Source of the DNA: Hyalangium gracile
Lineage (GTDB): Bacteria; Myxococcota; Myxococcia; Myxococcales; Myxococcaceae
Direction of reading: 5' to 3'
Length of the DNA stretch: 64,000 bases
NCBI RefSeq assembly: GCF_020103725.1
Contig: NZ_JAHXBG010000004.1
Location: 62,001-126,000 of the forward strand
The stretch's first letter is position 1. Each line of letters starts with the position of its first letter. Below, in pieces: positions 1-64,000 of the stretch. The position numbers were made by a program, and so were the translations under genes. A model generated the notes under the pieces. That model made no database searches. It saw only the letters and a program-made list of their open reading frames with translations, and was not told the origin of the DNA.

Positions 1-1
1 G

Positions 2-3000
2 GTGACGCCCAGCGGGAAGGTGGACCGCAAGCGCCTGCCGGCCCCGGGCTGGTCGGACGTCGAGCGGCAGAGCCGCTACATCGCCCCGGAGACGCCGATC
101 CAGAAGCAGCTCGCCGCGCTCTGGGCCGAGTCGCTGAAGGTGCCTCGCGTCGGGCTGCACGACAGCTTCTTCGAGCTGGGCGGCCACTCCCTGCTCGTGA
201 CGCAGGTGGTCTCGCGCATCCGGAAGGCCTTCGGAATCGACCTGCCGCTGCGCGCGCTGTTCGAGGCTCCTCGCCTGGACGAGCTCGCCGCGCGCATCGA
301 GCGGATGGGGGCAGCCCACGCGGTCTCGGAGCCGGCCCTCGTCCCCGTGGCGCGGACCGGAGACCTGCCGCTGTCCTATGCCCAGCAGCGGCTGTGGTTC
401 CTGGAGCAGCTCGCGCCGGGCGGGGCCTCGTACCACATCCCCGCGATGGTGCGCCTGAGCGGGCGGCTGAACCGCCACGCCATCGAGCAGTGCTTCACGC
501 TGCTGCTCCAGCGTCACGAGTCGCTGCGCACGGGCTTCGAGGCCGTGGACGGTCAGCCCGTGCAGCGCATCCATCCCTCCGTGTCGTTCGAGCTGCGGTG
601 GGAGGATCTGCGCGCGCTGCCGGCGGAGGTGCGAGAGGCTCGGGCGCGGGCGATGGGGCTGGCCTACGCGGAGCAGCCCTTCGAGCTGACGAGGGGCCCG
701 CTGCTGAGAGCCGCCATGCTGGAGCTGGCGGAAGACGACCACGTGCTGGTCCTGTGCATGCACCACATCATCTCGGATGGCTGGTCCATCGGAGTGCTGG
801 TGCGGGAGCTGGCGGAGATCTACGAGTCGCTGAACGAGGGCCGTGAGCCCCGTCTCCCCGCGCTGCCCATCCAGTACGCGGACTTCGCCGTCTGGCAGCG
901 GCGGTATCTGCAGGGCGCCGCGTTGGAGGCGCAGCTCGGGTACTGGAAGGAGCGGCTCGGTGGGGCACCGCCGCTGCTGGAGCTGCCCACGGATCGTCCG
1001 CGCCCGGCGGTGCAGACGCATCGAGGCGCCCAGCTCATCTGGAACCTGCCGGCGGAGCTCCTGCGGTCGCTCCAGGCCGTGAGCCTGCGGGAGGAAGCGA
1101 CGCTGTTCATGACGCTCCTCACCGGCTTCAAGGTTCTGCTCGCCCGCTACTCGCGGCAGGACGACATCCTGGTCGGCACGCCCATCGCGAACCGGAACCG
1201 GGCCGAGGTCGAGGGGCTCATCGGGTTCTTCGTCAACGCGGTGGTGATGCGCACGGATCTGTCCGGCAACCCCTCGTTCCGCGAGCTGCTGGGACGGGTG
1301 CGGGAGACGGCGCTCGCCGCCTATGCCCACCAGGATCTGCCCTTCGAGCGGCTCGTCGAGGTGCTCCAGCCGGAGCGGGACCTGCGCTGGAACCCGCTCT
1401 TCCAGGTGGCCTTCGTCCTCCAGAACACGCCATTCGAGCCCATCGCGCTGCCTGGCCTGACGTGCAGCTACATGGAGCCCGAGAGCCACACCGCGAAGTT
1501 CGACCTGGGCCTGGCGGTGACGGAGGGCGCGGAGGGGCTGACGATCGTCGCCGAGTACAACGTCGACCTGTTCGACGCGGCGACCATCCAGCGCATGCTG
1601 GGCCACTACCAGCGGCTGCTCGAGTCGCTGGCGGCGCAGCCCGAGCAGCGGATCCTCGAGGCCCCGCTGCTGTCGACCGCGGAGCTGCGGCAGCTCGCGG
1701 CCTGGAATGAGACGCACCGGCCGGTGCCCACCGAGCTGTGCCTGCACCAGCTCGTCGAGCAGCAGGCCGCGCGGACGCCCCAAGCCGTCGCCATCGCCTG
1801 GAAGGGCCAGGTGATGACGTATCAGGAGCTCAACCGACAGGCGGACCTGCTGGCCGTCTGGCTCCAGGCGCAGGGCGTGGGCCGGGAGACGCGGGTGGGC
1901 GTGCTGCTGGATCGCTCGCCCGAGTACGTCATCGCGACGCTGGCCGTGCTCAAGGCCGGTGGCGCCTACGTCACGATGGACACCGCCAACCCGCGCGAGC
2001 GCATCGCCTACATCGTCCGGGAGTCCGGCGCGCCCATCGTGTTGACCCGGGAGGGCTGGGGGGAGGGTGTCCCGCCCGAGGGCGTTCGCGTCATTTCATG
2101 GAGCGAGGACTCCTCGCTGTGGACCTCGGGCGATCCGAGCCGCCTGACTCCGGTCCCGAGCTCGCTGGATGACCTGGCCTACGTCATCCATACGTCGGGC
2201 TCGACGGGACAGCCCAAGGGTGTCCTCGTCCCCCACCGGGGCGCCATCAGCCTGGTGCTCTGGTACGTGGACCAGTTCCAGCTGACGGAGAAGGACCGCG
2301 CTCCGCTGCTGTCCGGGACGGCGTTCGACGCCATCATCCTGGAGGTCTGGCCCATCCTGGCCGTCGGCGCGACGCTCTGCATTCCGGAGAACGAGGTGCG
2401 CCTGCAGCCCGCCACCATGGCCGCGTGGCTGCGCGAGCAGCGCATCACCTTCACCTGGCTGCCCACCCCGATGGCGGTGGCCATGCTGAACGAGCCCGGA
2501 GTGGAGTCGCTCGAGCTGCGCTCCCTGGTGACCGCGGGCGATGCGCTCCCGGATGTGAGCTTCTCTCCGCTGGCGTCGCGCGTCGTCAACAACTACGGGC
2601 CCACCGAGATCACGGTGTGCGCGACGTTCATGCCGCTCGCGAAGCTGCCTCCGGGCGTGTCTCCGCCGCCGATCGGCCGCCCCATCTGGAACACCACCGT
2701 GCATGTGCTGGATGCCCGGCTCCAGCCCGTCCCCGTGGGCGTCCCGGGAGACCTGTACATCGGAGGCATCGGCGTCACGCGCGGCTACCTGGGCCGCCCC
2801 GAGCTCACCGCCGAGAGCTTCCTGCCCGATCCGTTCAGCAGCACGCCGGGCGCGCGCATGTACCGCACCGGCGACATCGTCCGGTACCTGCCGGATGGAC
2901 TCCTGATGTTCATGGGGCGCGCCGATCGCCAGGTGAAGCTGCGCGGCCTGCGCATCGAGCTCCAGGAGATCGAGGCCGTCCTGCTCGCCCAGCCACGAAT

Positions 3001-6000
3001 CCAGGAGGCGGTGGTGCTCCTCCAGGAGCGCGGCGAGAAGCACCTGGTGGCCTACGTGGTGCCCCAGGAGCTGGAGGGCTTCCAGGAGGCCGCGGTGCGC
3101 GCGGAGCTCCAGCGCCGGCTGCCCGCGTACATGGTGCCGAAGTTCTTCATCCCCCTCGCGAAGCTGCCGGTGCTGCTCAGCGGCAAGGTGGATCGCCGGG
3201 CGCTGCTGGAGCTCAGGCCCGTGGCGCCCACGAACGCGACGGAGGAGGAGCCCCCCTCCACGCCGACCGAGCGGAAGCTGGCGGAGATCTGGCGCGAGGT
3301 GCTGGGCGTCCAGCAGGTGGGCGCCCTCGACAACTTCTTCCTGCTGGGAGGGCACTCGCTGCTGGGCACCCGCGTCATCGCCCAGGCGCGGAGCGCGTTC
3401 CAGGTGGACCTGCCCATCCGCAGCCTCTTCGAGAACTCGACGCTTCGGGAGTTCGCCGCCTTCATCGAGGCCCTCGTCGCGAAGCGAGGCTCGCTCCAGG
3501 CGCCGCCGCTCACCCGTGCTCCGGCGGGAGTGACGTCACCGCTCTCCTACGCGCAGCAGCGCCTGTGGTTCGTCGATCAGATGCAGCCGGGCAACCCCGC
3601 CTACAACGTGCCGGGAGCCATCCGCATCTCCGGCCCGCTGGACCCGGACCGGCTGCTCGCCTGTTTGCACAAGGTGGAGGAGCGGCACGAGATCCTCCGG
3701 ACGAGCTTCCAGCTCGTCGGGCACGAGGCGGTGCAGGTGGTGCACCCGCCGCATCGCCTGGTGCTGCCCGTGGAGGATCTGCGGACGCTGCCCAGGGAGG
3801 CTCGGGAGGAGGAGGTGCGGCGGCGCGCCCGCGCGGAGATGCTGCACGCCTTCGAGCTCTCCGCTGGCCCGCTGGTGCGCGTGCGTCTGCTGCGGCTCGA
3901 GGAGTCGGAGCACGTGCTGCTGATCAACATGCACCACATCATCTCGGATGGATGGTCCCTGGGCATCCTGATCCGGGAGGTGCTGGCGCTCTATGAGGCC
4001 GCGCTCGCGGGTACGACGGCCACGCTGCCCGAGCTGCCCATCCAGTACCGGGACTACGCCATCTGGCAGCAGTCCTGGCTGAGGGGCGAGGCGCTCGACG
4101 CGCAGCTCTTCTGGTGGCGCGAGCATCTGGGCGAGGCGCCGCCGGTCCTCAACCTGCCGACGGATCGGCCGCGGCCCTCGACGGTGGACCAGTCCGGGCG
4201 CACCCAGACGCTGGCCCTGCCGCCCCAGCTCTCCGAGCGCCTCCACGCGCTGAGCCGGCAGGAGGGCGTGACGCTGTTCATGACGCTGTTCAGCACCTTC
4301 CATGTCCTGCTCCACCGCTACACGGGCCAGGAGGACATGGTGGTGGGGACCTCCATCGCCGGGCGCACCCACGCCGAGATGGAGTCGCTCATCGGGCCCT
4401 TCCTCAACCTGCTGCCGCTGCGCACGCGGTTCGCCCGCGAGGAGAGCTTCCTCGAGCTGCTGCAGCGGGTCCGGCAGAACACGCTGGGGGCCTACGCGCA
4501 CCAGGAGATTCCGTTCGAGCGGCTGGTCGCGGCGCTCGTCAAGGAGCGGGACACCAGCCGCGCTCCGTTGGCGCAGGTGCTGTTCGTCCTGCTGAACGTC
4601 CCCATGCCCCGGCTGGAGCTCTCTGGCGTGAAGTTCGAGCCGCTGAGCATCCCGGGCCAGACGTCGCAGGTGGACCTGACGTTCATCTTCGATGACGGCC
4701 CCGAGGGGCTGGTGGGCACGGTCGAGTACAGCACCGCGCTGTTCAACGACGACACCATCACCCGCATGCTGGGCCACTTCCAGACCCTGCTCGAGGCGAT
4801 CGTCGAGACCCCAGGGGCGTCGCTCCAGGTGCTGCCGCTGCTGAGCGCTCCTGAGAGGGAGCAGCTCCTGCGGAGCTGGAACCACGCGCCAGTGCCTCAG
4901 CCCCTGGCTGGCACCGAGCCCATCTCCCTGGACACTCCCGTCGCCCAGCTCTTCGAGGCGCAGGCGGCTCGGACTCCCGATGCCGTCGCCGTCCAGAGCG
5001 GGGACGTCACGCTGACCTACCGGCAGCTCAACGAGACGGCCAACCGCCTCGCGCACGCGCTGAGAGAGGACTACCAGGTCCAGCCGGGCGAGCCCGTGGG
5101 CATGATGCTGGAGCGCTCCGAGCGGGCCCTCATCACGATGCTCGCCATCCTGAAGGCGGGCGGCGCCTACGTGCCCATCGACCCCGGGTACTCGAGCGAC
5201 CGAGTGAAGTACCTGCTCGACGACCTGCGCCTGCGGACGTTGCTGATCGAGTCGCACTCCATGCACGAGCTCCCGGACTTCGAAGGGAACGTGTTCGCGG
5301 TGGATCTGCAGCTCGACTCGCTCACCACCTCGGAGGCCAACCCGGCGCCGGTGAACCGTCCGGAGGACCTGGCGTACATCCTCTATACGTCCGGCTCGAC
5401 GGGACAGCCCAAGGGCGTGTCGGTTCCGCACCGGGCGATCGCGCGGCTGGTGTCGGACACGAACTACCTGCCCGTGCGTCCGAGCGACTGCTTCGGGCAG
5501 ATCGCCACCATCACCTTCGACGCGGCGACGTTCGAGATCTGGAGCGCGCTGCTGTATGGCGCCCGGGTGGTCGTCATCCCGAAGGAGGTGCTGCTGTCGC
5601 CCGAGGCCTTCGCCGCGGCCATCGAGCGCCACGGCATCACCGCGATGTTCATGACGTCCGCGCTGTTCAACCAGGTGGCCCAGCGGGTGCCGCACGCGTT
5701 CCGCACCATGCGGACGCTGCTGGTGGGAGGCGACGTCGTCGATCCGCGCTGGGCCCGCGCGGTGCTCCAGGCCGGAGCGCCCGAGCGGCTCCTGAACGGC
5801 TACGGCCCCACGGAGTGCACCACCTTCGCGCTCTGGTACCCCATCCACGAGGGCTTCAGCGGCACCACCGTGCCCATCGGCCGGCCCATCGCGCACACCT
5901 CGGTGTACGTGCTGGACCCGGCGATGAACCCGGTGCCGGTCGGCGTGCCCGGTGAGCTGTACCTGGGCGGCGTGGGCCTGGCGCATGGCTACTGGAACGC

Positions 6001-9000
6001 TCCGGAGCTGACCGCCCAGAAGTTCGTCCCGAACCCGTTCCAGGATGGCCTGAGCGAGCGGCTCTACCGGACGGGGGACCTGGTCCGCTACCTGCCGGAC
6101 GGCAACGTGGAGTTCCTGGGCCGCGTCGATCACCAGGTGAAGATCCGTGGCTTCCGGATCGAGCTGGGCGAGATCGAGACGGCGCTCCGGGCCCACCCAG
6201 CGCTGGCCGAGGCGGCGGTCCTGCTCCGGGTCAGCCCCGAGGGCGACAAGCGGCTGGTGGCGTACGTGCTGCCGCGGCAGGGCGAGACCGTGACGGTGCT
6301 CCAGCTGCGCGCCTTCCTCCAGCAGACGCTGCCCGAGTACATGCTGCCGGCGACCTTCGTCCTGCTGACCCGTATGCCGCTGACGGCCACGGGCAAGATC
6401 GATCGCGCGGCGCTGCCGGTGCCGGACCTCGCGCGGCTGGAGCTGGGTGAGGCCTACGAGGCGCCACGCAACGACATCGAGCGGGCCATCGCCGAGGTGT
6501 GGGGCGAGGTGCTGGGAATCGAGCGCGTGGGCATCCACGACAACTACTTCGCGCTGGGCGGGGACTCCATCCTGAGCATCCGCGTGCTCGCGCTGCTCAA
6601 GGAGCGGGGGCTCGAAGCCTCCCTCATGCAGCTCTTCGCCCAGAAGACCGTCGCCGAGCTGGCGGCGGTCGTGACGGCGGAGCCGGTGTCTGTCCCGGAG
6701 CAGGGGAGCACCCTGGCCCCGCGGACGTCACCCTTCAGCCTGATTGATGCGGAGGTCCGACGCGGCCTGCCGCCCGAGGTGGAGGATGCCTATCCCCTGT
6801 CGATGCTGCAGGCGGGCATGTTCTTCCACGGCGACTTCGACGGCTCGACGGCCTACCACGACATCTTCTCGTACCAGGTGCGGACTCGATACGACCACGG
6901 CCGGCTCGTGGAGGCGCTGCGAGAGCTGATGGCGGCCCACCCGGTGCTCCGGACCTCGTTCCACCTCACCGGCTTCCGCGAGCCGCTGCAGTGGGTCCAC
7001 CGTGAAGTCGAGCCCGTGGTCTCGGAGGAGGACCTGACCGCGCTCGGCTCCGCTCAGCAGGACGCGGCGGTGCGCGCGTGGTTCGAGGCGGAGAAGCAGC
7101 GCGGCTTCACCCTGGAGCAGGCCCCGCTGATCCGGGTGCGGCTGTTCCGTCGTGGTGAGGCGCACTTCGAGATCGGCCTGAGCTTCCACCACGCTCTGCT
7201 CGATGGCTGGAGCTTCACGCGGCTGCTGTCGGAGCTGCTGAGCCGGTACCAGGCGAAGGTGACGGGGGCCCGGGCGGAGCTGCCCGCGCCGTCCCCGGTC
7301 TCCTACCGGGACTACATCCAGCTCGAGCGGGAGGCGCTCGCCTCGCCCGAGAGCCGTGGCTTCTGGGGCCGCTACCTGGAGGGAGCCAGCTTCATCCACA
7401 TCCCGCGCTCGCCCGTGCCTCCCACGTCTGGGGCGCGTCGTTCGTTCTGGCGGACCGTGGCGCTCGGAGAGTCGCTCTCCAGCGAGCTCCACCGGCAGGC
7501 GGCTGCCTGGGGTCTGCCTCTCAAGAGCCTGCTGCTCGCGGCGCATGGACGGGTGCTGGGGCTGCTCGCGGGACAGCAGGACATCGTCACCGGCATCATC
7601 ACCAACGGTCGGCTCGAGGCGACTCGAGGCGAGGACGTGCTGGGACTTCACCTCAACACCGTCCCGCTGCGCCTGCGGCTGGACGCGGTGAGCTGGAAGG
7701 GCCTCGCCGCTGAAGCCTTCGAAGCGGAGCAGCAGCTCATGCCCCACCGACGCTTCCCGCTGGCGCAGATCCAGCGCGTGCTCGGTGGCCAGCCGCTGTT
7801 CGAGACGGCGTTCAACTTCCTCAACTTCCACCAGCTCTCGGAGGACCTCGGCGGCTTCGCCGGGCTCGAGGTCTCCGAGGGCCTCAACTTCACCGAGACC
7901 CACTTCACCCTGGCCGCCACGTTCGCGATGAACCCGCGCACCCGGGGGCTGGATCTCGCGCTGGAAGGGGCGAGCACCGAGCTGACCGAGGCGCAGGTGG
8001 ACCGCTTCGCTCGCTACTACGTGCGCTGCCTGGAGGAGCTGGTGTCCCAGCCGGAGGCCCGCCACGCACGGGCCGTGCTGCTGCCGGAGGCGGAGCGCCA
8101 TCAGCTCGTCGTGGAGTGGAACCAGACCGAGGCTCCGCTGCCCGAGCCGACCCTGGTCCACAGGGACATCGAGGCGCAGGCGGAGCGGACTCCCGATGCC
8201 ATCGCGGTGAGCTTCGAGGGCACGCACCTGACCTTCCGACAGCTCAACCAGCGCGCGAACCAGCTCGCCCACGCCCTGCGGGCGCGAGGCGTGGGGCCGG
8301 AGTCGCGGGTGGGCCTGTGCATGGAGCGCTCGCTGGAGCTGGTGGTCGCCATCCTCGGCGTGCTCAAGGCCGGGGGCGCCTATGTCCCGTTCGATCCGCA
8401 GTACCCGGCGGAGCGCCTGCGGTACATGTTCGCGGATGCCGGAGCGGCCCTGCTGCTCACCCAGGAGCACCTGAAGCCGCGCCTGCCCGCCGCTGGAGCC
8501 GGGGCCATCGCCCTGGACACCGACTGGCCGACCATCGCTCGCGAGAGCCCCGAGAACCCGCGGGTCTCCCTGAGCGGCGACAGCCTGGCCTACGTCATCT
8601 ACACGTCAGGCTCGACGGGCACTCCGAAGGGCGCGATGAACACGCACGCCGGCCTCTACAACCGGCTGCGCTGGATGCAGGACGCCTACCGGCTGACGCC
8701 CGCGGACCGCGTGCTGCAGAAGACGCCGTTCAGCTTCGATGTGTCGGTGTGGGAGTTCCTCTGGCCGCTGATGACGGGCGCCCGGCTGGTGGTGGCTCGC
8801 CCTGGAGGCCATCAGGATCCGGCGTACCTGGTCCAGCTCATCCAGCGCGAGCAGGTGACGACGCTCCACTTCGTGCCGTCCATGCTGCACTTCTTCCTGC
8901 AGGAGCCCGGCAGCGAGCGCTGCGACAGCATCCAGAGGCTGCTGTGCAGCGGAGAGGCGCTGTCGCTGGAGCTGCAGCGCAAGTGCGCCGCTCGCCTGTC

Positions 9001-10774
9001 GTGCGAGCTGCACAACCTGTACGGCCCGACAGAGGCAGCCATCGACGTGACGGCCTGGCACTGCGCGCCGGACCATGGCCTGTCGACCATTCCCATCGGC
9101 AAGCCCATCGACAACATCCGGATCCACCTGCTGGACGCGATGCTGAACCCCGTGCCGGTGGGCGTGCCGGGCGAGCTGTACATCGGTGGCATCGGGCTGG
9201 CTCGCGGCTACCTGGCGCGGCCGGAGCTCACCGCGTCGGCGTTCGTGCCGGACCCGCTGGCGACGCGGCCCGGCGAGCGGCTGTACCGCACGGGAGATCT
9301 CGCCCGTTACCTGCCGGGCGGAGAAATCGAGTACCTGGGCCGCATCGACCACCAGGTCAAGGTGCGAGGCTTCCGCATCGAGCTGGGGGAGATCGAGTCC
9401 GCGCTCGCGGCCTTCCCCGGTGTCCGCGAGGCGGTCGTGCTGGCTCGGGAGGATGTGCCCGGGGACAAGCGCCTGGTGGCCTACCTCGTTGGAGACGTCT
9501 CGCTCACGGAGCAGCTCGACGCGCTGCGCTCGGCGCTGAGGGAGCGGCTGCCGGACTACATGGTGCCGTCCGCCTTCATCCGCCTGGAGAGCCTGCCCGT
9601 CACGCCGAACGGGAAGCTCGACCGGCGTGCCCTGCCGGCACCGGAGCAGCAGCGCGTGCCGCGCGCGGCTCGGGTCGCTCCGCGCACGGAGTGGGAGACG
9701 TGGCTCGTCGAGCTCTGGAGCCGGCTGCTCCAGGCGCCGGAGCTGGGCGTGGAGGACGACTTCTTCGAGGTGGGCGGCAACTCCCTGCTCGCGCTGCAGA
9801 TGATCGCCACGCTGCGCGAGGAGCGGGGCTGCCAGCTCCCGGTGGGAGCCATCCTCGAAGCGCCGACCATCGCGGCGCTGGCCCGCCGCCTCGAGCAAGG
9901 CGCGGAGGGCCACCGTCCGTCGCCCCTGGTCCGGCTCCAGGCGGACGGAGTCCGTCCGCCCTTGTTCCTGGTCCACCCGGTCGGTGGCGGAGTGTCCTGT
10001 TACGCCGCGCTGACGCGCCACCTCGGCCCCGCTCAGCCAGTCCACGCCTTCCAGGCGCCGGAGCTGGAGACGTCCGGAGAGTCCCAGGTCGAGCTCTCCG
10101 AGCGGGCGGCGCGCTACCGGGAGGTGCTCGAGCAGGCCTGGCCCGAGGGCCCGGTACTGCTCGGAGGCTGGTCGTTCGGCGGGCTCGTCGCCTACGAGAT
10201 GGCGCGGCAGCTCGAGGAGAAGGGGCGCCAGGTGGCCATGGTGGCGCTGATGGACAGCGCCGTGCTCTCCCACCTCACGCCCGAGCAATTGGACGAGGAG
10301 GCGTTGTTCCGCTACTTCGCCGTGGATCTGCTCGGCCCCGGCATCGAGCAGCTCTCGGAGGAGGCCGCGCACCTGAAGGCGCTGCCCGGTGAGGAGCGGC
10401 TGGCCTACCTGCGCGAGCGGGCCATCGCGCTCGGACAGCTCTCTCCGGCGCTGTCGCTGGAACAGCTCGAGCGAATCCACCAGGTCTTCACGAGCAACCT
10501 GAAGGCCGGCACGCGCTACGAGCCGCGAGGCTACCGGCGCAACGTGGTACTCCTCCAGGCGGCCGGGGCCTCGGCGGAGCAGAAGGCGCGGCAGCTCGAA
10601 GGCTGGAGGCAGGCCACACAGGGAGCGCTGAAGGTGATCGGAGTCTCCGGAGAACACTACACACTGCTGGAGTCGCCCCACGTGGAGCCGCTCGTCCAGG
10701 CCTTGGCCGCCGAGCTGGAGCGCGCGCTGGAGGCGGTGCGGCAGCAGGCCGCTGGAGAGGCGCGGAGTCGGTGA
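2..10774 (+). CDS. Non-ribosomal peptide synthetase, C-terminal three modules plus thioesterase (5' partial)
   Basis: The reading frame enters from outside the window, so the N terminus is missing. Domain order by visible residue: end of an A domain (motif A10, 1-14); PCP (Ser63); C (from 122, HHxxxDG at H254); A (about 581-1067); PCP (Ser1119); C (from about 1179, H1311); A (about 1647-2135); PCP (Ser2189 in GGDS); C (from 2260, H2396); A (about 2719-3210); PCP (Ser3261); thioesterase (from 3318, GWSFG Ser3391, likely His3552). Reading the ten specificity positions by eye gives DALWVANVCK (unassigned, hydrophobic), DAFFLGGTFK (Val/Ile-like) and DVWHLSLIDK, the established serine code. No epimerisation or methylation domain is seen. 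The thioesterase implies that this protein ends the assembly line. Its stop overlaps the start of the hydroxylase gene, so the two are co-translated. Family call is certain; substrate calls for the first two A domains are inference. Confidence 0.97.
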   Translation: MTPSGKVDRKRLPAPGWSDVERQSRYIAPETPIQKQLAALWAESLKVPRVGLHDSFFELGGHSLLVTQVVSRIRKAFGIDLPLRALFEAPRLDELAARIERMGAAHAVSEPALVPVARTGDLPLSYAQQRLWFLEQLAPGGASYHIPAMVRLSGRLNRHAIEQCFTLLLQRHESLRTGFEAVDGQPVQRIHPSVSFELRWEDLRALPAEVREARARAMGLAYAEQPFELTRGPLLRAAMLELAEDDHVLVLCMHHIISDGWSIGVLVRELAEIYESLNEGREPRLPALPIQYADFAVWQRRYLQGAALEAQLGYWKERLGGAPPLLELPTDRPRPAVQTHRGAQLIWNLPAELLRSLQAVSLREEATLFMTLLTGFKVLLARYSRQDDILVGTPIANRNRAEVEGLIGFFVNAVVMRTDLSGNPSFRELLGRVRETALAAYAHQDLPFERLVEVLQPERDLRWNPLFQVAFVLQNTPFEPIALPGLTCSYMEPESHTAKFDLGLAVTEGAEGLTIVAEYNVDLFDAATIQRMLGHYQRLLESLAAQPEQRILEAPLLSTAELRQLAAWNETHRPVPTELCLHQLVEQQAARTPQAVAIAWKGQVMTYQELNRQADLLAVWLQAQGVGRETRVGVLLDRSPEYVIATLAVLKAGGAYVTMDTANPRERIAYIVRESGAPIVLTREGWGEGVPPEGVRVISWSEDSSLWTSGDPSRLTPVPSSLDDLAYVIHTSGSTGQPKGVLVPHRGAISLVLWYVDQFQLTEKDRAPLLSGTAFDAIILEVWPILAVGATLCIPENEVRLQPATMAAWLREQRITFTWLPTPMAVAMLNEPGVESLELRSLVTAGDALPDVSFSPLASRVVNNYGPTEITVCATFMPLAKLPPGVSPPPIGRPIWNTTVHVLDARLQPVPVGVPGDLYIGGIGVTRGYLGRPELTAESFLPDPFSSTPGARMYRTGDIVRYLPDGLLMFMGRADRQVKLRGLRIELQEIEAVLLAQPRIQEAVVLLQERGEKHLVAYVVPQELEGFQEAAVRAELQRRLPAYMVPKFFIPLAKLPVLLSGKVDRRALLELRPVAPTNATEEEPPSTPTERKLAEIWREVLGVQQVGALDNFFLLGGHSLLGTRVIAQARSAFQVDLPIRSLFENSTLREFAAFIEALVAKRGSLQAPPLTRAPAGVTSPLSYAQQRLWFVDQMQPGNPAYNVPGAIRISGPLDPDRLLACLHKVEERHEILRTSFQLVGHEAVQVVHPPHRLVLPVEDLRTLPREAREEEVRRRARAEMLHAFELSAGPLVRVRLLRLEESEHVLLINMHHIISDGWSLGILIREVLALYEAALAGTTATLPELPIQYRDYAIWQQSWLRGEALDAQLFWWREHLGEAPPVLNLPTDRPRPSTVDQSGRTQTLALPPQLSERLHALSRQEGVTLFMTLFSTFHVLLHRYTGQEDMVVGTSIAGRTHAEMESLIGPFLNLLPLRTRFAREESFLELLQRVRQNTLGAYAHQEIPFERLVAALVKERDTSRAPLAQVLFVLLNVPMPRLELSGVKFEPLSIPGQTSQVDLTFIFDDGPEGLVGTVEYSTALFNDDTITRMLGHFQTLLEAIVETPGASLQVLPLLSAPEREQLLRSWNHAPVPQPLAGTEPISLDTPVAQLFEAQAARTPDAVAVQSGDVTLTYRQLNETANRLAHALREDYQVQPGEPVGMMLERSERALITMLAILKAGGAYVPIDPGYSSDRVKYLLDDLRLRTLLIESHSMHELPDFEGNVFAVDLQLDSLTTSEANPAPVNRPEDLAYILYTSGSTGQPKGVSVPHRAIARLVSDTNYLPVRPSDCFGQIATITFDAATFEIWSALLYGARVVVIPKEVLLSPEAFAAAIERHGITAMFMTSALFNQVAQRVPHAFRTMRTLLVGGDVVDPRWARAVLQAGAPERLLNGYGPTECTTFALWYPIHEGFSGTTVPIGRPIAHTSVYVLDPAMNPVPVGVPGELYLGGVGLAHGYWNAPELTAQKFVPNPFQDGLSERLYRTGDLVRYLPDGNVEFLGRVDHQVKIRGFRIELGEIETALRAHPALAEAAVLLRVSPEGDKRLVAYVLPRQGETVTVLQLRAFLQQTLPEYMLPATFVLLTRMPLTATGKIDRAALPVPDLARLELGEAYEAPRNDIERAIAEVWGEVLGIERVGIHDNYFALGGDSILSIRVLALLKERGLEASLMQLFAQKTVAELAAVVTAEPVSVPEQGSTLAPRTSPFSLIDAEVRRGLPPEVEDAYPLSMLQAGMFFHGDFDGSTAYHDIFSYQVRTRYDHGRLVEALRELMAAHPVLRTSFHLTGFREPLQWVHREVEPVVSEEDLTALGSAQQDAAVRAWFEAEKQRGFTLEQAPLIRVRLFRRGEAHFEIGLSFHHALLDGWSFTRLLSELLSRYQAKVTGARAELPAPSPVSYRDYIQLEREALASPESRGFWGRYLEGASFIHIPRSPVPPTSGARRSFWRTVALGESLSSELHRQAAAWGLPLKSLLLAAHGRVLGLLAGQQDIVTGIITNGRLEATRGEDVLGLHLNTVPLRLRLDAVSWKGLAAEAFEAEQQLMPHRRFPLAQIQRVLGGQPLFETAFNFLNFHQLSEDLGGFAGLEVSEGLNFTETHFTLAATFAMNPRTRGLDLALEGASTELTEAQVDRFARYYVRCLEELVSQPEARHARAVLLPEAERHQLVVEWNQTEAPLPEPTLVHRDIEAQAERTPDAIAVSFEGTHLTFRQLNQRANQLAHALRARGVGPESRVGLCMERSLELVVAILGVLKAGGAYVPFDPQYPAERLRYMFADAGAALLLTQEHLKPRLPAAGAGAIALDTDWPTIARESPENPRVSLSGDSLAYVIYTSGSTGTPKGAMNTHAGLYNRLRWMQDAYRLTPADRVLQKTPFSFDVSVWEFLWPLMTGARLVVARPGGHQDPAYLVQLIQREQVTTLHFVPSMLHFFLQEPGSERCDSIQRLLCSGEALSLELQRKCAARLSCELHNLYGPTEAAIDVTAWHCAPDHGLSTIPIGKPIDNIRIHLLDAMLNPVPVGVPGELYIGGIGLARGYLARPELTASAFVPDPLATRPGERLYRTGDLARYLPGGEIEYLGRIDHQVKVRGFRIELGEIESALAAFPGVREAVVLAREDVPGDKRLVAYLVGDVSLTEQLDALRSALRERLPDYMVPSAFIRLESLPVTPNGKLDRRALPAPEQQRVPRAARVAPRTEWETWLVELWSRLLQAPELGVEDDFFEVGGNSLLALQMIATLREERGCQLPVGAILEAPTIAALARRLEQGAEGHRPSPLVRLQADGVRPPLFLVHPVGGGVSCYAALTRHLGPAQPVHAFQAPELETSGESQVELSERAARYREVLEQAWPEGPVLLGGWSFGGLVAYEMARQLEEKGRQVAMVALMDSAVLSHLTPEQLDEEALFRYFAVDLLGPGIEQLSEEAAHLKALPGEERLAYLRERAIALGQLSPALSLEQLERIHQVFTSNLKAGTRYEPRGYRRNVVLLQAAGASAEQKARQLEGWRQATQGALKVIGVSGEHYTLLESPHVEPLVQALAAELERALEAVRQQAAGEARSR

Positions 10775-12363
10775 TGAGTGACAGCCCGGTGTACGTGAAG
10801 CCGAACCTGGTGATCGAGCCACTGTTCAACCAGTGGTACGCCTGGTCCTACCTGATCCCGCCGGCGACGGCGGCGATGCTCACGGCCCATCAGCACGTGA
10901 AGATCATGAAGTCCTACGTGCAGAACCCGAAGCTGCACATGGCCGCGGTCAAGCAGCCGGGGATGCTCGGCGGGCCGGTGATCGACTACGAGACCGATCG
11001 CAGCGCGGACGTCCGTGAGCTGCTGAAGCGCACCCAGGCCTCGCTCGCCGACCTCCTCCAGCTCGCCGAGGCCATCTCGGAGGCCACGGCCCTGCTCGAG
11101 CGCGAGGCCGTGGGCTACTCGATGGACGCGCTCTACGCGAAGCTCCCCGACTGCCTCCGGGGCTTCGTCGAGCTCACCTACGACTCGGCGAACCGCCCCG
11201 GGCTGCGCTTCCTGGAGGGCCTGCTCTACCGCGGCCGCTACTACCGGAGGGACTTGCAGAGCGTCATGCTCTATCCCATCGAGCAGGACCAGCGGCCCTT
11301 CATCCTGAGCACGCCGCGGCTCGAGCAGCCGGACCGACTCCACCTGCCGCTGCCCTTCGACCACTCGGGCATCGACACGCTCTTCCAGATGCAGCGAACC
11401 CCGAGGCCCGCGGGTGAGCTCTACGAGGCGCTCGGTGTCTCCTCGGGGCAGCGGAAGCTCGTGGACTCGCTCCTCACCCCGACTCCGCCGCGGCGCACGC
11501 CCCGTTACGAGGGAGAGCAGCCGAGGGTCCGATACTTCGGCCACGCCTGCGTGCTGTTCGAGAGCCGGGACGTGTCCATCCTGCTGGACCCGTTCATCAG
11601 CTACGAGTACCCGAGCGACGTGCGGCGCTTCACCTTCCAGGACCTGCCCGACACGCTCGACTACGTCGTGCTCACGCACAACCACCAGGACCACGTGCTC
11701 TTCGAGGCGCTGCTCCAGCTGCGCCACCGCATCAAGACGCTGGTCGTCCCCCGGAGCGGTGGAGATGCGCTCCTGGATCCGTCGATGCGGCTCATCTTCA
11801 AGCAGCTCGGCTTCAAGAACGTCATCGAGCTGGAGGAGCTGGAGGAGCTGGAGGTGCCGGGCGGCTCCATCATGGGCATTCCCTTCATGGGGGAGCACGG
11901 AGACCTCAGCATCCGGAGCAAGCTCGCCCACCTCATCACGCTCCAGGGGCGGCGCGCGCTGTGCGTCACCGACAGCGCCAACCTGGACACCCGGGTGTAC
12001 CAGCACGTCCACCAGCACGTCGGCAACGTGGACACGCTGTTCCTCGGGATGGAGTGCGAGGGCGCGCCGCAGTCCTGGCTCTATGGCGCGCTGCTGACCC
12101 GGAAGCTGGAGCGGAGCATGGACCAGAGTCGCCGGCTCAACGGCTCGGACAGCCAGCGAGGCCTGGAGCTCATCCACCAGTTCGGTTGCCGCAACGTCTA
12201 CGTCTACGCGATGGGGCAGGAGCCCTGGCTGAGCTACGTGGCGAGCATCCGCTACACCGCGCAGTCCAAGCCCATCGTCGAGTCCGACAAGCTGATGGCG
12301 CAGTGCCGCGGCGAGGGCATCACCGCGGAGCGCCTCTTCGGCTCCAAGGAATTCCCCCTGTAG
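10774..12363 (+). CDS. CmlA-type diiron beta-hydroxylase (MBL fold) acting on carrier-bound amino acids
   Basis: The protein has 529 residues, close to the 532 I recall for CmlA of chloramphenicol biosynthesis, which hydroxylates a PCP-bound aromatic amino acid at the beta carbon with a dinuclear iron site. The C-terminal half is a metallo-beta-lactamase fold with H302, H304, D306 and H307 in LTHNHQDH, then E374 and D400. These fall exactly three residues before the CmlA ligands I recall as H305, H307, D309, H310, E377 and D403. The glutamate, where hydrolases have histidine, is the CmlA hallmark. The N-terminal 270 residues match the expected dimerisation/regulatory region. The ATG overlaps the NRPS stop as ATGA; a GTG one codon earlier is possible. 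Coupling to the NRPS implies that it modifies an amino acid on that assembly line; which module is unknown. Confidence 0.88.
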   Translation: MSDSPVYVKPNLVIEPLFNQWYAWSYLIPPATAAMLTAHQHVKIMKSYVQNPKLHMAAVKQPGMLGGPVIDYETDRSADVRELLKRTQASLADLLQLAEAISEATALLEREAVGYSMDALYAKLPDCLRGFVELTYDSANRPGLRFLEGLLYRGRYYRRDLQSVMLYPIEQDQRPFILSTPRLEQPDRLHLPLPFDHSGIDTLFQMQRTPRPAGELYEALGVSSGQRKLVDSLLTPTPPRRTPRYEGEQPRVRYFGHACVLFESRDVSILLDPFISYEYPSDVRRFTFQDLPDTLDYVVLTHNHQDHVLFEALLQLRHRIKTLVVPRSGGDALLDPSMRLIFKQLGFKNVIELEELEELEVPGGSIMGIPFMGEHGDLSIRSKLAHLITLQGRRALCVTDSANLDTRVYQHVHQHVGNVDTLFLGMECEGAPQSWLYGALLTRKLERSMDQSRRLNGSDSQRGLELIHQFGCRNVYVYAMGQEPWLSYVASIRYTAQSKPIVESDKLMAQCRGEGITAERLFGSKEFPL

Positions 12364-12417
12364 CTTCCGCCGCTCCCGCTGTTCTGGCGGGCGTTGAGGC
12401 CAGACAATGACAACCAC

Positions 12418-12437
12418 GGTGGGAGTGGACTCCCACC
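12418..12437. terminator. Stem-loop between convergent genes
   Basis: A perfect inverted repeat has arms GGTGGGAG and CTCCCACC around TGGA. It lies 55 bp after the hydroxylase stop and 39 bp from the stop of the convergent secreted-protein gene. There is no T tract, so it is a candidate bidirectional terminator only. Confidence 0.45.
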
Positions 12438-12475
12438 ATGGCGCGCGTCATGGGAATGGCAGACGCTGCTTCAAA

Positions 12476-13051
12476 TCACTGGATGCCAACGCCCACGAAG
12501 AGCTGGCACGAGGTGGGATCAACGGCCGAGCCGGTGTCGATGTGGCACAGCCCTCCCTGCGCGCCGTACGCGGTCACGCTCACGCTCGCCGTACAGGCGC
12601 CGTTGACGACGTTGACATTGACGGTCCAGATGCAGGTCTTCGCCTGTCCAAAGGGATCGGACGGGTTGGTGGTATAGCCAAACGTCTGGGTCCACGGGGT
12701 GAGGACTGGTACGAGCGCCTGGGCCGCGCCCGAATAGGTATATGGCGTGGTGAAGTTCAGGGGGTTGGGCAGCGGGTACGGAACGCTGGAGCCCGTCAGG
12801 CTTCCGCCCGCGTAGGTGACCACGCCCGTCCAGTTCCCGATGTAGAAGGTCTCCGTGGTGTCCGCCAGCATCGGAGCGGGCCGCCCCTCGCTCCGCATCT
12901 CGCGCAGCTCCACCGTCTCGGTGGGCCGCAGAGGCGTGTACTCCGACCGCTGGGAGACGAAGTCCTCCGCGGCGGGTTTGGCGGCAACCGCAACCATGGG
13001 CGCAAGGGAAAGAAGGGGGAGGGCCAGGAAACGCTTCACGTTCCTCGTCAT
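12476..13051 (-). CDS. Secreted protein of unknown function
   Basis: A 191-residue protein with a clear Sec signal peptide (basic MTRNVKR, then a hydrophobic stretch ending in AVAA). The mature part is rich in Thr, Ser, Pro and aromatic residues, with three cysteines near the C terminus, and looks like a small beta-rich extracellular protein. The ATG is preceded by AGGAG at eight bases; a GTG two codons earlier would sit too close to that site. It converges on the NRPS-hydroxylase operon and has its own AT-richer upstream region. I do not recognise a family. Confidence 0.75.
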   Translation of the reverse strand: MTRNVKRFLALPLLSLAPMVAVAAKPAAEDFVSQRSEYTPLRPTETVELREMRSEGRPAPMLADTTETFYIGNWTGVVTYAGGSLTGSSVPYPLPNPLNFTTPYTYSGAAQALVPVLTPWTQTFGYTTNPSDPFGQAKTCIWTVNVNVVNGACTASVSVTAYGAQGGLCHIDTGSAVDPTSCQLFVGVGIQ

Positions 13052-13499
13052 GAGCACTTCTCCTATGTCTGTTTGGGGTTTGGCCAGCGGCCGGGCAGAT
13101 TCCTAACATGAAGATTTCCCCAATGGCAATTCATAACGAGGAAAACCTGCAATTCTTTGTTGGTGGAATCTTTGAGTCTGGGACGAACGTAGGGGCAGGC
13201 CCAAGGCACGCTGCGTCAGGGATTGCATGGCATTTCTGCGATGATTGTCCTCTCAGGGCCTCCCCGCAAAAGAGACGTCTGTAAGAAGGTAAGTCCTCAC
13301 GTGAGAGGGCGCGTCATCGAGGAGCGCCGCGCTGTCCAGTCTCCTCCTCCTGGGAGGCGCCCTGTGCGCGGGCTGGTTCCCGACTGGTATGACAAGCAGA
13401 CCAGTACATACAGGCCGCCAGACCGCGCCAGACTTTCCGTGGCGTCGTCGGCGAGGGCAGCGCTGTTCTAAGGTGGAGCCTTCGGAGGGGGGGATTCAC
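13052..13499. other. Intergenic region (448 bp) between divergent genes
   Basis: This stretch separates the secreted-protein gene from the toxin gene and must hold both promoters. Bases around 13110-13170 are notably AT-richer than the surroundings. A perfect 10-bp palindrome, CTCACGTGAG, lies at 13296-13305. Copy A of the dispersed palindromic repeat lies at 13383-13405. No convincing coding frame was seen. Confidence 0.6.
13357..13405 (+). repeat. Dispersed palindromic repeat, copy A
   Basis: The core (13383-13405) is ACTGGTATG, spacer ACAAG, then CAGACCAGT, a palindrome with one arm mismatch. The reverse complement of copy D (50746-50768) is identical over all 23 bases. The 26 bases to the left are also shared with the matching flank of copy D, including CCCTGTGCGCGG and GGTT. 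It lies about 95 bp before the toxin gene start. Confidence 0.8.
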
Positions 13500-15623
13500 A
13501 TGAGGACGCTTCGTGCCTGGGTTTTGGCGCGCCCGTGGAGGGGAGTGGGCGCGTTGTGGCTGTTGGCGTGGGTGCTGGCCATGGGCTGCGCGACGGTGCC
13601 GGCGCCGCGCGGCTCGACAGGGCTCAGCCGGCAGCGAGCGGAGCGCCGGGAGCTGGCCCTGGCGTGGGGCCTGGGGCCGCTGCCGGCAACGCGGAGGGGT
13701 GCGCAGGAGGGCGAGCAGGGGGAGGCGTCGGCCGCAGGCTGTGAGCCCGTGCCCGAGGGCTGGCCGCGGGAGGCTGACAGCGACGAGGAGCTGCTGGCGC
13801 CGCTGCTGGCCTGCCCTTCGGTGAGGGAGTACCTGGGTTTGCAGCGCGGTGTGGGGATGGCGCGGCTGGTGGAGCGGTTGGGGGACTGGAGCGCGGTGCG
13901 GCTGGGCGCGCAGGGCCCCATGGTGGACGCGAAGGCCTCGCAGGCGCTCATCGCCAAACGGGCTGCCTTCCTGCTCGAGGCGACGCGGGACTACGGCGCC
14001 CATGCCGAGGTGTTCGCCCTCTTCATCGTCCACACCAGCTTCGACGACGAGCTGGACGGGCTGTTGCGGCTGCTGGCGCGAGACAAGCAGCTGAGCCAGA
14101 CGCTGGGGCGCATGGAGGCGGTGCGCCAGGAGCTGAAGCGGCGCGGCCTGAGGCTCTCCGACTACCCGGAGCGAGGCGAGCAGGGCTCGGACGTGCTGAG
14201 AGGGCTGAGGCTGGCCGCCACGGACGCGCTCAACAGCAGCCCGGTGAGCGATGGGGCGCGCTACCTGAAGATGAGCGCACGGCTCCAGCAGTTGCCGCCC
14301 GTCTACCAGCAGGCGCAGGCGGTGCTGGAACGCGAGCTGGCCGAAGAGCACTTCACCCCCGGCAACACGGCGCTGGGAGCCTTGGACCAGCTGAGCTTCG
14401 GGGTGCCGCTGGGCTTCTACCACCTGGCGGCGGGCACTGCGCACGGGCTGGGCGAGCTGGTGCAACGACAGTACGAGCAGGCCACTCGAGAGCTGGCCCC
14501 GGCGGCGTTGGTGGTGGGGCTATACGTCGGGGGCAAGGGCGCCCGGTACCTGTCGCGGACGGCGGAAGGGAGAGCACGGCTCTCGCTGCCGGAGCTGAGG
14601 CTGGTGGCGCTGCGGAGTGCGGCGTGGCAGGTGACGGAGCGCCTGGGAGTGGAGGGGGTGGGAGAGCTGGCCCGCTACGTGCGCGCCAGCCGGGAGGCGG
14701 CGGTACTCGTGGGAGCCGGGGGCGAGCGGGCCGCCGTGGCGCTGTACGAGGCGAAGGGCAACGTGGCCAGGGCGCAGGCGTGGTTGTCCGAGGCTCGCCC
14801 CGAGCGCCCGGGAGCCCTCGAGCCGAGGACTGCTCTCACGGGAGCACGGAGCGGGCTCGCCTCGCTGGTGGATGAGGCCGCCGGCCTGAGCGTGGAGGTG
14901 CTGGAGGCCAGGCTGAGGGAGGCCGAGCTGGAGGTGCAGGGCCCGCGCCTGCCGGCGACCGTGGCCCTGTTGAGGAAGCTGCACGCCACGCTCTCCGCGC
15001 CGCCGCCGGGAGTGCCCGAGGGCTACGCGCTCTGGGAGGACTACCGCGCCTACCGCCAGGCACGGCTCAAGGAGCTGGAGCAGGGCCAGACGACGAGAGG
15101 GCCACTACGCTGGGAAGCGTACCAGCGGCTGCGCGGGACGTTTGCCCGGGGGCTGGCCTTCGAGCGCGCCATGGTGGAAGTGCTGCGCGGGGATGCCCGC
15201 CTGCCGCGGGCGCAGCGCCAGTGGCTCCAGGACTTCCACCAGCCGCGCATCGAGACACATGTGGGCGTGTCCAAGCCGGATGCGCCTGGCATCCGTTATG
15301 TGGATGTGCTCGTCATCGAGGAGCGGCCCTCCGCTGGCCAGTCTCCTCGCGTGGAGACCTTCAGCTTCAAGAGCCGCTACCTCAAGTCGTTGCAACGCGA
15401 CTCTCTACGTAACCAGGTCCGCACGGATGCCCAGGCGGCCCTGGACTCCTACGGGGGGACGGTGGACATTCGGCGGCCTTCGCTCCAGCAAACTGCAGGG
15501 GTGCAGCGCGTTCACCTCGTCTACGAGGGTGGAGAACTCTTGCCGATGGAGTCCAAGGATTTGAGAACGGCCGTGAGTGAAGCCAAGGCGAAAGTCCAAG
15601 GAGTCGAGGTGCGGTTTCAATGA
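13500..15623 (+). CDS. SitA-like lipoprotein toxin with C-terminal nuclease-like domain
   Basis: A 707-residue protein with a lipoprotein signal peptide (lipobox LAMGC near residue 30). The long middle region is alpha-helical, Ala/Leu/Arg-rich and of unknown fold. The last 130 residues (YVDVLVIEE, then ETFSFKS, DAQAAL, DIRRPSL) resemble the restriction-endonuclease-fold toxin domain common at the ends of myxobacterial polymorphic toxins; the D ... SFK spacing suits a PD-(D/E)XK-like core. In Myxococcus, SitA lipoprotein toxins pass between kin by outer-membrane exchange and sit directly upstream of their immunity genes. The same layout is seen here: the stop overlaps the next ATG. The start is preceded by a G-rich ribosome site. 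The SitA assignment is inference from architecture. Confidence 0.65.
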   Translation: MRTLRAWVLARPWRGVGALWLLAWVLAMGCATVPAPRGSTGLSRQRAERRELALAWGLGPLPATRRGAQEGEQGEASAAGCEPVPEGWPREADSDEELLAPLLACPSVREYLGLQRGVGMARLVERLGDWSAVRLGAQGPMVDAKASQALIAKRAAFLLEATRDYGAHAEVFALFIVHTSFDDELDGLLRLLARDKQLSQTLGRMEAVRQELKRRGLRLSDYPERGEQGSDVLRGLRLAATDALNSSPVSDGARYLKMSARLQQLPPVYQQAQAVLERELAEEHFTPGNTALGALDQLSFGVPLGFYHLAAGTAHGLGELVQRQYEQATRELAPAALVVGLYVGGKGARYLSRTAEGRARLSLPELRLVALRSAAWQVTERLGVEGVGELARYVRASREAAVLVGAGGERAAVALYEAKGNVARAQAWLSEARPERPGALEPRTALTGARSGLASLVDEAAGLSVEVLEARLREAELEVQGPRLPATVALLRKLHATLSAPPPGVPEGYALWEDYRAYRQARLKELEQGQTTRGPLRWEAYQRLRGTFARGLAFERAMVEVLRGDARLPRAQRQWLQDFHQPRIETHVGVSKPDAPGIRYVDVLVIEERPSAGQSPRVETFSFKSRYLKSLQRDSLRNQVRTDAQAALDSYGGTVDIRRPSLQQTAGVQRVHLVYEGGELLPMESKDLRTAVSEAKAKVQGVEVRFQ

Positions 15624-16960
15624 CGGTTCGAGCGATGCAAGACCTGGAGTCGGAGGACAGCCTCGATCTCTACTGGAAAGGGTCTTTCGATCCCCAGATG
15701 GAGATCGAGCGCGCTTTGACACCTTTCTTCGAGGTACTCGAGAAGTACGCCGGGGAGTGGGTGCCGGACTTCGTCAAGGGCAAGCGCCGCCGTAAGTACA
15801 GCCGCGCCGCTGTCTGGAAGGCACTGGAGGAGCGCCTGGACAAGTACGGTTCGGGCTGTGGGCTGTTTCACACGACGTACCCCTTGTTGGACATGGCGCT
15901 CAGCTTCGGGCTCCAACAGTCCCCTCGCGTGTTGAGTGTCAGTCTGGGAGTGCAACCGCTCACCTTCTTCAACGAGGAGGAGCGCTGCCGACGGCTCGTG
16001 GAGCTGGTGCGTGCCTGGTCCTCCCACTACCCCGTGCCCCATGCCACGGCCCACAGCGGGGCGGATGAGCACCTGGCGGGCGCTCCCAACTACGGCAGGG
16101 ACGACAGGACCATGTACCGGGACGGGTTCGACAAGATCTACGAGGTGTGCTGGCTGAACGTGTTCGGGCCCCAGCTGGTGGAGACGGTGGGGCGCGAGCG
16201 GATGCTGTCCACTCCGGCCCACCGGGTGGAGGAGCTGCCCAACGGCTCCATCCTCCTGGTGACATGGCCCACCGCCGCCGACTTCACCCGCGAGGAAGCC
16301 CGGCAGGCCCAGGCGCGCGCTCTCGTCCACCTGCGCCCGGAGCTGGACTACGACACCGTGCTGCGCTCCCTGCACGAGCGCAACGCCGCCCTCGTCCCCG
16401 TGGAGCCGCGCTTCTCCCCGGAGGTGGCCCCCTTGTTCTCGCGGCTGGTGGCGCACAGGGGCGTGGCCACGCGCCAGCGGATGATTGCCGAGCTCAACGC
16501 CCACCCGCCCCCCGAGCCGGAGGAGTGGCTGCCCGCGAGCGCCGCCCTGCCTTCGGACGTGCCGGATATCCAGGCCGCGCTGGAGCACTACTCCCTGCTG
16601 GCCGAGTACATGGTGGCCATGCGGCACGTCGAGGTGCCCTCTCTCTTCAAGGAGAGTCCCGAGTCCCTCACCGACCTGGACTTCCACTTCTGGCTGGAGG
16701 ACTTCCCTCGCATCTTCGAGCGCGAGCTCATCGACCAGCGCGCGGTGCCTGGAGTGGGCGCCTACCTGGGGCAGGTGCTGGTGCGCCACCTGGGCGGGCA
16801 GTGGATTCCACGCAAGAAGCTGGAGGAGGCCCAGGTGCGTGTGGGCCAACGGGTATGGCTGCCCTTCGTGCGCGCCTACAAGTACCTGCGCTCACGCCAG
16901 GCCCTGCTGGACTTCTCCCTCACCCAGCTCTACCGCGTCGCCGAGCGCCACCGGAGCTGA
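15620..16960 (+). CDS. Putative immunity protein for the upstream toxin
   Basis: A 446-residue protein with no signal peptide or membrane segment, as expected for a cytoplasmic immunity protein. Residues 1-300 resemble, from memory, Imm52/type VI-immunity-like proteins of myxobacteria (a conserved stretch around YEVCWLNVFGPQLV and HRVEELPNG). The last 130 residues form a separate, charged helical region. The ATG overlaps the toxin stop by four bases, so toxin and immunity are translated together. It ends 15 bp from the stop of the convergent aminomutase gene. The role rests mainly on gene position; another accessory function is possible. Confidence 0.5.
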   Translation: MTVRAMQDLESEDSLDLYWKGSFDPQMEIERALTPFFEVLEKYAGEWVPDFVKGKRRRKYSRAAVWKALEERLDKYGSGCGLFHTTYPLLDMALSFGLQQSPRVLSVSLGVQPLTFFNEEERCRRLVELVRAWSSHYPVPHATAHSGADEHLAGAPNYGRDDRTMYRDGFDKIYEVCWLNVFGPQLVETVGRERMLSTPAHRVEELPNGSILLVTWPTAADFTREEARQAQARALVHLRPELDYDTVLRSLHERNAALVPVEPRFSPEVAPLFSRLVAHRGVATRQRMIAELNAHPPPEPEEWLPASAALPSDVPDIQAALEHYSLLAEYMVAMRHVEVPSLFKESPESLTDLDFHFWLEDFPRIFERELIDQRAVPGVGAYLGQVLVRHLGGQWIPRKKLEEAQVRVGQRVWLPFVRAYKYLRSRQALLDFSLTQLYRVAERHRS

Positions 16961-16975
16961 GCCGGCCCCAGGACA

Positions 16976-18583
16976 CTAGGCGCAGCCCACCAGCTCGAGG
17001 CCCGCGTTGCGCTGCTCGCGCAGGAGGGTTCCCGCAGCGAGCAGATCTCGCACGCCGTAGAGCTCGTCGCTCATGTAGCGGTCGGCCTCCAGCATCGGCA
17101 CGCGGGCCCGCAGCGTCTCGTAGGTGGTCCTCCCCGCCTTGCCGAGCTGGTCCCGCACGCCCAGCAGATCCACCGCCTGGGCCGCCGCCAGCGCCTCCAC
17201 CGCGAGGATGTAATAGTTGTTCTCCAGGATCCGCCGCGCGTTGCGCGCCGAGATCAGCCCCATGCTCACCACGTCCTGGTTGTCTCCGTTGGACGGGATG
17301 CTCTGGATGCTCGCGGGCGTGGCCGTAACGCGGTTCTCCGCCACCAGCGCCGTCGCCGGGTACTGCGCGCCGGCGAAGCCGCAGTTCAACCCCGGGTTGC
17401 TCTTCACCAGGAACTCCGGCAGTCCCCCGCTCAGGTGTTGGTTGAGCAGCCGGTTGGTGCGGCGCTCCGACATCACCCCCAGCTGCGTGAGCGCGATGGA
17501 CGTGAAGTCCATGACGAACGCGATGGGCTGCCCGTGGAAGTTGCCGCCGTGGAACACCTCGCGGTCCTCGATGAACAGCGGGTTGTCGTTGGCGCTGTTG
17601 AGCTCCACCGTGAGCGTCTTGTGGGTGTGCGCCAGCGTGTCGCGCACCGCCCCCAGCACCTGGGGCACGCACCGCAGCGTATACGCCTTCTGGAGGTACA
17701 CCTCCGTGCGGGTAGCGCCAGCTCCCTGGCTCCGCTGGGCGTCCAGCTCCTCCCGAAGCTGCTGGTGGGACGGGATGAGCCGGCTGCCGGCCAGCAGCTG
17801 GCGCAGGTTGAACGCGCAGTCGATCTGTCCCTTGTGCGGACGCGCCAGCTCATGCCCCTCGGGCTGGAAGGCGCTCGACGAGGCGCGCAGCACCTCCAGC
17901 GCCAGCCCGGTGATGATCTCGGCCTGCAGCAGCTGCTCGGAGGCCTGGTGCGCGATGAGGCTGCCTACGCCCGTCATCGCCGACGTGCCGTTGATGAGCC
18001 CCAGCCCCTCCTTGAACTTGAGCTGCAGCGGCTCCAGGCCCCGCTTCGCCAGCACCTCCCGGGTGGGCACCTTCTCGCCCTTCTCACCGAACACGTACCC
18101 CTCGCCGATGAGCGTCACCGCCATGTGCGCCAGCGGCCCCAGGTCCCCGCTCGCGCCCAGCGAGCCCACCGCCGGAATCACCGGCACGATGTCCTCGTTG
18201 AGGTAGAGCGCCAGCCGCTCCACGAGCTCCTGCCGGACCGCCGAGAACCCCCGGCACAGCGCGTTCAGCCGCGCCGCCATGATGGCCCGGGACTCCTCTC
18301 GCGTCAGCGCCGCTCCCACGCCGGCGGCGTGGCTCCGCACCAGGTTGGTCTGCAGCTCGCTCTCGTGCCGGTTGTCGACCAGCACGTACACCATCTCGCC
18401 GTAGCCGGTCGTCACCCCGTAGATGGGGACGTTCTCCCGAGCCAGCCGCTCCAGGTGCTCCCGGCTCCGGCGGATCCGTGTCACGGCCTCGGCGGGGATC
18501 TCCACCTTCCGGGCCTGCACGGCCACGTCATACACATCCAGCGGGCGCAGCGTGTGTCCATCAACGACAACCATGGTGCTCAC
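16976..18583 (-). CDS. Tyrosine 2,3-aminomutase (MIO enzyme, SgcC4-like)
   Basis: Converts L-tyrosine to beta-tyrosine by elimination and re-addition of ammonia. The 535-residue protein has the Ala144-Ser145-Gly146 triad that cyclises to the MIO cofactor (GSLGASGDL), catalytic Tyr55 in YGVTTGYGEM, Glu63, and His85 in NLVRSH. Each lies eight residues before the SgcC4 positions I recall (A152-S153-G154, Y63, E71, H93). The C-terminal half carries NGDNQDVVSMG, also as in SgcC4. The GEM after the TTGYG loop and this histidine favour tyrosine aminomutase over histidine or phenylalanine ammonia-lyase, although aminomutases and lyases in this family are hard to separate by sequence. The GTG start is used here; an ATG lies three codons in. 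It is the last gene of a three-gene operon. Confidence 0.85.
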   Translation of the reverse strand: MSTMVVVDGHTLRPLDVYDVAVQARKVEIPAEAVTRIRRSREHLERLARENVPIYGVTTGYGEMVYVLVDNRHESELQTNLVRSHAAGVGAALTREESRAIMAARLNALCRGFSAVRQELVERLALYLNEDIVPVIPAVGSLGASGDLGPLAHMAVTLIGEGYVFGEKGEKVPTREVLAKRGLEPLQLKFKEGLGLINGTSAMTGVGSLIAHQASEQLLQAEIITGLALEVLRASSSAFQPEGHELARPHKGQIDCAFNLRQLLAGSRLIPSHQQLREELDAQRSQGAGATRTEVYLQKAYTLRCVPQVLGAVRDTLAHTHKTLTVELNSANDNPLFIEDREVFHGGNFHGQPIAFVMDFTSIALTQLGVMSERRTNRLLNQHLSGGLPEFLVKSNPGLNCGFAGAQYPATALVAENRVTATPASIQSIPSNGDNQDVVSMGLISARNARRILENNYYILAVEALAAAQAVDLLGVRDQLGKAGRTTYETLRARVPMLEADRYMSDELYGVRDLLAAGTLLREQRNAGLELVGCA

Positions 18584-18609
18584 TTCTTTCGTCTCGGTGG
18601 GGCCAGAGG

Positions 18610-19389
18610 TCAGGCCTGGGCGCTGCTGAGCAGATCCCGGAACTGGATGAGGGTGCTCACTTCGATCTGCGTCAGGTCCGGGTGCCAGACGTCCAGGAGC
18701 AGGATGACGCGCAGCCGCTCACTCCGGTTCCACACCTCGTGCTCGTAGGTGTCGTCGAAGAGCAGGCACTTGCCCTCCTCCCAGGTGCGCACCTCGTCCG
18801 CCACGCGGATGGCGCAGTCCGGCGGGACGATGAGCCCCAGGTGGCACGTCAGCTTCGCGTTGAACTCGCTGCAGTGCGGGCGGATGTAGCCCTTCGGCGC
18901 CAGGCTGGCGAACATCGCCTCGCCCGCCACCGGCAGCTGCTGGATGAGCTGCGTCGTCTTCGGGCAGCGGGCCTGGTTCTCCGGGAAGTCGATCCGGATC
19001 TTCGTCCCGCTCCCGGCCCGGTAGAAGTAGAACTCCTTCCAGCCCTGCTTCTCGAAGTCCGTCCGGTCATAGAACTCCTCGAACCCGCGGCCCACCCGCA
19101 GCGCGCTCTCCAGCTCCTCCCGCACCATGGAGAAGGACTGCTCGAGCCGCGGCACCCAGGACAGCCTCGAGGTGTCGTGCCAGGGCCGCGCCGTCAGCCC
19201 CGGGAAGTAGTTGCGGCTGACCTTGCCGTTCATCTGCCGCGGATCCGCGGCCACCGGCGTCCGCATCCCCAGCATGTTCTGGACGAACTCCTCCACGCGC
19301 TCCAACTCCGCGGCCTTGTAGCGCTGCCGCGCCTGCGACATGACGTGCTCGAGGGCCATGGCGAACTGCTTGAGTGTCTCGGCGTCCAT
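18610..19389 (-). CDS. Aspartyl/asparaginyl beta-hydroxylase-fold 2-oxoglutarate oxygenase
   Basis: A 259-residue protein whose second half is a PF05118-type jelly roll. It shows PHCSEFNAKLTCHLGL (first iron His), a VPPDCAIRV turn, a WEEGKCLLFDD strand, YEHEVWN (second iron His) and an Arg in SERLRV for 2-oxoglutarate, ending DVWHPDLT. AspH-type enzymes use two histidines without a carboxylate ligand, and that is what is seen. The N-terminal 90 residues are helical and unassigned. The ATG is preceded by GGAG, embedded just after the stop of the acyltransferase gene. In this setting it probably hydroxylates an amino acid or peptide of the nearby pathway; the substrate is unknown. Confidence 0.8.
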   Translation of the reverse strand: MDAETLKQFAMALEHVMSQARQRYKAAELERVEEFVQNMLGMRTPVAADPRQMNGKVSRNYFPGLTARPWHDTSRLSWVPRLEQSFSMVREELESALRVGRGFEEFYDRTDFEKQGWKEFYFYRAGSGTKIRIDFPENQARCPKTTQLIQQLPVAGEAMFASLAPKGYIRPHCSEFNAKLTCHLGLIVPPDCAIRVADEVRTWEEGKCLLFDDTYEHEVWNRSERLRVILLLDVWHPDLTQIEVSTLIQFRDLLSSAQA

Positions 19390-19397
19390 TCCACTCC

Positions 19398-20393
19398 TCA
19401 CTCGGAAAGTCCTGGGGTCATAGAGGCTCCGTGGGGGAGCCGTCCAGCCCACGAAAGTTCGCGCTCGCGCAGAGGCGCGTACATGAGCGCAGCCCCGCCC
19501 CACGTGTCGACGATCCGCAGCACCGGCTCGACGAAGAGGGGAGAGCTGACGAGCAGCAGGCCCAGGGTCCACGCCCGGGCGAGCGGGGCGGGCCAGCGCG
19601 CCACTCCCAGCGCCCGCTCCGCCCACAGCAGCGGTAGCTGCAGCAGGAAGAAGGCGCCCATCACCCCGGCCCAGAACAGCCCCACCGCCGGCAGCATGAA
19701 GCCGAAGTGGAACAGGGCGCTGAAGAGGAAGGCCAGCCCCAGCCCCAGCTCCGTGTAGCCCCGGCGCGCCACGGGGGCGAAGAAGGTCTGCTTGAGGAAG
19801 CGGTGCACCACCCGGTTCCAGCGGCGGCTCCAGAACTCGGTGATCGTCCGCGCGCGGATCGGATCGTCATGGAGCGGCCGGGGGTCGATGCCGAGGGCAC
19901 CGTAGAAGAGGAGCACCAGGGAGACGACGACCTCCACGGCCGTGTACACGAACAGGACGCCGCAGGCCCAGCGGACCGCGAGCCGGGCCGCGCCCGAGAG
20001 CAGCTCACTGCCGAGCGAGACGCCCGCCCACCCGGCGACCACCAGCGGCCCGCAGAGCAGCAGCCGGCTCAGCGCGGACCTGTCCACGGTGGGAGCGATG
20101 CGCCGGACACGGAGCGTGTCCACCAGGCCCACGGCGTGCCAGAGGCGACGGCCCACGGGCACCGGCCGCGGCTCCCGGACGAGCTCCACGGTGCGGGCGG
20201 TGAACCACAGGCTGACCAGCGCCACGACGGCTCGGAAGGTGGGGTACTCGGCGGGCGCCAGCCAGGGGATGGGGAGGCCTGCCCCGACGACGAGCAGCGC
20301 GGCGCCTCGCCGCCAGGACGGGCCCTTCGCCAGCAGCGCCGCCAGCAGCGCCGCCGCGTAGACCAGCCCCACGTAGAGGACGAGGAGCAGCAC
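19398..20393 (-). CDS. MBOAT / wax-synthase-like membrane O-acyltransferase
   Basis: A 331-residue protein with about eight hydrophobic segments spread over its length. The central motif EFWSRRWNRVVHRFLK followed by an aromatic-rich helix and SALFHFGFMLP matches the wax synthase/MBOAT_2 family. In MBOAT enzymes the Asn-Arg/Trp region and a later His (here in the SALFHFG segment) form the active site. It would transfer a fatty acyl group to a hydroxyl in the membrane. The start is a GTG with only a weak ribosome site, so the start is uncertain. It heads the operon with the hydroxylase and aminomutase (9 and 27 bp gaps), so acylation of a pathway product is a reasonable inference. Confidence 0.72.
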   Translation of the reverse strand: MLLLVLYVGLVYAAALLAALLAKGPSWRRGAALLVVGAGLPIPWLAPAEYPTFRAVVALVSLWFTARTVELVREPRPVPVGRRLWHAVGLVDTLRVRRIAPTVDRSALSRLLLCGPLVVAGWAGVSLGSELLSGAARLAVRWACGVLFVYTAVEVVVSLVLLFYGALGIDPRPLHDDPIRARTITEFWSRRWNRVVHRFLKQTFFAPVARRGYTELGLGLAFLFSALFHFGFMLPAVGLFWAGVMGAFFLLQLPLLWAERALGVARWPAPLARAWTLGLLLVSSPLFVEPVLRIVDTWGGAALMYAPLRERELSWAGRLPHGASMTPGLSE

Positions 20394-20447
20394 CCGGTGA
20401 ATCTACCACGCGGGTGATGCGCGCTCTCGTCGACTTTTCCTCAGGGT

Positions 20448-20464
20448 GCGGCGGGGAGCGCCGC
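20448..20464 (-). terminator. Short GC stem-loop after the 20478 gene
   Basis: Arms GCGGCG and CGCCGC surround a five-base loop, 13 bp beyond the stop of the hypothetical gene and before the acyltransferase start. There is no U tract, so this is a weak call. Confidence 0.3.
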
Positions 20465-20477
20465 GTCAAACCACAGG

Positions 20478-21080
20478 CTACTTGCGCGTGGCGCTCAGGT
20501 AGCGCTCCATCAGGACGCGCGCCTCGCTCAGCTTCGCCTCGACGAAGCGATCCTCCTCGTCCGGCTCCGGGGGGGCGGGCGGCGCCTCGGCCGCTCCCTT
20601 GCCGTCCTCACCGAAGTCCACCGCCGCCGCCAGCAGGTTGCGCGCGGGGTTGTTGCCCAGCAGTCGAGCGAGCACCGTCGTCTCCACCTCCAGCCACTTG
20701 GCCGCCTGGCGCAGCACGTCGAGGAACTCGCCCTCCAGCATCTTCGAGGGCCGCCCCGGGCCGCCCACGCACACCCGCGCGTAGCTGTTGGCGCGGTCGG
20801 CGAACAGGCCCACGGCGCGATCCCGGAAGTCCTGCGCCAGCGCCTGCGTCAGCTTGTCCAGGTGCTCCTCCAGGTGGCTCTCCCGCGGCTTGCGCCCCGT
20901 GGGCAGCGTCACCTCGGCCACGTGCCAGCCCGCATCCGCCAGCGCGTTGTGGCTCTGCGTCCACTTCACTTCTGGCATGGACTGACCGAGCTCCTCACAT
21001 ACCCGTCGCAACGTCTGGCGCAGGGCGGTGAGGTTTCCTTCGACGTCGGACAGGAACAGGATGAGGCGCGGGTGGGACAA
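20478..21080 (-). CDS. Hypothetical protein
   Basis: A 200-residue cytoplasmic-type protein of unknown family. The TTG start is chosen because AAGGAG lies five bases upstream; the next in-frame ATG lies 12 codons earlier with no comparable site. The N-terminal part alternates strands and helices (LILFLSDVEGNLTALRQ), followed by charged helices and an acidic, Pro-rich stretch near residue 170 before a final helix. It lies between the acyltransferase operon and the carboxylase gene, separated from the latter by a stem-loop. Nothing points to a function. Confidence 0.65.
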   Translation of the reverse strand: MSHPRLILFLSDVEGNLTALRQTLRRVCEELGQSMPEVKWTQSHNALADAGWHVAEVTLPTGRKPRESHLEEHLDKLTQALAQDFRDRAVGLFADRANSYARVCVGGPGRPSKMLEGEFLDVLRQAAKWLEVETTVLARLLGNNPARNLLAAAVDFGEDGKGAAEAPPAPPEPDEEDRFVEAKLSEARVLMERYLSATRK

Positions 21081-21116
21081 GAGATCTCCTTGAGGTGAGC
21101 ACCCTACAAAGCTCAA

Positions 21117-21145
21117 GCGCCGCCCGAGAATTTCCCGGACGGCGC
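21117..21145 (-). terminator. Stem-loop after the carboxylase gene
   Basis: Ten-base arms GCGCCGCCCG and CGGACGGCGC (one mismatch) flank a nine-base loop, 30 bp beyond the carboxylase stop. This fits a terminator insulating the downstream hypothetical gene. Confidence 0.5.
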
Positions 21146-21175
21146 GTGCCTGCCTGCTTGCTGTAGCTTCGCGGC

Positions 21176-22744
<1,569 letters not shown>

Positions 22745-22840
22745 GAAGCGCCGTCTAGCACGATGGACAACAGGCTTCTACCGAGAGTGAGGGTTGCTCT
22801 TGGGGGCTTATTGGCACAGGGAGTATCACCCGGAGACACC

Positions 22841-23227
22841 ATGAGCCTGAAGGACTCGGAGACCGCCGCGCTGCTCGAGACGTTCGAACGCTTGCCAGAG
22901 CTGCTCGCGCTGGCCCGGAGCGAGGAGGAGCGCAGCGGGGGAGACCGCCACGCCATCCAGGAGCGGCTGGCTCGCGAGCACCGCGAGCACTTGCGCCCCT
23001 TCGTCCTGGCCATGCCCATGCGCCACCGGGAGCACTGCGCCTCGGGGGAGCACCAGTTCGGCGCCGTCCGGTACGAGCTGATCGTCCCCCAGGGCCGAGG
23101 CCTCTTCGGCCCGCGTGAGCTGTCGGTGAGGTTCTCCGAGGTGGACCTGCACGAGGCCCGCGAGCATGGGGCCGCGCTCCCGCCCGAGCTGGCGGACGTG
23201 CTCCGGGAGCTGCCTCCCTCTCGCTAG
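22841..23227 (+). CDS. Hypothetical protein
   Basis: A 128-residue soluble protein divergent from the carboxylase gene (96 bp gap). The N-terminal half is an acidic/basic helix pair; a short beta-rich segment (GAVRYELIVPQGRGLFG) follows. The pattern H-x3-HLRPF ... PMRHREHCASGEHQFG is rich in His and Cys and could bind metal, but no known motif is recognised. The ATG at 22841 follows CGGAGA at six bases. The gene ends about 100 bp before the site-2 protease gene. Confidence 0.65.
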   Translation: MSLKDSETAALLETFERLPELLALARSEEERSGGDRHAIQERLAREHREHLRPFVLAMPMRHREHCASGEHQFGAVRYELIVPQGRGLFGPRELSVRFSEVDLHEAREHGAALPPELADVLRELPPSR

Positions 23228-23324
23228 GAGAGCCGGCGGCCAGGGAGGCCCTCCTCCGTCACGTGCTTCCCTCCCTGGCGGGACGGAACTTTTCCGTGTG
23301 CCAGGGTTCTCCAAGGAGGCGGTG

Positions 23325-24476
23325 ATGCGCGGCAGGCGTGGGTCGTTCCAGATGGGCTCGTTCCGGGGCATCCCCATCCGGATCCACTTCTCCCTGCTCC
23401 TCGTGCTGCCGCTGCTCGCCTTCCTGTTCGGAGGCGTCTTCCGGCAGGCGGCGGCCGTCGCGAAGGTTCCCCCGGAGGCCGTGGGGGGCGCGCCCGTGCT
23501 CTGGGGCCTGGCGGTGGCGGTGGGGCTGTTCGCCTCGGTGCTGCTCCACGAGATGGCCCACGTCGTCTACGCCCTGCGCGCCGGTGGCCAGGTGCGCTCC
23601 ATCACGCTGATGATCGTCGGCGGAGTCTCCGAGGTGACGGAGATGCCTCGGCGCTCCCGCGACGAGGTGCTGATGGCGCTCGTCGGCCCGCTCACGAGCC
23701 TGGGGCTCGGCGGCCTGTTCCTGCTGGCGGCATGGCTCCTGCCCCAGCCCGGCTCCTTCAGCCCGAGGTTCGCGCTCACCTACGTGGGCAGCCTCAACCT
23801 CTTCCTGGGCGCCTTCAACCTGGTGCCCGCCTTCCCCATGGATGGCGGCCGCATCCTGCGCGGACTGCTGGTGGGGCGCATGGGGATGGTGCGCGCCACG
23901 CGCACGGCCGCCTGGGTGGGCAAGGGCTGCGCGGTGCTCTTCCTCGGGGTGGGGCTGTTCACCTTCAACCCCTTCCTCGCCTTCATCGCCTTCATGGTCT
24001 ACACCGGCGCCGAGGGCGAGGCCCGCCAGGTGCTGCTCCGCGAGGTGTTCGAGAAGCTCCACGTGGAGCAGGTGATGACGCCCCGGTTCCACGGGGTGGA
24101 AGTGGACGCCACGCTGGAGGACGCCCGGGGAGATATCCGCCGCGCGAGGCGGCCCGCGCTGCCCGCCACCGAGCAGGATCGTCCCGTGGGCTGGGTGGTG
24201 CTCGAGGACGTGCTCCAGGTGCCCGAGGCGGAGCGCTCGCGCCGCACCGTCCGCGAGCAGGTGCGGCCCGCGGTGGTGGTGAGCCCGGAGGACAACGTGT
24301 GGGTCGCCATTCGAAAGATGGCGGAAGCACAACCGCCCCTGCTCCTGGTGCTGGAGCGGGGGCGGCTGGTGGGAACCGTGGACGGTGATGACCTCAACGC
24401 GGCGATGGCGCTGCACCTGTCCTCCGGAGAGGACACGAGGCGCTGGCCGCGCTGGCGTCAGGAGCGCCCGGCCTGA
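23325..24476 (+). CDS. Site-2 protease family metalloprotease with CBS domains
   Basis: A 383-residue intramembrane zinc protease. Membrane segments carry the HEMAH motif (HExxH) and, further on, the NLVPAFPMDGGR motif that supplies the third zinc ligand (Asp). The C-terminal 130 residues are a cytoplasmic CBS pair (VMTPRFHGVEVDATLEDA and VGTVDGDDLNAA), as in the SpoIVFB-like CBS group. Such proteases cut membrane-bound regulators. The ATG has an AAGGAGG site six bases upstream, which decides it over earlier in-frame codons. No obvious anti-sigma substrate gene is adjacent. Confidence 0.9.
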   Translation: MRGRRGSFQMGSFRGIPIRIHFSLLLVLPLLAFLFGGVFRQAAAVAKVPPEAVGGAPVLWGLAVAVGLFASVLLHEMAHVVYALRAGGQVRSITLMIVGGVSEVTEMPRRSRDEVLMALVGPLTSLGLGGLFLLAAWLLPQPGSFSPRFALTYVGSLNLFLGAFNLVPAFPMDGGRILRGLLVGRMGMVRATRTAAWVGKGCAVLFLGVGLFTFNPFLAFIAFMVYTGAEGEARQVLLREVFEKLHVEQVMTPRFHGVEVDATLEDARGDIRRARRPALPATEQDRPVGWVVLEDVLQVPEAERSRRTVREQVRPAVVVSPEDNVWVAIRKMAEAQPPLLLVLERGRLVGTVDGDDLNAAMALHLSSGEDTRRWPRWRQERPA

Positions 24477-24481
24477 CGCCA
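24453..24481. terminator. Strong stem-loop over the end of the site-2 protease gene
   Basis: Perfect ten-base arms TGGCGTCAGG and CCTGACGCCA with a nine-base loop span the stop codon, 21 bp from the stop of the convergent M4 protease gene. It probably serves as a bidirectional terminator. Confidence 0.5.
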
Positions 24482-24501
24482 GCCTGGGCTGGAGACGCTG
24501 A

Positions 24502-26637
24502 CTACTTGGTCTCCACGCCGACGGCGCTCCAGGCCTCCTTCACCTTCGCCACCTCGGTGGAGTTGGCGCCGTACAGGTCCGTGGCCGCCTTGATGGTGGC
24601 GTCACGCGCCTGGGCGAACGTGGTGCGCGGCGTCATGTAGGTGGTCAGCGCGCGGCCGAAGATCTTCAGGCTCTTCTCCATGCCCACGCCGTCCTTCACC
24701 TCCTGGCCGGAGGTGCGGTTGGTGCCGCCCTGGGACAGCAGGTAGAAGGCGTTGTTGGCGATGCCGCTGGAGCCGTGGACCTCGGTCTGCTTCGGGTAGT
24801 TCTTGTAGTGGTCCACCGAGTAGCCGTCGGCCGTCGGATCGTTCATGTAGCGCAGGGCGTCGTTCGGGTCGCCGTTGGTCGGCGTCCAGGCGTCCTCGCC
24901 CACCGCGAAGTCGAACTTCACCGCCTGGTTCTTCTGGCTGGCGTACCACTCCACGCCGGTGCCCATGATGTCGCTGAAGGCCTCGTTCAGGCCGCCGGAC
25001 TCACCGCTGTAGATGAGGCCCGCGGTGCGCTCGGTGAGGCCGTGGGTGATCTCGTGGCCGGCGATGTCCAGCGTGGTCAGCGGGCCCGCGTCGCGCCCGT
25101 TGCCGTCGCCGTAGTTCATCTGCGTGCCGTCCCAGAAGGCGTTCACGTAGTTCTTGCTGATGTGGACGTTGGACACCAGCTTCTCGCCCTTGCCGTCCAG
25201 CGAGTCGCGGCCGAGGATGTCCTTGTAGAAGTCGTACGTCATCTGCGCGCCGTAGTGCGCGTCCACCGCCGCCTTGGTGCGCGCGTCATCGCCCGCCTCG
25301 CCCCAGGTGTTGTTGGCGTCCTTGAAGGGGGTGGTGCTGGTGGGGCGCTCCTTGTTGTTCGCGTCCTGCGTCACCACGCCCTTGCCACGCGTGCCGTCCT
25401 CCAGGCTGTAGGTGCCGTCCGCGTTCTGCTTGGTGGAGAGGTCCACCTTGCCGCTGTACAGCGAGGTGTCGTCGCCCGTGCCCGTCGGCGGGTTGGTGGG
25501 CGGCTCGCCCGGCTTGGCGGTGGCCGTCAGGCTCCAGCTCTTCAGGGTGCCCGTGTCGCGCTTGGCCTTGTCCTCCACGGTGAGCGTCCACTCGCCCTGG
25601 GTCTTCTCGCCGGCGAACTCGGACAGGTCGAAGCTGCCCTTGAGGTCGTCCGCGCTGCCGCCCTTGCGGTCGCTGATGGTGGCCGACTTGCCCGAGGGGC
25701 TGGTCAGCTTCACCACCAGGTCACCCCGGTAGGTGTGGGCCAGGTCCAGGTCCAGCTTCAGCTTGTCGATGGTGACGTCCTCGGGGAGGTTGATCTTCGA
25801 GGTGGTCGTCGCCAGGTCCTGGATGGCCGCGTTCGGCGAGGCGGTGCCCGTCACCGTCGGCGGGGTGGTGTTGTTGCGCGCCGGCAGCTCGATGCCGCCG
25901 ATCTGGTTGAACTGCTCGTGTATCTTCCCGGTCTCGCCGTCGATGAGGTAGTTCATCCGGCGGGGGTGGTCTTCGGTGCTGGTGGTGTTGGTCAGCTCCG
26001 CGCGGTAGCCGGAGTGGTACTTGCCCTCGGCGTCCTGGAAGATGACGCGCTCGAGCGTGGGGGCGCGGTCCGTCTTGCCGGCGAACTCCTTCTGCGCGAT
26101 GGCCAGCGCGTCCTTGGCGGACAGCTTCGGCTCCTGCTTGCCCAGGCCCTCGGGGATGACCGAGGCCTCGCCCGTGACGCTGTCCATCTTGCCTTCACGG
26201 TCCAGGTGGCCAATCACCTGCTCGCCGAACACCTTGATGCCCTCGTGCACGCGGTCCATGCGCACGTGCGTCATGCCCAGCTCGTCCCGCTCGATGGTGC
26301 GCGGGGTGAAGGCCTTGGCCGCGTCCAGCCCGGGCTGCGAGCCACCGCGCATCAGCGCCGAGGCGGAGCCCTGCTGCTGGTTGAGGTAGTTCAGCGTCGT
26401 CTGGACGGCGGCCTGGCCCTCCTTGCTGCTGGGCGACAGCGGGCCGGGCAGGGGCACCTCGCGAGCCGCCGCGCCAGTCAGGTTCGTCAGCGCCTTGGTG
26501 GCGGGGGTGAAGCCGGACTTCTGCGCGGCCGCGGCGGGGTTCTGCGCGGCGTTGGGCTTCACCTGGTTGGGCTGCTTCGTCTCGGTGGCGCGGGTGGTGG
26601 GGAGGACGGGAGTCTGATCAAGGCGGCGGATCGTCAC
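24502..26637 (-). CDS. M4 (thermolysin-like) metalloprotease with an internal P domain
   Basis: A 711-residue zinc protease precursor. Residues 60-245 are the FTP/PepSY propeptide (strings around ERDELGMTHVRMD and YLIDGETGKIHEQFNQIGG). Residues about 265-375 form a proprotein-convertase P domain (DLDLAHTYRGDLVVKLTSP, DLSEFAGE, GEWTLTVED, LKSWSLTA). The catalytic domain follows, with H528-E529-x2-H532 and Glu552 in GLNEAFSD. In the usual layout the P domain lies after the catalytic domain; here it lies between propeptide and catalytic domain. The N terminus is polar, Gln/Asn/Pro-rich, and lacks a Sec signal peptide. The GTG start has GAGG seven bases upstream. It is probably secreted, but by what route is unclear. 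Confidence 0.9.
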   Translation of the reverse strand: MTIRRLDQTPVLPTTRATETKQPNQVKPNAAQNPAAAAQKSGFTPATKALTNLTGAAAREVPLPGPLSPSSKEGQAAVQTTLNYLNQQQGSASALMRGGSQPGLDAAKAFTPRTIERDELGMTHVRMDRVHEGIKVFGEQVIGHLDREGKMDSVTGEASVIPEGLGKQEPKLSAKDALAIAQKEFAGKTDRAPTLERVIFQDAEGKYHSGYRAELTNTTSTEDHPRRMNYLIDGETGKIHEQFNQIGGIELPARNNTTPPTVTGTASPNAAIQDLATTTSKINLPEDVTIDKLKLDLDLAHTYRGDLVVKLTSPSGKSATISDRKGGSADDLKGSFDLSEFAGEKTQGEWTLTVEDKAKRDTGTLKSWSLTATAKPGEPPTNPPTGTGDDTSLYSGKVDLSTKQNADGTYSLEDGTRGKGVVTQDANNKERPTSTTPFKDANNTWGEAGDDARTKAAVDAHYGAQMTYDFYKDILGRDSLDGKGEKLVSNVHISKNYVNAFWDGTQMNYGDGNGRDAGPLTTLDIAGHEITHGLTERTAGLIYSGESGGLNEAFSDIMGTGVEWYASQKNQAVKFDFAVGEDAWTPTNGDPNDALRYMNDPTADGYSVDHYKNYPKQTEVHGSSGIANNAFYLLSQGGTNRTSGQEVKDGVGMEKSLKIFGRALTTYMTPRTTFAQARDATIKAATDLYGANSTEVAKVKEAWSAVGVETK

Positions 26638-26856
26638 GGAAGACCTCGGGAACTTGTGGGGGATGCAGCGTGAGGGACACCCGGATTATCGGCGTGGGGT
26701 GAAAGGTGTTGCTTCGTGCGATTAAATAGGTGGAGGTAGGTGTGAGTAGCTGCCGAACCTACCGGTTTTCCTGGAGTTTGAGAGGACGGCCTCCGTGCCT
26801 TTCCAGCCAAGGCGCAGTTTTCCGGGATGCTAGCACTTCTGGCGGATTTCCACCTT

Positions 26857-28248
26857 CTAAGGGGCGGGTTTTGCGCCCGAGGCCGGCATCGTCCAGGTGA
26901 GGGAGAAGCGGTGGCCTCCGCCCGGAGCGCTGTCGAGCCACCCGCTGAGGCGCTCGCTGTTGGAGAGCAGCGGGCCCACCTCGGCGCTCATGGCGAAGAG
27001 GCCGGCGAGCTGCTGGTTGGACATGATGTCCAGCAGCGACACCTGGGAGAGGGCCCGGGCCGCGCGCTTCGGGTCGGCGGTGAAGTCCACGGCGTGGGGC
27101 AGCTTCGCGCTCTTGTCGGAGAGCGCGTCGAGCAGGCTCTTCACCACCGCCTCGTCATTGCCCACCACGAGGTGCTTGCCCTTCTGGCGGACGAGGACGG
27201 TGCCGCCCTTGAGCGCCAGCGCGTAGCCGTCCTCCAGGGCCTGGGCGCCGGGGAAGCCGGCCAGGGGGGAGAGGGCGGCCTTCACCTTGGAGGGGTCCTT
27301 CACCTCGGCGGCCACCACCTGGCGCGGGGCGAAGAAGCGACCCTCGGGGGTGCGCAGCGAGGCCTTCACCTGCACGTTGTCCACGAGCACCAGCAGGTGG
27401 CCGGTGAGCTGCTGCGTCACCGCCTGCGTCACGGTGTTGATCTGCTCGGGCGGGCACGCGGCGCACAGCTGCTGGATGCTCCAGCGCACCGAGCCCACCG
27501 CCTGGGAGAGCCCGGCGGGGGCCACCTGCGCGCGGCTGAAGAGGAGCCCGGGCTGCGTCATGGCGCCATAGGGGCTGGCGCTCGCGGACTGGAAGGGGGG
27601 CAGGGGGAGCTGGGTGGCGGTGCCCTCCACCTGGAGGCCGTCGGCGGTGCCGTCCAGGCCCACCACCATGCGCGAGCCCTGGAGGACGAAGACGGAGCCG
27701 GGCAGCTTGCCGAGCCGCGCGTCCGGCGCGGGGGCCTTGCCCATGAGCTTCACGGTCTCCTTGAGCAGGTCGTCATCGTCATAGAGGGTGGCGAAGGAGC
27801 AGACGTCCTGGCCCTTGAGGACGTAGCCGGCGCGGCCGGTGCCTCGGGGGGCGCTGGCCGTGGTCAGGCCCTTGGAGACATTGCTCTTCACCTCGCCGCC
27901 GGTGGCCAGGGCCTCGTTGGCCTTGGCCTGGAAGGCCTTGGCGTCGGTCAGCCGGACGCAGGAGACCTTGCTGCGGGTGATGAAGGAGAGGGTGGCGGGC
28001 GCGGTGGCGTCGATGCCCACGGCCGAGAGGGACTCGGGGCGCATCGGGTCCAGCGAGAGGAAGGGGTGGAACTCGGGGCTCCAGGTGGAGGGGCGCGCCA
28101 GGGCGGCGTAGGTGCCGGCGCGCGACATGAAGCCATGGAGGCCGGAGAGCTTGTCCAGCTGGGGAATGTGGATGACGGTGTTCGCCGAGGGCGCGGCGCG
28201 AGGCGCGGGCGCCGCCGCGAGGGTGGTGGCCAGGAGGAGCGAGAGCAT
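26857..28248 (-). CDS. Secreted or periplasmic protein of unknown function
   Basis: A 463-residue protein with a signal peptide (MLSLLLATTLAAAPAP). The mature part is a mixed alpha/beta protein with a repeated pattern of strand plus helix (for example KQGKHLVVGNDEAVVKSLLDAL). Two cysteines lie close together in QLCAACPPEQ. The style resembles the DUF3352-like periplasmic proteins of myxobacteria, but I cannot assign a family firmly. The ATG at 28248 is the first start consistent with the signal peptide. About 220 bp separate its stop from the start of the M4 protease gene. Confidence 0.7.
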   Translation of the reverse strand: MLSLLLATTLAAAPAPRAAPSANTVIHIPQLDKLSGLHGFMSRAGTYAALARPSTWSPEFHPFLSLDPMRPESLSAVGIDATAPATLSFITRSKVSCVRLTDAKAFQAKANEALATGGEVKSNVSKGLTTASAPRGTGRAGYVLKGQDVCSFATLYDDDDLLKETVKLMGKAPAPDARLGKLPGSVFVLQGSRMVVGLDGTADGLQVEGTATQLPLPPFQSASASPYGAMTQPGLLFSRAQVAPAGLSQAVGSVRWSIQQLCAACPPEQINTVTQAVTQQLTGHLLVLVDNVQVKASLRTPEGRFFAPRQVVAAEVKDPSKVKAALSPLAGFPGAQALEDGYALALKGGTVLVRQKGKHLVVGNDEAVVKSLLDALSDKSAKLPHAVDFTADPKRAARALSQVSLLDIMSNQQLAGLFAMSAEVGPLLSNSERLSGWLDSAPGGGHRFSLTWTMPASGAKPAP

Positions 28249-28369
28249 GGCCCCAGGTGAGAGCAGCCGTGCTCCCACCCTGTCAAGCGCGTCACGGCGC
28301 CGACAACTCCGGCTGACATGCATAGGACCGGTCCGGTCTGTGCTGCCTGCACACCTAGCCCTCGACGCA

Positions 28370-28550
28370 AGGATGCGGCTTCCCCGGCTCGCAAGGCCTC
28401 GCGGACAAGGAGTCTGCTGGCACTGGGGCCGTACACCTCCGCCCTCACACGTGGGCAGGCATACCGGCTCCGGCTCCGTATTCGCGCAGAAGAAGCCTGT
28501 GGGACATGCCTCTGCCCCCTCCGACTGGCAGGGCCGGGCACACCACCCTT
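28370..28550 (-). pseudogene. Remnant of a Cys-rich secreted protein
   Basis: The minus-strand reading contains CARPC, ACPTGFFC, VCLPTC and TPCPRGLA. This spacing of Cys pairs with CPxGFFC is typical of the Cys-rich tails of myxobacterial lipoproteins. No start or plausible upstream part is present, and the frame loses the pattern after about 60 residues. It is a likely gene fragment. Confidence 0.35.
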
Positions 28551-28619
28551 CATGAGTACCCTGCCGCCTGGCGCGCACCTCGGTGACACAGCCGAGAGGG
28601 GGCTCACACTCCGGACGGC

Positions 28620-28711
28620 CTTGTTGACCCTGTCCGCGAGGACGACGGCGTGCTTGCCGTCGGGCGTGTAGCGGAACTTCGCGTCCTCGCTCGCGGGGAT
28701 CTTGCTTGCAG
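28620..28711 (-). pseudogene. Short coding-like remnant of unknown family
   Basis: The minus-strand frame just beyond the acetyltransferase stop reads SKIPASEDAKFRYTPDG then KHAVVLADRVN, which has the look of a real beta-propeller or TolB-like stretch. It loses coding character immediately after. No start is visible. The call is tentative. Confidence 0.25.
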
Positions 28712-28723
28712 TGTGAAAGCTGT

Positions 28724-29194
28724 TCACTGCCGCGCCGGGTGGAGATTCATGCGCATCAGGACGGCCTGCCCGAAGCGCGTGGGCGTCTCGCCGATCCGCT
28801 CGAAGCCGCACCGTGCATAGAAGCCCTCGGCGCGCGGACTGGCGATGACATGCAGGGCGCGCACCCCAGTCTCTCTCGAGCGAGACACGGCATGCTCCAC
28901 GAGTTGTCGGCCTATGCCCTGGCCCCACGCCTCTGGCTCGACGAACAGACCGTCGAGCTCCGCACCGCCGTCCTCGCGCGGCAGGACCACCGAGAACCCC
29001 AGCACGCGGCCGTCCGCCTCCGCCACGGTCACCTGCCCGGCCTCGAGCTGTGCCCGTGGCAGTTCGATGGCCTCGGGGTGGGCGAGCAGGGCTTCTCGAT
29101 AGTCGTCCCCCGCCAGAGAGGCGCGGCGTTGCACATCCTCCAGCGCCAGACGCTCATCCGGGCGTGCGGTACGCAGGGCGATGCGAGGGTTCAT
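28724..29194 (-). CDS. GNAT-family N-acetyltransferase
   Basis: A 156-residue single-domain acetyltransferase. The fold is seen as GRVLGFSVVL (strand 4), the GGAELDGLFVEPEAWGQGIGRQLVEHA segment containing the acetyl-CoA P-loop (GQGIG), RALHVIASPRAEGFYARCGFERIGE (strands 5 and 6, with the Tyr typical of the catalytic position), and a closing strand. The ATG follows GGGAGAG at seven bases. The substrate cannot be inferred. It faces the dispersed repeat copy B about 100 bp upstream. Confidence 0.88.
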   Translation of the reverse strand: MNPRIALRTARPDERLALEDVQRRASLAGDDYREALLAHPEAIELPRAQLEAGQVTVAEADGRVLGFSVVLPREDGGAELDGLFVEPEAWGQGIGRQLVEHAVSRSRETGVRALHVIASPRAEGFYARCGFERIGETPTRFGQAVLMRMNLHPARQ

Positions 29195-29278
29195 CAGAGC
29201 TCTCTCCCTTTCGGACGAGGGCCTACGGTAGCTCAGTCGCCTCGGGTCGGAGGTGGCAGGGAAGAACCGCGTCGAACC

Positions 29279-29381
29279 CGGCCGGACGTGCCGTGAACTG
29301 GTATGACAAGCATACCAGTAGCTGGCGCTCTGGCCCGGCACAGGCACCTCCTCGGGGGAGGCGGTGGGGCTCAGGCTTGGG
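29279..29381 (+). repeat. Dispersed palindromic repeat, copy B (long form)
   Basis: The core (29297-29319) is ACTGGTATG, spacer ACAAG, CATACCAGT, a perfect palindrome apart from the spacer. The left 18 bases match the flank of copy C at 14 positions. About 60 bases to the right also match copy C (in reverse orientation) with roughly 80 percent identity by eye, including GGCACCTCC and GGCGGTGGGG. It lies in the intergenic space between the acetyltransferase and the small lipoprotein gene. Confidence 0.8.
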
Positions 29382-29422
29382 GTAGAAGCATCCGCCACGG
29401 TCCTTCCTCTCGGAGCCAGTTC

Positions 29423-29653
29423 ATGTCCCTGCGTACCCGCCTCCTTGCCGCCCTCATGCTGCTCGCGGTCTCCAGTTGCGCGGGGGCCCGGCACGCTCCC
29501 TCCGCCGACAGCGAGGCCCTGGCCCGCGTGGTGGCATGCACCTTGTCGCGCCGAATCAGTGCTTGTCTCAACCGCACCATGCTCAGGGACGAGTGGCAAC
29601 CGACCCGCTGGCTGTCCGACTCACACCCCGCGGCTCCAGCTCAGCACCGATGA
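29423..29653 (+). CDS. Small lipoprotein, hypothetical
   Basis: A 76-residue product with a lipoprotein signal (MSLRTRLLAALMLLAVSSC, lipobox VSSC). The mature part is short, with ACTLSRRISACLNRTML in the middle. Its last 33 bases overlap the end of the convergent esterase gene, so the tail may be a truncation product of a once longer gene. Function is unknown. Confidence 0.45.
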   Translation: MSLRTRLLAALMLLAVSSCAGARHAPSADSEALARVVACTLSRRISACLNRTMLRDEWQPTRWLSDSHPAAPAQHR

Positions 29654-30679
29654 GAGAACAGGCTCGAGCTGCTCCGCCATCTTCCGGTGGCCCGTGACGC
29701 TCGGGTGCGAGTCACAGCCGAAGTCTCCTGGCATCTCCAGGGTGTCCTCGATGAGCGCCAGATGCGTCCGCCCGCCATCCCTCGCGCGCTGGCGCTCCAC
29801 GATGGTTCGGAGCCAGTCGGTCGCCGGGTCCATCATGCGCGGACCCGCAACGCTGAAGATGGGCACCTCCGGCCAGGACCGCCTCACGTCGGCGATGAAC
29901 ACCTCGTAGCACTTCGCGAACACCTCCCAGGGAGGGTGCGGCCGGGTGGAGAAGTCGTTCGTCCCCAGGTTGATGATCACGGCATGGGGAGCCGGGTAGC
30001 GGAAGTCCCAGTCCGGCTGCGCCTTCTCCGCCAGGGCCTGGGCGAAGTAGCGGGGCATCGGCTTGGGGGAGGTCGGCGTCAGCTCTCCGTAGTTGCGCAC
30101 CACGCCGCGCCCGGACTTCGCGAGGATCTCGTACTCGGCACCGAGCCGCTGGGAGACCATGGCCGCGTAGGTCTGCTCGACGTTCTGCGTCTCGCGTGAG
30201 AACGCGTCTCCGAGCTGCCCCTCGTTCCCATAGCCCGCGGTGAACGAGTCCCCGATGAAGAGCAGCCTCCGCTCCGGCCTCGGTGGCAGCTCCACGAGGC
30301 CACGCCCTGGATCGAGAAGGAAGCCGTGGAAGACAGCCTGGCCCCACTCGGACTCCGTGCGCCGCGTCAGCCGCACCGTGTGCCGGCCCGCCGGAAGCTT
30401 CCGCGCCAGCACGTACACCTGCTCCGAGGTGGTGCGGAGCACGGTGGAAGGCTGGCCGTCCACGGACACATTGTAGTCGTTGTTTCCATCCTCGAGCAGG
30501 ACGGCGCAGGTGGTGCCTTCGAAGGCTGCCTCGATCGTGACGCCCGGCCAGTCGAAGGCCGGCGCCTTCGCGTCGGAGAAGTCGAAGCGGCCGGTGTAGC
30601 GGATGAGCGGGTGATCCGCATCCACCCGGGCCCCATGCTCGACTGTGGGGAGAGTCCTCTTCACTGAGTCCAAGCTCAT
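29621..30679 (-). CDS. SGNH/GDSL hydrolase with N-terminal beta-sandwich (CE2-like esterase)
   Basis: A 352-residue protein. Residues 20-130 form a jelly-roll domain (YTGRFDFSD, VTIEAAFEGTT, VYVLARKLPAGRHTVRLTRRTES). The SGNH domain follows: block I FIGDSFTAGYG (nucleophile Ser), the GRGVVRN region (Gly block), INLGTNDFS (Asn block III) and the C-terminal DSHPSVTGH block V with catalytic Asp and His. This order is that of carbohydrate esterase family 2, which deacetylates polysaccharides. No signal peptide is seen at the chosen ATG, which is odd for an extracellular esterase. It is followed on the same strand by the small convergent overlap at 29621-29653. Confidence 0.85.
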   Translation of the reverse strand: MSLDSVKRTLPTVEHGARVDADHPLIRYTGRFDFSDAKAPAFDWPGVTIEAAFEGTTCAVLLEDGNNDYNVSVDGQPSTVLRTTSEQVYVLARKLPAGRHTVRLTRRTESEWGQAVFHGFLLDPGRGLVELPPRPERRLLFIGDSFTAGYGNEGQLGDAFSRETQNVEQTYAAMVSQRLGAEYEILAKSGRGVVRNYGELTPTSPKPMPRYFAQALAEKAQPDWDFRYPAPHAVIINLGTNDFSTRPHPPWEVFAKCYEVFIADVRRSWPEVPIFSVAGPRMMDPATDWLRTIVERQRARDGGRTHLALIEDTLEMPGDFGCDSHPSVTGHRKMAEQLEPVLSSVLSWSRGV

Positions 30680-30699
30680 GCCGACGCGTTCCGCTCTGC

Positions 30700-30968
30700 T
30701 CACAGCCTGGCGATCTGGGCCGGGGTCTCGGCCGCGAGGTTGGCGGTCGTCACCACCGGCCCGTGACCAGGGACGATGAGGGTGGGCGGATCCTCCGCGA
30801 GCAGCGCGTTCAAGCGCTCCTTGAGTGCGCGCCGGTCTTTCACGACACCACCAGCCCGTCCGTGCCCCGGAAGACCAGCGTGGTCGCATAGGCGCCCTTG
30901 TTGAACTGGTACTCGCGCCAGAGCACGGCGCGCTCCTCATCGATGACGTTCCAGCCTCGGAGGTCCAT
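30700..30968 (-). pseudogene. Internally deleted MBL-fold hydrolase gene
   Basis: The first 42 residues (MDLRGWNVIDEERAVLWREY, then an ATTLVFRGTDGLVVS strand) are followed directly by a stop. The same frame then resumes with LKERLNALLAEDPPTLIVPGHGPVV and AAETPAQIARL, the C-terminal PGHGP signature of metallo-beta-lactamase-fold proteins. The metal-binding HxHxDH core is missing, so about 100 codons have been deleted. The product is non-functional. Confidence 0.6.
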
Positions 30969-31005
30969 GGATGTGACGCGCTACTGAGAGTCGAGCAGCC
31001 CTGCA

Positions 31006-31343
31006 ATGGGAGATTATGAGCGGGTCCATGAGCGCGGCTACGATTCGCTCACCGCTTTTGCCGAAGCACGCCCCACGGCCTCGCTGGTGGCGCTGGTCGA
31101 GGAACTCGGGGCGGATGACATCGCCGCAGTGCAGGTGTTCAGCGGGTTGGTCGCGGAGGCGGAACGGAGCCGTCGAGTCACACGTCTGGTGCGCGGGCAA
31201 GTACCTATACCCCCGAGACTCATCAGGAGCGCGTCGACCAGGTTGGCGATGCGCTCCTCGCCACGCCTCCGCCGCCAGGCTGGCGCCCGCTCGGCCCCGA
31301 CGACGAGCTGCTCCTCACGCTTCTTCCCGACGAGGAGGTCTGA
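31006..31343 (+). pseudogene. Frameshifted/deleted hypothetical gene
   Basis: One frame runs from ATG 31006 (MGDYERVHERGYDSL to RRVTRLVRGQ) to about 31195. A second frame then carries THQERVDQVGDALLATPPPP and GPDDELLLTLLPDEEV to a stop at 31341-31343. Both parts have strong coding character and match a common myxobacterial hypothetical family as I recall it, so a deletion or shift near 31195-31203 has fused the two ends out of frame. Confidence 0.5.
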
Positions 31344-31346
31344 GGT

Positions 31347-32372
31347 TCAGTTCTTCTGAGGCTGCGGGTTGACCTGCGCCGCCAGCGGACCCAGCCACTC
31401 CGGGTTCTTGGTCGTGCCGTCGAACCGCTGGCTCGTCTTGTACTTCTCGAAGGAGCCATCCTTCGCCGCCTTCTCGGTCTTGGCGAGCAGCGCCGCCACC
31501 TCCTTCTCCGACAGGGGCTTGAACCCTCGCGCCACTTGGAGCGCCTGGTCCAACCGCTCCATCGTGTCGATTCCGGTGATCACCACGCTCACCGGCAGCG
31601 ACAGGCTGTAGCGCAGGCACTCGGGCGCGGTGACAGTCTTGCTGTCCAGGATGATCTTGCCGCCCATCGGCTTCATCCCCAGCACGCCGATCTCCTCACG
31701 CACCAGCACGGGCAGCACCCGCTTCTCGAAGCTGTCGAAGTGCGCGTCCATCACGTTGAGCGGCATCTGCACCGCGTCGAACCGGAACCCGTTCTTCTTC
31801 GCCGTCTCCAGCATCTTCAGGTGCATCGCCGGAGACTTGTGCCCCGTGAAGCCCAGGAAGCGCGCCTTGCCCGCCTTGCGCGCGGCAATCATCGCCTCCA
31901 TCACGTTACCCTTGGCGAAGGCCAGCTCCGGGTCCTTCTCGTAGATGACCTCGTGCAGCTGCAGCAGGTCCAGGTGATCGGTCTGCAGGCGCTCGAGCGA
32001 CTCGTCGATCTGCGCCTCGGCCGTCTTCCGGTCCCGGCCGTCGATCTTCGTCATCAGGAACGCCTTGGACCGGTAGCCGTCCCTCAGCGCCTTGCCCATC
32101 CGGATCTCGCTCTGCCCCTCGTTGTAGTCCCAGCAGTTGTCGAGGAAGTTCAGCCCGTTGTCGAGCGCGCGCCGGATGAGCTGGATGCTCTCGTTCTCGT
32201 CCTTCTGCGTGCCGATGTGGAAGCCGCCCACCCCGATGCAGGAGATCTGCTCTCCCGTCCGGCCCAGCTTCCGCCGCGCGATCGGCTGGGCCGAAGACGC
32301 GCCTGTCTCGGCGAAGGCCGTCTGGGACACCATCAGCGCGAGCGTGGCTTCGAGGAACTCTCTTCGGTTCAT
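31347..32372 (-). CDS. Aldo/keto reductase with N-terminal export-type signal
   Basis: A 341-residue NADPH-dependent oxidoreductase-like protein. The TIM barrel shows RRKLGRTGEQISCIGVGG, then LDNCWDYNEGQSEIRMGKAL (catalytic Asp and Tyr), KAFLMTKIDG (Lys), HLDLLQLHEV (His) and a C-terminal VITGIDTMERLDQAL cofactor segment, so the tetrad looks intact. The first residues MNRREFLEATLALMVSQTAFA resemble a Tat signal with a single RR, followed by a hydrophobic stretch; export is plausible but not certain. GGAG precedes the ATG at nine bases. It stands alone between a decayed gene and the DUF1552 operon. Confidence 0.88.
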   Translation of the reverse strand: MNRREFLEATLALMVSQTAFAETGASSAQPIARRKLGRTGEQISCIGVGGFHIGTQKDENESIQLIRRALDNGLNFLDNCWDYNEGQSEIRMGKALRDGYRSKAFLMTKIDGRDRKTAEAQIDESLERLQTDHLDLLQLHEVIYEKDPELAFAKGNVMEAMIAARKAGKARFLGFTGHKSPAMHLKMLETAKKNGFRFDAVQMPLNVMDAHFDSFEKRVLPVLVREEIGVLGMKPMGGKIILDSKTVTAPECLRYSLSLPVSVVITGIDTMERLDQALQVARGFKPLSEKEVAALLAKTEKAAKDGSFEKYKTSQRFDGTTKNPEWLGPLAAQVNPQPQKN

Positions 32373-32573
32373 GGGCGCGATCTCCGGTGGTGCGCACGCA
32401 GGTGCGTGACGCGGGAGCCTCATCGCCACCGAGGCCCCGAGCAATCCACCTTCCACCCAACTGTGTCCTCCCGGAGAGGACAGGGGGCACGTGCGTCAGC
32501 CGGTGCACGTGTCCCCGGGGCAACTGTCTCGTGCGCCACACACCGAGACAGCCCGCCCTCGTCAGCCCATGCC

Positions 32574-33908
32574 TCAGACGAGGTTCGGCAGCGGGCCCTT
32601 GCAGTGCGCCGGGTTGCCGAACTTCGTCGCCGGCACGCCCATCGCGTTGAGCACCGAGACGAGCAGATCGTTGTGCCAGGCGTTGTTGTACTTGAGGTAC
32701 CGGCCCGTCCGGAAATAGCCGCCGCAGCTGCCCGCCAGCACGAAAGGCACGTCGTTGCGGGTGTGGCTGTTGCCCTTGCCCAGCTCGTTGCCCCAGAGCA
32801 CCGCCGTGTTGTCCAGCAGCTTCTTGTCCCCCTCGGTGATCGAGTTCAGCTTCCCGAGCAGGTAGGCGAACTGCTGCGCGTACCAGGTGTTGATCTTCGT
32901 CAGCTTGTCCTGGACCACCGTATCGCTGTCGCCGAAGTGCGACAGGTCATGGTGCCTGTCGGCCACGCCCGCCCAGGGGTGCGACACCTGGCTGACGCTC
33001 CTGCTCCACTGGAGCGTGGCCACCTTCGTCAGGTTGCACGTGAGCGCCATGGCCAGCAGGTCCATCTGCAGCCTGCCCACCGCCGGGTAGTTCTCGTTCT
33101 TCATGTGGTCCATCGACGCGGGCTGCGCCGGCTTCACGCAGGCCGCGCCGGGCGCCGTCGCCTCGAGATCCAACCGCCGCTCGATGTCCCGGATGGACTC
33201 CAGGTGCGCGTCCACCTTCTGCAGGTCCGTTCCTCCCAGCCGCGTCTTCAGCCGCAGGAAGTCATCCTTCGTGCTGTCGAGCACCGACTGACGCCGGAAG
33301 CGCAGCTCGGCCAGCCCCTGCGGGTCCGTGTTGAAGTTGGCGAAGATGCGGTCGAACATGCCGCGCGGGTTGTCCTCCGGCGGCAGCGGCGTGCCCGGCC
33401 CCGAGTAGGACATGCGCGACCAGATGTTGGCGCCGCCCGTCTGCACCCCGAACAGCAGGGACGGGAACCGGTCGTTCTGCCCCACCTTGTTGGCGATCTC
33501 CTGATCCACGGAGATGCCGCCGCCCCAGCCCACCGTCGACGAGTCTCCGCCGGGGAACAGGGTGCCCGACTGGAGCTCCGTGCCGGTGAGCAGCTGGGCC
33601 ATGCCCTTCTGGTGCGCATCGCCCGGGCCGAACCCAGCCGACTGCATGTTCAGGTTGTCGAGGATGAGCAGCTTCGACTTGAACTCGTTCAGCGGCGCGA
33701 GGATGGACCCCAGCGTGAAGGCGGTCTCCGTGCCGGTGGGCGTCCAGTTGGGGGGAATCGTCCCGTTGGCGCTGAAGACGAACACGAAGCGCTTGGGCGC
33801 GGCCGCCGTGGCGGCTTGGGCCTCCATCGCCTCCAGGAACGGCAGCGCGATGCCCACTCCGGCCAGGCCCCGCAGCAGGGTACGACGGCTCAAGGGTTTG
33901 CGGATCAT
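32574..33908 (-). CDS. DUF1552 domain secreted protein
   Basis: A 444-residue protein with a Tat-like N terminus (KPLSRRTLLRGLAGVGIALPFLEAM). The remainder matches the DUF1552 family: RFVFVFSANGTIPPNWTPTG, KLLILDNLNMQ, GDAHQKGMAQLLTG, and the C-terminal VLWGNELGKGNSHTRNDVPF. In planctomycetes and myxobacteria these proteins are encoded beside DUF1592-type cytochromes and are thought to work with them on the cell surface; their reaction is not established. It starts 9 bp after the stop of the DUF1592 gene, so the two form an operon. Confidence 0.9.
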   Translation of the reverse strand: MIRKPLSRRTLLRGLAGVGIALPFLEAMEAQAATAAAPKRFVFVFSANGTIPPNWTPTGTETAFTLGSILAPLNEFKSKLLILDNLNMQSAGFGPGDAHQKGMAQLLTGTELQSGTLFPGGDSSTVGWGGGISVDQEIANKVGQNDRFPSLLFGVQTGGANIWSRMSYSGPGTPLPPEDNPRGMFDRIFANFNTDPQGLAELRFRRQSVLDSTKDDFLRLKTRLGGTDLQKVDAHLESIRDIERRLDLEATAPGAACVKPAQPASMDHMKNENYPAVGRLQMDLLAMALTCNLTKVATLQWSRSVSQVSHPWAGVADRHHDLSHFGDSDTVVQDKLTKINTWYAQQFAYLLGKLNSITEGDKKLLDNTAVLWGNELGKGNSHTRNDVPFVLAGSCGGYFRTGRYLKYNNAWHNDLLVSVLNAMGVPATKFGNPAHCKGPLPNLV

Positions 33909-33916
33909 GGGGGTCC

Positions 33917-35584
33917 TCACTGAGCGGCGAGAGCCGGCTGGCGGTAGCGGAAGGCGTCGGACAGGGCGAGCTGCACCATCAGCTCGCGGAGGTTGTAGCC
34001 GGTGGCGGCGAACTGGCGCTGGAGCTCCTGCAGCTCGCACTTCTCCGCTTCCACCTCGGCGCGGCCGTTGGCGAAGCGGAACCACTGCGTGGCGATGCAG
34101 TCCTTCACGTAGGTGCTCTCGGCGAAGCGGCGAGACATCTCCACCGCGCCCACGAAGTTGCCGTTGGCGTCCTCCGCCTTGGAGACGCCGCCGCTGGCGT
34201 CCACGGGCAGGGCCCCCTCGTGCGTCCGGTAGCCGCCCACCCCGTCGTAGTTCTCGAAGGTGAACCCGATGGGGTCGATGAGCGCGTGGCAGCCCGAGCA
34301 CGCCGGGTTGGACGTGTGCTCGGCGAAGCGCTCGCGCGTGGTGGAGTCCGGGGTGGGGTCCGGCGGCATGCCCACGTCGTCCGGCGGCGTGGGCAGCGTC
34401 TGGCAGAGGATCTGCTTGCGCACGAAGACGCCGCGGTGGATGGGCGAGCTCTGGTTCGGCTTGGCGTGGCTCGCCAGGAAGCTGGCCTGCGTCAGGAAGC
34501 CGGCGCGCTGCAGCGGGTTGACGGCCACCTTCTCGAAGGCCGTCCCCGTCGGGCCGTTGATGCCGTAGAAGGCCGCCAGCTCCTTGTTCGCGAAGGTGAA
34601 GTTCGCGTTGAACAGCTGCGAGGCGTCCCCCTCGAAGAAGACGTAGTCGAGGAACTTCTCCGTCTCCGTGCGCATGGCCGCCTTCAGCGGCTCGAAGCTC
34701 GGGTAGAGCGTGTTGTCCTTGGTGACGTGCTCCAGCTCGTCCAGCATCAGCCACTGCTTGTGGAACTCGGCCACCATGCGGTGCGCCTTCGGATCATTCA
34801 GCATCCGCCGCACCTGGGCCTCCACCTGCTCGCGGGTGGAGAGCTGGTCCGCGTCCGCCGCCTGGAACAGCGCCGGGTCCGGCATCGTGCCCCAGAGGAA
34901 GTACGAGAGCCGGGACGCCATCTCATGGGACGTCGTCTGCACCGGGCCGCCCTGCGTGCTCGGCCGGCCGGACTCGACACGGTAGAGGAAGAAGGGCGAC
35001 TGGAGCAGCGACTCGATGACCATCCGGATGCCGGTGGCGAAGTCCTTCCGCGTCCTGCCGGCCTGGTACACGCTGCCCAGCCGAGCCACCTCCTCGGCCT
35101 CCAGCGGACGGCGCCAGGCGCGCTTTCCGAACTGCTCGATGAACTGCCGGGCGCAGGTGGCCTCGGTCGCGGCGGTGGGCTGGCAGGGCAGAATCTTGGA
35201 GAGATCCGCGGCCGCCGCCAGGGTCTCCGAGGCCGTCATCCACTGCTCCACGTGCAGCAGGGTGACGTTGAGCGCGTAGGCGTTGTTCTTGAAGCCGAGC
35301 GACTCCTCCTCGGGAGCGAACGCCTTGGCCGGCTGCAGGGTGGTTCCCAGCAGATCCCGCACCGTGTTGTCGTACTCGAAGCGGTTGAGCCGGCGCAGCG
35401 GCGAGGGCCCCGGCTGCACGGCGGTGGCCGGGCAGGACGTGGCCTCCGGGCCTGTGGGCTGCTCGGGGGAGGGCACCTCGGGCCCGCTCGGCAGCTCCAT
35501 GTCGGCCTGCCCGAAGCAGCCGCCCAGCGGGAGCGCCGCCGCGATCAGCCAGGTGAGTCCAAATGTACGCAGGGGTGAGCTCAA
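33917..35584 (-). CDS. DUF1592/DUF1588/DUF1585-type lipoprotein with c-type heme motif
   Basis: A 555-residue protein with a lipobox (LPLGGC). Family segments occur in the usual order: DUF1587-like LRRLNRFEYDNTVRDLLG, DUF1595-like CARQFIEQFGKRAWRRPL, DUF1592-like VIESLLQSPFFLYRVE, DUF1588-like RAGFLTQASFLASHAKPN with IHRGVFVRKQILC, the heme site CSGCHALIDPIGFTFENYD, and DUF1585-like sequence at the end. The TTG start is chosen because GAGGAAA lies eight bases upstream; earlier ATGs would disrupt the signal peptide. It is probably an outer-surface electron-transfer or oxidative enzyme working with the DUF1552 partner. Confidence 0.9.
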   Translation of the reverse strand: MSSPLRTFGLTWLIAAALPLGGCFGQADMELPSGPEVPSPEQPTGPEATSCPATAVQPGPSPLRRLNRFEYDNTVRDLLGTTLQPAKAFAPEEESLGFKNNAYALNVTLLHVEQWMTASETLAAAADLSKILPCQPTAATEATCARQFIEQFGKRAWRRPLEAEEVARLGSVYQAGRTRKDFATGIRMVIESLLQSPFFLYRVESGRPSTQGGPVQTTSHEMASRLSYFLWGTMPDPALFQAADADQLSTREQVEAQVRRMLNDPKAHRMVAEFHKQWLMLDELEHVTKDNTLYPSFEPLKAAMRTETEKFLDYVFFEGDASQLFNANFTFANKELAAFYGINGPTGTAFEKVAVNPLQRAGFLTQASFLASHAKPNQSSPIHRGVFVRKQILCQTLPTPPDDVGMPPDPTPDSTTRERFAEHTSNPACSGCHALIDPIGFTFENYDGVGGYRTHEGALPVDASGGVSKAEDANGNFVGAVEMSRRFAESTYVKDCIATQWFRFANGRAEVEAEKCELQELQRQFAATGYNLRELMVQLALSDAFRYRQPALAAQ

Positions 35585-35721
35585 GGGGGTTTCCTCAGGG
35601 GATGAGGAGGTGGGGTGCAAAACACCTAGGCAAGGCCCGGGCCAAATCCAGAAACTCATGATCTCAGTGATTTGGGGCTGCCCTGGAGGGAACCCACATG
35701 CGCCTGGACACTCCAGTTGGT

Positions 35722-35734
35722 GTGGACAGTCCAC
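35722..35734. promoter_or_regulatory. Candidate operator palindrome in a divergent promoter region
   Basis: A perfect 13-bp palindrome (GTGGAC, central A, GTCCAC) lies in the 258-bp gap between the divergent DUF1592 and MFS genes, 109 bp before the transporter start. It may be a regulator site for either side; no regulator gene is adjacent. Confidence 0.3.
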
Positions 35735-35842
35735 CACACTCTTCTCACCGGGAACAATCAACCCACCTGGCAGGCGGAGCCCTGCCGGCGTCCAGCGGCC
35801 CCCGAGGCGGAGGGCCGTGGCCTGTTCAAACGGGGTGCGTTG

Positions 35843-37120
35843 ATGTCAGATACCGACGTGCGTCAGCGGCTGCTCTCCATCTTCGGCGGCTCGGTCGGCA
35901 ACCTCATCGAGTGGTACGACTTCTACATCTACTCGGCCTTCTCGCTGTACTTCGCGAAGGCGTTCTTCCCGAGCGACAACCCCCTCGTCGAGCAGCTGAA
36001 CTCCGCTGGAGTGTTCGCGCTCGGCTTCCTGGTGCGCCCCATTGGCGGGTGGGTGATGGGCCTGTACGCGGACCTGCGGGGGCGCCGCTCCGCGCTGTCG
36101 CTGTCCGTCTTCCTGATGTGCCTGGGCTCGTTCGTCATCGCCGTGTGCCCCACGTACGCGCAGGTTGGAGTGCTGGCGCCGGCGGTGCTGCTGATGGCCC
36201 GGCTGCTCCAGGGGCTCTCGCTGGGCGGGGAGTACGGCACCAGCGCCACGTACCTGAGTGAGGTGGCCACCTCGAAGCACCGGGGCTTCTACAGCTCCTT
36301 CCAGTACGTGACGCTCATCATGGGCCAGCTGCTGGCGACGGTGACGCTGCTGGTGCTGCAGCGCCTGGTGCTCACCCACGCGCAGCTGGAGGCGTGGGGC
36401 TGGCGCATCCCGTTCCTGGCCGGCGCGGCGCTCGCGGTGGTGGGCTTCTACCTGCGCCGCAACATGGTGGAGACGGAGGCCTTCCAGGCGGAGGCGACGC
36501 GGAAGACGGAGCACCGGCCCATGCGCGAGCTCTTGCGTCACCCGAAGGAGCTGGCGCTCGTCGTCGGGCTGACGATGGGCGGCACGCTCGCCTTCTACAC
36601 GTACACCGTCTACATGCCGAAGTTCCTGGTGAACACGGTGGGGCTGACGAGGGATAAGGCCACGCTCATCTCCGTGGCGTCCCTGTTCCTCTACATGCTG
36701 CTGCAGCCGGTGTTCGGCCTGCTCTCGGACAAGGTGGGCCGAAGGCCCGTGCTGATGGGGTTCGGCCTGCTGGGCACGCTGTGCACGGTGCCGCTGCTGA
36801 CGGCGCTGACGCAAACCCGGGATGCGTTCACGGCCTTCCTGCTCGTCATGGCGGCGCTGGTCATCGTCTCGGGCTACACCTCCATCAACGCCGTGGTGAA
36901 GGCGGAGCTGTTCCCCGCGAGCATCCGCGCCCTGGGCGTGGGGCTGCCCTATGCGCTGACCGTGTCCCTGTTCGGCGGGACGGCCGAGTACGTGGGCACG
37001 TGGCTCAAGCTGGCCGGCCACGAGCCCTGGTTCTTCTGGTACGTGACGGGCTGCATCCTCTGCTCGCTGCTCGTCTACACCTTCATGCGGGACACGCGGC
37101 GGCACCACCGCTTCGGCTGA
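35843..37120 (+). CDS. MFS transporter, metabolite:H+ symporter family
   Basis: A 425-residue inner-membrane protein with twelve predicted membrane segments. The N-terminal GNLIEWYDFYIYS and the loop DLRGRRSAL are hallmarks of the MHS group (KgtP, ProP, ShiA). RLLQGLSLGGEYGTSATYLSE in helix 4-5 and a second GRRPVLM loop after helix 8 support this. Likely cargo is a dicarboxylate, aromatic acid or compatible solute; the sequence does not decide. The ATG at 35843 has no strong ribosome site. Confidence 0.92.
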   Translation: MSDTDVRQRLLSIFGGSVGNLIEWYDFYIYSAFSLYFAKAFFPSDNPLVEQLNSAGVFALGFLVRPIGGWVMGLYADLRGRRSALSLSVFLMCLGSFVIAVCPTYAQVGVLAPAVLLMARLLQGLSLGGEYGTSATYLSEVATSKHRGFYSSFQYVTLIMGQLLATVTLLVLQRLVLTHAQLEAWGWRIPFLAGAALAVVGFYLRRNMVETEAFQAEATRKTEHRPMRELLRHPKELALVVGLTMGGTLAFYTYTVYMPKFLVNTVGLTRDKATLISVASLFLYMLLQPVFGLLSDKVGRRPVLMGFGLLGTLCTVPLLTALTQTRDAFTAFLLVMAALVIVSGYTSINAVVKAELFPASIRALGVGLPYALTVSLFGGTAEYVGTWLKLAGHEPWFFWYVTGCILCSLLVYTFMRDTRRHHRFG

Positions 37121-37154
37121 AGGCCCCGCATCCTTATATAGGGACGGATGGTCC

Positions 37155-39596
37155 TCACTCGGCGCGCAGCGCCACGACGGGGTCCACCCGGAGCGCGCGG
37201 CGCGTGGGCAGGTAGCTGGCCAGCAGCGAGGTGCCCATCAGCGCCACCACTCCCGCGGCGAAGGAGACAGGGTCCGTGGCGCTCAGGCCGAAGAGCAGCC
37301 CCTCCAGCACCCGGGTGAGCACGGCGGCCCCGGCCAGTCCCAGCCCGATGCCGACCAGCACCGCCGCCATGCCCTGGCCCATGACCAGGCGCAGCACGTC
37401 CCTCGGCCGGGCGCCGAGCGCCACGCGGATGCCGATCTCCCGCGTCCGCTGCGCCACCGACCAGGAGACGACGCCCGCGATGCCCACCGCGGCCAACCCC
37501 ACCGCCAGCGCGGCGAACAGGCCCAGCAGGAGCGCCCGGAAGCGCGGCTGCGCCATCGCCCCGGACAGGAGCGCCTCCGCGGTGCGGATGTTGAACAGCG
37601 GCATCTCCGGATCGATGCGCCGCGCCACTCCGCGGACGGCGGCCAGCAGCGTGCCCGCGTCGCGCTCCGCGCGGACCACCAGCGTGTACTGCCACGCCGG
37701 CACCTGGAGCTGGGACTGGTAGAGCTCCGGCGAGGACTCCTTCTCGAGCCCGAGCTGCCGGACATCTCCCACCACGCCAATCACCTCCAGCCAGGTGGGG
37801 CTCGCCGGGTTGCCCACGCTGACCTTCCGGCCGACCGGATCCTCCTGAGGGAAGAAGCGGCGCGCCATGGCGCTGTTGATGACCGCCACGCGTGGGGCGC
37901 TCTCCGTGTCGCGCGCGTCGAACACCCGCCCGGACAGCAGCGGGATGCCCAGGGCGCGGAAGTAGCCGGGGCTGCTCGTGCGCGCCTCCGCGCAGGGTGG
38001 CGGCCCCGAGCCCAGGGGACGCCCCTCGACGAGCACCGGCTGGCACGAGTCCACCCCGCTCAGCGGCAGCAGGTTGATGGTGCCCGCCTCGACCACGCCC
38101 GGCAGCGCGCGCACCTCGTCCAGCAGCCGGTGGGAGTTCGTCAGCACCTGATCGGGCCGCGTGGTGTTGGGCCTGGGCGTGGTGAGCTCCACCATCAGCA
38201 CCTGCTCGGGCTGGAAGCCGGGATCCACCTGGTGGAGCCGCCAGAAGCTCTTCAGCAGCAGCCCCGCGCCCACCAGGAGGATGAGCGAGAGCGCCACCTC
38301 GCCCGCGACCAGGGACTGGCGGGTCCACTTCTGCGAGCGCCCCGCGGACGTCGTGCGTCCCGCCGCGCCGGAGGTGGCCTGCAACGCGAGCCGTGAGCCC
38401 TGCAGCGCGGGGAGCACTCCGAAGAGCACGCCCGTCGACAGCGACACCGCGAGCGCGAAGGTGAGCACCCGCGCGTCCACCTGCACGTGCTGCACTCGGG
38501 GAACGGCGCCCCCGCTCAGCGCCACGAGCAGGTCAGTGAGCCACAGCGAGAGCAGCAGCCCCAGGGCTCCACCCAGGAGCGCCACCATGAGGCTCTCCAC
38601 CAGGAGCTGGCGCAGCAGCCGTCCCCGGCTGGCCCCGAGCGCGGAGCGGATGGCCAGCTCGCGCTGCCGCATGACGGAGCGGGCGACGAGGAGGTTGGCC
38701 ACGTTGGCGGTGGCGATGAGCAGCACGAAGCCCACCGCCCCCAGCAGCAGGAGCAGCGCCGGACGGACCTCCTGCACGACGGAGTCGGCCAGCGGCATCA
38801 CCAGGGCGCGCTGGCCGGTGTTGGTGGCGGGGAAGTCCTTCGCCAGCCGCTGGTTGATGGCGTCGAGCTCCTCCTGGGCCTGAGCGACGGTGACGCCCGG
38901 GCGCAGCCGGCCCAGCACGGAGATCCACCGCACGCCGCGCATCACGGGCGGAGCGCTCAGCGAGCGGGGGTGCCACAGGTCCGGCACGCCTCGCTTCTCC
39001 ACGATGGGGGGCTCGAGGCCCGCCGGTGCCACGCCGATGATGGTGTTCGGAGCGCCCGCCAGGAAGACGGTGCGGCCGAGCACGGACGGGTCCGCGCCGA
39101 AGTGCCGCCGCCACAGGGGCTCGCTGAGGACGATGACCTTGTCCTCGGGCTTGCCGTCGGCGCCCGTCTCGAAGAATCGGCCGAGGACCGGCGTGACGCC
39201 GAGCAGCGGGAAGAACTCCGGAGAGACGGAGCCGGAGCGCACCTGCACCGAGCCCGTCGAGTCCACCAGGGTGGCGGCGCCGCTGCCGTAGGCCACCAGA
39301 GTCTCGAACGCACGGCTCTCCGCCTTCCAGTCGAGGAAGTCGTTGCTCGACACGCCGTAGTCCGTCCGGCCCGCGTCGCCGGCCTGCCTGGCCCGCTCCT
39401 CATCCACGCCCCACACGCGCACCAGGCGCTCGGGCTCGGCGAAGGGGAACGGCCGCAGGAGCACGGCGTTGATGACGCTGAAGATGGACGTGTTCGCGCC
39501 GACACCGAGCGCCAGCGTGAGAACGACGACCAGGGTCAGACCGGGTTGCCGGGCCCACACCCGGAAGCCGAAGCGAAGGTCTTGCCACATGCACAT
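37155..39596 (-). CDS. ADOP-type (FtsX/MacB) ABC transporter permease
   Basis: An 813-residue permease with the duplicated FtsX layout: one N-terminal helix ([30 protein letters not shown]), a large periplasmic MacB domain (40-260), three helices including the [24 protein letters not shown]-like loop (390-430 region), a second MacB domain (450-660) and a final helix triplet with [18 protein letters not shown]. This is the acidobacterial duplicated orphan permease architecture, usually found without its own ATPase next door, and no ATPase gene is adjacent here. Two ATGs lie six bases apart; neither has a clear ribosome site. Exported substrate is unknown. Confidence 0.9.
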
Positions 39597-39870
39597 TCAC
39601 CCAAGGCCACGGGGACGCCCGGACGGAACCCTCCTCCGCCTGGACTCGCCCTGGCGGCGGCAAGGACGTGCAACGCATATGCCTCCAAGCGGGTTGAAGT
39701 GGCAAGGAGCGCGGCCGAGGGAGCAGGGGTGCCACGCCCCGGAGGGAGCCAGCCTGGCTGTCCGCATGTGGGATCGCCCATTCCAGGAGCGGGAGCAGGA
39801 GCGCGTATTCCAGGGCCCCACGTGATAGAGCGGCTCTCGGGGGCCCGGGGCCGAGCCGGGAGCCTGCGCC

Positions 39871-42084
39871 ATGACCGCCACTTCCACTCCCCGCCTCAGA
39901 GCCTCCCTGGCCCGCTCGACACTGGTCAAGATGGGGGTGGGAGTCGCTGGCATCATCGCCCTGACGACCTTCTTCAGCTACCGCCACATGGTCCGCTCCC
40001 TGCGGGCCGAGGCCCTGGGGTACCTGGAGAAGTACGTCTCGGAGCGCGCGCAGCGCGAGCAGGCCCTCTTCCTGCTGGCGGAGGACAACCATGCCCTCCT
40101 GAAGCGGGCGCTGGAGGAGCGCATCCGCGCCCTGCGCCAGGAGGATCCGAACCCCCGCTTCGAGAGCCTCTTCACGCGGATGCCCGACGGGACGATCCGC
40201 AGCCGCCCGGAGCGCTTCGATGGCCGGCGCATGCCTGGCGTCTTCGTCTCCAGCGGGACGCCGCTCGACGAGGAGCTGCGCCGCCGGCTCCTGGCCACCT
40301 ACGACGTGCTCCACCAGTACGGGCCGGCGTTCCACACGCGCTTCACCAACACCTACGTCACCCTGCCGGAGAAGCTCCTCGCCATCTACTGGCCGGAGAG
40401 CCCCGCCTGGGTCCAGGAGGCGCAGACGGACTCGCCAGTCACCAGCCTGGAGCTCTTCACGATCAGCCTGCCCGAGCACAACCCGAGCCGGCGGACGGCC
40501 TGGTGCGGCATCTTCGCGGACACGGTCATCGGCAGCTGGATGGTCTCGGTCTCCACGCCGCTGGACCTGGATGGCCGCCACGTGGCGACGTTCAGCCACG
40601 ACATCCTCCTCAAGGATTTGATGGGTCGCACGCTCAACGAGCGGCTGCCGGGCTCGTACAACATGATCTTCCGGGACGATGGCCTGCTCATCGCCCACCC
40701 CGAGCTGATGAAGGAGGATGCCGTCGGCACCTACAACATCCGGGAGGCCGACTCGCGCCTGGAGTCTGGCGAGCTGCTGAAGCGCATCTTCGAGCGGGTG
40801 AGGAACCGCCGGCCGGAGCAGACGGTGCTCGAGGAGGGCGACGTGTTCCTGGCGGTGGCTCGGCTGAGGGGGCCGGAGTGGAACTTCGTCACCGTGCTGC
40901 CCAGGAGCGAGGTGACGAGGCCCGCGGCGCTCGCGGCCCGCTATGTCCTGGTGCTCGGCGGGCTGGCCCTGCTCATGGTGCTGGGCATCATGTACGGGGT
41001 GATGCGGGGGCAGATCACCCGCCCGCTGCAGGGCTTCACGCGGGCGGCGGATCAGGTGGCCAACGGGGACTTCAAGGTCCAGATGGACACCTCGCGCGAG
41101 GATGAGCTGGGGCACCTGGCGCGCGCCTTCCAGGTGATGGCGGACGGCGTCCAGCGGCGCGAGGAGGCGCTGCGGCAGGCCAACGACGAGCTGGAGCAGC
41201 GGGTGCGGGAGCGCACGCGCGAGCTGAAGGAGATCCACCGCCGGCTGGTGGACAGCGCGCGCCAGGCTGGCATGGCGGAGATCGCCACCAACGTGCTGCA
41301 CACCGTCGGCAACGTGCTCAACAGCGTGCAGACCTCGGTGCTGATGGCGAAGGAGCGGATGGATGCGATGAAGCTGGACCGCGTGGGCAAGCTGGGGGAG
41401 CTGCTCGAGGCGCACCAGGCCGACCTGCCGACCTTCCTCGCCCAGGACGAGCGGGGGCACATCATCCCCGCCTTCTTGAGCCGGCTCGGGCGGAGCCTGG
41501 AGGAGGAGCGCCGTCGGCTGCACGAGGCGCTCGAGGAGGTCCGCCGCCACACCGAGCACATCAGCGCCATCGTCAACTTCCAGCCGTACGTCGCCAAGGT
41601 CCCGCGCTCGCTCGAGCCGGTCGCCCTGGGAGAGCTCATCGAGGAAGTCCTGCGGCTCGACTCGGCGGCGCTCAGCCGCCATGAGGTGAAGGTGGAGCGG
41701 CACCTGGCCGAGCTGCCCCCGGTGCTGACGGAGAAGCACACGGTGCTCAGGATCCTGATGAACCTGATCAGCAATGCCAGGTACGCCCTGGAGGCCAACA
41801 GCCCGGGGGAGCGGCGCCTGACGTTGAGGCTCGAGCCGCTCGCTGGCGGGCGGGCCCTCCTCGAGGTGAGCGACAACGGCATCGGAATCCCGTCGGAGCT
41901 GCTCACGCGCATCTTCGAGGCCGGCTTCACCACCCGGGCGGAGGGGCACGGCTTCGGCCTGCACTCCAGCGCCATCGCGGCCCAGGAGCTGGGCGGTTCC
42001 CTGAGGGCGTACAGCGATGGGGAAGGGCTCGGTGCCACCTTCCGGCTGGAGCTCCCCTGCCAGCCGCATTCGGCTCCTGCCTGA
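39871..42084 (+). CDS. Membrane sensor histidine kinase
   Basis: A 737-residue kinase. One helix near residue 20-38, a large periplasmic double-Cache-like sensor (40-350), a second helix (VLVLGGLALLMVLGIMYGVM), a HAMP domain (ITRPLQGFTRAADQVANGDF), a coiled coil, then the H box in NVLHTVGNVLNSV. In this subgroup the phosphoacceptor His is followed by Thr-Val-Gly-Asn rather than Glu. The ATPase domain has NLISNARYALEA (N box), DNGIGIP (G1) and HGFGLHSSAIAAQELGG (G2). No response regulator gene is adjacent, so it is an orphan kinase. Signal unknown. Confidence 0.9.
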   Translation: MTATSTPRLRASLARSTLVKMGVGVAGIIALTTFFSYRHMVRSLRAEALGYLEKYVSERAQREQALFLLAEDNHALLKRALEERIRALRQEDPNPRFESLFTRMPDGTIRSRPERFDGRRMPGVFVSSGTPLDEELRRRLLATYDVLHQYGPAFHTRFTNTYVTLPEKLLAIYWPESPAWVQEAQTDSPVTSLELFTISLPEHNPSRRTAWCGIFADTVIGSWMVSVSTPLDLDGRHVATFSHDILLKDLMGRTLNERLPGSYNMIFRDDGLLIAHPELMKEDAVGTYNIREADSRLESGELLKRIFERVRNRRPEQTVLEEGDVFLAVARLRGPEWNFVTVLPRSEVTRPAALAARYVLVLGGLALLMVLGIMYGVMRGQITRPLQGFTRAADQVANGDFKVQMDTSREDELGHLARAFQVMADGVQRREEALRQANDELEQRVRERTRELKEIHRRLVDSARQAGMAEIATNVLHTVGNVLNSVQTSVLMAKERMDAMKLDRVGKLGELLEAHQADLPTFLAQDERGHIIPAFLSRLGRSLEEERRRLHEALEEVRRHTEHISAIVNFQPYVAKVPRSLEPVALGELIEEVLRLDSAALSRHEVKVERHLAELPPVLTEKHTVLRILMNLISNARYALEANSPGERRLTLRLEPLAGGRALLEVSDNGIGIPSELLTRIFEAGFTTRAEGHGFGLHSSAIAAQELGGSLRAYSDGEGLGATFRLELPCQPHSAPA

Positions 42085-42168
42085 CGCGGGGACTGCGCCT
42101 CCATCCAGTTATTCTGGCAGGTGTAGGACCTGATCCTCCCGCGAAGGATTCCTGGCGGGGGAGACGGG

Positions 42169-42992
42169 GTGAGGCGTCTCGCATTCGTGATGCCGTGGGC
42201 GGCGGTGCTCGGGGTGACAGGGGGGGCTCGCTGCGGAAGATGTCCCGGACGGCGGCCTCGGGCGCCATCGAGTCGCTGGGAGCGCCCGGAGAGGAGGAGG
42301 AGTTCCGGCGCAAGGTGGGCCGCCTGGCGGACCACCTCGTGGACGACGCGCTCCAGAACCCGAAGCCGAGCCCGCGTGAGATTGCCCGCGAGCCAGCGGC
42401 CGGCATGCTGGAGGGCCTGGAGGGCTACCTCGCCCAGGAAGGGCAGGGCGAGCAGCTCGGCCAGGCCGGGGCGAGCTCCTTCCACGAGATGGGCCCGGTG
42501 CTGTCCGCGGAGGTGCGGGGGATGGCGCCCGCGACGCGGCTGCTCTTCGCGGAGAGCGGGCGAGGGCTCGTGGACGGGCTCTCCTCGTGCCGCGAGGAGC
42601 TTGCCACCCTCATGGGAGAGATTGCCGACGAGGTGGGCCGCTCCATGGCGCGGGCCATGGCCGAGCAGCTCCGGGCCGAGTTGCGGCAGCAGCTGGACGC
42701 TCCGCCGGATCCGGCGCTGGCTCGGGCCGTCGAGGGTGTGGCGGCTGGGGCGGCGGCCGCGGGCGTGCGAGGCGCCATGGCCGAGCTGGGCCAGACGGTG
42801 CCCGCGTGCAAGGACGGCCCGTGCGCGCCTCGGGTGGTTTCCCAGCTCAGCCGGTCTGCGCTCGGGGGCGCGGTGGCGGCGATGGCTCCCATCGTCCTGG
42901 TCGGGCTCGCGGCCTTCGCGATTGGCGTGGCTGTGGCGGTCCTGGCCGCGCGGGCGATGGCACGGCGTCACGATCTCCGCCGCCGGGCGTAG
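42169..42992 (+). CDS. Membrane-anchored hypothetical protein with apparent frameshift at a G7 tract
   Basis: A GTG at 42169 with GGGGGAG five bases upstream begins a signal-peptide-like stretch (RRLAFVMPWAAVLGVTGG). Within a run of seven G residues (about 42220-42226) the coding pattern moves to another frame, which continues SLRKMSRTAASGAIESL and runs without interruption to 42992. One extra G would join them. The downstream part is acidic/Ala-rich, helical, with a C-terminal membrane segment (VLVGLAAFAIGVAVAVLAA). As written the intact frame could start only at a weak GTG near 42195. A sequencing error, a genuine lesion or slippage-based on/off control are all possible. Function is unknown. 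Confidence 0.55.
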
Positions 42993-43016
42993 CGTGGCGG
43001 AGGTGAAGCCCGCGCT

Positions 43017-43343
43017 TCAGTGCGAGCCGCCCGAGGTGAGCTTCAGGCCGATGATCGACGTGAGCAGCAGCGCGAGGAAGAAGAGCCGTGGTGCCGTCAC
43101 GGCCTCATGGAAGAGCACGATGCCCAGGATCGCCGCGCCCAGCGCGCCGATGCCGACCCATACGGCATAGGCGGTGCCGATGGGCAGGCTCCGGGCGGCC
43201 ATCGACAGCAGGACCATGCTGGCGATGATGGCCAGCACCGTAAGGATGGTGGGCACCGGACGGGTGAAGCCCTCGGTGTACTTCAGACCGATGGCCCAGC
43301 AGACTTCCAGCACCCCCGCGATGATCAGCAGTACCCATGGCAT
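43017..43343 (-). CDS. SMR-family exporter, SugE/Gdx (guanidinium) subtype
   Basis: A 108-residue four-helix small multidrug resistance protein. The essential Glu lies in GVLEVCWAIGLKYTEGF, and the pattern SLPIGTAYAVWVGIGALGAA matches SugE closely. The Gdx subtype exports guanidinium in exchange for protons; the KYTEGF and GTAYAVW patterns favour Gdx over the EmrE-like drug exporters. I saw no guanidine riboswitch in the 190 bp upstream. It stands alone, divergent from the GntR gene. Confidence 0.9.
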   Translation of the reverse strand: MPWVLLIIAGVLEVCWAIGLKYTEGFTRPVPTILTVLAIIASMVLLSMAARSLPIGTAYAVWVGIGALGAAILGIVLFHEAVTAPRLFFLALLLTSIIGLKLTSGGSH

Positions 43344-43536
43344 GACGGGCTCTCTAACCTGTTTCAGGGAAGGCCGGTAAGGCACAAGCGTGTGAGTAGG
43401 CAAAAGGCAGCATTCCGCCATCACCCCATCGTTGCTGCTCGCGGAGATGAACGCAGCCCTTCCCTCGGACTGCCGCACGCGTTGTCAGAGGCCTCTGCTT
43501 GGATGGGAGCGGCTTGCAACGCGAAGGGTGGCGGGG

Positions 43537-44721
43537 ATGGAACACAAGGGGCTGGTGTCGAGAGTGGCGGAGCAGTTGGAGCGAACGATTGCCCTGGGGC
43601 AGTGGCCTAAAGGCAGGCTGCCTTCCGAGCGGCAGATGGCCCAGCGCTATGGGGTGTCGCGCACCACCATCCGAGGCGCCCTCCAGGGGCTGGCCGCCAG
43701 AGGACTCATCGTTCAACACCCCGGGCGACAGAGCCGTACGGTGCCCCTGGGTGAAGCGCTGTCGCTGGAGAGCCTGAAGCTGCTGCTGCCCGAGGGCCGC
43801 CAAGACATGGACCGCCGGCCGCTGCTCGAGGGGTACTTCGCCCTCAAGCGGGAGGTGACGGTGGAGCTACTGGCCGCCTGCTGCGAGCACGCCAGCCAGC
43901 CCGCTGTGGAGCAGCTGCTCAATGCCAGCTTCGCGTTGAGAGATGAGGCCCGCTGGCAGGAGAAGCGCACCCGGTGGGTGGAGCGAGAGTTCGACCTGCT
44001 GAGGCTGGCGGCCCAAGGCGCGGACCGTCCCGGCCACCTGCTGCTCCTGATGTCGTTGGAGAAGGCCTTCCGAGGCTTGGCGGACGCGCTGCTCCCCGCG
44101 CTGCAACCCGCGGCCCTCCAGCAGTGGGCCCAGTGCGTGTTCAACGCCCTGGCCGACCGTGACGCTCAGGCCCTTCGCCAACAGCTGCCGGCGCTGCTGA
44201 AGGCCGCTGACGAGCCGCTGCTCGACCGCCTGGCCCCGGTGCGCGACGCACATACCGCGCCCAAGCCCCCACCGCCTGCCGGGGAGGTGCCCGTGTCGGG
44301 CGAGAACGCCAGCAACTGGTATGCTTGTCATACCAGTTCGCAACAAGTCCGGCCGGCAGGGGCGGGCCCGGTCCAGGCGGAGGTGAGCGCCAGCGCGTGT
44401 GCCACTTCGAGCCGGAACGCACCCTCAGCTCCACCAGCCCCGTTCTCCGCTGTCGAGTGGCAGGGGGATTCCGGCGAGCCCGAAGCCATTCCGGCCCCAC
44501 CTGCCCCTTCCTTCTCCACTGGAGGTGTTCCTGGAACGCCCTGTTATCCGCCCACACTGATGCTGGCCTGGCCGCATCCTTCCTCCTCGGCACTCCCGGC
44601 GGCAGATGCCGAAGGTCCACCTGCCCCGTGCCCGGACGCTTCCACTGCTGAGGAAAGAGGGCTTGTCCCCAGCGAGGATCAGGCCGCTCTGCTGTTGGAC
44701 GCTGGGGAGGCGCCTGCGTAG
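43537..44721 (+). CDS. GntR-family transcriptional regulator with long Pro-rich tail
   Basis: A 394-residue protein. Residues 5-70 are the GntR winged helix (GRLPSERQMAQRYGVSRTTI and LAARGLIVQHPGRQSRTV). Residues about 85-215 form an all-helical ligand domain of FCD style (LLEGYFALKREVTVELLAAC ...). After about residue 235 the sequence becomes Pro/Ala/Ser-rich and low in structure. Codons 240-273 are made of dispersed repeat copy C, which supplies an odd NWYACHTSS stretch, so the tail probably arose by repeat insertion and read-through. GntR proteins bind palindromes with half-sites of the kind seen in that repeat. It is divergent from the exporter gene, 193 bp apart. Confidence 0.8.
   Translation: MEHKGLVSRVAEQLERTIALGQWPKGRLPSERQMAQRYGVSRTTIRGALQGLAARGLIVQHPGRQSRTVPLGEALSLESLKLLLPEGRQDMDRRPLLEGYFALKREVTVELLAACCEHASQPAVEQLLNASFALRDEARWQEKRTRWVEREFDLLRLAAQGADRPGHLLLLMSLEKAFRGLADALLPALQPAALQQWAQCVFNALADRDAQALRQQLPALLKAADEPLLDRLAPVRDAHTAPKPPPPAGEVPVSGENASNWYACHTSSQQVRPAGAGPVQAEVSASACATSSRNAPSAPPAPFSAVEWQGDSGEPEAIPAPPAPSFSTGGVPGTPCYPPTLMLAWPHPSSSALPAADAEGPPAPCPDASTAEERGLVPSEDQAALLLDAGEAPA
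44255..44355 (-). repeat. Dispersed palindromic repeat, copy C (long form, inside the GntR gene)
   Basis: The core (44315-44337) reads ACTGGTATG, spacer CTTGT, CATACCAGT, identical to copy B in reverse orientation. About 60 bases on one side and 18 on the other match copy B. The element lies within the 3' part of the GntR coding region in an open frame. Confidence 0.8.
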
Positions 44722-44772
44722 CTGGTCCCAGCGCCGCGCCAGGGGTGGGCGCTCTCCAGCGCTCAGGTGGGA

Positions 44773-44788
44773 GCCTCGGGCCCGAGGC
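44773..44788. terminator. Palindromic stem between convergent genes
   Basis: A perfect 16-bp palindrome (GCCTCGGG, CCCGAGGC) lies 50 bp after the GntR stop, in the 192-bp gap before the convergent sulfatase stop. It can form a six-base stem with a four-base loop. There is no U tract. Confidence 0.35.
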
Positions 44789-44913
44789 GACAGTGCCGTC
44801 TTGTCCGCGACACCACTGGCCTGCTCGTTGGCTCAGGTCTTCTCTGGCGCCTGGCTTCGCGTCCTACTCCTTTACCCAACTTCCCTGAAGGGGGTAGCAC
44901 GAGCCGAGGCGCG

Positions 44914-46884
44914 CTACTCCGCGGGAGAGGCCACGCGAGGCGGGGAGACTCCGAAGAGTTGCTGGTACAACGCCTCCCGATCCTTCACGGCGCCGCTGTG
45001 CTCCACGGCGCCCCAACGCTCGCCCCAGTATTGGAGCCAGCCGAAGTACCGCGCCTTGAGCGCACGCCCCTCCTCCTGCCGCTCGGCCCACAAGTCGTGC
45101 CGCTCGCCAGGGTCCGCTACCACGTCATAGAGGCGCTCGTCTGGGGGCTTCATGCCCAGCGGGGCCACGTACATGTACTTGAGGCGTCCGTGCACGATGG
45201 CCCCACGCATGCTGGCCACGTCCAGGTGGCTGATGAGGTACGCCGTCGACGAGGCGCGCTCGTGGAACACCGTGCTGCCCGCGTTCAGCACGGGCCGCGC
45301 GTCTCCCGCAAGCCACGTCAGCGTGGCCGCCACGTCCTTCTGCTGCACCACCCGGTCATCGCGCTCGCCGTGGAAGAGGCGCGGGTTGATGAACACCAGC
45401 GGGATGTGGACGGACATATCGAAGAGCCTGTCCCCATGCGCCGAGCCCGCCTCGGGGTGCTCGCGGAAGGCCTCGCCGTGGTCGGCCACCAGGACGATCA
45501 CCGTGTTCTCGAAGAGCCCCCGCCGCTTCAGCAGCTCCACCAGGTCTCCAATGACGAGATCCTGGTACGCCACCGCGTCCCGGTACGCCGCGAAGGAGTT
45601 GGGCGGGTGCGCGTTCTTCATCGGCGCGGGGAACTGGTAGGGCAGGTGGGGATGGTGCGGCCAGAGGATGGCTCCGAAGCGCTGGGTGGGGGCGCCCTCG
45701 ATGAAGCGATCCAGCGCCTTCACCAGCGTGCGGTCCGTGATGGGCGTGTCCAGCGCGGCCAGGTCCTCCCTCATCGTGTAGTACGAGAAGCCCCGCTTCG
45801 TGATGAAGCCGGACTCGCCCATGAAGGGCACCTCGTTGTGGCTGATGAAGGCGTTGCGCATGCCGAGCGCCGCCCAGCGCTCGCCCACCGAGTCCAGCGG
45901 GATATCCGGGAACCTGCCGCCCGCGGTCTCCCAGTAGGGTGACGGGTAGATGCCGAAGAGCAGCGACTCCAGCCCCTTGGTACTGAGCGGCTCGTGCGCG
46001 TAGGCGCGGGTGAAGACGGCCGAGTGGGGCGCGAGCGCCTCCATCCGAGGCATGGGCGGAGCCTCGGGCGAGGGCCAGAAGATGCTCGCGCGCACCGACT
46101 CCAGCACCACCACCACCACGTTGAAGTCTCGCGGCGCGGCGGCCAGCGCCTGCCAGCGCGCATCCAGCTTCGTGGCAGGCGCCCAGTCCTCGGGGGACGG
46201 CTGGCCCCGGGGCATCTGGCCCAGCCGCTCGGGCAAGCTGTTCACCAGCAGCAGTGTGAGCGGAGAGTGGGCCGCCGCGGGGAAGGCCAGCGGGTAGCGC
46301 ACCAGCCGGTAGACGGCGCCGCCAGCCGCCAGCGCGAGCACCAGCAGCAGCAGACGCATGCGCAGCGCCGGGCGCTGGCGCTCCACCGAGCCCTCCCGCC
46401 CGAAGAGGAGCGAGACGCCTACCGGCAGCACCAGCGCCGCGAGCGTGGCCGGCCCCAGGTAGCCCCGCGCCATGCGGCCCAGCTCGGGCAGCGACAGTCC
46501 CGAGAGCTGGAAGCCCTTGGCGTAGGTGTTGATGACCATGAACACCTGGGTGCCCACCAGGTTCAGCCACAGCAGCGCGAGCAGGCCTCCGCGCGCCACC
46601 CAGCGCGCCGCTCTTCCGCCTCGGGCGAGCCGGCACAGCAGCAGCAGCGCGAGCAGCTCGAAGCACAGCGAGGAGACGAAGAGCTGCACCACGCCGATCG
46701 CGCCGGTCGGGTCGCGCCGCCACGCCCCCAGCAGCTCCTTCACCGAGAAGCCCACACCATCCGAGGCGAACACCACGCCGCGCAGGGCCAGCAGGAAGAG
46801 CGCCACCAGCAGCAGCACCCCTCCGGAGCCCAGGCCACGAGCCCCGGCCGGTCGGGGGCCCAGGGTGATGGGCAGCGGCTTCAT
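44914..46884 (-). CDS. Membrane sulfatase-family / phosphoglycerol-transferase-like protein
   Basis: A 656-residue alkaline-phosphatase-superfamily enzyme with five membrane helices in the first 240 residues and a periplasmic catalytic domain. Visible metal and nucleophile sites: VVVVLESVRASIFW (Glu of metal site), HEPLSTKGLESLLFGIYPS (Thr/Ser nucleophile region), VLVADHGEAFREH (Asp-His pair) and SAHGDRLFDMSVHIPLVF (His). This order matches LtaS/OpgB-like phosphoglycerol transferases and membrane sulfatases. There is no CxPxR motif, so it is probably not a formylglycine sulfatase. The ATG overlaps the stop of the spermidine-synthase-like gene, making it the last gene of a three-gene operon. 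Substrate unknown; an envelope lipid or polysaccharide is likely. Confidence 0.85.
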   Translation of the reverse strand: MKPLPITLGPRPAGARGLGSGGVLLLVALFLLALRGVVFASDGVGFSVKELLGAWRRDPTGAIGVVQLFVSSLCFELLALLLLCRLARGGRAARWVARGGLLALLWLNLVGTQVFMVINTYAKGFQLSGLSLPELGRMARGYLGPATLAALVLPVGVSLLFGREGSVERQRPALRMRLLLLVLALAAGGAVYRLVRYPLAFPAAAHSPLTLLLVNSLPERLGQMPRGQPSPEDWAPATKLDARWQALAAAPRDFNVVVVVLESVRASIFWPSPEAPPMPRMEALAPHSAVFTRAYAHEPLSTKGLESLLFGIYPSPYWETAGGRFPDIPLDSVGERWAALGMRNAFISHNEVPFMGESGFITKRGFSYYTMREDLAALDTPITDRTLVKALDRFIEGAPTQRFGAILWPHHPHLPYQFPAPMKNAHPPNSFAAYRDAVAYQDLVIGDLVELLKRRGLFENTVIVLVADHGEAFREHPEAGSAHGDRLFDMSVHIPLVFINPRLFHGERDDRVVQQKDVAATLTWLAGDARPVLNAGSTVFHERASSTAYLISHLDVASMRGAIVHGRLKYMYVAPLGMKPPDERLYDVVADPGERHDLWAERQEEGRALKARYFGWLQYWGERWGAVEHSGAVKDREALYQQLFGVSPPRVASPAE

Positions 46885-48461
46885 TTCACCCGCCCCCACA
46901 GGCTCCCCCAGCTTCGGGCGGAGTCATGGAAGCGCAGGCCCGCCTTGTACTCGGTGGCCATGTTGTCGTCGGTGATGACGGGCAGGTCCGTGCGGGCCCG
47001 GGAGGCTTCTCCCTCGTCCGGCAGCGGCATCCGCACCATGGCCTGAAGGGAGGCCTCCCGCTTCGGGTCCTCCGGAGGGAAGGGGAAGACGGGCTTGCCG
47101 CGGTGGGTGAAGGCGCGCAGGGCCTGCTCCTTCTCCTCCTCGGAGCGGGTGAAGGGCGTGTCGCTGCCCACGGCGCTGTTGTGCACCATCACCACGTGCC
47201 GGAACACGTGGGCGAGCGTCACCTTCACCTCTGGCGAGCCGGTGGTGTTCACCAGCACCGAGCCGCCCGGCAGCAGGTGCTTCTGGCAGAGCCGGAAGAA
47301 CTCCTCGGACAGCAGGTTGGTGCTGTGGCTGCGCCAGTTGAAGGTGGTGTTCATCACGATGAAGTCGAAGCGCTCGTCCGGGTTGCGCACGAGCCACCGG
47401 CGCCCATCGTCGATGTGGATCTTCACCCGCGGGATGTCCAGCAGCGGGGCGTGCTCCGGGAAGCGGCGGATGGTCTCCAGGTAGCCCGGGTTGATCTCCA
47501 CCGCCTCGAGGCGCTCGATGGCGGGGTGCTCCGCGAGCACCTGGGCCCACGAGCCGCTGGCCAGCCCGATGACCAGCACGCGCTTGGGAGCGGGGTGGAG
47601 CGCCGGCACCATGTAGGCGCGCTGGATGCCGTTGATGTTGCGCACCGGGTCCAGGTTGAAGGCGCCGTCGTAGACGCCTCCCCCGAAGATGGTGTCATCC
47701 CCGTTGGGGCCGCCCACCGCGACGATGCCGCTGCGCGTCTCCACGAGGAAGCGGTAGGGCTTGGCGGCGGTGAACTCCTCCTTGAAGTGCAGCCGCTCCA
47801 GCAGGAACTGGTACTGGTCGTGGTGAGAGACAGCCACCACGGCGGCCGTGCCCACCACCGCGGCGAGGAAGCCCGCGCGGCTGCGGCCCGGGGCCGGCAG
47901 GGTGAACACCGTCACCGCCGCCGCCACCAGCGCCACCGCCGTCACCATCAGGACGATGGTGGGCAGCGGGTACAGGTCCATCAGCACGAAGGTGGTGAAC
48001 AGCGGGCCGAGGATGCAGCCCAGCACGTTGAAGAGGTAGAGGCGCGACAGGGAGACGCCCACCTCATTGCCGGCGCGGATGCCGAAGTGGCAGAGCAGGG
48101 GGAAGAGCAGCCCGCCCGGGAAGCCCACCAGCGCCACGGAGAAGTACGCGTAGGCGGTGCCCGTCGCCTCGCCGAGCTGGAACATGCGGGCGGTGGCGGG
48201 CAGGGTGAAGTAGCCGAGGATGGCCGAGGCGAGGAACAGCGAGCCCAGCACCACCGGCGCGGGCAGGCGCTGGCTCTTGATGACGCGCTCCGCGCACAGC
48301 GAGCCGATGGCCAGCCCCGTGAGGAAGCACGCCAGCAGGTACGCGAAGGCGCTCGGCGCGCCGCCGGTGCCGTAGGAGATGATGCGGTACCAGAGGATCT
48401 CCTGGCTCAGGGCGATGTAGCCGGCGACCAGGGACAGCAGCAGGGCGACGATGGGCTTCAC
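46881..48461 (-). CDS. Membrane-fused spermidine-synthase-like methyltransferase-fold protein
   Basis: A 526-residue protein with about seven membrane helices (1-230) followed by a soluble Rossmann domain of the polyamine aminopropyltransferase family: VLVIGLASGSWAQVLAEH (nucleotide loop), VEINPGYLETIRRF (acidic residue binding the sugar), IHIDDGRRWLVRNPDERFDFIVMNTT (DDGR motif). The usual catalytic Asp in the D-x-x-D/P gate is replaced by NTTFNWRSHSTN, so it may not make spermidine. The GTG start follows GGAGGG and overlaps the stop of the preceding gene. Its N-terminal half is homologous in style to the preceding membrane protein. Role unknown. Confidence 0.82.
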   Translation of the reverse strand: MKPIVALLLSLVAGYIALSQEILWYRIISYGTGGAPSAFAYLLACFLTGLAIGSLCAERVIKSQRLPAPVVLGSLFLASAILGYFTLPATARMFQLGEATGTAYAYFSVALVGFPGGLLFPLLCHFGIRAGNEVGVSLSRLYLFNVLGCILGPLFTTFVLMDLYPLPTIVLMVTAVALVAAAVTVFTLPAPGRSRAGFLAAVVGTAAVVAVSHHDQYQFLLERLHFKEEFTAAKPYRFLVETRSGIVAVGGPNGDDTIFGGGVYDGAFNLDPVRNINGIQRAYMVPALHPAPKRVLVIGLASGSWAQVLAEHPAIERLEAVEINPGYLETIRRFPEHAPLLDIPRVKIHIDDGRRWLVRNPDERFDFIVMNTTFNWRSHSTNLLSEEFFRLCQKHLLPGGSVLVNTTGSPEVKVTLAHVFRHVVMVHNSAVGSDTPFTRSEEEKEQALRAFTHRGKPVFPFPPEDPKREASLQAMVRMPLPDEGEASRARTDLPVITDDNMATEYKAGLRFHDSARSWGSLWGRVK

Positions 48462-49549
48462 GCGCTGGCCCTCCGGCTCTCGGGGGCGGGCAGCTCCACG
48501 TGGGGGCCCTCGGAGGAGCCGCTGCCGCGTGACGCGAGCGCCTTCATGTAGCGCCAGGCGAGCGCGCCCACCACGAGGTTGAGCACGCCGGCGCACAGCA
48601 CGGCGGCCTGCTGTCCCCCGAGCACGAAGAGGACGGACGAGGTGAGGTAGCTGGAGGCGGCCGAGCCCAGCGTGTTGACGAAGTAGAGCAGTCCCACGGT
48701 GCGCCCCACGTGCTGGAAGTGCTGGTGCAGGTGCGCCACGAGGATGGGCAGCGTGGCCCCCATCATCAGCGTGGGCACCGCGAGCACCGCGGAGATGACG
48801 AGCGCGGCGACGGGCAGGGAGCTGTTCACCACGGCGGCGCCCACCGTGCGGATGAGCGGGAGGCTGATGATGCCGAAGGCGCCCACCACCACCTCGCACA
48901 GGAGGAACAGGCGGGGCAGGGCATGGGGGTAGCGCTTCGACAGCGCTCCGCCCAGCATCGAGCCCACCCCGAGCCCGAACATGAAGATGGTGACGATGAG
49001 GGTGACCGACTCGATGTTGACGCCGAAGGAGGCGAACAGGACGCGCTGCCAGGTGACCTGGTAGACGAGGGCGGCCATCCCCGAGAGGAAGAAGAGGAAG
49101 CCCAGCCACCCGGTGGAGCCCATCAGGCGCGGGCGTGCCGCCTCCTCCGCGCGCAGCACCAGCGTGAGGTTGAGCCCGAGGAACAGCGCGCTGAGCGCCA
49201 GCGGCATCACCGGGCCGGGCAGACGCAGGCCCGTGGCTCCCACGGCGGTGAGGAGGAAGACGAGCCACGTGGCCGGGTGCCGGGCGCGCACCACCGCTCG
49301 CGCGGAGGGCTCCACGATGAAGCGGTCCAGCAGGCGCAGGGCCAGCCGCTGCCCGACGGTGAAGAGGACGGCGCCCGCGACGGCCGACAGCGCCAGCCAC
49401 AGCCACAGCGCCTGACGGGAGGGCGGATGGGTGATCTGCTCGGCGAGCCGGTTGAGCAGGACGCAAGCGCCGGTCCCCAGCCCGGCCAGGGGCGCGAGGA
49501 GCCAGCTCCAGGATCCCGGGGGCGGGGAGTTCCGCTCGGTGGCTGTCAT
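48458..49549 (-). CDS. Polytopic membrane protein, MFS-like partner of the spermidine-synthase-like enzyme
   Basis: A 363-residue protein with about ten membrane segments. The stretch FFLSGMAALVYQVTWQRVLFASFGVN followed by LIVTIFMFGLGVGSMLGGAL is the characteristic beginning of fused MFS/spermidine synthase proteins, and LPTLMMGATLPIL-like sequence further on agrees. Here the membrane part is a separate gene, while a second shorter membrane part is fused to the enzyme encoded next. Coupling by GTGA overlap implies a complex. The first 110 residues are extra helices. Confidence 0.8.
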   Translation of the reverse strand: MTATERNSPPPGSWSWLLAPLAGLGTGACVLLNRLAEQITHPPSRQALWLWLALSAVAGAVLFTVGQRLALRLLDRFIVEPSARAVVRARHPATWLVFLLTAVGATGLRLPGPVMPLALSALFLGLNLTLVLRAEEAARPRLMGSTGWLGFLFFLSGMAALVYQVTWQRVLFASFGVNIESVTLIVTIFMFGLGVGSMLGGALSKRYPHALPRLFLLCEVVVGAFGIISLPLIRTVGAAVVNSSLPVAALVISAVLAVPTLMMGATLPILVAHLHQHFQHVGRTVGLLYFVNTLGSAASSYLTSSVLFVLGGQQAAVLCAGVLNLVVGALAWRYMKALASRGSGSSEGPHVELPAPESRRASA

Positions 49550-49677
49550 GGAGCGGAAGTCTCAGGGGGGATGTGCCGCTTGTAAAGGCGACGACCCTCT
49601 GGAGGAAGGCTGTCGGCCGGCCTCGCCCCTACGGAGGACCGCTCCCCCGGGTGCCTGCTCTCCAGGGCTGGAGCCTG

Positions 49678-50040
49678 CTACGGGTCCCGGTGGACCGTGT
49701 CCATGGAGAAGGCCGGCAGGCAGATGGCGATGTACTCGGCGCCCTCGGCGTCGGGGGTGCTGTAGCGGACCCACTCGCCCGGCTCGCACACCACGGCCTG
49801 GCCGGCGCTCACATCGAGCGCTCCCCCCTTGTGCTCGACGTGCAGGCGGCCCTTGATCACCACGGTGATCTCCCGGAACTCGGGCGTCTGCCCGGGCTCC
49901 ACCCAGCCGCTCGGGCTGCGCATGTGGGCCACGCTGAGCTCGGAGGTCTTCGAGTTCACCCGGCCGACGTACTCGTCGATGAGCTTCGGCTTGTTGCCGG
50001 CGGCGGCGACGCGGGTCGGGGCGGGGATGAGGGTCGGCAT
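49678..50040 (-). CDS. Small cupin-domain protein
   Basis: A 120-residue single cupin. Residues 50-100 show the pattern PGQTPEFREITVVIKGRLHVEH (cupin motif 1, with fewer His than usual) and GQAVVCEPGEWVRYSTPDAEGAEYIAIC (motif 2). The metal ligands are incomplete: Glu is present but the HxH is missing, so metal binding is doubtful. The ATG follows GAGGAG at six bases. It is divergent from the cytochrome-like gene. Function unknown. Confidence 0.75.
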   Translation of the reverse strand: MPTLIPAPTRVAAAGNKPKLIDEYVGRVNSKTSELSVAHMRSPSGWVEPGQTPEFREITVVIKGRLHVEHKGGALDVSAGQAVVCEPGEWVRYSTPDAEGAEYIAICLPAFSMDTVHRDP

Positions 50041-50177
50041 GGTTCGCTCCTCGGAAGGTGTGAGGGGGGCGAAGCTATCAGCGTGAGCCTCCCGAAGGGC
50101 GACGAACCATCGGGTGTAACCCTCCTTGGGAGTGGCGCGTACGGCCATCACCTCGACGTGTGCCCTGGAGGCCCCGC

Positions 50178-50663
50178 GTGAAACCTTCCCGTCCATCCCT
50201 GCTCGTCCTCCTCGTGCTGGCCTGCGCCTGTGGCGGCTCGGAGGAGGGGGACTCGCCCACCGTGGGAGGGCTCGACACCTCCGAGGCGGGCATCGTCGCC
50301 TTCGTGAAGGACCGGCGCTACCAGGGGTGGCTGGCCGAGCCCTCGGTGCGTGACTCGACGGGGCCCCACGGCAAGGTGCGAGTCTTCTTCAATGGCAGCG
50401 CCGTGGACTCGCTGCGGGCGGGCAAGGAGCTGCATCCGGTAGGGACCATCCTCGTCAAGGAGCTCTACTCACCCGATGGGGAGCGCCTCATCGGCCATGC
50501 GCTGGACGTGAAGGTGAAGTCCGGCGCGGGCAAGGACACCTGGGTCTTCTTCGAGGGCGTCCTGCCCGACTACCAGGACAACTATTACGGCCGCGGGCAC
50601 GACACGTGCCATGGGTGCCACGAGGCGGGGACGGACTACGTCACCACCACGCTGCCGGAGTGA
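50178..50663 (+). CDS. Cytochrome P460-like lipoprotein
   Basis: A 161-residue protein with a lipobox (LVLACAC). The mature part follows the P460 pattern: YQGWLAEPSVRDSTGPHGKVRVFFN, PVGTILVKELYSPDGE, TWVFFEGVLPDYQDNYYGRG, then CHGCH as the c-type heme site. P460 cytochromes carry a heme crosslinked to lysine and oxidise hydroxylamine or similar compounds; whether this one has the crosslink cannot be seen. The GTG start has GGAGG six bases upstream. Confidence 0.82.
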   Translation: MKPSRPSLLVLLVLACACGGSEEGDSPTVGGLDTSEAGIVAFVKDRRYQGWLAEPSVRDSTGPHGKVRVFFNGSAVDSLRAGKELHPVGTILVKELYSPDGERLIGHALDVKVKSGAGKDTWVFFEGVLPDYQDNYYGRGHDTCHGCHEAGTDYVTTTLPE

Positions 50664-50745
50664 GGTGGATCCACTTCCCACCGAGACAGAGGCCCGAGCC
50701 CGCCCCCCGCCTGGTCCTCCCTCCTGCCGGGCGCACTCTGGGCGA

Positions 50746-50794
50746 ACTGGTCTGCTTGTCATACCAGTTCGCAACCGGTCCGCGCACAGGGGCG
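50746..50794 (-). repeat. Dispersed palindromic repeat, copy D
   Basis: The core (50746-50768) reads ACTGGTCTG, spacer CTTGT, CATACCAGT; its reverse complement equals copy A. The flank TCGCAAC to the right is shared with copy C, and the following CCGCGCACAGG with copy A. It lies intergenically, 83 bp after the P460 gene and 117 bp before the methyltransferase gene. Confidence 0.8.
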
Positions 50795-50884
50795 GCGAGC
50801 TGATACCAAACGTTCGAGAGAGGACTCGGGCGCCATCGGAAGCCGCGCGGGCCCGGGGGCGGCGTGCCACCATCCGCGCTGCGT

Positions 50885-53800
50885 ATGGTCACCTACCCCG
50901 AGTCGGCTCGTGAGGCGGTGCAGCAGCTTCGTGGGCTCGCCGAGTCCCTGGCTGTTCCCGAACGAAGGGCCGCGGCGCTGACCGAGCTTCGCGCGCTGGC
51001 GCTGCTGTGCCGGGGCAAGCCGGAGGGCGCTCCGCTGCGGCTCGTCACGGTGACGGCGGCGGTGGGCTCGAAGCAGGAGCGGCTGGAACTGCTGCTGCCG
51101 CCGTCCATCTTCGCTCCCGAGGCGTGGGCGTACACGTTCCTGGAGGGGATGCTGAAGGTCCCCCTGGACGAGTACGACGGGAAGCGGCTGGTGGAGGTGG
51201 GCACGGGCTCGGGGTGGATCTGCATCGCGCTGGCGAAGTTCACGCGCCTCTCGCGCATCCACGGGGTGGACCTGAACCCGCACTCGCCCTGGGTGGCCAT
51301 CTGCAACGCGTGGCTCAACGGGGACGAGCGGATGGTGGCGCGGCTGTCCTTCGGGGAGAGCGACCTGCTGCGAGGCCTGCCCGAGGGCGCCGTCTGGGAC
51401 TTCGTGGTGGGCTGCATCCCGCAGGTGCTGCGCACGGACGGCCTGCCCGAGGCGCCCGCGGAGGCCGACACGCAGGAGCTGTATGACCTGTCCAACTACA
51501 CCGTGCTGCAGAACGTCTACGAGGACCACTTCGGCCTGGGGCTCATCGCCCGGCTGCTGGACGAAGTGCCCGAGCACCTGGCGCCGGGAGGACGGCTGCT
51601 GCTGAACCTGGCGGGCCGTCCGGGGCGGCCCATCATCGAGCGCATGTTCACCCGGCGGGGGCTCACCACGCAGGTGCGGGTGGCTCGGCGAGTCATGCAG
51701 GCGGCGGACACGGACATCCGGCCGCTGGTGGCGCTGGAGCAGCGCACGCAGCGCGAGTTCGAGTTCTTCATGGAGGCGCACAGCGCCGAGCCACTGCGGG
51801 CGGCCACCGCGCTCGGGTGGCTGCAGGCCGGGCACCCCATCTGGCACGAGGTGGCGGTGTGGGAGGCGCGGCTGGCGCTGCCGCGAGAGACGCTGGCCCT
51901 GCGCGCCGCGCTCCGGTCCCTGGGCCTGATGAAGCTGACGGAGGAGCTGGACCTGGGCATGGTGTCGCAGGAGCAACTCGGCTTCGTGGCCGCGCTGGCC
52001 GAGCGGCTGGCGCATGCGTCGACGATGCCCTACACGCACGAGGCGGGGGATGCGTCCTTCCGCCAGCTCGTGGCCCGGTACCTGGAGCGCTTCTTCGAGC
52101 TGCGGCTGCCCGAGGAGGCGATCTTCGTGGCCCCCGAGCGCGAGCAGGCCGTCTACTCGCTGCTGCTGGCGCTGTGCGATCCGGGAGATGGGGTGCTGGT
52201 GTCGCGCCAGCTGCTGCCGGTGTACGCGCGGGCGCTGGAGCGAGCCGGGGTGCGGACGACGGTGACGCACAGCACGCTGGCGGAGATCCACCAGCTGCTG
52301 GGCGCCTTCGACGTGAAGGTGGTGTTCCTCTCGGTGGAGAGGGGCGAGCGCACCAACCTGGCGGTGCTGCGGGAGATCGTCGCGGAGGCGGCGCGGCGGG
52401 GCATCTGGGTGGTGCTGGACGAGAGCGCCTTCTTCCACATCACCAGCGAGGTGGAGCCGCTCACGCTCTTCGAGTTCCTGGCCCGCGAGCCGCTGCCGCC
52501 CAACCTGGTGGTGCTCTATGGCCTCATCAAGAACGCGGTGTGGCCGGACCTGGAGCTGACGCTGCTGCTGCCGGTACCCGAGCCGCTGCGAGGGGACCTG
52601 GAGGTGGCGGCGGAGGTGACGTACTCGCGCATCGGCACGCTGGCGCAGTGGTTCTACGAGCGCACCTTCGCGGAGCTGCTGACGTTCCGCATCTCGTTCG
52701 CGGAGCAGGAACGCCCCCTGGCGGGCCGGGCTCCGGCGGTGGCCCTTCCGCGCTCGGAGCGCATCGAGCGCCTGGCGGGCTTTCCAGCCTTCGCGCCCAA
52801 GGTGTTCCGAGAGGGCGACCCCGAGCTGGTGCGCCTGGACTACGGCGAGAACGAGGGCGCCATGCCCCAGCCGCTCATCGAGGGGCTCATCGCCGCGCTC
52901 GCGGCGCCGCGAGAGGCTGGCAAGCAGCACGGGCTGGCGGAGGCGGTGGCGGGCTTCCTGCTGGAGACACGGGCGGCGCGGTATGCACCGGAGGACATCG
53001 TGCTCGGCCAGGGTGTCTGGCCGCTGGTGCATCACCTGGGCGTGGCCTTGCGTCAGCGGCTGGGGCGGGCGCCGCGCGTGTTCATCGCCACGCCCTGTTA
53101 CGGCGTCCTGCCGCCCACGTGGGTTGCGGCCGGATGCGAGGTGGAGCAGGGGCCGCTGGCGAAGCTCCAGGAGCGGCGAGGGCCGGGAGGCCCGGACGTG
53201 GCGGTCATCTCGCAGCCGTCGAACCCCGAGGGCTGCTACCTCTCGCACGAGGAGCTGGTGGCGCTGGCCACGTGGGCGGTGGAGCAGCGCGCGCTGCTGG
53301 TGTCGGATGAAATCTTCGGGCTGGTGAACCTGACCAACCCCACGGCGGAGACGGTGCACAGCCCGGTGACGCTGGAGCAGGTGGTGCCCGGCGTGGGCGC
53401 GCGCACGGTGCTGCTGGGAGGGCTCTCCAAGGAGTTCGCCGCCGGAGGCCTGCGCATGGGCTGGCTGGCGACGCGGGATAGGGCGCTCGCCACGGCGCTG
53501 CGCGACAGCGGGCTGGTGCCACCCACGCTGGCGACGGCTCGGGCGGCGGCGTGGCTCTACGCGGCGCATGCTCGCAGTCCGGAGGGGCGGCTGCTCTACC
53601 CGGCGCGCCACCGGGCCCTGCGTGAGTTCCTCGTGCGGATGCGACGGGAGCTGGCCGAGAAGCGGGCGCTCATCGCCGAGGCGCTGCCCGGGCAGGGGCG
53701 CTCCGACACCGCCGAGCTGGGAGGCCTCTTCCTGGCGCCCCGCATGAGCGCCTGGCTGGGCAAGGAGGTGGACGGAGAGCGCCTCACGCCGGAGAACCTG

Positions 53801-53953
53801 CCGCGCGTGGTGTACGCGCACACGCACGTGGTGCTCAACGGCGGCGACTGGTGCGGGGACCCGGAGCGGGTGCGCGCGGTGTTCTCGATTCCTCGCGACA
53901 GGCTGGAGCGGGCGCGCGAGCGGCTCCTGGCCTTCGCCGCCAGGCTCCAGTGA
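50885..53953 (+). CDS. Methionine S-methyltransferase-like protein (methyltransferase fused to aminotransferase-like domain)
   Basis: A 1022-residue protein with the plan of plant methionine S-methyltransferase (about 1070 residues as I recall), which makes S-methylmethionine from methionine and SAM. Segments that match from memory: PSIFAPEAWAYTFLEGM, the SAM loop VEVGTGSGW (Gly106), VGCIPQVL in place of NPPY, LSNYTVLQNVYEDHFGLGLI, QAADTDIRPLVALE, and near the end AHTHVVLNGGDWCG. Residues from about 330 form two aminotransferase-like regions. The second holds VISQPSNPEGCYLS and GGLSKEFAAGGLRMGWL, with Lys849 at the PLP position; my recollection is that the plant protein has lost this lysine. 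The start may be ATG 50885 or an upstream GTG at 50864. A strong stem-loop follows at once, so it is probably monocistronic. Confidence 0.8.
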   Translation: MVTYPESAREAVQQLRGLAESLAVPERRAAALTELRALALLCRGKPEGAPLRLVTVTAAVGSKQERLELLLPPSIFAPEAWAYTFLEGMLKVPLDEYDGKRLVEVGTGSGWICIALAKFTRLSRIHGVDLNPHSPWVAICNAWLNGDERMVARLSFGESDLLRGLPEGAVWDFVVGCIPQVLRTDGLPEAPAEADTQELYDLSNYTVLQNVYEDHFGLGLIARLLDEVPEHLAPGGRLLLNLAGRPGRPIIERMFTRRGLTTQVRVARRVMQAADTDIRPLVALEQRTQREFEFFMEAHSAEPLRAATALGWLQAGHPIWHEVAVWEARLALPRETLALRAALRSLGLMKLTEELDLGMVSQEQLGFVAALAERLAHASTMPYTHEAGDASFRQLVARYLERFFELRLPEEAIFVAPEREQAVYSLLLALCDPGDGVLVSRQLLPVYARALERAGVRTTVTHSTLAEIHQLLGAFDVKVVFLSVERGERTNLAVLREIVAEAARRGIWVVLDESAFFHITSEVEPLTLFEFLAREPLPPNLVVLYGLIKNAVWPDLELTLLLPVPEPLRGDLEVAAEVTYSRIGTLAQWFYERTFAELLTFRISFAEQERPLAGRAPAVALPRSERIERLAGFPAFAPKVFREGDPELVRLDYGENEGAMPQPLIEGLIAALAAPREAGKQHGLAEAVAGFLLETRAARYAPEDIVLGQGVWPLVHHLGVALRQRLGRAPRVFIATPCYGVLPPTWVAAGCEVEQGPLAKLQERRGPGGPDVAVISQPSNPEGCYLSHEELVALATWAVEQRALLVSDEIFGLVNLTNPTAETVHSPVTLEQVVPGVGARTVLLGGLSKEFAAGGLRMGWLATRDRALATALRDSGLVPPTLATARAAAWLYAAHARSPEGRLLYPARHRALREFLVRMRRELAEKRALIAEALPGQGRSDTAELGGLFLAPRMSAWLGKEVDGERLTPENLPRVVYAHTHVVLNGGDWCGDPERVRAVFSIPRDRLERARERLLAFAARLQ

Positions 53954-53979
53954 GCGCGAGGGCAGTCACGCCCTCGCGC
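53954..53979 (+). terminator. Strong stem-loop directly after the methyltransferase gene
   Basis: Perfect ten-base arms GCGCGAGGGC and GCCCTCGCGC with loop AGTCAC begin one base after the stop codon. This separates the gene from the radical SAM cassette that starts 65 bp further on. Confidence 0.6.
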
Positions 53980-54043
53980 CGCCAGTCGTGCTTCGCGCGC
54001 CGTCGTTCCATCTCCCCTGGTGTTTCCAGCTAACCTGGGGGCC

Positions 54044-54640
54044 ATGGCCGACTCTGACGACCTGCGTCTGAACGAGCTGCAGCGCTACCGGAAGACCTCG
54101 AGCCGGCTGGCGCTCGAGGTGCACAGCCACTGCGAGGTGCCCGCCGGGTGTGGAGGCGCCGTCCTGCGCTGGCGAAAGCCCGACGCGGATCTGGGCATCA
54201 CCCTGTCCAGCTACCTGGGCGTTGCGTCCGAGGGCTTCTTCCTGGACGGCAAGCCCATCCAGGAACAGCGAACCCTGGTTTCGCCCGGCGAGCACGTGCT
54301 CTCGTTCGTCGTCGACGAGCCCGGCAAGCAGGGCTTCCTTCTGATGGAGATCAGCCTCCGGCCCCACATTGCCTCCGCGAAGCAGTCGCAGGTCACCTCT
54401 CGCGCCGACGGACGATGGCGCGCGGCCACGCGGCAGCCTCCGGAAGGCTGGCAGCTCCCGGGGTTCGACGACTCCTCCTTCGTACCCCTCGTGGAGAAGC
54501 CCGTGTCCGAGCCGAAGGGCAGCGATCGCTGGCTGTGGGGCATGATGCAGCGTAACGCGAAGGGCCTGGGCCTGCCGTCGCCCGCGCCGCGCGCCTGGGT
54601 GCGCTGGACCTTCCGTCTCGACGTGGAGGGCTTCTCATGA
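54044..54640 (+). CDS. Beta-rich hypothetical protein, first gene of a radical SAM cassette
   Basis: A 198-residue cytoplasmic protein without signal peptide. It alternates short strands (LALEVHSHCEV, AVLRWRKPD, FFLDGKPI, HVLSFVVDEP, GFLLMEISLRP), then WRAATRQPPEGWQLPGFDDSSFVPLVEK, which resembles the galactose-binding-like edge of carbohydrate-binding modules, and ends with VRWTFRLDVEG. It contains no Cys-rich or leader-peptide-like tail. The stop overlaps the radical SAM start as ATGA. It could be a substrate-recognition partner or target protein of the downstream enzymes; no family is recognised. Confidence 0.6.
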   Translation: MADSDDLRLNELQRYRKTSSRLALEVHSHCEVPAGCGGAVLRWRKPDADLGITLSSYLGVASEGFFLDGKPIQEQRTLVSPGEHVLSFVVDEPGKQGFLLMEISLRPHIASAKQSQVTSRADGRWRAATRQPPEGWQLPGFDDSSFVPLVEKPVSEPKGSDRWLWGMMQRNAKGLGLPSPAPRAWVRWTFRLDVEGFS

Positions 54641-55932
54641 ACCGCCCCTCGCTCGTCCTCATCCCGCAGCACTTCGGAGCGCTCCTCTTCGACCGGCGCT
54701 CGTCCCGATATCTGCCGTTCGATCGGTCCGCCGCCGCCGTGCTCCATGCCATGACCGAGCGTCCCGCGGGCGACGTCATCGAGGCCTCGGCCCCGGAGGA
54801 CCGGGACGCCGTCGAGGGGCTCGCCGTGGACCTCGCCGGCCGGGGCTATCTCCGGCTGGACGGACGGCTCGCGGCCGCGCGCATCGATCGGGAGCCGCCC
54901 TCGGAGCACCTCCTGGGCCCGCTGGCGGTGCACCTCGAGGTGGTCGGTGCCTGCAACCTGACCTGCACCCACTGCTTCGCCGGCGAGCTGCCGCGCAACC
55001 ACCACCCGCTGACCCTGGCCGAGATGGACTCGCTCTTCTCGCAGCTCGCGGAGCTCGGCAGCTTCCGGCTCGGGCTCACGGGCGGCGAGCCGCTGCTGCG
55101 CAAGGACCTCCTGGACATCCTCGACTCGGCGACGGGGCATGGGCTGCACCCCTGCCTCACGACCAATGCGCTCCTGCTCAACGAGCGCATCGCCCGCGAG
55201 CTGGGGAAGCGGGAGCTGGTGTGGCTGAACGTCTCGCTCGAGGGCGCCACCGCGGAGACGAACGACGCCGTCCGAGGCCAGGGCGTCTTCGCCCGCGTCA
55301 TCGAGAAGCTGGAGCTGCTGGGCCGCCACGCCCGCTTCACGCTCGCCTTCACGCTCACCCGGAACAACCTCTCCGAGGTGGAGGCGTGCGTCGAGCTCGC
55401 GCGACGTGTCGGTGCGCACACCGCCGTGTTCCGTCCCCTGTACCCCGTGGGGATCGCGGCCCGTACGCCGGACCTGATGCCCTCCTTCGAGGGCTACGTG
55501 GACGCGCTCGCCCGCCTCGAGCGCGTCGAGGCCGACAATGACCTCTTCGCCATCGATCCCTTCAGCCCCTCGGCGCGAGAGGAGCTCCGAGGCGTGGTGA
55601 CGCAGGGCCCCGGCTGCGGCGCCGCGAACACGGTGGCCTCCATCTCCGTGCAGGGAGACGTGAACCCCTGCAGCTTCCTGGGCCGCGACTTCGAGTCCGG
55701 GAACGTGCGGCAGCGGCCCTTCGAGGCCATCTGGCGCGAGGGCCATGCCTTCCGGCGCATGCGCGCCAGCGCGGAGGGAGACCGCTTCACGGGAGGCTGC
55801 CGGGCCCGGGCGCAGTTCTTCGCCGGCTCGGCCTATGCGGAGGACCCCTGGCAGGCCCAGGCTCGCGGCCCGCGCCCCGAGCGCTGGAGCCTGCCCGTCC
55901 TCAACGGCACGCAGGAGGGCTCATGTCGCTGA
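54637..55932 (+). CDS. Radical SAM/SPASM protein with N-terminal PqqD-like domain
   Basis: A 431-residue enzyme. Residues 10-90 look like a PqqD/RRE domain (FGALLFDRRSSRYLPFDRSA ... LAVDLAGRGYL), which binds peptides. The radical SAM core has the C106-x3-C110-x2-C113 iron-sulfur site in ACNLTCTHC, GLTGGEPLLRKDL (SAM binding), and LNVSLEGA. The C-terminal part carries GPGCGAANTVASISVQGDVNPCSFLG and GGCRARAQ, a SPASM/twitch-like auxiliary cluster region with at least three Cys. PqqE, MftC and other RiPP or quinone-cofactor maturases share this build. The gene overlaps both neighbours, so the three proteins are made together. The substrate is unknown. Confidence 0.85.
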   Translation: MNRPSLVLIPQHFGALLFDRRSSRYLPFDRSAAAVLHAMTERPAGDVIEASAPEDRDAVEGLAVDLAGRGYLRLDGRLAAARIDREPPSEHLLGPLAVHLEVVGACNLTCTHCFAGELPRNHHPLTLAEMDSLFSQLAELGSFRLGLTGGEPLLRKDLLDILDSATGHGLHPCLTTNALLLNERIARELGKRELVWLNVSLEGATAETNDAVRGQGVFARVIEKLELLGRHARFTLAFTLTRNNLSEVEACVELARRVGAHTAVFRPLYPVGIAARTPDLMPSFEGYVDALARLERVEADNDLFAIDPFSPSAREELRGVVTQGPGCGAANTVASISVQGDVNPCSFLGRDFESGNVRQRPFEAIWREGHAFRRMRASAEGDRFTGGCRARAQFFAGSAYAEDPWQAQARGPRPERWSLPVLNGTQEGSCR

Positions 55933-56999
55933 TCGATGACGCCATCGCTCGGGCCCAGGAGCTGCGAGCGAGCGGAGACCTCACGACTGCCGCCGACACG
56001 CTCGACGCGGTGGCGCCGCAGGACCGCGAGCGCGTGCTGCCGCTGCTGCGAGAGCTCCTCGATGCGCTCGCCGTCAGGGAGCACGGCCTGGTGTTCCGCT
56101 ACATCCCAGCAGGGACGTTCGTCATGGGCAGTGACTCGGGCGACCCGGACGAGCGCCCGGCCCACAAGGTGACGCTGCCGGCGTTCTGGATCAGCGAGGT
56201 GCCGCTCTCGTGGGATGCCTTCACCCGCATCCTCGGCTGGCCGTCCCCGCCCACGTCGCCCTCGCAGGAGCAGCTCGCGTCCGTCGCGGAGGCCTTCGAG
56301 GGGCAGCAATCGGACGTACGCTTCCTCTATTACAACGACTCGAAGATCCGGCTGCAGTACTGCGAGAACGACACCCTGCAAGCCAGGGACTGGCACGCCC
56401 ACGACACCGAGGGGCGCTGGGAGAAGGAGGACGGCAGCGTGCTGACCTCGCAGGAGCTCTTCGGCACGCCCGAGCGCTCGAGCACGGCTCCCCTCCGCTT
56501 CGATCAGAAGCCGATGGTCGCCGTCGACTGGCCGCTCGCCGAGCTGATGGGCCGCCGCATGAGCACGAAGGCCGTGCAGTACCGGCTGCCCACGGAGGCG
56601 GAGTGGGAGCGCGCGGCCCGAGGCTGCTTCCGAGGCGCCGCCTACCCCTGGGGCGATGCGCCGCCCGACAGCACCCGGGCGGACTTCGACCGCTTCAAGG
56701 ACTTCTCCCTGCGTCCCCTGCGCGCCTTCCCGCCGAACGACTATCACCTCTTCTCCATGGCCGGCGGCATCTGGGAGTGGTGCGCGGACCACTACGACGC
56801 GACCTTCTACTCCCGAAGCCCGCGCGCCTCGCCGCTGTGCGTGCTGGGCAAGGAAGTCCGCGAGCGCGCCCACGTGCTGCGCGGTGGCTCCTGGGCCGAC
56901 TGTGGCGACGCGCTTCGGGTGAGCTTCCGCTCGGCCAGCACGCATGGGAGCACGCCCAACGTGGGCTTCCGCCTCGTGCGCGTGCCCGGGTCTCCCTGA
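55923..56999 (+). CDS. FGE-sulfatase/SUMF1-family protein
   Basis: A 358-residue protein. A helical leader (1-60) is followed by the formylglycine-generating-enzyme fold: IPAGTFVMGSDSGDPDERPAH, VQYRLPTEAEWERAARG, YPWGD, NDYHLFSMAGGIWEWCADHY, RGGSWADCGDALRVSFRS and VGFRLVRV. A true FGE needs two Cys in its GGS segment; here one Cys is seen and the second position is not Cys, so copper-dependent formylglycine formation is doubtful. Family members also act as iron-dependent oxygenases (EgtB, OvoA) or as structural partners. It overlaps the radical SAM gene by ten bases, implying a joint pathway. Confidence 0.85.
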   Translation: MSLIDDAIARAQELRASGDLTTAADTLDAVAPQDRERVLPLLRELLDALAVREHGLVFRYIPAGTFVMGSDSGDPDERPAHKVTLPAFWISEVPLSWDAFTRILGWPSPPTSPSQEQLASVAEAFEGQQSDVRFLYYNDSKIRLQYCENDTLQARDWHAHDTEGRWEKEDGSVLTSQELFGTPERSSTAPLRFDQKPMVAVDWPLAELMGRRMSTKAVQYRLPTEAEWERAARGCFRGAAYPWGDAPPDSTRADFDRFKDFSLRPLRAFPPNDYHLFSMAGGIWEWCADHYDATFYSRSPRASPLCVLGKEVRERAHVLRGGSWADCGDALRVSFRSASTHGSTPNVGFRLVRVPGSP

Positions 57000-57054
57000 A
57001 CCCATGGTGGGCGGAGACCTGGGTCCATCCAGCCCCGGTTACACGCCCTGCGCC

Positions 57055-57600
57055 TCAACGGCTCCGTCGCTTGCGCTGGATACCGTGGAGGCTGACCTGC
57101 TGTTGAAGCCGGGTGATCTCCCGCTGCGCGCGCTCGAGCTCCTGCTCGTATCCCCGACCGAGCTCCGCGAGCGCCGCCTTGTTCCCGAAGCTGAAGAGCG
57201 CCCGTAGCCTGCTCAGCAGCGAGCCATCGTGGGCGCCGCGCCGCGCCTGGGCCTTCCGCAGCTCGAAGGAGGTGGCCTCCAGCTGCTTCTTCAGCCGCTG
57301 CGTCTCGTCCCGGGCCCGCCCGGCCTCCTTCCGGGCCAGGGCCACCTCCGCCTCGAGCCCGGCGAGCTGCTCCGCGACGGCCTTCGAGTGGTCCTCGCGG
57401 AGCGCCGCGTTCTGCTGCTCCAGGGTGCGCACCCGCTCGCGCAGCCCTTGCATCTCCTGCTCCACCGCTTGCCGGGCCGCTGTGTGCCCGGTGCGCTCGC
57501 GCGCCTCCAATTCCGCCTGGAGCCGCTTCACCTCCGCCTGGGTCCTCTCGAGCAGGTCCCTCAGCTCGCGCTCCTCGCTCTTCGCCACAGTTCGGCCCAT
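57055..57600 (-). CDS. Coiled-coil hypothetical protein
   Basis: A 181-residue protein, almost wholly coiled coil: charged heptads from about residue 8 to 115 (ERELRDLLERTQAEVKRLQA ...), a break with LSRLRALFSFGNKAAL, then a second coil to a basic tail ending QRKRRSR. It has no signal peptide. It is convergent with the FGE-family gene (56 bp). The function is unknown; a scaffold or gliding-machinery-type helper is conceivable but not shown. Confidence 0.7.
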   Translation of the reverse strand: MGRTVAKSEERELRDLLERTQAEVKRLQAELEARERTGHTAARQAVEQEMQGLRERVRTLEQQNAALREDHSKAVAEQLAGLEAEVALARKEAGRARDETQRLKKQLEATSFELRKAQARRGAHDGSLLSRLRALFSFGNKAALAELGRGYEQELERAQREITRLQQQVSLHGIQRKRRSR

Positions 57601-57744
57601 GCTCGGATATCATCTCACGAGCGCCACGCCGGTTCTCCCACCAGAGAAGTGCCAACGGAGCGTGGAGCAACCGGCATGTCCCCTGGGGAAGTACTCCCAC
57701 GGTCCGGCAGGGGATACCGTCGCCGCGCTGCATGGGAGTGTTTC

Positions 57745-58530
57745 GTGTCGAGACCGATGATCGAGCTGGTAGGCGTGCACAAGGCCTTTGGCGAGCAGCA
57801 GGTGCTGCGCGGAGTGGATCTGGTGGTGGCAGAGGGGACCACGTGCGTGCTGCTGGGCGTGTCGGGCTCGGGCAAGACGGTGCTGATGAAGCACATCGAC
57901 GGGCTGCTCAAGCCGGACCAGGGCACGGTGCGCGTGGATGGCGAGGCGCTCATGCAGCTGTCGGCCCGGGAGCTGGAGAACGTGCGCCGCAAGCTGGGCA
58001 TCCTCTTCCAGGCCGGGGCGCTGTTCGACTCGCTCACCGTCTTCGACAACGTGGCCTTCCCGCTGCGCGAGCGCGCCCACCTGCAGGAGCCCGAGGTGGC
58101 CCGGCAGGTGCGCCACACGCTGTCCCTGGTGGGCCTGCAGGGCGCCGAGAGCCTCTACCCGAGCGAGCTCTCCGGCGGCATGCAGAAGCGCGTGGCGTTC
58201 TCGCGCGCCGTGGTGCTCCAGCCCAAGGTGCTCCTCTACGATGATCCGACGGCGGGGCTGGATCCGCTGACCACCGAGTCCGTCATCGACGTCATCGTCA
58301 CCGGCAAGAAGCGGGTGGGGGCCACCTCGTTCATCGTCACGCCGGACGTGTCCATGGCCTTTCACGTGGCGGACTTCATGGCCTTCCTCCACGAGGGGCG
58401 CATCGTCGAGCACGCGCCGCCGGAGGAGTTCCGCCAGTCCCGCCACCCGGCGGTGAAGTCCTTCCTCCACAACTGGCTCCAGCGCGAGTCCCTCCGCAAC
58501 CCGCGCGGAGACACGCGCCTGCCTCCCTGA
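57745..58530 (+). CDS. MlaF-like ABC transporter ATPase
   Basis: A 261-residue ATPase. Walker A is GVSGSGKT, the signature LSGGMQKRVAFSRA, Walker B VLLYDDPTAGLDP, and the Q loop FQAGALFDSLTVFDN; the last pattern (GALFDS) is typical of MlaF/Ttg2A, which energise phospholipid transport between membranes. The Asp before Asp-Pro-Thr replaces the usual catalytic Glu (DDPTAGLD instead of DEP). This replacement is seen in some family members but may lower ATP hydrolysis. A GTG at 57745 follows GGGAG. No MlaE permease or MlaD gene is adjacent. Confidence 0.85.
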   Translation: MSRPMIELVGVHKAFGEQQVLRGVDLVVAEGTTCVLLGVSGSGKTVLMKHIDGLLKPDQGTVRVDGEALMQLSARELENVRRKLGILFQAGALFDSLTVFDNVAFPLRERAHLQEPEVARQVRHTLSLVGLQGAESLYPSELSGGMQKRVAFSRAVVLQPKVLLYDDPTAGLDPLTTESVIDVIVTGKKRVGATSFIVTPDVSMAFHVADFMAFLHEGRIVEHAPPEEFRQSRHPAVKSFLHNWLQRESLRNPRGDTRLPP

Positions 58531-58680
58531 GCTGACAGTGTCCAGGGGTGGATGGTCGGCTCGTCCTCGAGTCCCATGGCCGCTTCGTGAGGCGATGCAG
58601 AGGATGCGAGCCCCGACCGAGGGGGCGTACCAAGCGCTCCCCGTCCGGGACGGGCCCTGGGCCCGGGGGGGCTTCGTTCC

Positions 58681-59679
58681 ATGGTGAACCTTCTCGACCT
58701 GCCGCGTCAGGCGCTGTTCGACTTGCAGGCGCGGCTGCGCAACCACCCGGTCGTCAACACGCTGCGGCACGTGCTGCCCGACAGCCTGACGCTGTCGAGC
58801 CCCGCGCCGCATGACCCGACGCTGGCGGACCCGGAGCGCGTGGAGGCGTACCGCAAGGCCATCGGGCGGTACGTGCGGCCCGGCCAGGTGGTGATGGACG
58901 TGGGCACGGGGACGGGGCTGAGGACGCTCCTGGCCGCCCACCGCGGTCCTCGCCGGTTGTACGCGGTGGACCCGTCGCGCCACCTGGACACGGCCCGGTG
59001 GGTGGCTCGCCGCCACGGCCTGTCGGACGTCATCGACTTCGTGCGGGAGGACAGCCGGCGCTTCACGCCCACCGAGAAGAAGGTGGACGTGCTGCTCCAC
59101 GAGCAGCTGGGACCGGCGCTCTTCGACGCGGGGCTGGTGTCCGGGCTGGTGGGCCTGCGGGAGCGGCTGCTGCGGCCCGGCGGGCGCATCCTCCCCCACC
59201 GCTTCGAGCTGTTCGTCGAGCCCGTCCAGCTCCGGGACGAGGCCTGCCTGCCCTTCATCTGGAGCCAGCGCCTGCCCAGCGTGGACTTCAGCTGCCTGCA
59301 GACGCTGCGCGAGGCGATGAGCCCCTCGTACTTCACGCGGCTCATCCGCTCCTATGAGGTGTCGCACCTGCTGTGCGAGCCGGAGCCCGTGCTCCGCTTC
59401 GATCTGGAGACGGTGAAGCCCGGGGACCTGCCTCGCGTCTTCCGCATCACCCGGACGGTGCGGCACGAGGGGCGGTTGGATGGCCTCTGTGTCTTCTACC
59501 GGGCGGCCTTCGACGAGGACACCTCCTTCGCCTCCTCGCCGCTGCGGGCGCACAACCCCGCGCCGATGATGCTGCTGCGCGTCGACTCCCGCGCCTTCTC
59601 GCTCCACCAGGAGCTGAGCTTCGAGCTGGAGTGGCCCGAGCTGGAGGATGTGGCCACCTGGCGCTGGCACTTCGACTGA
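58681..59679 (+). CDS. PRMT-like SAM methyltransferase
   Basis: A 332-residue protein. The SAM-binding core shows VVMDVGTGTGLRTLLAAHRG (loop I) and LYAVDPSRHLDTARWVARRHG (acidic end of strand 2), and VDVLLHEQLGPALFD in place of the double-E loop of arginine methyltransferases. The C-terminal half is a beta-barrel-like region as in PRMT. The double-E loop keeps only one Glu, so arginine may not be the substrate. The ATG at 58681 follows a G-rich stretch. Neighbours give no clear partner. Confidence 0.8.
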   Translation: MVNLLDLPRQALFDLQARLRNHPVVNTLRHVLPDSLTLSSPAPHDPTLADPERVEAYRKAIGRYVRPGQVVMDVGTGTGLRTLLAAHRGPRRLYAVDPSRHLDTARWVARRHGLSDVIDFVREDSRRFTPTEKKVDVLLHEQLGPALFDAGLVSGLVGLRERLLRPGGRILPHRFELFVEPVQLRDEACLPFIWSQRLPSVDFSCLQTLREAMSPSYFTRLIRSYEVSHLLCEPEPVLRFDLETVKPGDLPRVFRITRTVRHEGRLDGLCVFYRAAFDEDTSFASSPLRAHNPAPMMLLRVDSRAFSLHQELSFELEWPELEDVATWRWHFD

Positions 59680-59702
59680 CGAGGATTACCTTCGTCAGGC
59701 CG

Positions 59703-60512
59703 ATGTCACGCGCACTCCTCGTCCTCATGGCCCTGGGCTGGGCGCTGTCCGCCATTGCCCAGACTCCCGCTCGTACGCCTCGCACCCTCTCCGGAGGGGT
59801 GTGTGGAACCACCAACTGGGTCTGCGTCGCCGAGTGCATCGACTCGGAGTGCGTGGAGCAGTGCATGCGCGAGGGGTGTGAGGATGCGATGGCGCGGCTC
59901 CGGGCCTGCACCCAGAAGGCGGGCTGTGCGCCAGATGACACCACCTGCTCGGCGCGCACCTGTGGAGGCACGTGTCAGCGGGCCTTCGAGCCGGCCCCCC
60001 GGAGCCCCGAGAAGGAGCGGCCGCGGCCGTGCTCGGGCTTCCAGGTCGAGGGCCATCGCAAGGGGCTGGAGAAGGTGGTGGGCCGCTGGGAGCTGTCCGC
60101 GGCGACCCTCACCGCCGAGCCCAAGGAGGAGCCGGCCCCGCTGGATCCAAAGCCCCGCTCCGACTACGCGAGGACGCTGGAGGTGACGCCCGAGGGTTGT
60201 TTCCTGCTGTCGACGAAGCTGGAGGACGGCACGCTCGGGCAGGGCAACGCCCTGGATGTGCGCGCCTGGGGCACGTTCGCGGTGACGGGGGACGACAAGG
60301 TGGTCCTCCGGCCGAAGGACGGGCAGGCCGTGGGGCAGGTGTGCGGCAAGCCTCGTGTGTTCGGACTGTCGAAGGGCAAGTTCCTGGGGCCGCGCTACAC
60401 CTTCAGCGTGGAGGAGGACACCCTCACCCTCGTCGCGGATGACCCCACCCAGCGCACCTTCCAGTTCCAGCGGGTGAAGGGGGAGGGTGGCGAGGCCCCG
60501 GCGAAGAAGTAG
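59703..60512 (+). CDS. Secreted Cys-rich protein of unknown function
   Basis: A 269-residue protein with a signal peptide (MSRALLVLMALGWALSAIAQ). Residues 32-95 hold about 12 cysteines in the pattern VCGTTNWVCVAECIDSEC ... CMREGCEDAM ... CTQKAGC ... CSARTCGGTC, suggesting several disulfides. The second half is beta-rich (RTLEVTPEGCFLLSTKLEDG, WGTFAVTGDDKVVLRPKDG, RYTFSVEEDTLTLVAD). No family recognised. Confidence 0.7.
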   Translation: MSRALLVLMALGWALSAIAQTPARTPRTLSGGVCGTTNWVCVAECIDSECVEQCMREGCEDAMARLRACTQKAGCAPDDTTCSARTCGGTCQRAFEPAPRSPEKERPRPCSGFQVEGHRKGLEKVVGRWELSAATLTAEPKEEPAPLDPKPRSDYARTLEVTPEGCFLLSTKLEDGTLGQGNALDVRAWGTFAVTGDDKVVLRPKDGQAVGQVCGKPRVFGLSKGKFLGPRYTFSVEEDTLTLVADDPTQRTFQFQRVKGEGGEAPAKK

Positions 60513-60572
60513 CCATGCCCGCCTCGATGGGAGGACGACGTCCGTGTCGTTGAGGTACTACAGGGCCCGACG

Positions 60573-61970
60573 ATGGAACGGATGGCGAGTGTCGACGCGG
60601 CGTGGCTCCGGATGGAGGAGCCCACCAACCTGATGATGATCACCGCGGTGCTCTGGTTCGACGAGCACCCGGACTGGGAGAGGCTGAAGGAGGTACTGCG
60701 GGAGCGGCTGGTGGAGCGCTTCCCCCGCTTCCGGCAGCGGCTGGTGGTGCCCGAGGGGCTGCTCGCGGTGCCCTGCTGGGAGGAGGACCCGGCGTTCGAT
60801 CTGGAGGCGCACCTGGGACATGCCGTGGTGCCGCCGCCGGGGGACCGCGATGCGCTCGAGCAGCTGGTGAGCCAGTGGATGAGCACGCCGCTGGAGCGCT
60901 CGCGTCCGCTCTGGCAGTTCCACCTGGTGGACGGCTTCGGCCAGGGTGGCGCGCTGCTGGTGCGCATCCACCACACCATCGCGGACGGCATTGCCCTGGC
61001 CCGGGTGCTGCTGTCGCTCATGGACGAGAGCGCGGAGGAACACTTCACGCCGGAGCCTCAGCCGCTCGAGAGCCCCTCGACGCCGGGGTGGGTGAAGCTG
61101 CTGCGCGGGGCTCGCGCGGTGGCGTCGGGCACTCGCGCGGTGTGGAAGCGCGGGGCGGAGCTGATCGCCGAGCCCATCCAGGTGGGAGACCTGGTGCGAG
61201 GCGGCGCTCGGGGAGCGGCGGCGCTGAGCCGGCTGGCGCTGATGCCGTCGGACCCTCCCTCGGTGTTCCGGGGCGAGCTGGGGACGGTGAAGCGCGCCGC
61301 CTGGTCGGACCCCATCCCGCTCGAGGAGGTGAAGGCGATGGGCCGCGCCATGGAGAGCACGCTCAACGACGTGCTGCTCGCGGCGCTCGCGGGCGCGCTG
61401 CGCCGGTACCAGGAGGAGCGGGGCGGGACGGTGGAGGACCTGCGGGCCTTCATCCCGGTGAACCTGCGGCCGATGGACGAGCCCATCCCCCGCGAGCTGG
61501 GCAATCGCTTCGGGCTGCTGTTCCTGGACCTGCCGGTGAGGGAGGTGGAGCCGCGCAGGAGGCTCCGGCTGCTCAAGCAGCGCATGGACGAGCTGAAGCG
61601 CTCGCCGGAGGCGGCGCTGACGTTCGGGATGCTGGGCATGGTGGGGTTCGCGCCGCTGGCGGTGGAGCGGGCGGCGGTGGAGGTGCTGGCCTCGAAGGGG
61701 ACGCTCCTCATGACGAACGTCCCCGGCCCTCGGCACCCCATGTACCTGGCGGGCACGAAGCTGGCGGGGCTGATGTTCTGGGTGCCCCAGTCCGGCAAGG
61801 TGGGGCTGGGCGTGAGCATCTTCAGCTACGCCGGCAAGGTGACGGTGGGCGTCTCCGTGGATGCCGGGCTGGTGCCGGATCCGCACCGGCTGGTGATCGA
61901 CTTCCAGGATGAGCTCCGAGCGCTGGCCTCCGCGGCTTCGGCTTCGGCGACTTCGTCGTTCCCTGGCTGA
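60573..61970 (+). CDS. WS/DGAT wax ester synthase/diacylglycerol acyltransferase
   Basis: A 465-residue soluble acyltransferase that makes wax esters or triacylglycerol. The catalytic motif HHxxxDG is seen as H133-H134-T-I-A-D138-G139. Other family patterns are VDAAWLRMEEPTNLM at the N terminus (compare DxxFLxxExxxxPM), TLNDVLLAALAGALRRY, the NLRPMDEP block and LMTNVPGPRHPMYLAG near residue 390. In myxobacteria, triacylglycerol and ether lipids are stored during development. The ATG at 60573 begins the conserved block. The gene is probably transcribed alone; 61971-62030 separate it from the DUF3142 gene. Confidence 0.92.
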   Translation: MERMASVDAAWLRMEEPTNLMMITAVLWFDEHPDWERLKEVLRERLVERFPRFRQRLVVPEGLLAVPCWEEDPAFDLEAHLGHAVVPPPGDRDALEQLVSQWMSTPLERSRPLWQFHLVDGFGQGGALLVRIHHTIADGIALARVLLSLMDESAEEHFTPEPQPLESPSTPGWVKLLRGARAVASGTRAVWKRGAELIAEPIQVGDLVRGGARGAAALSRLALMPSDPPSVFRGELGTVKRAAWSDPIPLEEVKAMGRAMESTLNDVLLAALAGALRRYQEERGGTVEDLRAFIPVNLRPMDEPIPRELGNRFGLLFLDLPVREVEPRRRLRLLKQRMDELKRSPEAALTFGMLGMVGFAPLAVERAAVEVLASKGTLLMTNVPGPRHPMYLAGTKLAGLMFWVPQSGKVGLGVSIFSYAGKVTVGVSVDAGLVPDPHRLVIDFQDELRALASAASASATSSFPG

Positions 61971-62030
61971 CACCCGAGGGAAGACGTGTCATCGATCGGG
62001 GGGATGTGCTCCCCCTCACCTCGAGTCCGG

Positions 62031-62750
62031 ATGCTTCGCGCCCTGGCGCTGGGGCTGCTGCTCATGGCGCTGCCGGCGGGGGCGGCGGAGCCTCCACGCG
62101 TGTTCCTGTGGGCGTGGGAGCGCCCCGAGCAGCTCGACTTCATCGATCCCACTCGGGAGGGCGTCGCCTTTCATGCGGTGACGTTCCAGCTCTCCGGGGA
62201 GGCGGTGGTGCCCTATCGCCGCCGGCAGCCGCTGGTGATGCCGGCGGGCACGTACCGGATGGCGGTGATGCGCATCGAGGTGGCTCGGGGAACGACGCTC
62301 GGAGAGGCGCAGCGCGCGCGGCTGGTGCGGCTCATCACCGAGCAGGTGCGGCGGCAGTCGCCCGACGCGGTGCAGGTGGACTTCGACGCGCGCGCGTCCG
62401 AGCGCCCGTTCTACCGCGCGCTGCTCCAGGAGCTCCGGGCCGCGCTGCCCGAGGGCATGCGCCTGTCGATGACGGCGCTGGCGTCGTGGTGCCTGGACGA
62501 TGGCTGGCTGTCGGAGCTGCCGGTGGACGAGGTGGTGCCGATGGTGTTCCGCATGGGCGCGGACACGAAGCGGGTGCGCGCGGAGCTGGGGCGGCGCGGA
62601 GACTTCACCGGAGCGCGATGTCATGACAGCGTGGGCTTCGTGACGGACGAGCCTCTGCCCTCGCTGCCTGGCGGGCGCCGCACGTACTGGTTCAACCCTC
62701 GGTCCTGGAGCGCCCAGGAGCTGCAACACATTCGGGAGCAGTCGCCATGA
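62031..62750 (+). CDS. DUF3142-like secreted protein
   Basis: A 239-residue protein with a signal peptide (MLRALALGLLLMALPAGAAE). The pattern FLWAWERPEQLDFI, TYRMAVMRIEVARG, VRRQSPDAVQVDFDARASER and MRLSMTALASWCLDDGWLSEL matches, as I recall, DUF3142, a TIM-barrel family that resembles glycoside hydrolases. The Asp pair DFD could be catalytic. The ATG at 62031 suits the signal peptide; a GTG at 61986 and an ATG at 62004 are possible. The stop overlaps the ATG of the next gene, so the two are coupled. Confidence 0.75.
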   Translation: MLRALALGLLLMALPAGAAEPPRVFLWAWERPEQLDFIDPTREGVAFHAVTFQLSGEAVVPYRRRQPLVMPAGTYRMAVMRIEVARGTTLGEAQRARLVRLITEQVRRQSPDAVQVDFDARASERPFYRALLQELRAALPEGMRLSMTALASWCLDDGWLSELPVDEVVPMVFRMGADTKRVRAELGRRGDFTGARCHDSVGFVTDEPLPSLPGGRRTYWFNPRSWSAQELQHIREQSP

Positions 62751-64000
62751 GGTTCCTCATCCAGCGGGCGGTTCTCGCCGTCGCCCTGGCCGTATCCCTG
62801 CTGCTCGCCACGCCGAGCGAGGCCTGCGGTCCTGACTGCGGGGCGGAGGAGTCATCGAGTTGGAGAGAGAACCTCACCCCTTGCGTGGAGGGACGTTGGG
62901 GGAATCTGGCGTCCGAGGGGCCCGGGTGCCGGGTGCTGGGCTTCCTCTGGATGCGTGGGATGACGCCCGCGGATCAGCAGCTCATCGCCAGCTCGATCAT
63001 CCCCAACGAGCCTTATCCCTCCGCGGACACCACGGCGTGGACGGAGGCTCGCACCTCCGTGGCGGTGCCCGCCGCCGAGGTGACCTCCACGGAGGCCTCG
63101 ATCGGCGACATCTACTTCGCCAACTGCCTGACCGGCGCTTTCCAGCAGGCGGCGAAGACCCTGAACGAGCGCATCGCGAAGTTCGGCGCGGAGAGTCCCG
63201 AGGTGGCCGATTGGACGAGGGCCCAGGACGCGGTGTTCGCGCACTGCGCCGACCCCAGCGCGGCGATGCCCGAGCCGGCCTCCTCCAGTGCTCCGCCGCT
63301 CATTCGAGCCGACCGCGCCTACCAGCTGGCGGCGGCCCTCTTCTACTCGGGGAAGTTCGATGAGGCGATCCAGGAGCTGGACCGGATCGCCACGGACGCG
63401 GCCTCGCCCTGGAAGGGCTGGGCGCGGCTGGTGGCGGTGCGAGCGGTCATCCGCAAGTCCACGTTGAGCGCCAGGAGCGAGGAGGAGAAGCGGGGGCTGC
63501 TGGAGAAAGCTCGCGAGCGGTGCGTGGCCATCGTGAAGGATGCGAGCCTGAAGGACCTCCACCGGCAGACGCGCCAGCTCACGTGGTTCATCGACTACCG
63601 GCTGCGCCCGGACAAGCAGCTCAGCCTGCTGGGCCGGGTGCTGCTGGAGAAGCCGGACGCCAACTTCGGCTATGCGCTGCGCGACTACCTCCAGCTCCGG
63701 AGGCAGGGACTGCCGGCGACGGATGAGCTGTCCACCTTCCTGGAGGTGTTCGAGAAGAAGGAGGACGCCTATCCTCGGGCCGTTGCGCAGTGGAAGAAGT
63801 CGCGCTCGCTGCCGTGGCTGGTGGCGGCGCTGAGCCTGGCGCGAGGCACGGAGCCGGAGCTGCCGGAGCTGCTGGCTCAGAGCGAGGCCGTTCCGAAGGC
63901 CTCGCCCGCATATGTCGCCGTGCATGCGCAGCGAGGGCGGCTGGCGCTCGCGGCGGGGAAATGGGACGCGGCCCGCGCGGAGGTCCTCCCCTTGCTGGCT
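62747..64000 (+). CDS. Secreted TPR-like protein, 3' partial
   Basis: The frame opens with ATG overlapping the previous stop and stays open for 418 codons to the edge of the window. A signal peptide (IQRAVLAVALAVSLLLATPSEACG) is followed by a Cys-bearing region (CGPDCGAEE, TPCVEGRW) and then tandem helical pairs of TPR style (AYQLAAALFYSGKFDEAIQE, with KGWARLVAVRAVIR and LAAGKWDAARAEVLP at similar spacing). This protein class forms periplasmic or outer-membrane scaffolds. It is paired with the DUF3142 protein, suggesting joint action outside the cytoplasm. Confidence 0.75.
   Translation, partial: MRFLIQRAVLAVALAVSLLLATPSEACGPDCGAEESSSWRENLTPCVEGRWGNLASEGPGCRVLGFLWMRGMTPADQQLIASSIIPNEPYPSADTTAWTEARTSVAVPAAEVTSTEASIGDIYFANCLTGAFQQAAKTLNERIAKFGAESPEVADWTRAQDAVFAHCADPSAAMPEPASSSAPPLIRADRAYQLAAALFYSGKFDEAIQELDRIATDAASPWKGWARLVAVRAVIRKSTLSARSEEEKRGLLEKARERCVAIVKDASLKDLHRQTRQLTWFIDYRLRPDKQLSLLGRVLLEKPDANFGYALRDYLQLRRQGLPATDELSTFLEVFEKKEDAYPRAVAQWKKSRSLPWLVAALSLARGTEPELPELLAQSEAVPKASPAYVAVHAQRGRLALAAGKWDAARAEVLPLLA

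Follow-up and report, generated by a model that had tools for sequence, protein, structure and literature searches.

A conserved cassette of a radical SAM enzyme, an FGE-fold protein, and a predicted lectin-like protein with an invariant CEVPAGCGG motif

Three overlapping genes, here named A, B, and C, form a genuine cassette within the 64,000-nucleotide stretch of the Hyalangium gracile genome that we analyzed (contig NZ_JAHXBG010000004.1, positions 62,001 to 126,000; referred to below as the window). The cassette, a nine-residue motif in A and the cluster cysteines of B are conserved across distant lineages, and the domain folds of the three proteins are predicted. We consider it probable, on balance, that A is precursor-like and has its two-cysteine loop altered by B, probably with the help of C.

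Layout and distribution of the cassette

The genes and the hairpin that precedes them are located as follows.

54044 to 54640, plus strand: gene A, open reading frame of 198 aa, beta-rich, proposed substrate
54637 to 55932, plus strand: gene B, open reading frame of 431 aa, radical SAM enzyme (Pfam)
55923 to 56999, plus strand: gene C, FGE-fold protein (358 aa; Pfam, PDB profile) extended by an N-terminal segment and carrying a subfamily insert
53954 to 53979, plus strand: perfect 10-bp G+C hairpin without a T tail, 3' of the upstream gene (read from the sequence)

The overlaps described in the initial annotation, 4 bases between A and B and 10 between B and C, all on the plus strand, were reproduced from the open reading frames, as was a convergent gene 3' of the cassette (57055 to 57600, minus strand), whose Pfam matches all fell below the curated cut-offs and were largely of the coiled-coil type. 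The upstream terminator claimed there was not recovered, the terminator scan giving no intrinsic terminator with a T-run. As a whole, the overlaps, the convergent frame, and the co-occurrence of the genes stood, while the PqqD, SPASM, terminator, and oxygenase labels had to be corrected. An in-frame GTG at 54020 is a possible alternative start of A; the homologs align from approximately the ATG at 54044.

Separate searches for A and B retrieved the same 9 of the 96 genomes of the family. The annotation had made the idea of a single system depend on whether homologs adjoin elsewhere, and they are not rarely adjacent: A adjoins B in 21/21 loci and C comes next in 20/21, the window included in both counts. 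Taken together, same-genome occurrence and adjacency indicate that the association of A and B is more than chance. The pairwise distances of the three proteins correlate at 0.95 to 0.98, of which shared ancestry alone explains part or all. The loci come from Myxococcota, Actinomycetota, and one Chloroflexi MAG, which has A and B and in which no match to C was found at E ≤ 1e-20. The three-gene set is common to scattered soil bacteria.

The samples of Chloroflexota (400 genomes) and Actinomycetota (396 genomes) were spaced evenly through larger groups, so that absence there is no proof. Similarly, the scan of genome contigs required exact matches to short peptide patterns (12 confirmed among 71 matching stretches) and therefore misses distant members. 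Two weak motif matches in Chloroflexota (L065 and L066) were judged to be chance, since one spans two stop codons and the other covers 14 model positions within a long open frame. The plasmids searched gave no match, and viral contigs contained no CEVPAGCGG motif and one remote fragment of B (34%).

Protein A and its motif

Three parts can be told apart along the chain of A.

54044 to 54130, plus strand: residues 1 to 29, leader-like (LxLNxLxRYxKxS...LE), with a short helix at 9 to 15 of low model confidence
54131 to 54157, plus strand: residues 30 to 38, CEVPAGCGG, proposed modification site, found in 21/21 loci by sequence comparison
54176 to 54637, plus strand: residues 45 to 198, lectin/carbohydrate-binding-module-like jelly roll in the AF2 model, superposed over about 45 to 167

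A matched no Pfam family at E ≤ 1, and its N-terminus had no NCBIfam match in 13 members. In all 21 A proteins a leader-like and core-like N-terminus is fused to the lectin-like body. Within the leader, L9, N10, L12, R14, K17, S19, L24, and E25 are invariant in 21 rows, the pLDDT of residues 1 to 13 being under 50. The motif behind it is invariant in 21/21 loci, with an additional short second copy at the Chloroflexi locus (L032). It is the longest invariant run of the 19-row alignment, equalled in 1 of 100,000 column shuffles, against mean identities of 0.52 to 0.59 for the body in the same alignment. Its codons vary synonymously at 9/9 positions, which indicates that the constraint acts on the protein, and a degenerate DNA pattern of the motif had one match genome-wide, inside A. 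B might nevertheless have a different target in the genome that lacks CEVPAGCGG. In the model, the motif forms a loop between two strands of the folded protein (pLDDT about 60), so that its invariance could also stem from a bound metal, a disulfide, or an interface. W43 and both glutamates (E25 and E31) are invariant in the 21 rows. In the improbable redox-cofactor reading taken up below, they would be the raw materials together with C30 and C36.

Part of the body appears to resemble the jelly roll of lectins and GH78 carbohydrate-binding modules, with middling scores. The best superpositions were with the Pleurotus lectin 6kbq (VIA Z 6.5) and GH78 rhamnosidases (Z 6.1 and 5.2), and the seven best VIA rows cover residues 45 to 167 with Z of 5.2 to 6.5 and rmsd of 3.1 to 3.6 Å, a range (Z under 8) that may mean a common arrangement only. 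A profile match to 3w5m (E 3.9e-6) had a best stretch of just 27 positions. Foldseek returned nothing from the PDB at E ≤ 0.001, and the lectin resemblance thus depends on the VIA scores and the 3w5m match. Unlike the rhamnosidases and the Pleurotus lectin, A has no glycosidase, and a leader and the motif precede its jelly roll.

Proteins B and C

The features of B and C on which their assignment rests are the following.

54652 to 54840, plus strand: B residues 6 to 68, RRE/PqqD-like domain, beta-beta-beta/alpha-alpha-alpha order in the AF2 model
54952 to 54975, plus strand: B CxxxCxxC (C106, C110, C113), radical SAM cluster, 21/21
55615 to 55800, plus strand: B C327, C345, and C388, three auxiliary-cluster cysteines, Twitch-like, 21/21
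56361 to 56402, plus strand: C insert QYCE..T..A.DWHAH (C147, H158, and H160 invariant), 20/20
56901 to 56903, plus strand: C C327, aligned to the first FGE copper cysteine with a one-residue gap, 19/20

B matched the radical SAM (E 2.7e-20) and SPASM (E 5.4e-8) families of Pfam. Against NCBIfam its scores stayed below the curated cut-offs throughout the best 25 of 73 rows, e.g., mycofactocin MftC (142.4 against a cut-off of 265), and among the named families it also scored well with AhbD and NirJ-type enzymes, whose substrates are tetrapyrroles and not peptides. The PqqD-like domain proposed for B went undetected by the PqqD family of Pfam at E ≤ 1, but the RRE order is present in the model. 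Likewise, the SPASM label agrees with the Pfam match, but the AuxII cysteines are absent and the domain is Twitch-like; the auxiliary cysteines were placed by alignment to CteB (5wgg) and PqqE (6c8v). Hence B is modeled as an RRE domain, a radical SAM domain, and a one-cluster Twitch-like domain. The lowest Foldseek E-values for this model, of moderate confidence (mean pLDDT 68), were to the RiPP maturases SkfB (the lowest), CteB, and SuiB; by TM-score SuiB was slightly above SkfB. PADLOC matched B to viperin models only, as expected of any generic radical SAM protein, and gave no match for A or C.

The domain arrangement and lowest Foldseek E-values liken B to the SkfB/CteB sactisynthases. 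According to PMC6231123, SkfB combines an RRE with a Twitch domain whose AuxI has three visible ligands and leaves a site open, and in CteB a cysteine of the substrate ligates the open AuxI site. B would share the single cluster of the SkfB-type Twitch domain, its three AuxI cysteines being conserved in 21/21 and those of AuxII missing. In contrast to both enzymes, the proposed substrate is a 198-residue lectin-like protein and not a short bacteriocin precursor, and no shared protease or exporter was seen beside the cassette.

C belongs by Pfam to the FGE-sulfatase family (PF03781, E 9.4e-42), and its fold and profile align with FGE (6muj/2q17). The 6muj profile (E 1.7e-38) covers positions 189 to 343 and, weakly, 63 to 106, and the insert with C147, H158, and H160 falls between these two segments. 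The aligned FGE cysteines are the copper ligands of that enzyme. The second of them has no counterpart, there being no Cys in the 11 residues after C327 in any of the 20 C proteins. C was therefore rejected as a canonical FGE, and of the label "FGE-type oxygenase" the FGE fold is retained, one of the two copper ligands being absent. The extra invariant C147/H158/H160 set, also unlike FGE, is a possible metal or active site judged from conservation and sets apart an FGE-fold subfamily by its conserved Cys/His residues. The N-terminal iron-binding DinB domain of the EgtB/OvoA sulfoxide synthases was not found in C either (no Pfam DinB match at E ≤ 1).

Proposed modification, genomic context, and alternatives

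In the reading that we favor, A would be a precursor-like substrate that unites in a single chain a leader (about residues 1 to 29), CEVPAGCGG, and the lectin-like jelly roll. The leader would be held by the RRE domain of B, which would modify CEVPAGCGG by means of the 5'-deoxyadenosyl radical and its single auxiliary Fe-S cluster. Modification of A by B seems to us fairly probable. The product would most likely be a carbon-sulfur crosslink that starts at either or both of the motif cysteines, made in the manner of SkfB-type enzymes; thioether chemistry is put forward tentatively. A second step would fall to C, which would act on this loop or hold it, possibly via its own Cys/His site; we are somewhat skeptical that C acts enzymatically on A. 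The modified loop would be retained in mature A as a reactive or ligand-binding site for the lectin-like domain. The initial interpretation of a two-step modification is therefore supported in part: adjacency and A as the target gained ground, while the step assigned to an oxygenase is weaker, given the missing copper cysteine (20/20) and the Chloroflexi MAG without a C match. If true, this would be a new route by which an unusual chemical group is built into an entire protein, and a testable case, with nine exact residues named, in which a radical SAM enzyme modifies a folded lectin-like protein and not a small peptide. The string CEVPAGCGG was not found in a literature search whose scope excluded subscription papers and supplementary tables, and the set was not described in the titles and abstract starts, among the matches listed, of searches on radical SAM with formylglycine/SUMF1, RiPP, and conflict systems.

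At three Streptomyces loci (L027, L031, and L034), the trio lies within an apparent EAD/trypsin/NTPase conflict-type operon, inside which the unit would operate. The gene order of such an operon is trypsin-EAD1, EAD1-EAD7, A, B, C, EAD7-NTPase. EAD1, EAD7, and trypsin were identified by Pfam at L031 and EAD7 at L027; the remainder of L027 and L034 was assigned by blastp cluster, and the NTPase matches (AAA_16, NACHT) are below Pfam's cut-offs. This context was found in 3/21 loci, two of them close relatives, and none was seen at the window or the other loci, whose flanks were partly scanned (17 chosen proteins in the Pfam scan). Beside the cassette, trypsin-type genes occur at the Streptomyces loci and at L030, and nowhere else among the chosen flanking genes scanned. 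As in the MoxR-vWA ternary conflict modules (PMC7159879), a radical SAM-SPASM protein lies near conflict genes of multicellular bacteria and, in Streptomyces, an NTPase gene is nearby. Those modules process FxSxx/RxD/acidic peptides (PMC7159879, section 24). Unlike the FxSxx type, no metallopeptidase, zincins included, was seen among the 17 flanking proteins and there is no C-terminal FxSxx-type peptide; in A the N-terminal motif shares its chain with the lectin-like body, and the partner C is FGE-fold. A conflict or defense role is a real possibility, if short of probable. Rather unlikely is the more ambitious version of it, a spread module in which a radical SAM-made, FGE-fold-assisted crosslink or reactive group in the N-terminal loop of a lectin-like protein would yield an armed sensor or effector of EAD-type immunity. 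Such a module would have spread horizontally among multicellular bacteria, keeping a RiPP-like modification in a whole folded protein.

The same operons bear on a reading in which A and C are lectin-fold invader sensors and B is a conflict-system effector acting on something else. FGS and NPCBM domains have been proposed as intracellular invader sensors in PMC8195603, and EAD1, EAD7, trypsin, and NTPase genes flank the trio at the three Streptomyces loci. However, conservation of C is high, with 83 positions invariant across 20 rows, in contrast with the published DGR-diversified FGS domains, many relatives of B act on peptides, and the conservation of the motif in A would be left unexplained; we rate this as decidedly unlikely. 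A protein-derived redox cofactor, as in quinohemoprotein amine dehydrogenase, appears to us quite improbable. Here B would form thioethers (Cys-to-Glu or other), C would oxidize a side chain, and A would be an enzyme subunit. According to PMC7876137, QhpC/QhpD/QhpG comprise a leader-bearing protein, a radical SAM enzyme that makes thioethers, and an oxygenase that follows, with Trp43 of QhpC oxygenated while Cys37 is free; this is a precedent for the favored reading, too. The order of events would be the same, and the cassette would resemble QHNDH biogenesis as given in that source in its leader-bearing substrate, radical SAM enzyme, and second oxidative protein; the invariance of W43 and of both glutamates also fits. 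Nevertheless, C is FGE-fold and not a flavoprotein, its redox role is putative, the body of A is lectin-like, no catalytic partner, subtilisin-like protease, or heme subunit was seen nearby, and the numbering likeness to QhpC is coincidence.

Alternatively, A might be unmodified, CEVPAGCGG binding a metal or forming a disulfide, and serve as a folded recognition subunit that presents B and C with a peptide or protein whose gene lies elsewhere. The position of the motif in a hairpin of the folded model and the partly lectin-like body fit with this, and in PQQ-type systems a discrete RRE-carrying partner is normal. We find it doubtful, however: the model of B already has its own RRE-like domain, making a second recognition subunit unneeded, and no second genomic site matches the motif pattern. 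Nor do the flanks offer a widely shared small frame, since within 1.2 kb each segment had matches in two other lineages at most (BLAST E ≤ 1e-3, top of 157 directed pairs), a search that very short peptides may escape. Segments matching two lineages lie in or beside the tRNA region of L036, L069, and L070 (best of 157 directed pairs); the tRNA gene search covered the window and 15 loci and left out L038, L039, L040, L042, and L043. The suggestion in the annotation that A itself may be the target is supported to this extent, by an invariant motif behind a leader-like N-terminus, its single genomic match, and the lack of a widely shared flank segment. One genome, the Chloroflexi MAG, does hold a short stand-alone copy of leader and motif, which also argues against an unmodified A. 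It is a 39-residue open reading frame that stops directly after the motif. Relative to the adjoining full-length A, the motif codons carry three synonymous changes and the amino acids are the same. The two frames are identical over the first 48 coding bases, and a PBECR2-like gene (below the cut-off of Pfam) paired with DUF2283 lies 3' of the short one, for which reasons it may be a truncated duplicate.

Organization and distribution of the cassette

In the Hyalangium gracile genome (11.7 Mb, 81 contigs), three genes (A, B, and C) overlap by 4 and 10 bases. No Pfam family was found for A, B matched Radical_SAM (2.7e-20) and SPASM (5.4e-8), and C matched FGE-sulfatase (9.4e-42). The cassette and its neighbors in the window are as follows.

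50864-53953, + strand: methyltransferase/aminotransferase-like gene (1029 residues), upstream of A
54044-56999, + strand: cassette, with A (198 aa) first, B (431 aa) second, and C (358 aa) third, all on this strand
57055-57600, strand opposite to the cassette: convergent ORF downstream of C

The upstream protein carries an N-terminal methyltransferase region plus aminotransferase-like regions, an architecture that may resemble that of plant methionine S-methyltransferase. This gene ends at 53953 and is followed by a perfect G+C hairpin of 10 bp that lacks a T-run, and the scan for terminators upstream of the cassette, where the initial annotation had placed one, found none.

Among 96 genomes of the family, A (E ≤ 1e-5) and B (E ≤ 1e-60) were present in the same nine, including that of the window, and were neighbors in each; at these thresholds neither was found in the six other genomes of the genus. 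A pattern-based scan with B across a collection of species genomes identified 12 loci, two from Myxococcus (L038 and L039, counted once), three from Streptomyces, five from Actinomadura, one from Thermomonospora, and one from a Chloroflexi MAG. Our locus set was made up of the window and 20 loci, including eight from the family and two recovered with a profile of the N terminus of A. B adjoined A in 21/21 loci and C came next in 20. The N-terminal profile matched 9 of 195 genomes in the phylum of the window and 3 of 400 in that of the Chloroflexi MAG (two by chance). Among 396 genomes from the phylum of Streptomyces sparsogenes, and again among 297 from its family, the one match was that genome itself, whereas 200 genomes from the family of Actinomadura spongiicola gave six matches, four already in the set. 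The distribution of the trio is sporadic, and it seems to travel as a unit, since the neighborhood varies between lineages. When 15 loci and the window were scanned, a tRNA-Tyr gene appeared 18 to 106 bases before the likely start of A in three (L036, L069, and L070), hinting at insertion beside tRNA genes.

A conserved motif in A and the radical SAM enzyme

The nonapeptide CEVPAGCGG (residues 30 to 38 of A) was identical in every row of a 19-row alignment (body means, 0.52 to 0.59) and in 21/21 loci once two more were added. An invariant run of nine columns was equalled in 1 of 100,000 column shuffles, with rows that include several close Myxococcus relatives. Across the 21 loci the motif codons vary synonymously at all nine positions, and a degenerate DNA pattern of the motif had a single match in the whole genome, within A. 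Also invariant around it are L9, N10, L12, R14, K17, S19, L24, and E25, together with V40, W43, and R44.

In the AF2 model of A (19 rows; mean pLDDT, 84; residues 1 to 13, <50), the motif is a loop, modeled with low confidence, that connects strands 23-30 and 38-44. Foldseek returned no match to this model at E ≤ 0.001. VIA aligned it with a Pleurotus lectin (Z 6.5, rmsd 3.6, 114 residues) and GH78 rhamnosidases (Z 6.1/5.2), at values (Z < 8) that can reflect a common arrangement. The seven best VIA rows begin at model residue 45 or 49, and the sequence profile of A matched rhamnosidase 3w5m (E 3.9e-6, 27 positions at best); on this basis the leader and motif look like an addition to a predicted carbohydrate-module-like body.

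B fell below the curated cutoff in the best 25 of 73 NCBIfam rows, where MftC came top (142.4 bits versus 265), followed by the heme-synthesis enzymes AhbD and NirJ2. Its three radical SAM cysteines and C173, C327, C345, and C388 are invariant in 21/21 loci and, in alignment with CteB and PqqE, the positions of the auxiliary cluster AuxI are kept and the AuxII cysteines are all missing. The model of B (mean pLDDT, 68) has the strand/helix order of the leader-binding PqqD-like domain (RRE) at residues 6 to 68. By Foldseek E value SkfB came first (1.4e-14), then CteB and SuiB, while the TM-score puts SuiB slightly above SkfB. Passages of PMC6231123 describe SkfB as RRE, radical SAM, and Twitch domains, its AuxI showing three ligands and leaving a site open; in CteB, the open AuxI site is ligated by a substrate cysteine. 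A Cys in the ragged C-terminal tail of 17/21 B proteins (SCR, TCC, SCG, and so on; window 55918-55929) is a possible extra cluster ligand. Given the conserved cysteines, the AuxI-only pattern, and the likeness to SkfB and CteB, we infer that the likeliest chemistry is a carbon-sulfur bond from C30 and/or C36 of A.

The third protein and a proposed pathway

C aligned with FGE 6muj (E 1.7e-38), chiefly over profile positions 189 to 343. The first FGE copper cysteine has a counterpart, C327, in 19/20 C proteins and the second in 0/20. Within an insert specific to the subfamily, C147, H158, and H160 are invariant (20/20). We therefore rejected a canonical FGE assignment for C, which may instead be another kind of metalloenzyme or serve as a holding subunit. 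At E ≤ 1e-20, C had no match in the whole Chloroflexi MAG and was found in all eight other genomes of the same search. That one A-B lineage, represented by a MAG that may be incomplete, lacks C suggests an accessory role for this protein.

We take A to be the substrate of B. The RRE of B would hold the leader of A (about residues 1 to 29), B would modify the motif, and C would act on, or protect, the motif loop, which would be retained in the mature lectin-like protein. A parallel, by analogy and not homology, appears in passages of PMC7876137 on QhpC/QhpD/QhpG, where a radical SAM enzyme and a second oxidative enzyme work on a leader-bearing protein.

In the Chloroflexi locus (L032), a 39-residue ORF (3875-3994) precedes A and comprises leader and motif, with a stop four residues after the latter. 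Its first 48 coding bases are the same as those of A, and the motif codons differ at three places, all synonymous. The order over 3875-4583 is the short ORF, a PBECR2-like gene, and a DUF2283 gene, and then full-length A. The short ORF could represent a precursor in its own right or, alternatively, a truncated duplicate broken by the inserted PBECR2-like/DUF2283 pair.

Flanking genes and conflict systems

In one Streptomyces locus (L031), the trio lies between trypsin-EAD1 and EAD1-EAD7 proteins, the latter overlapping or abutting the start of A, and an EAD7 protein whose frame overlaps the end of C and whose NTPase region (AAA_16) is under Pfam's cutoff. The last gene of L027 encodes EAD7, with NACHT/AAA_16 matches below Pfam cutoffs, and blastp placed the other genes flanking the trio in L027 and L034 in the same cluster. 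Ser/Thr kinase genes occur near the trio in L028, L029 (via blastp cluster), and L031, and a trypsin gene follows C in L030. According to passages of PMC7159879 and PMC8195603, EADs, trypsin, and NTPases are hallmarks of the conflict systems found in multicellular bacteria, in which radical SAM-SPASM peptide modules and FGE-fold (FGS) domains are each reported, separately. A lectin-fused N-terminal motif module is absent from these passages, which include section 24 of PMC7159879. Beside the cassette of L044, a distant family member, there is a Hint/pretoxin-HINT-like protein (11980-12654, − strand).
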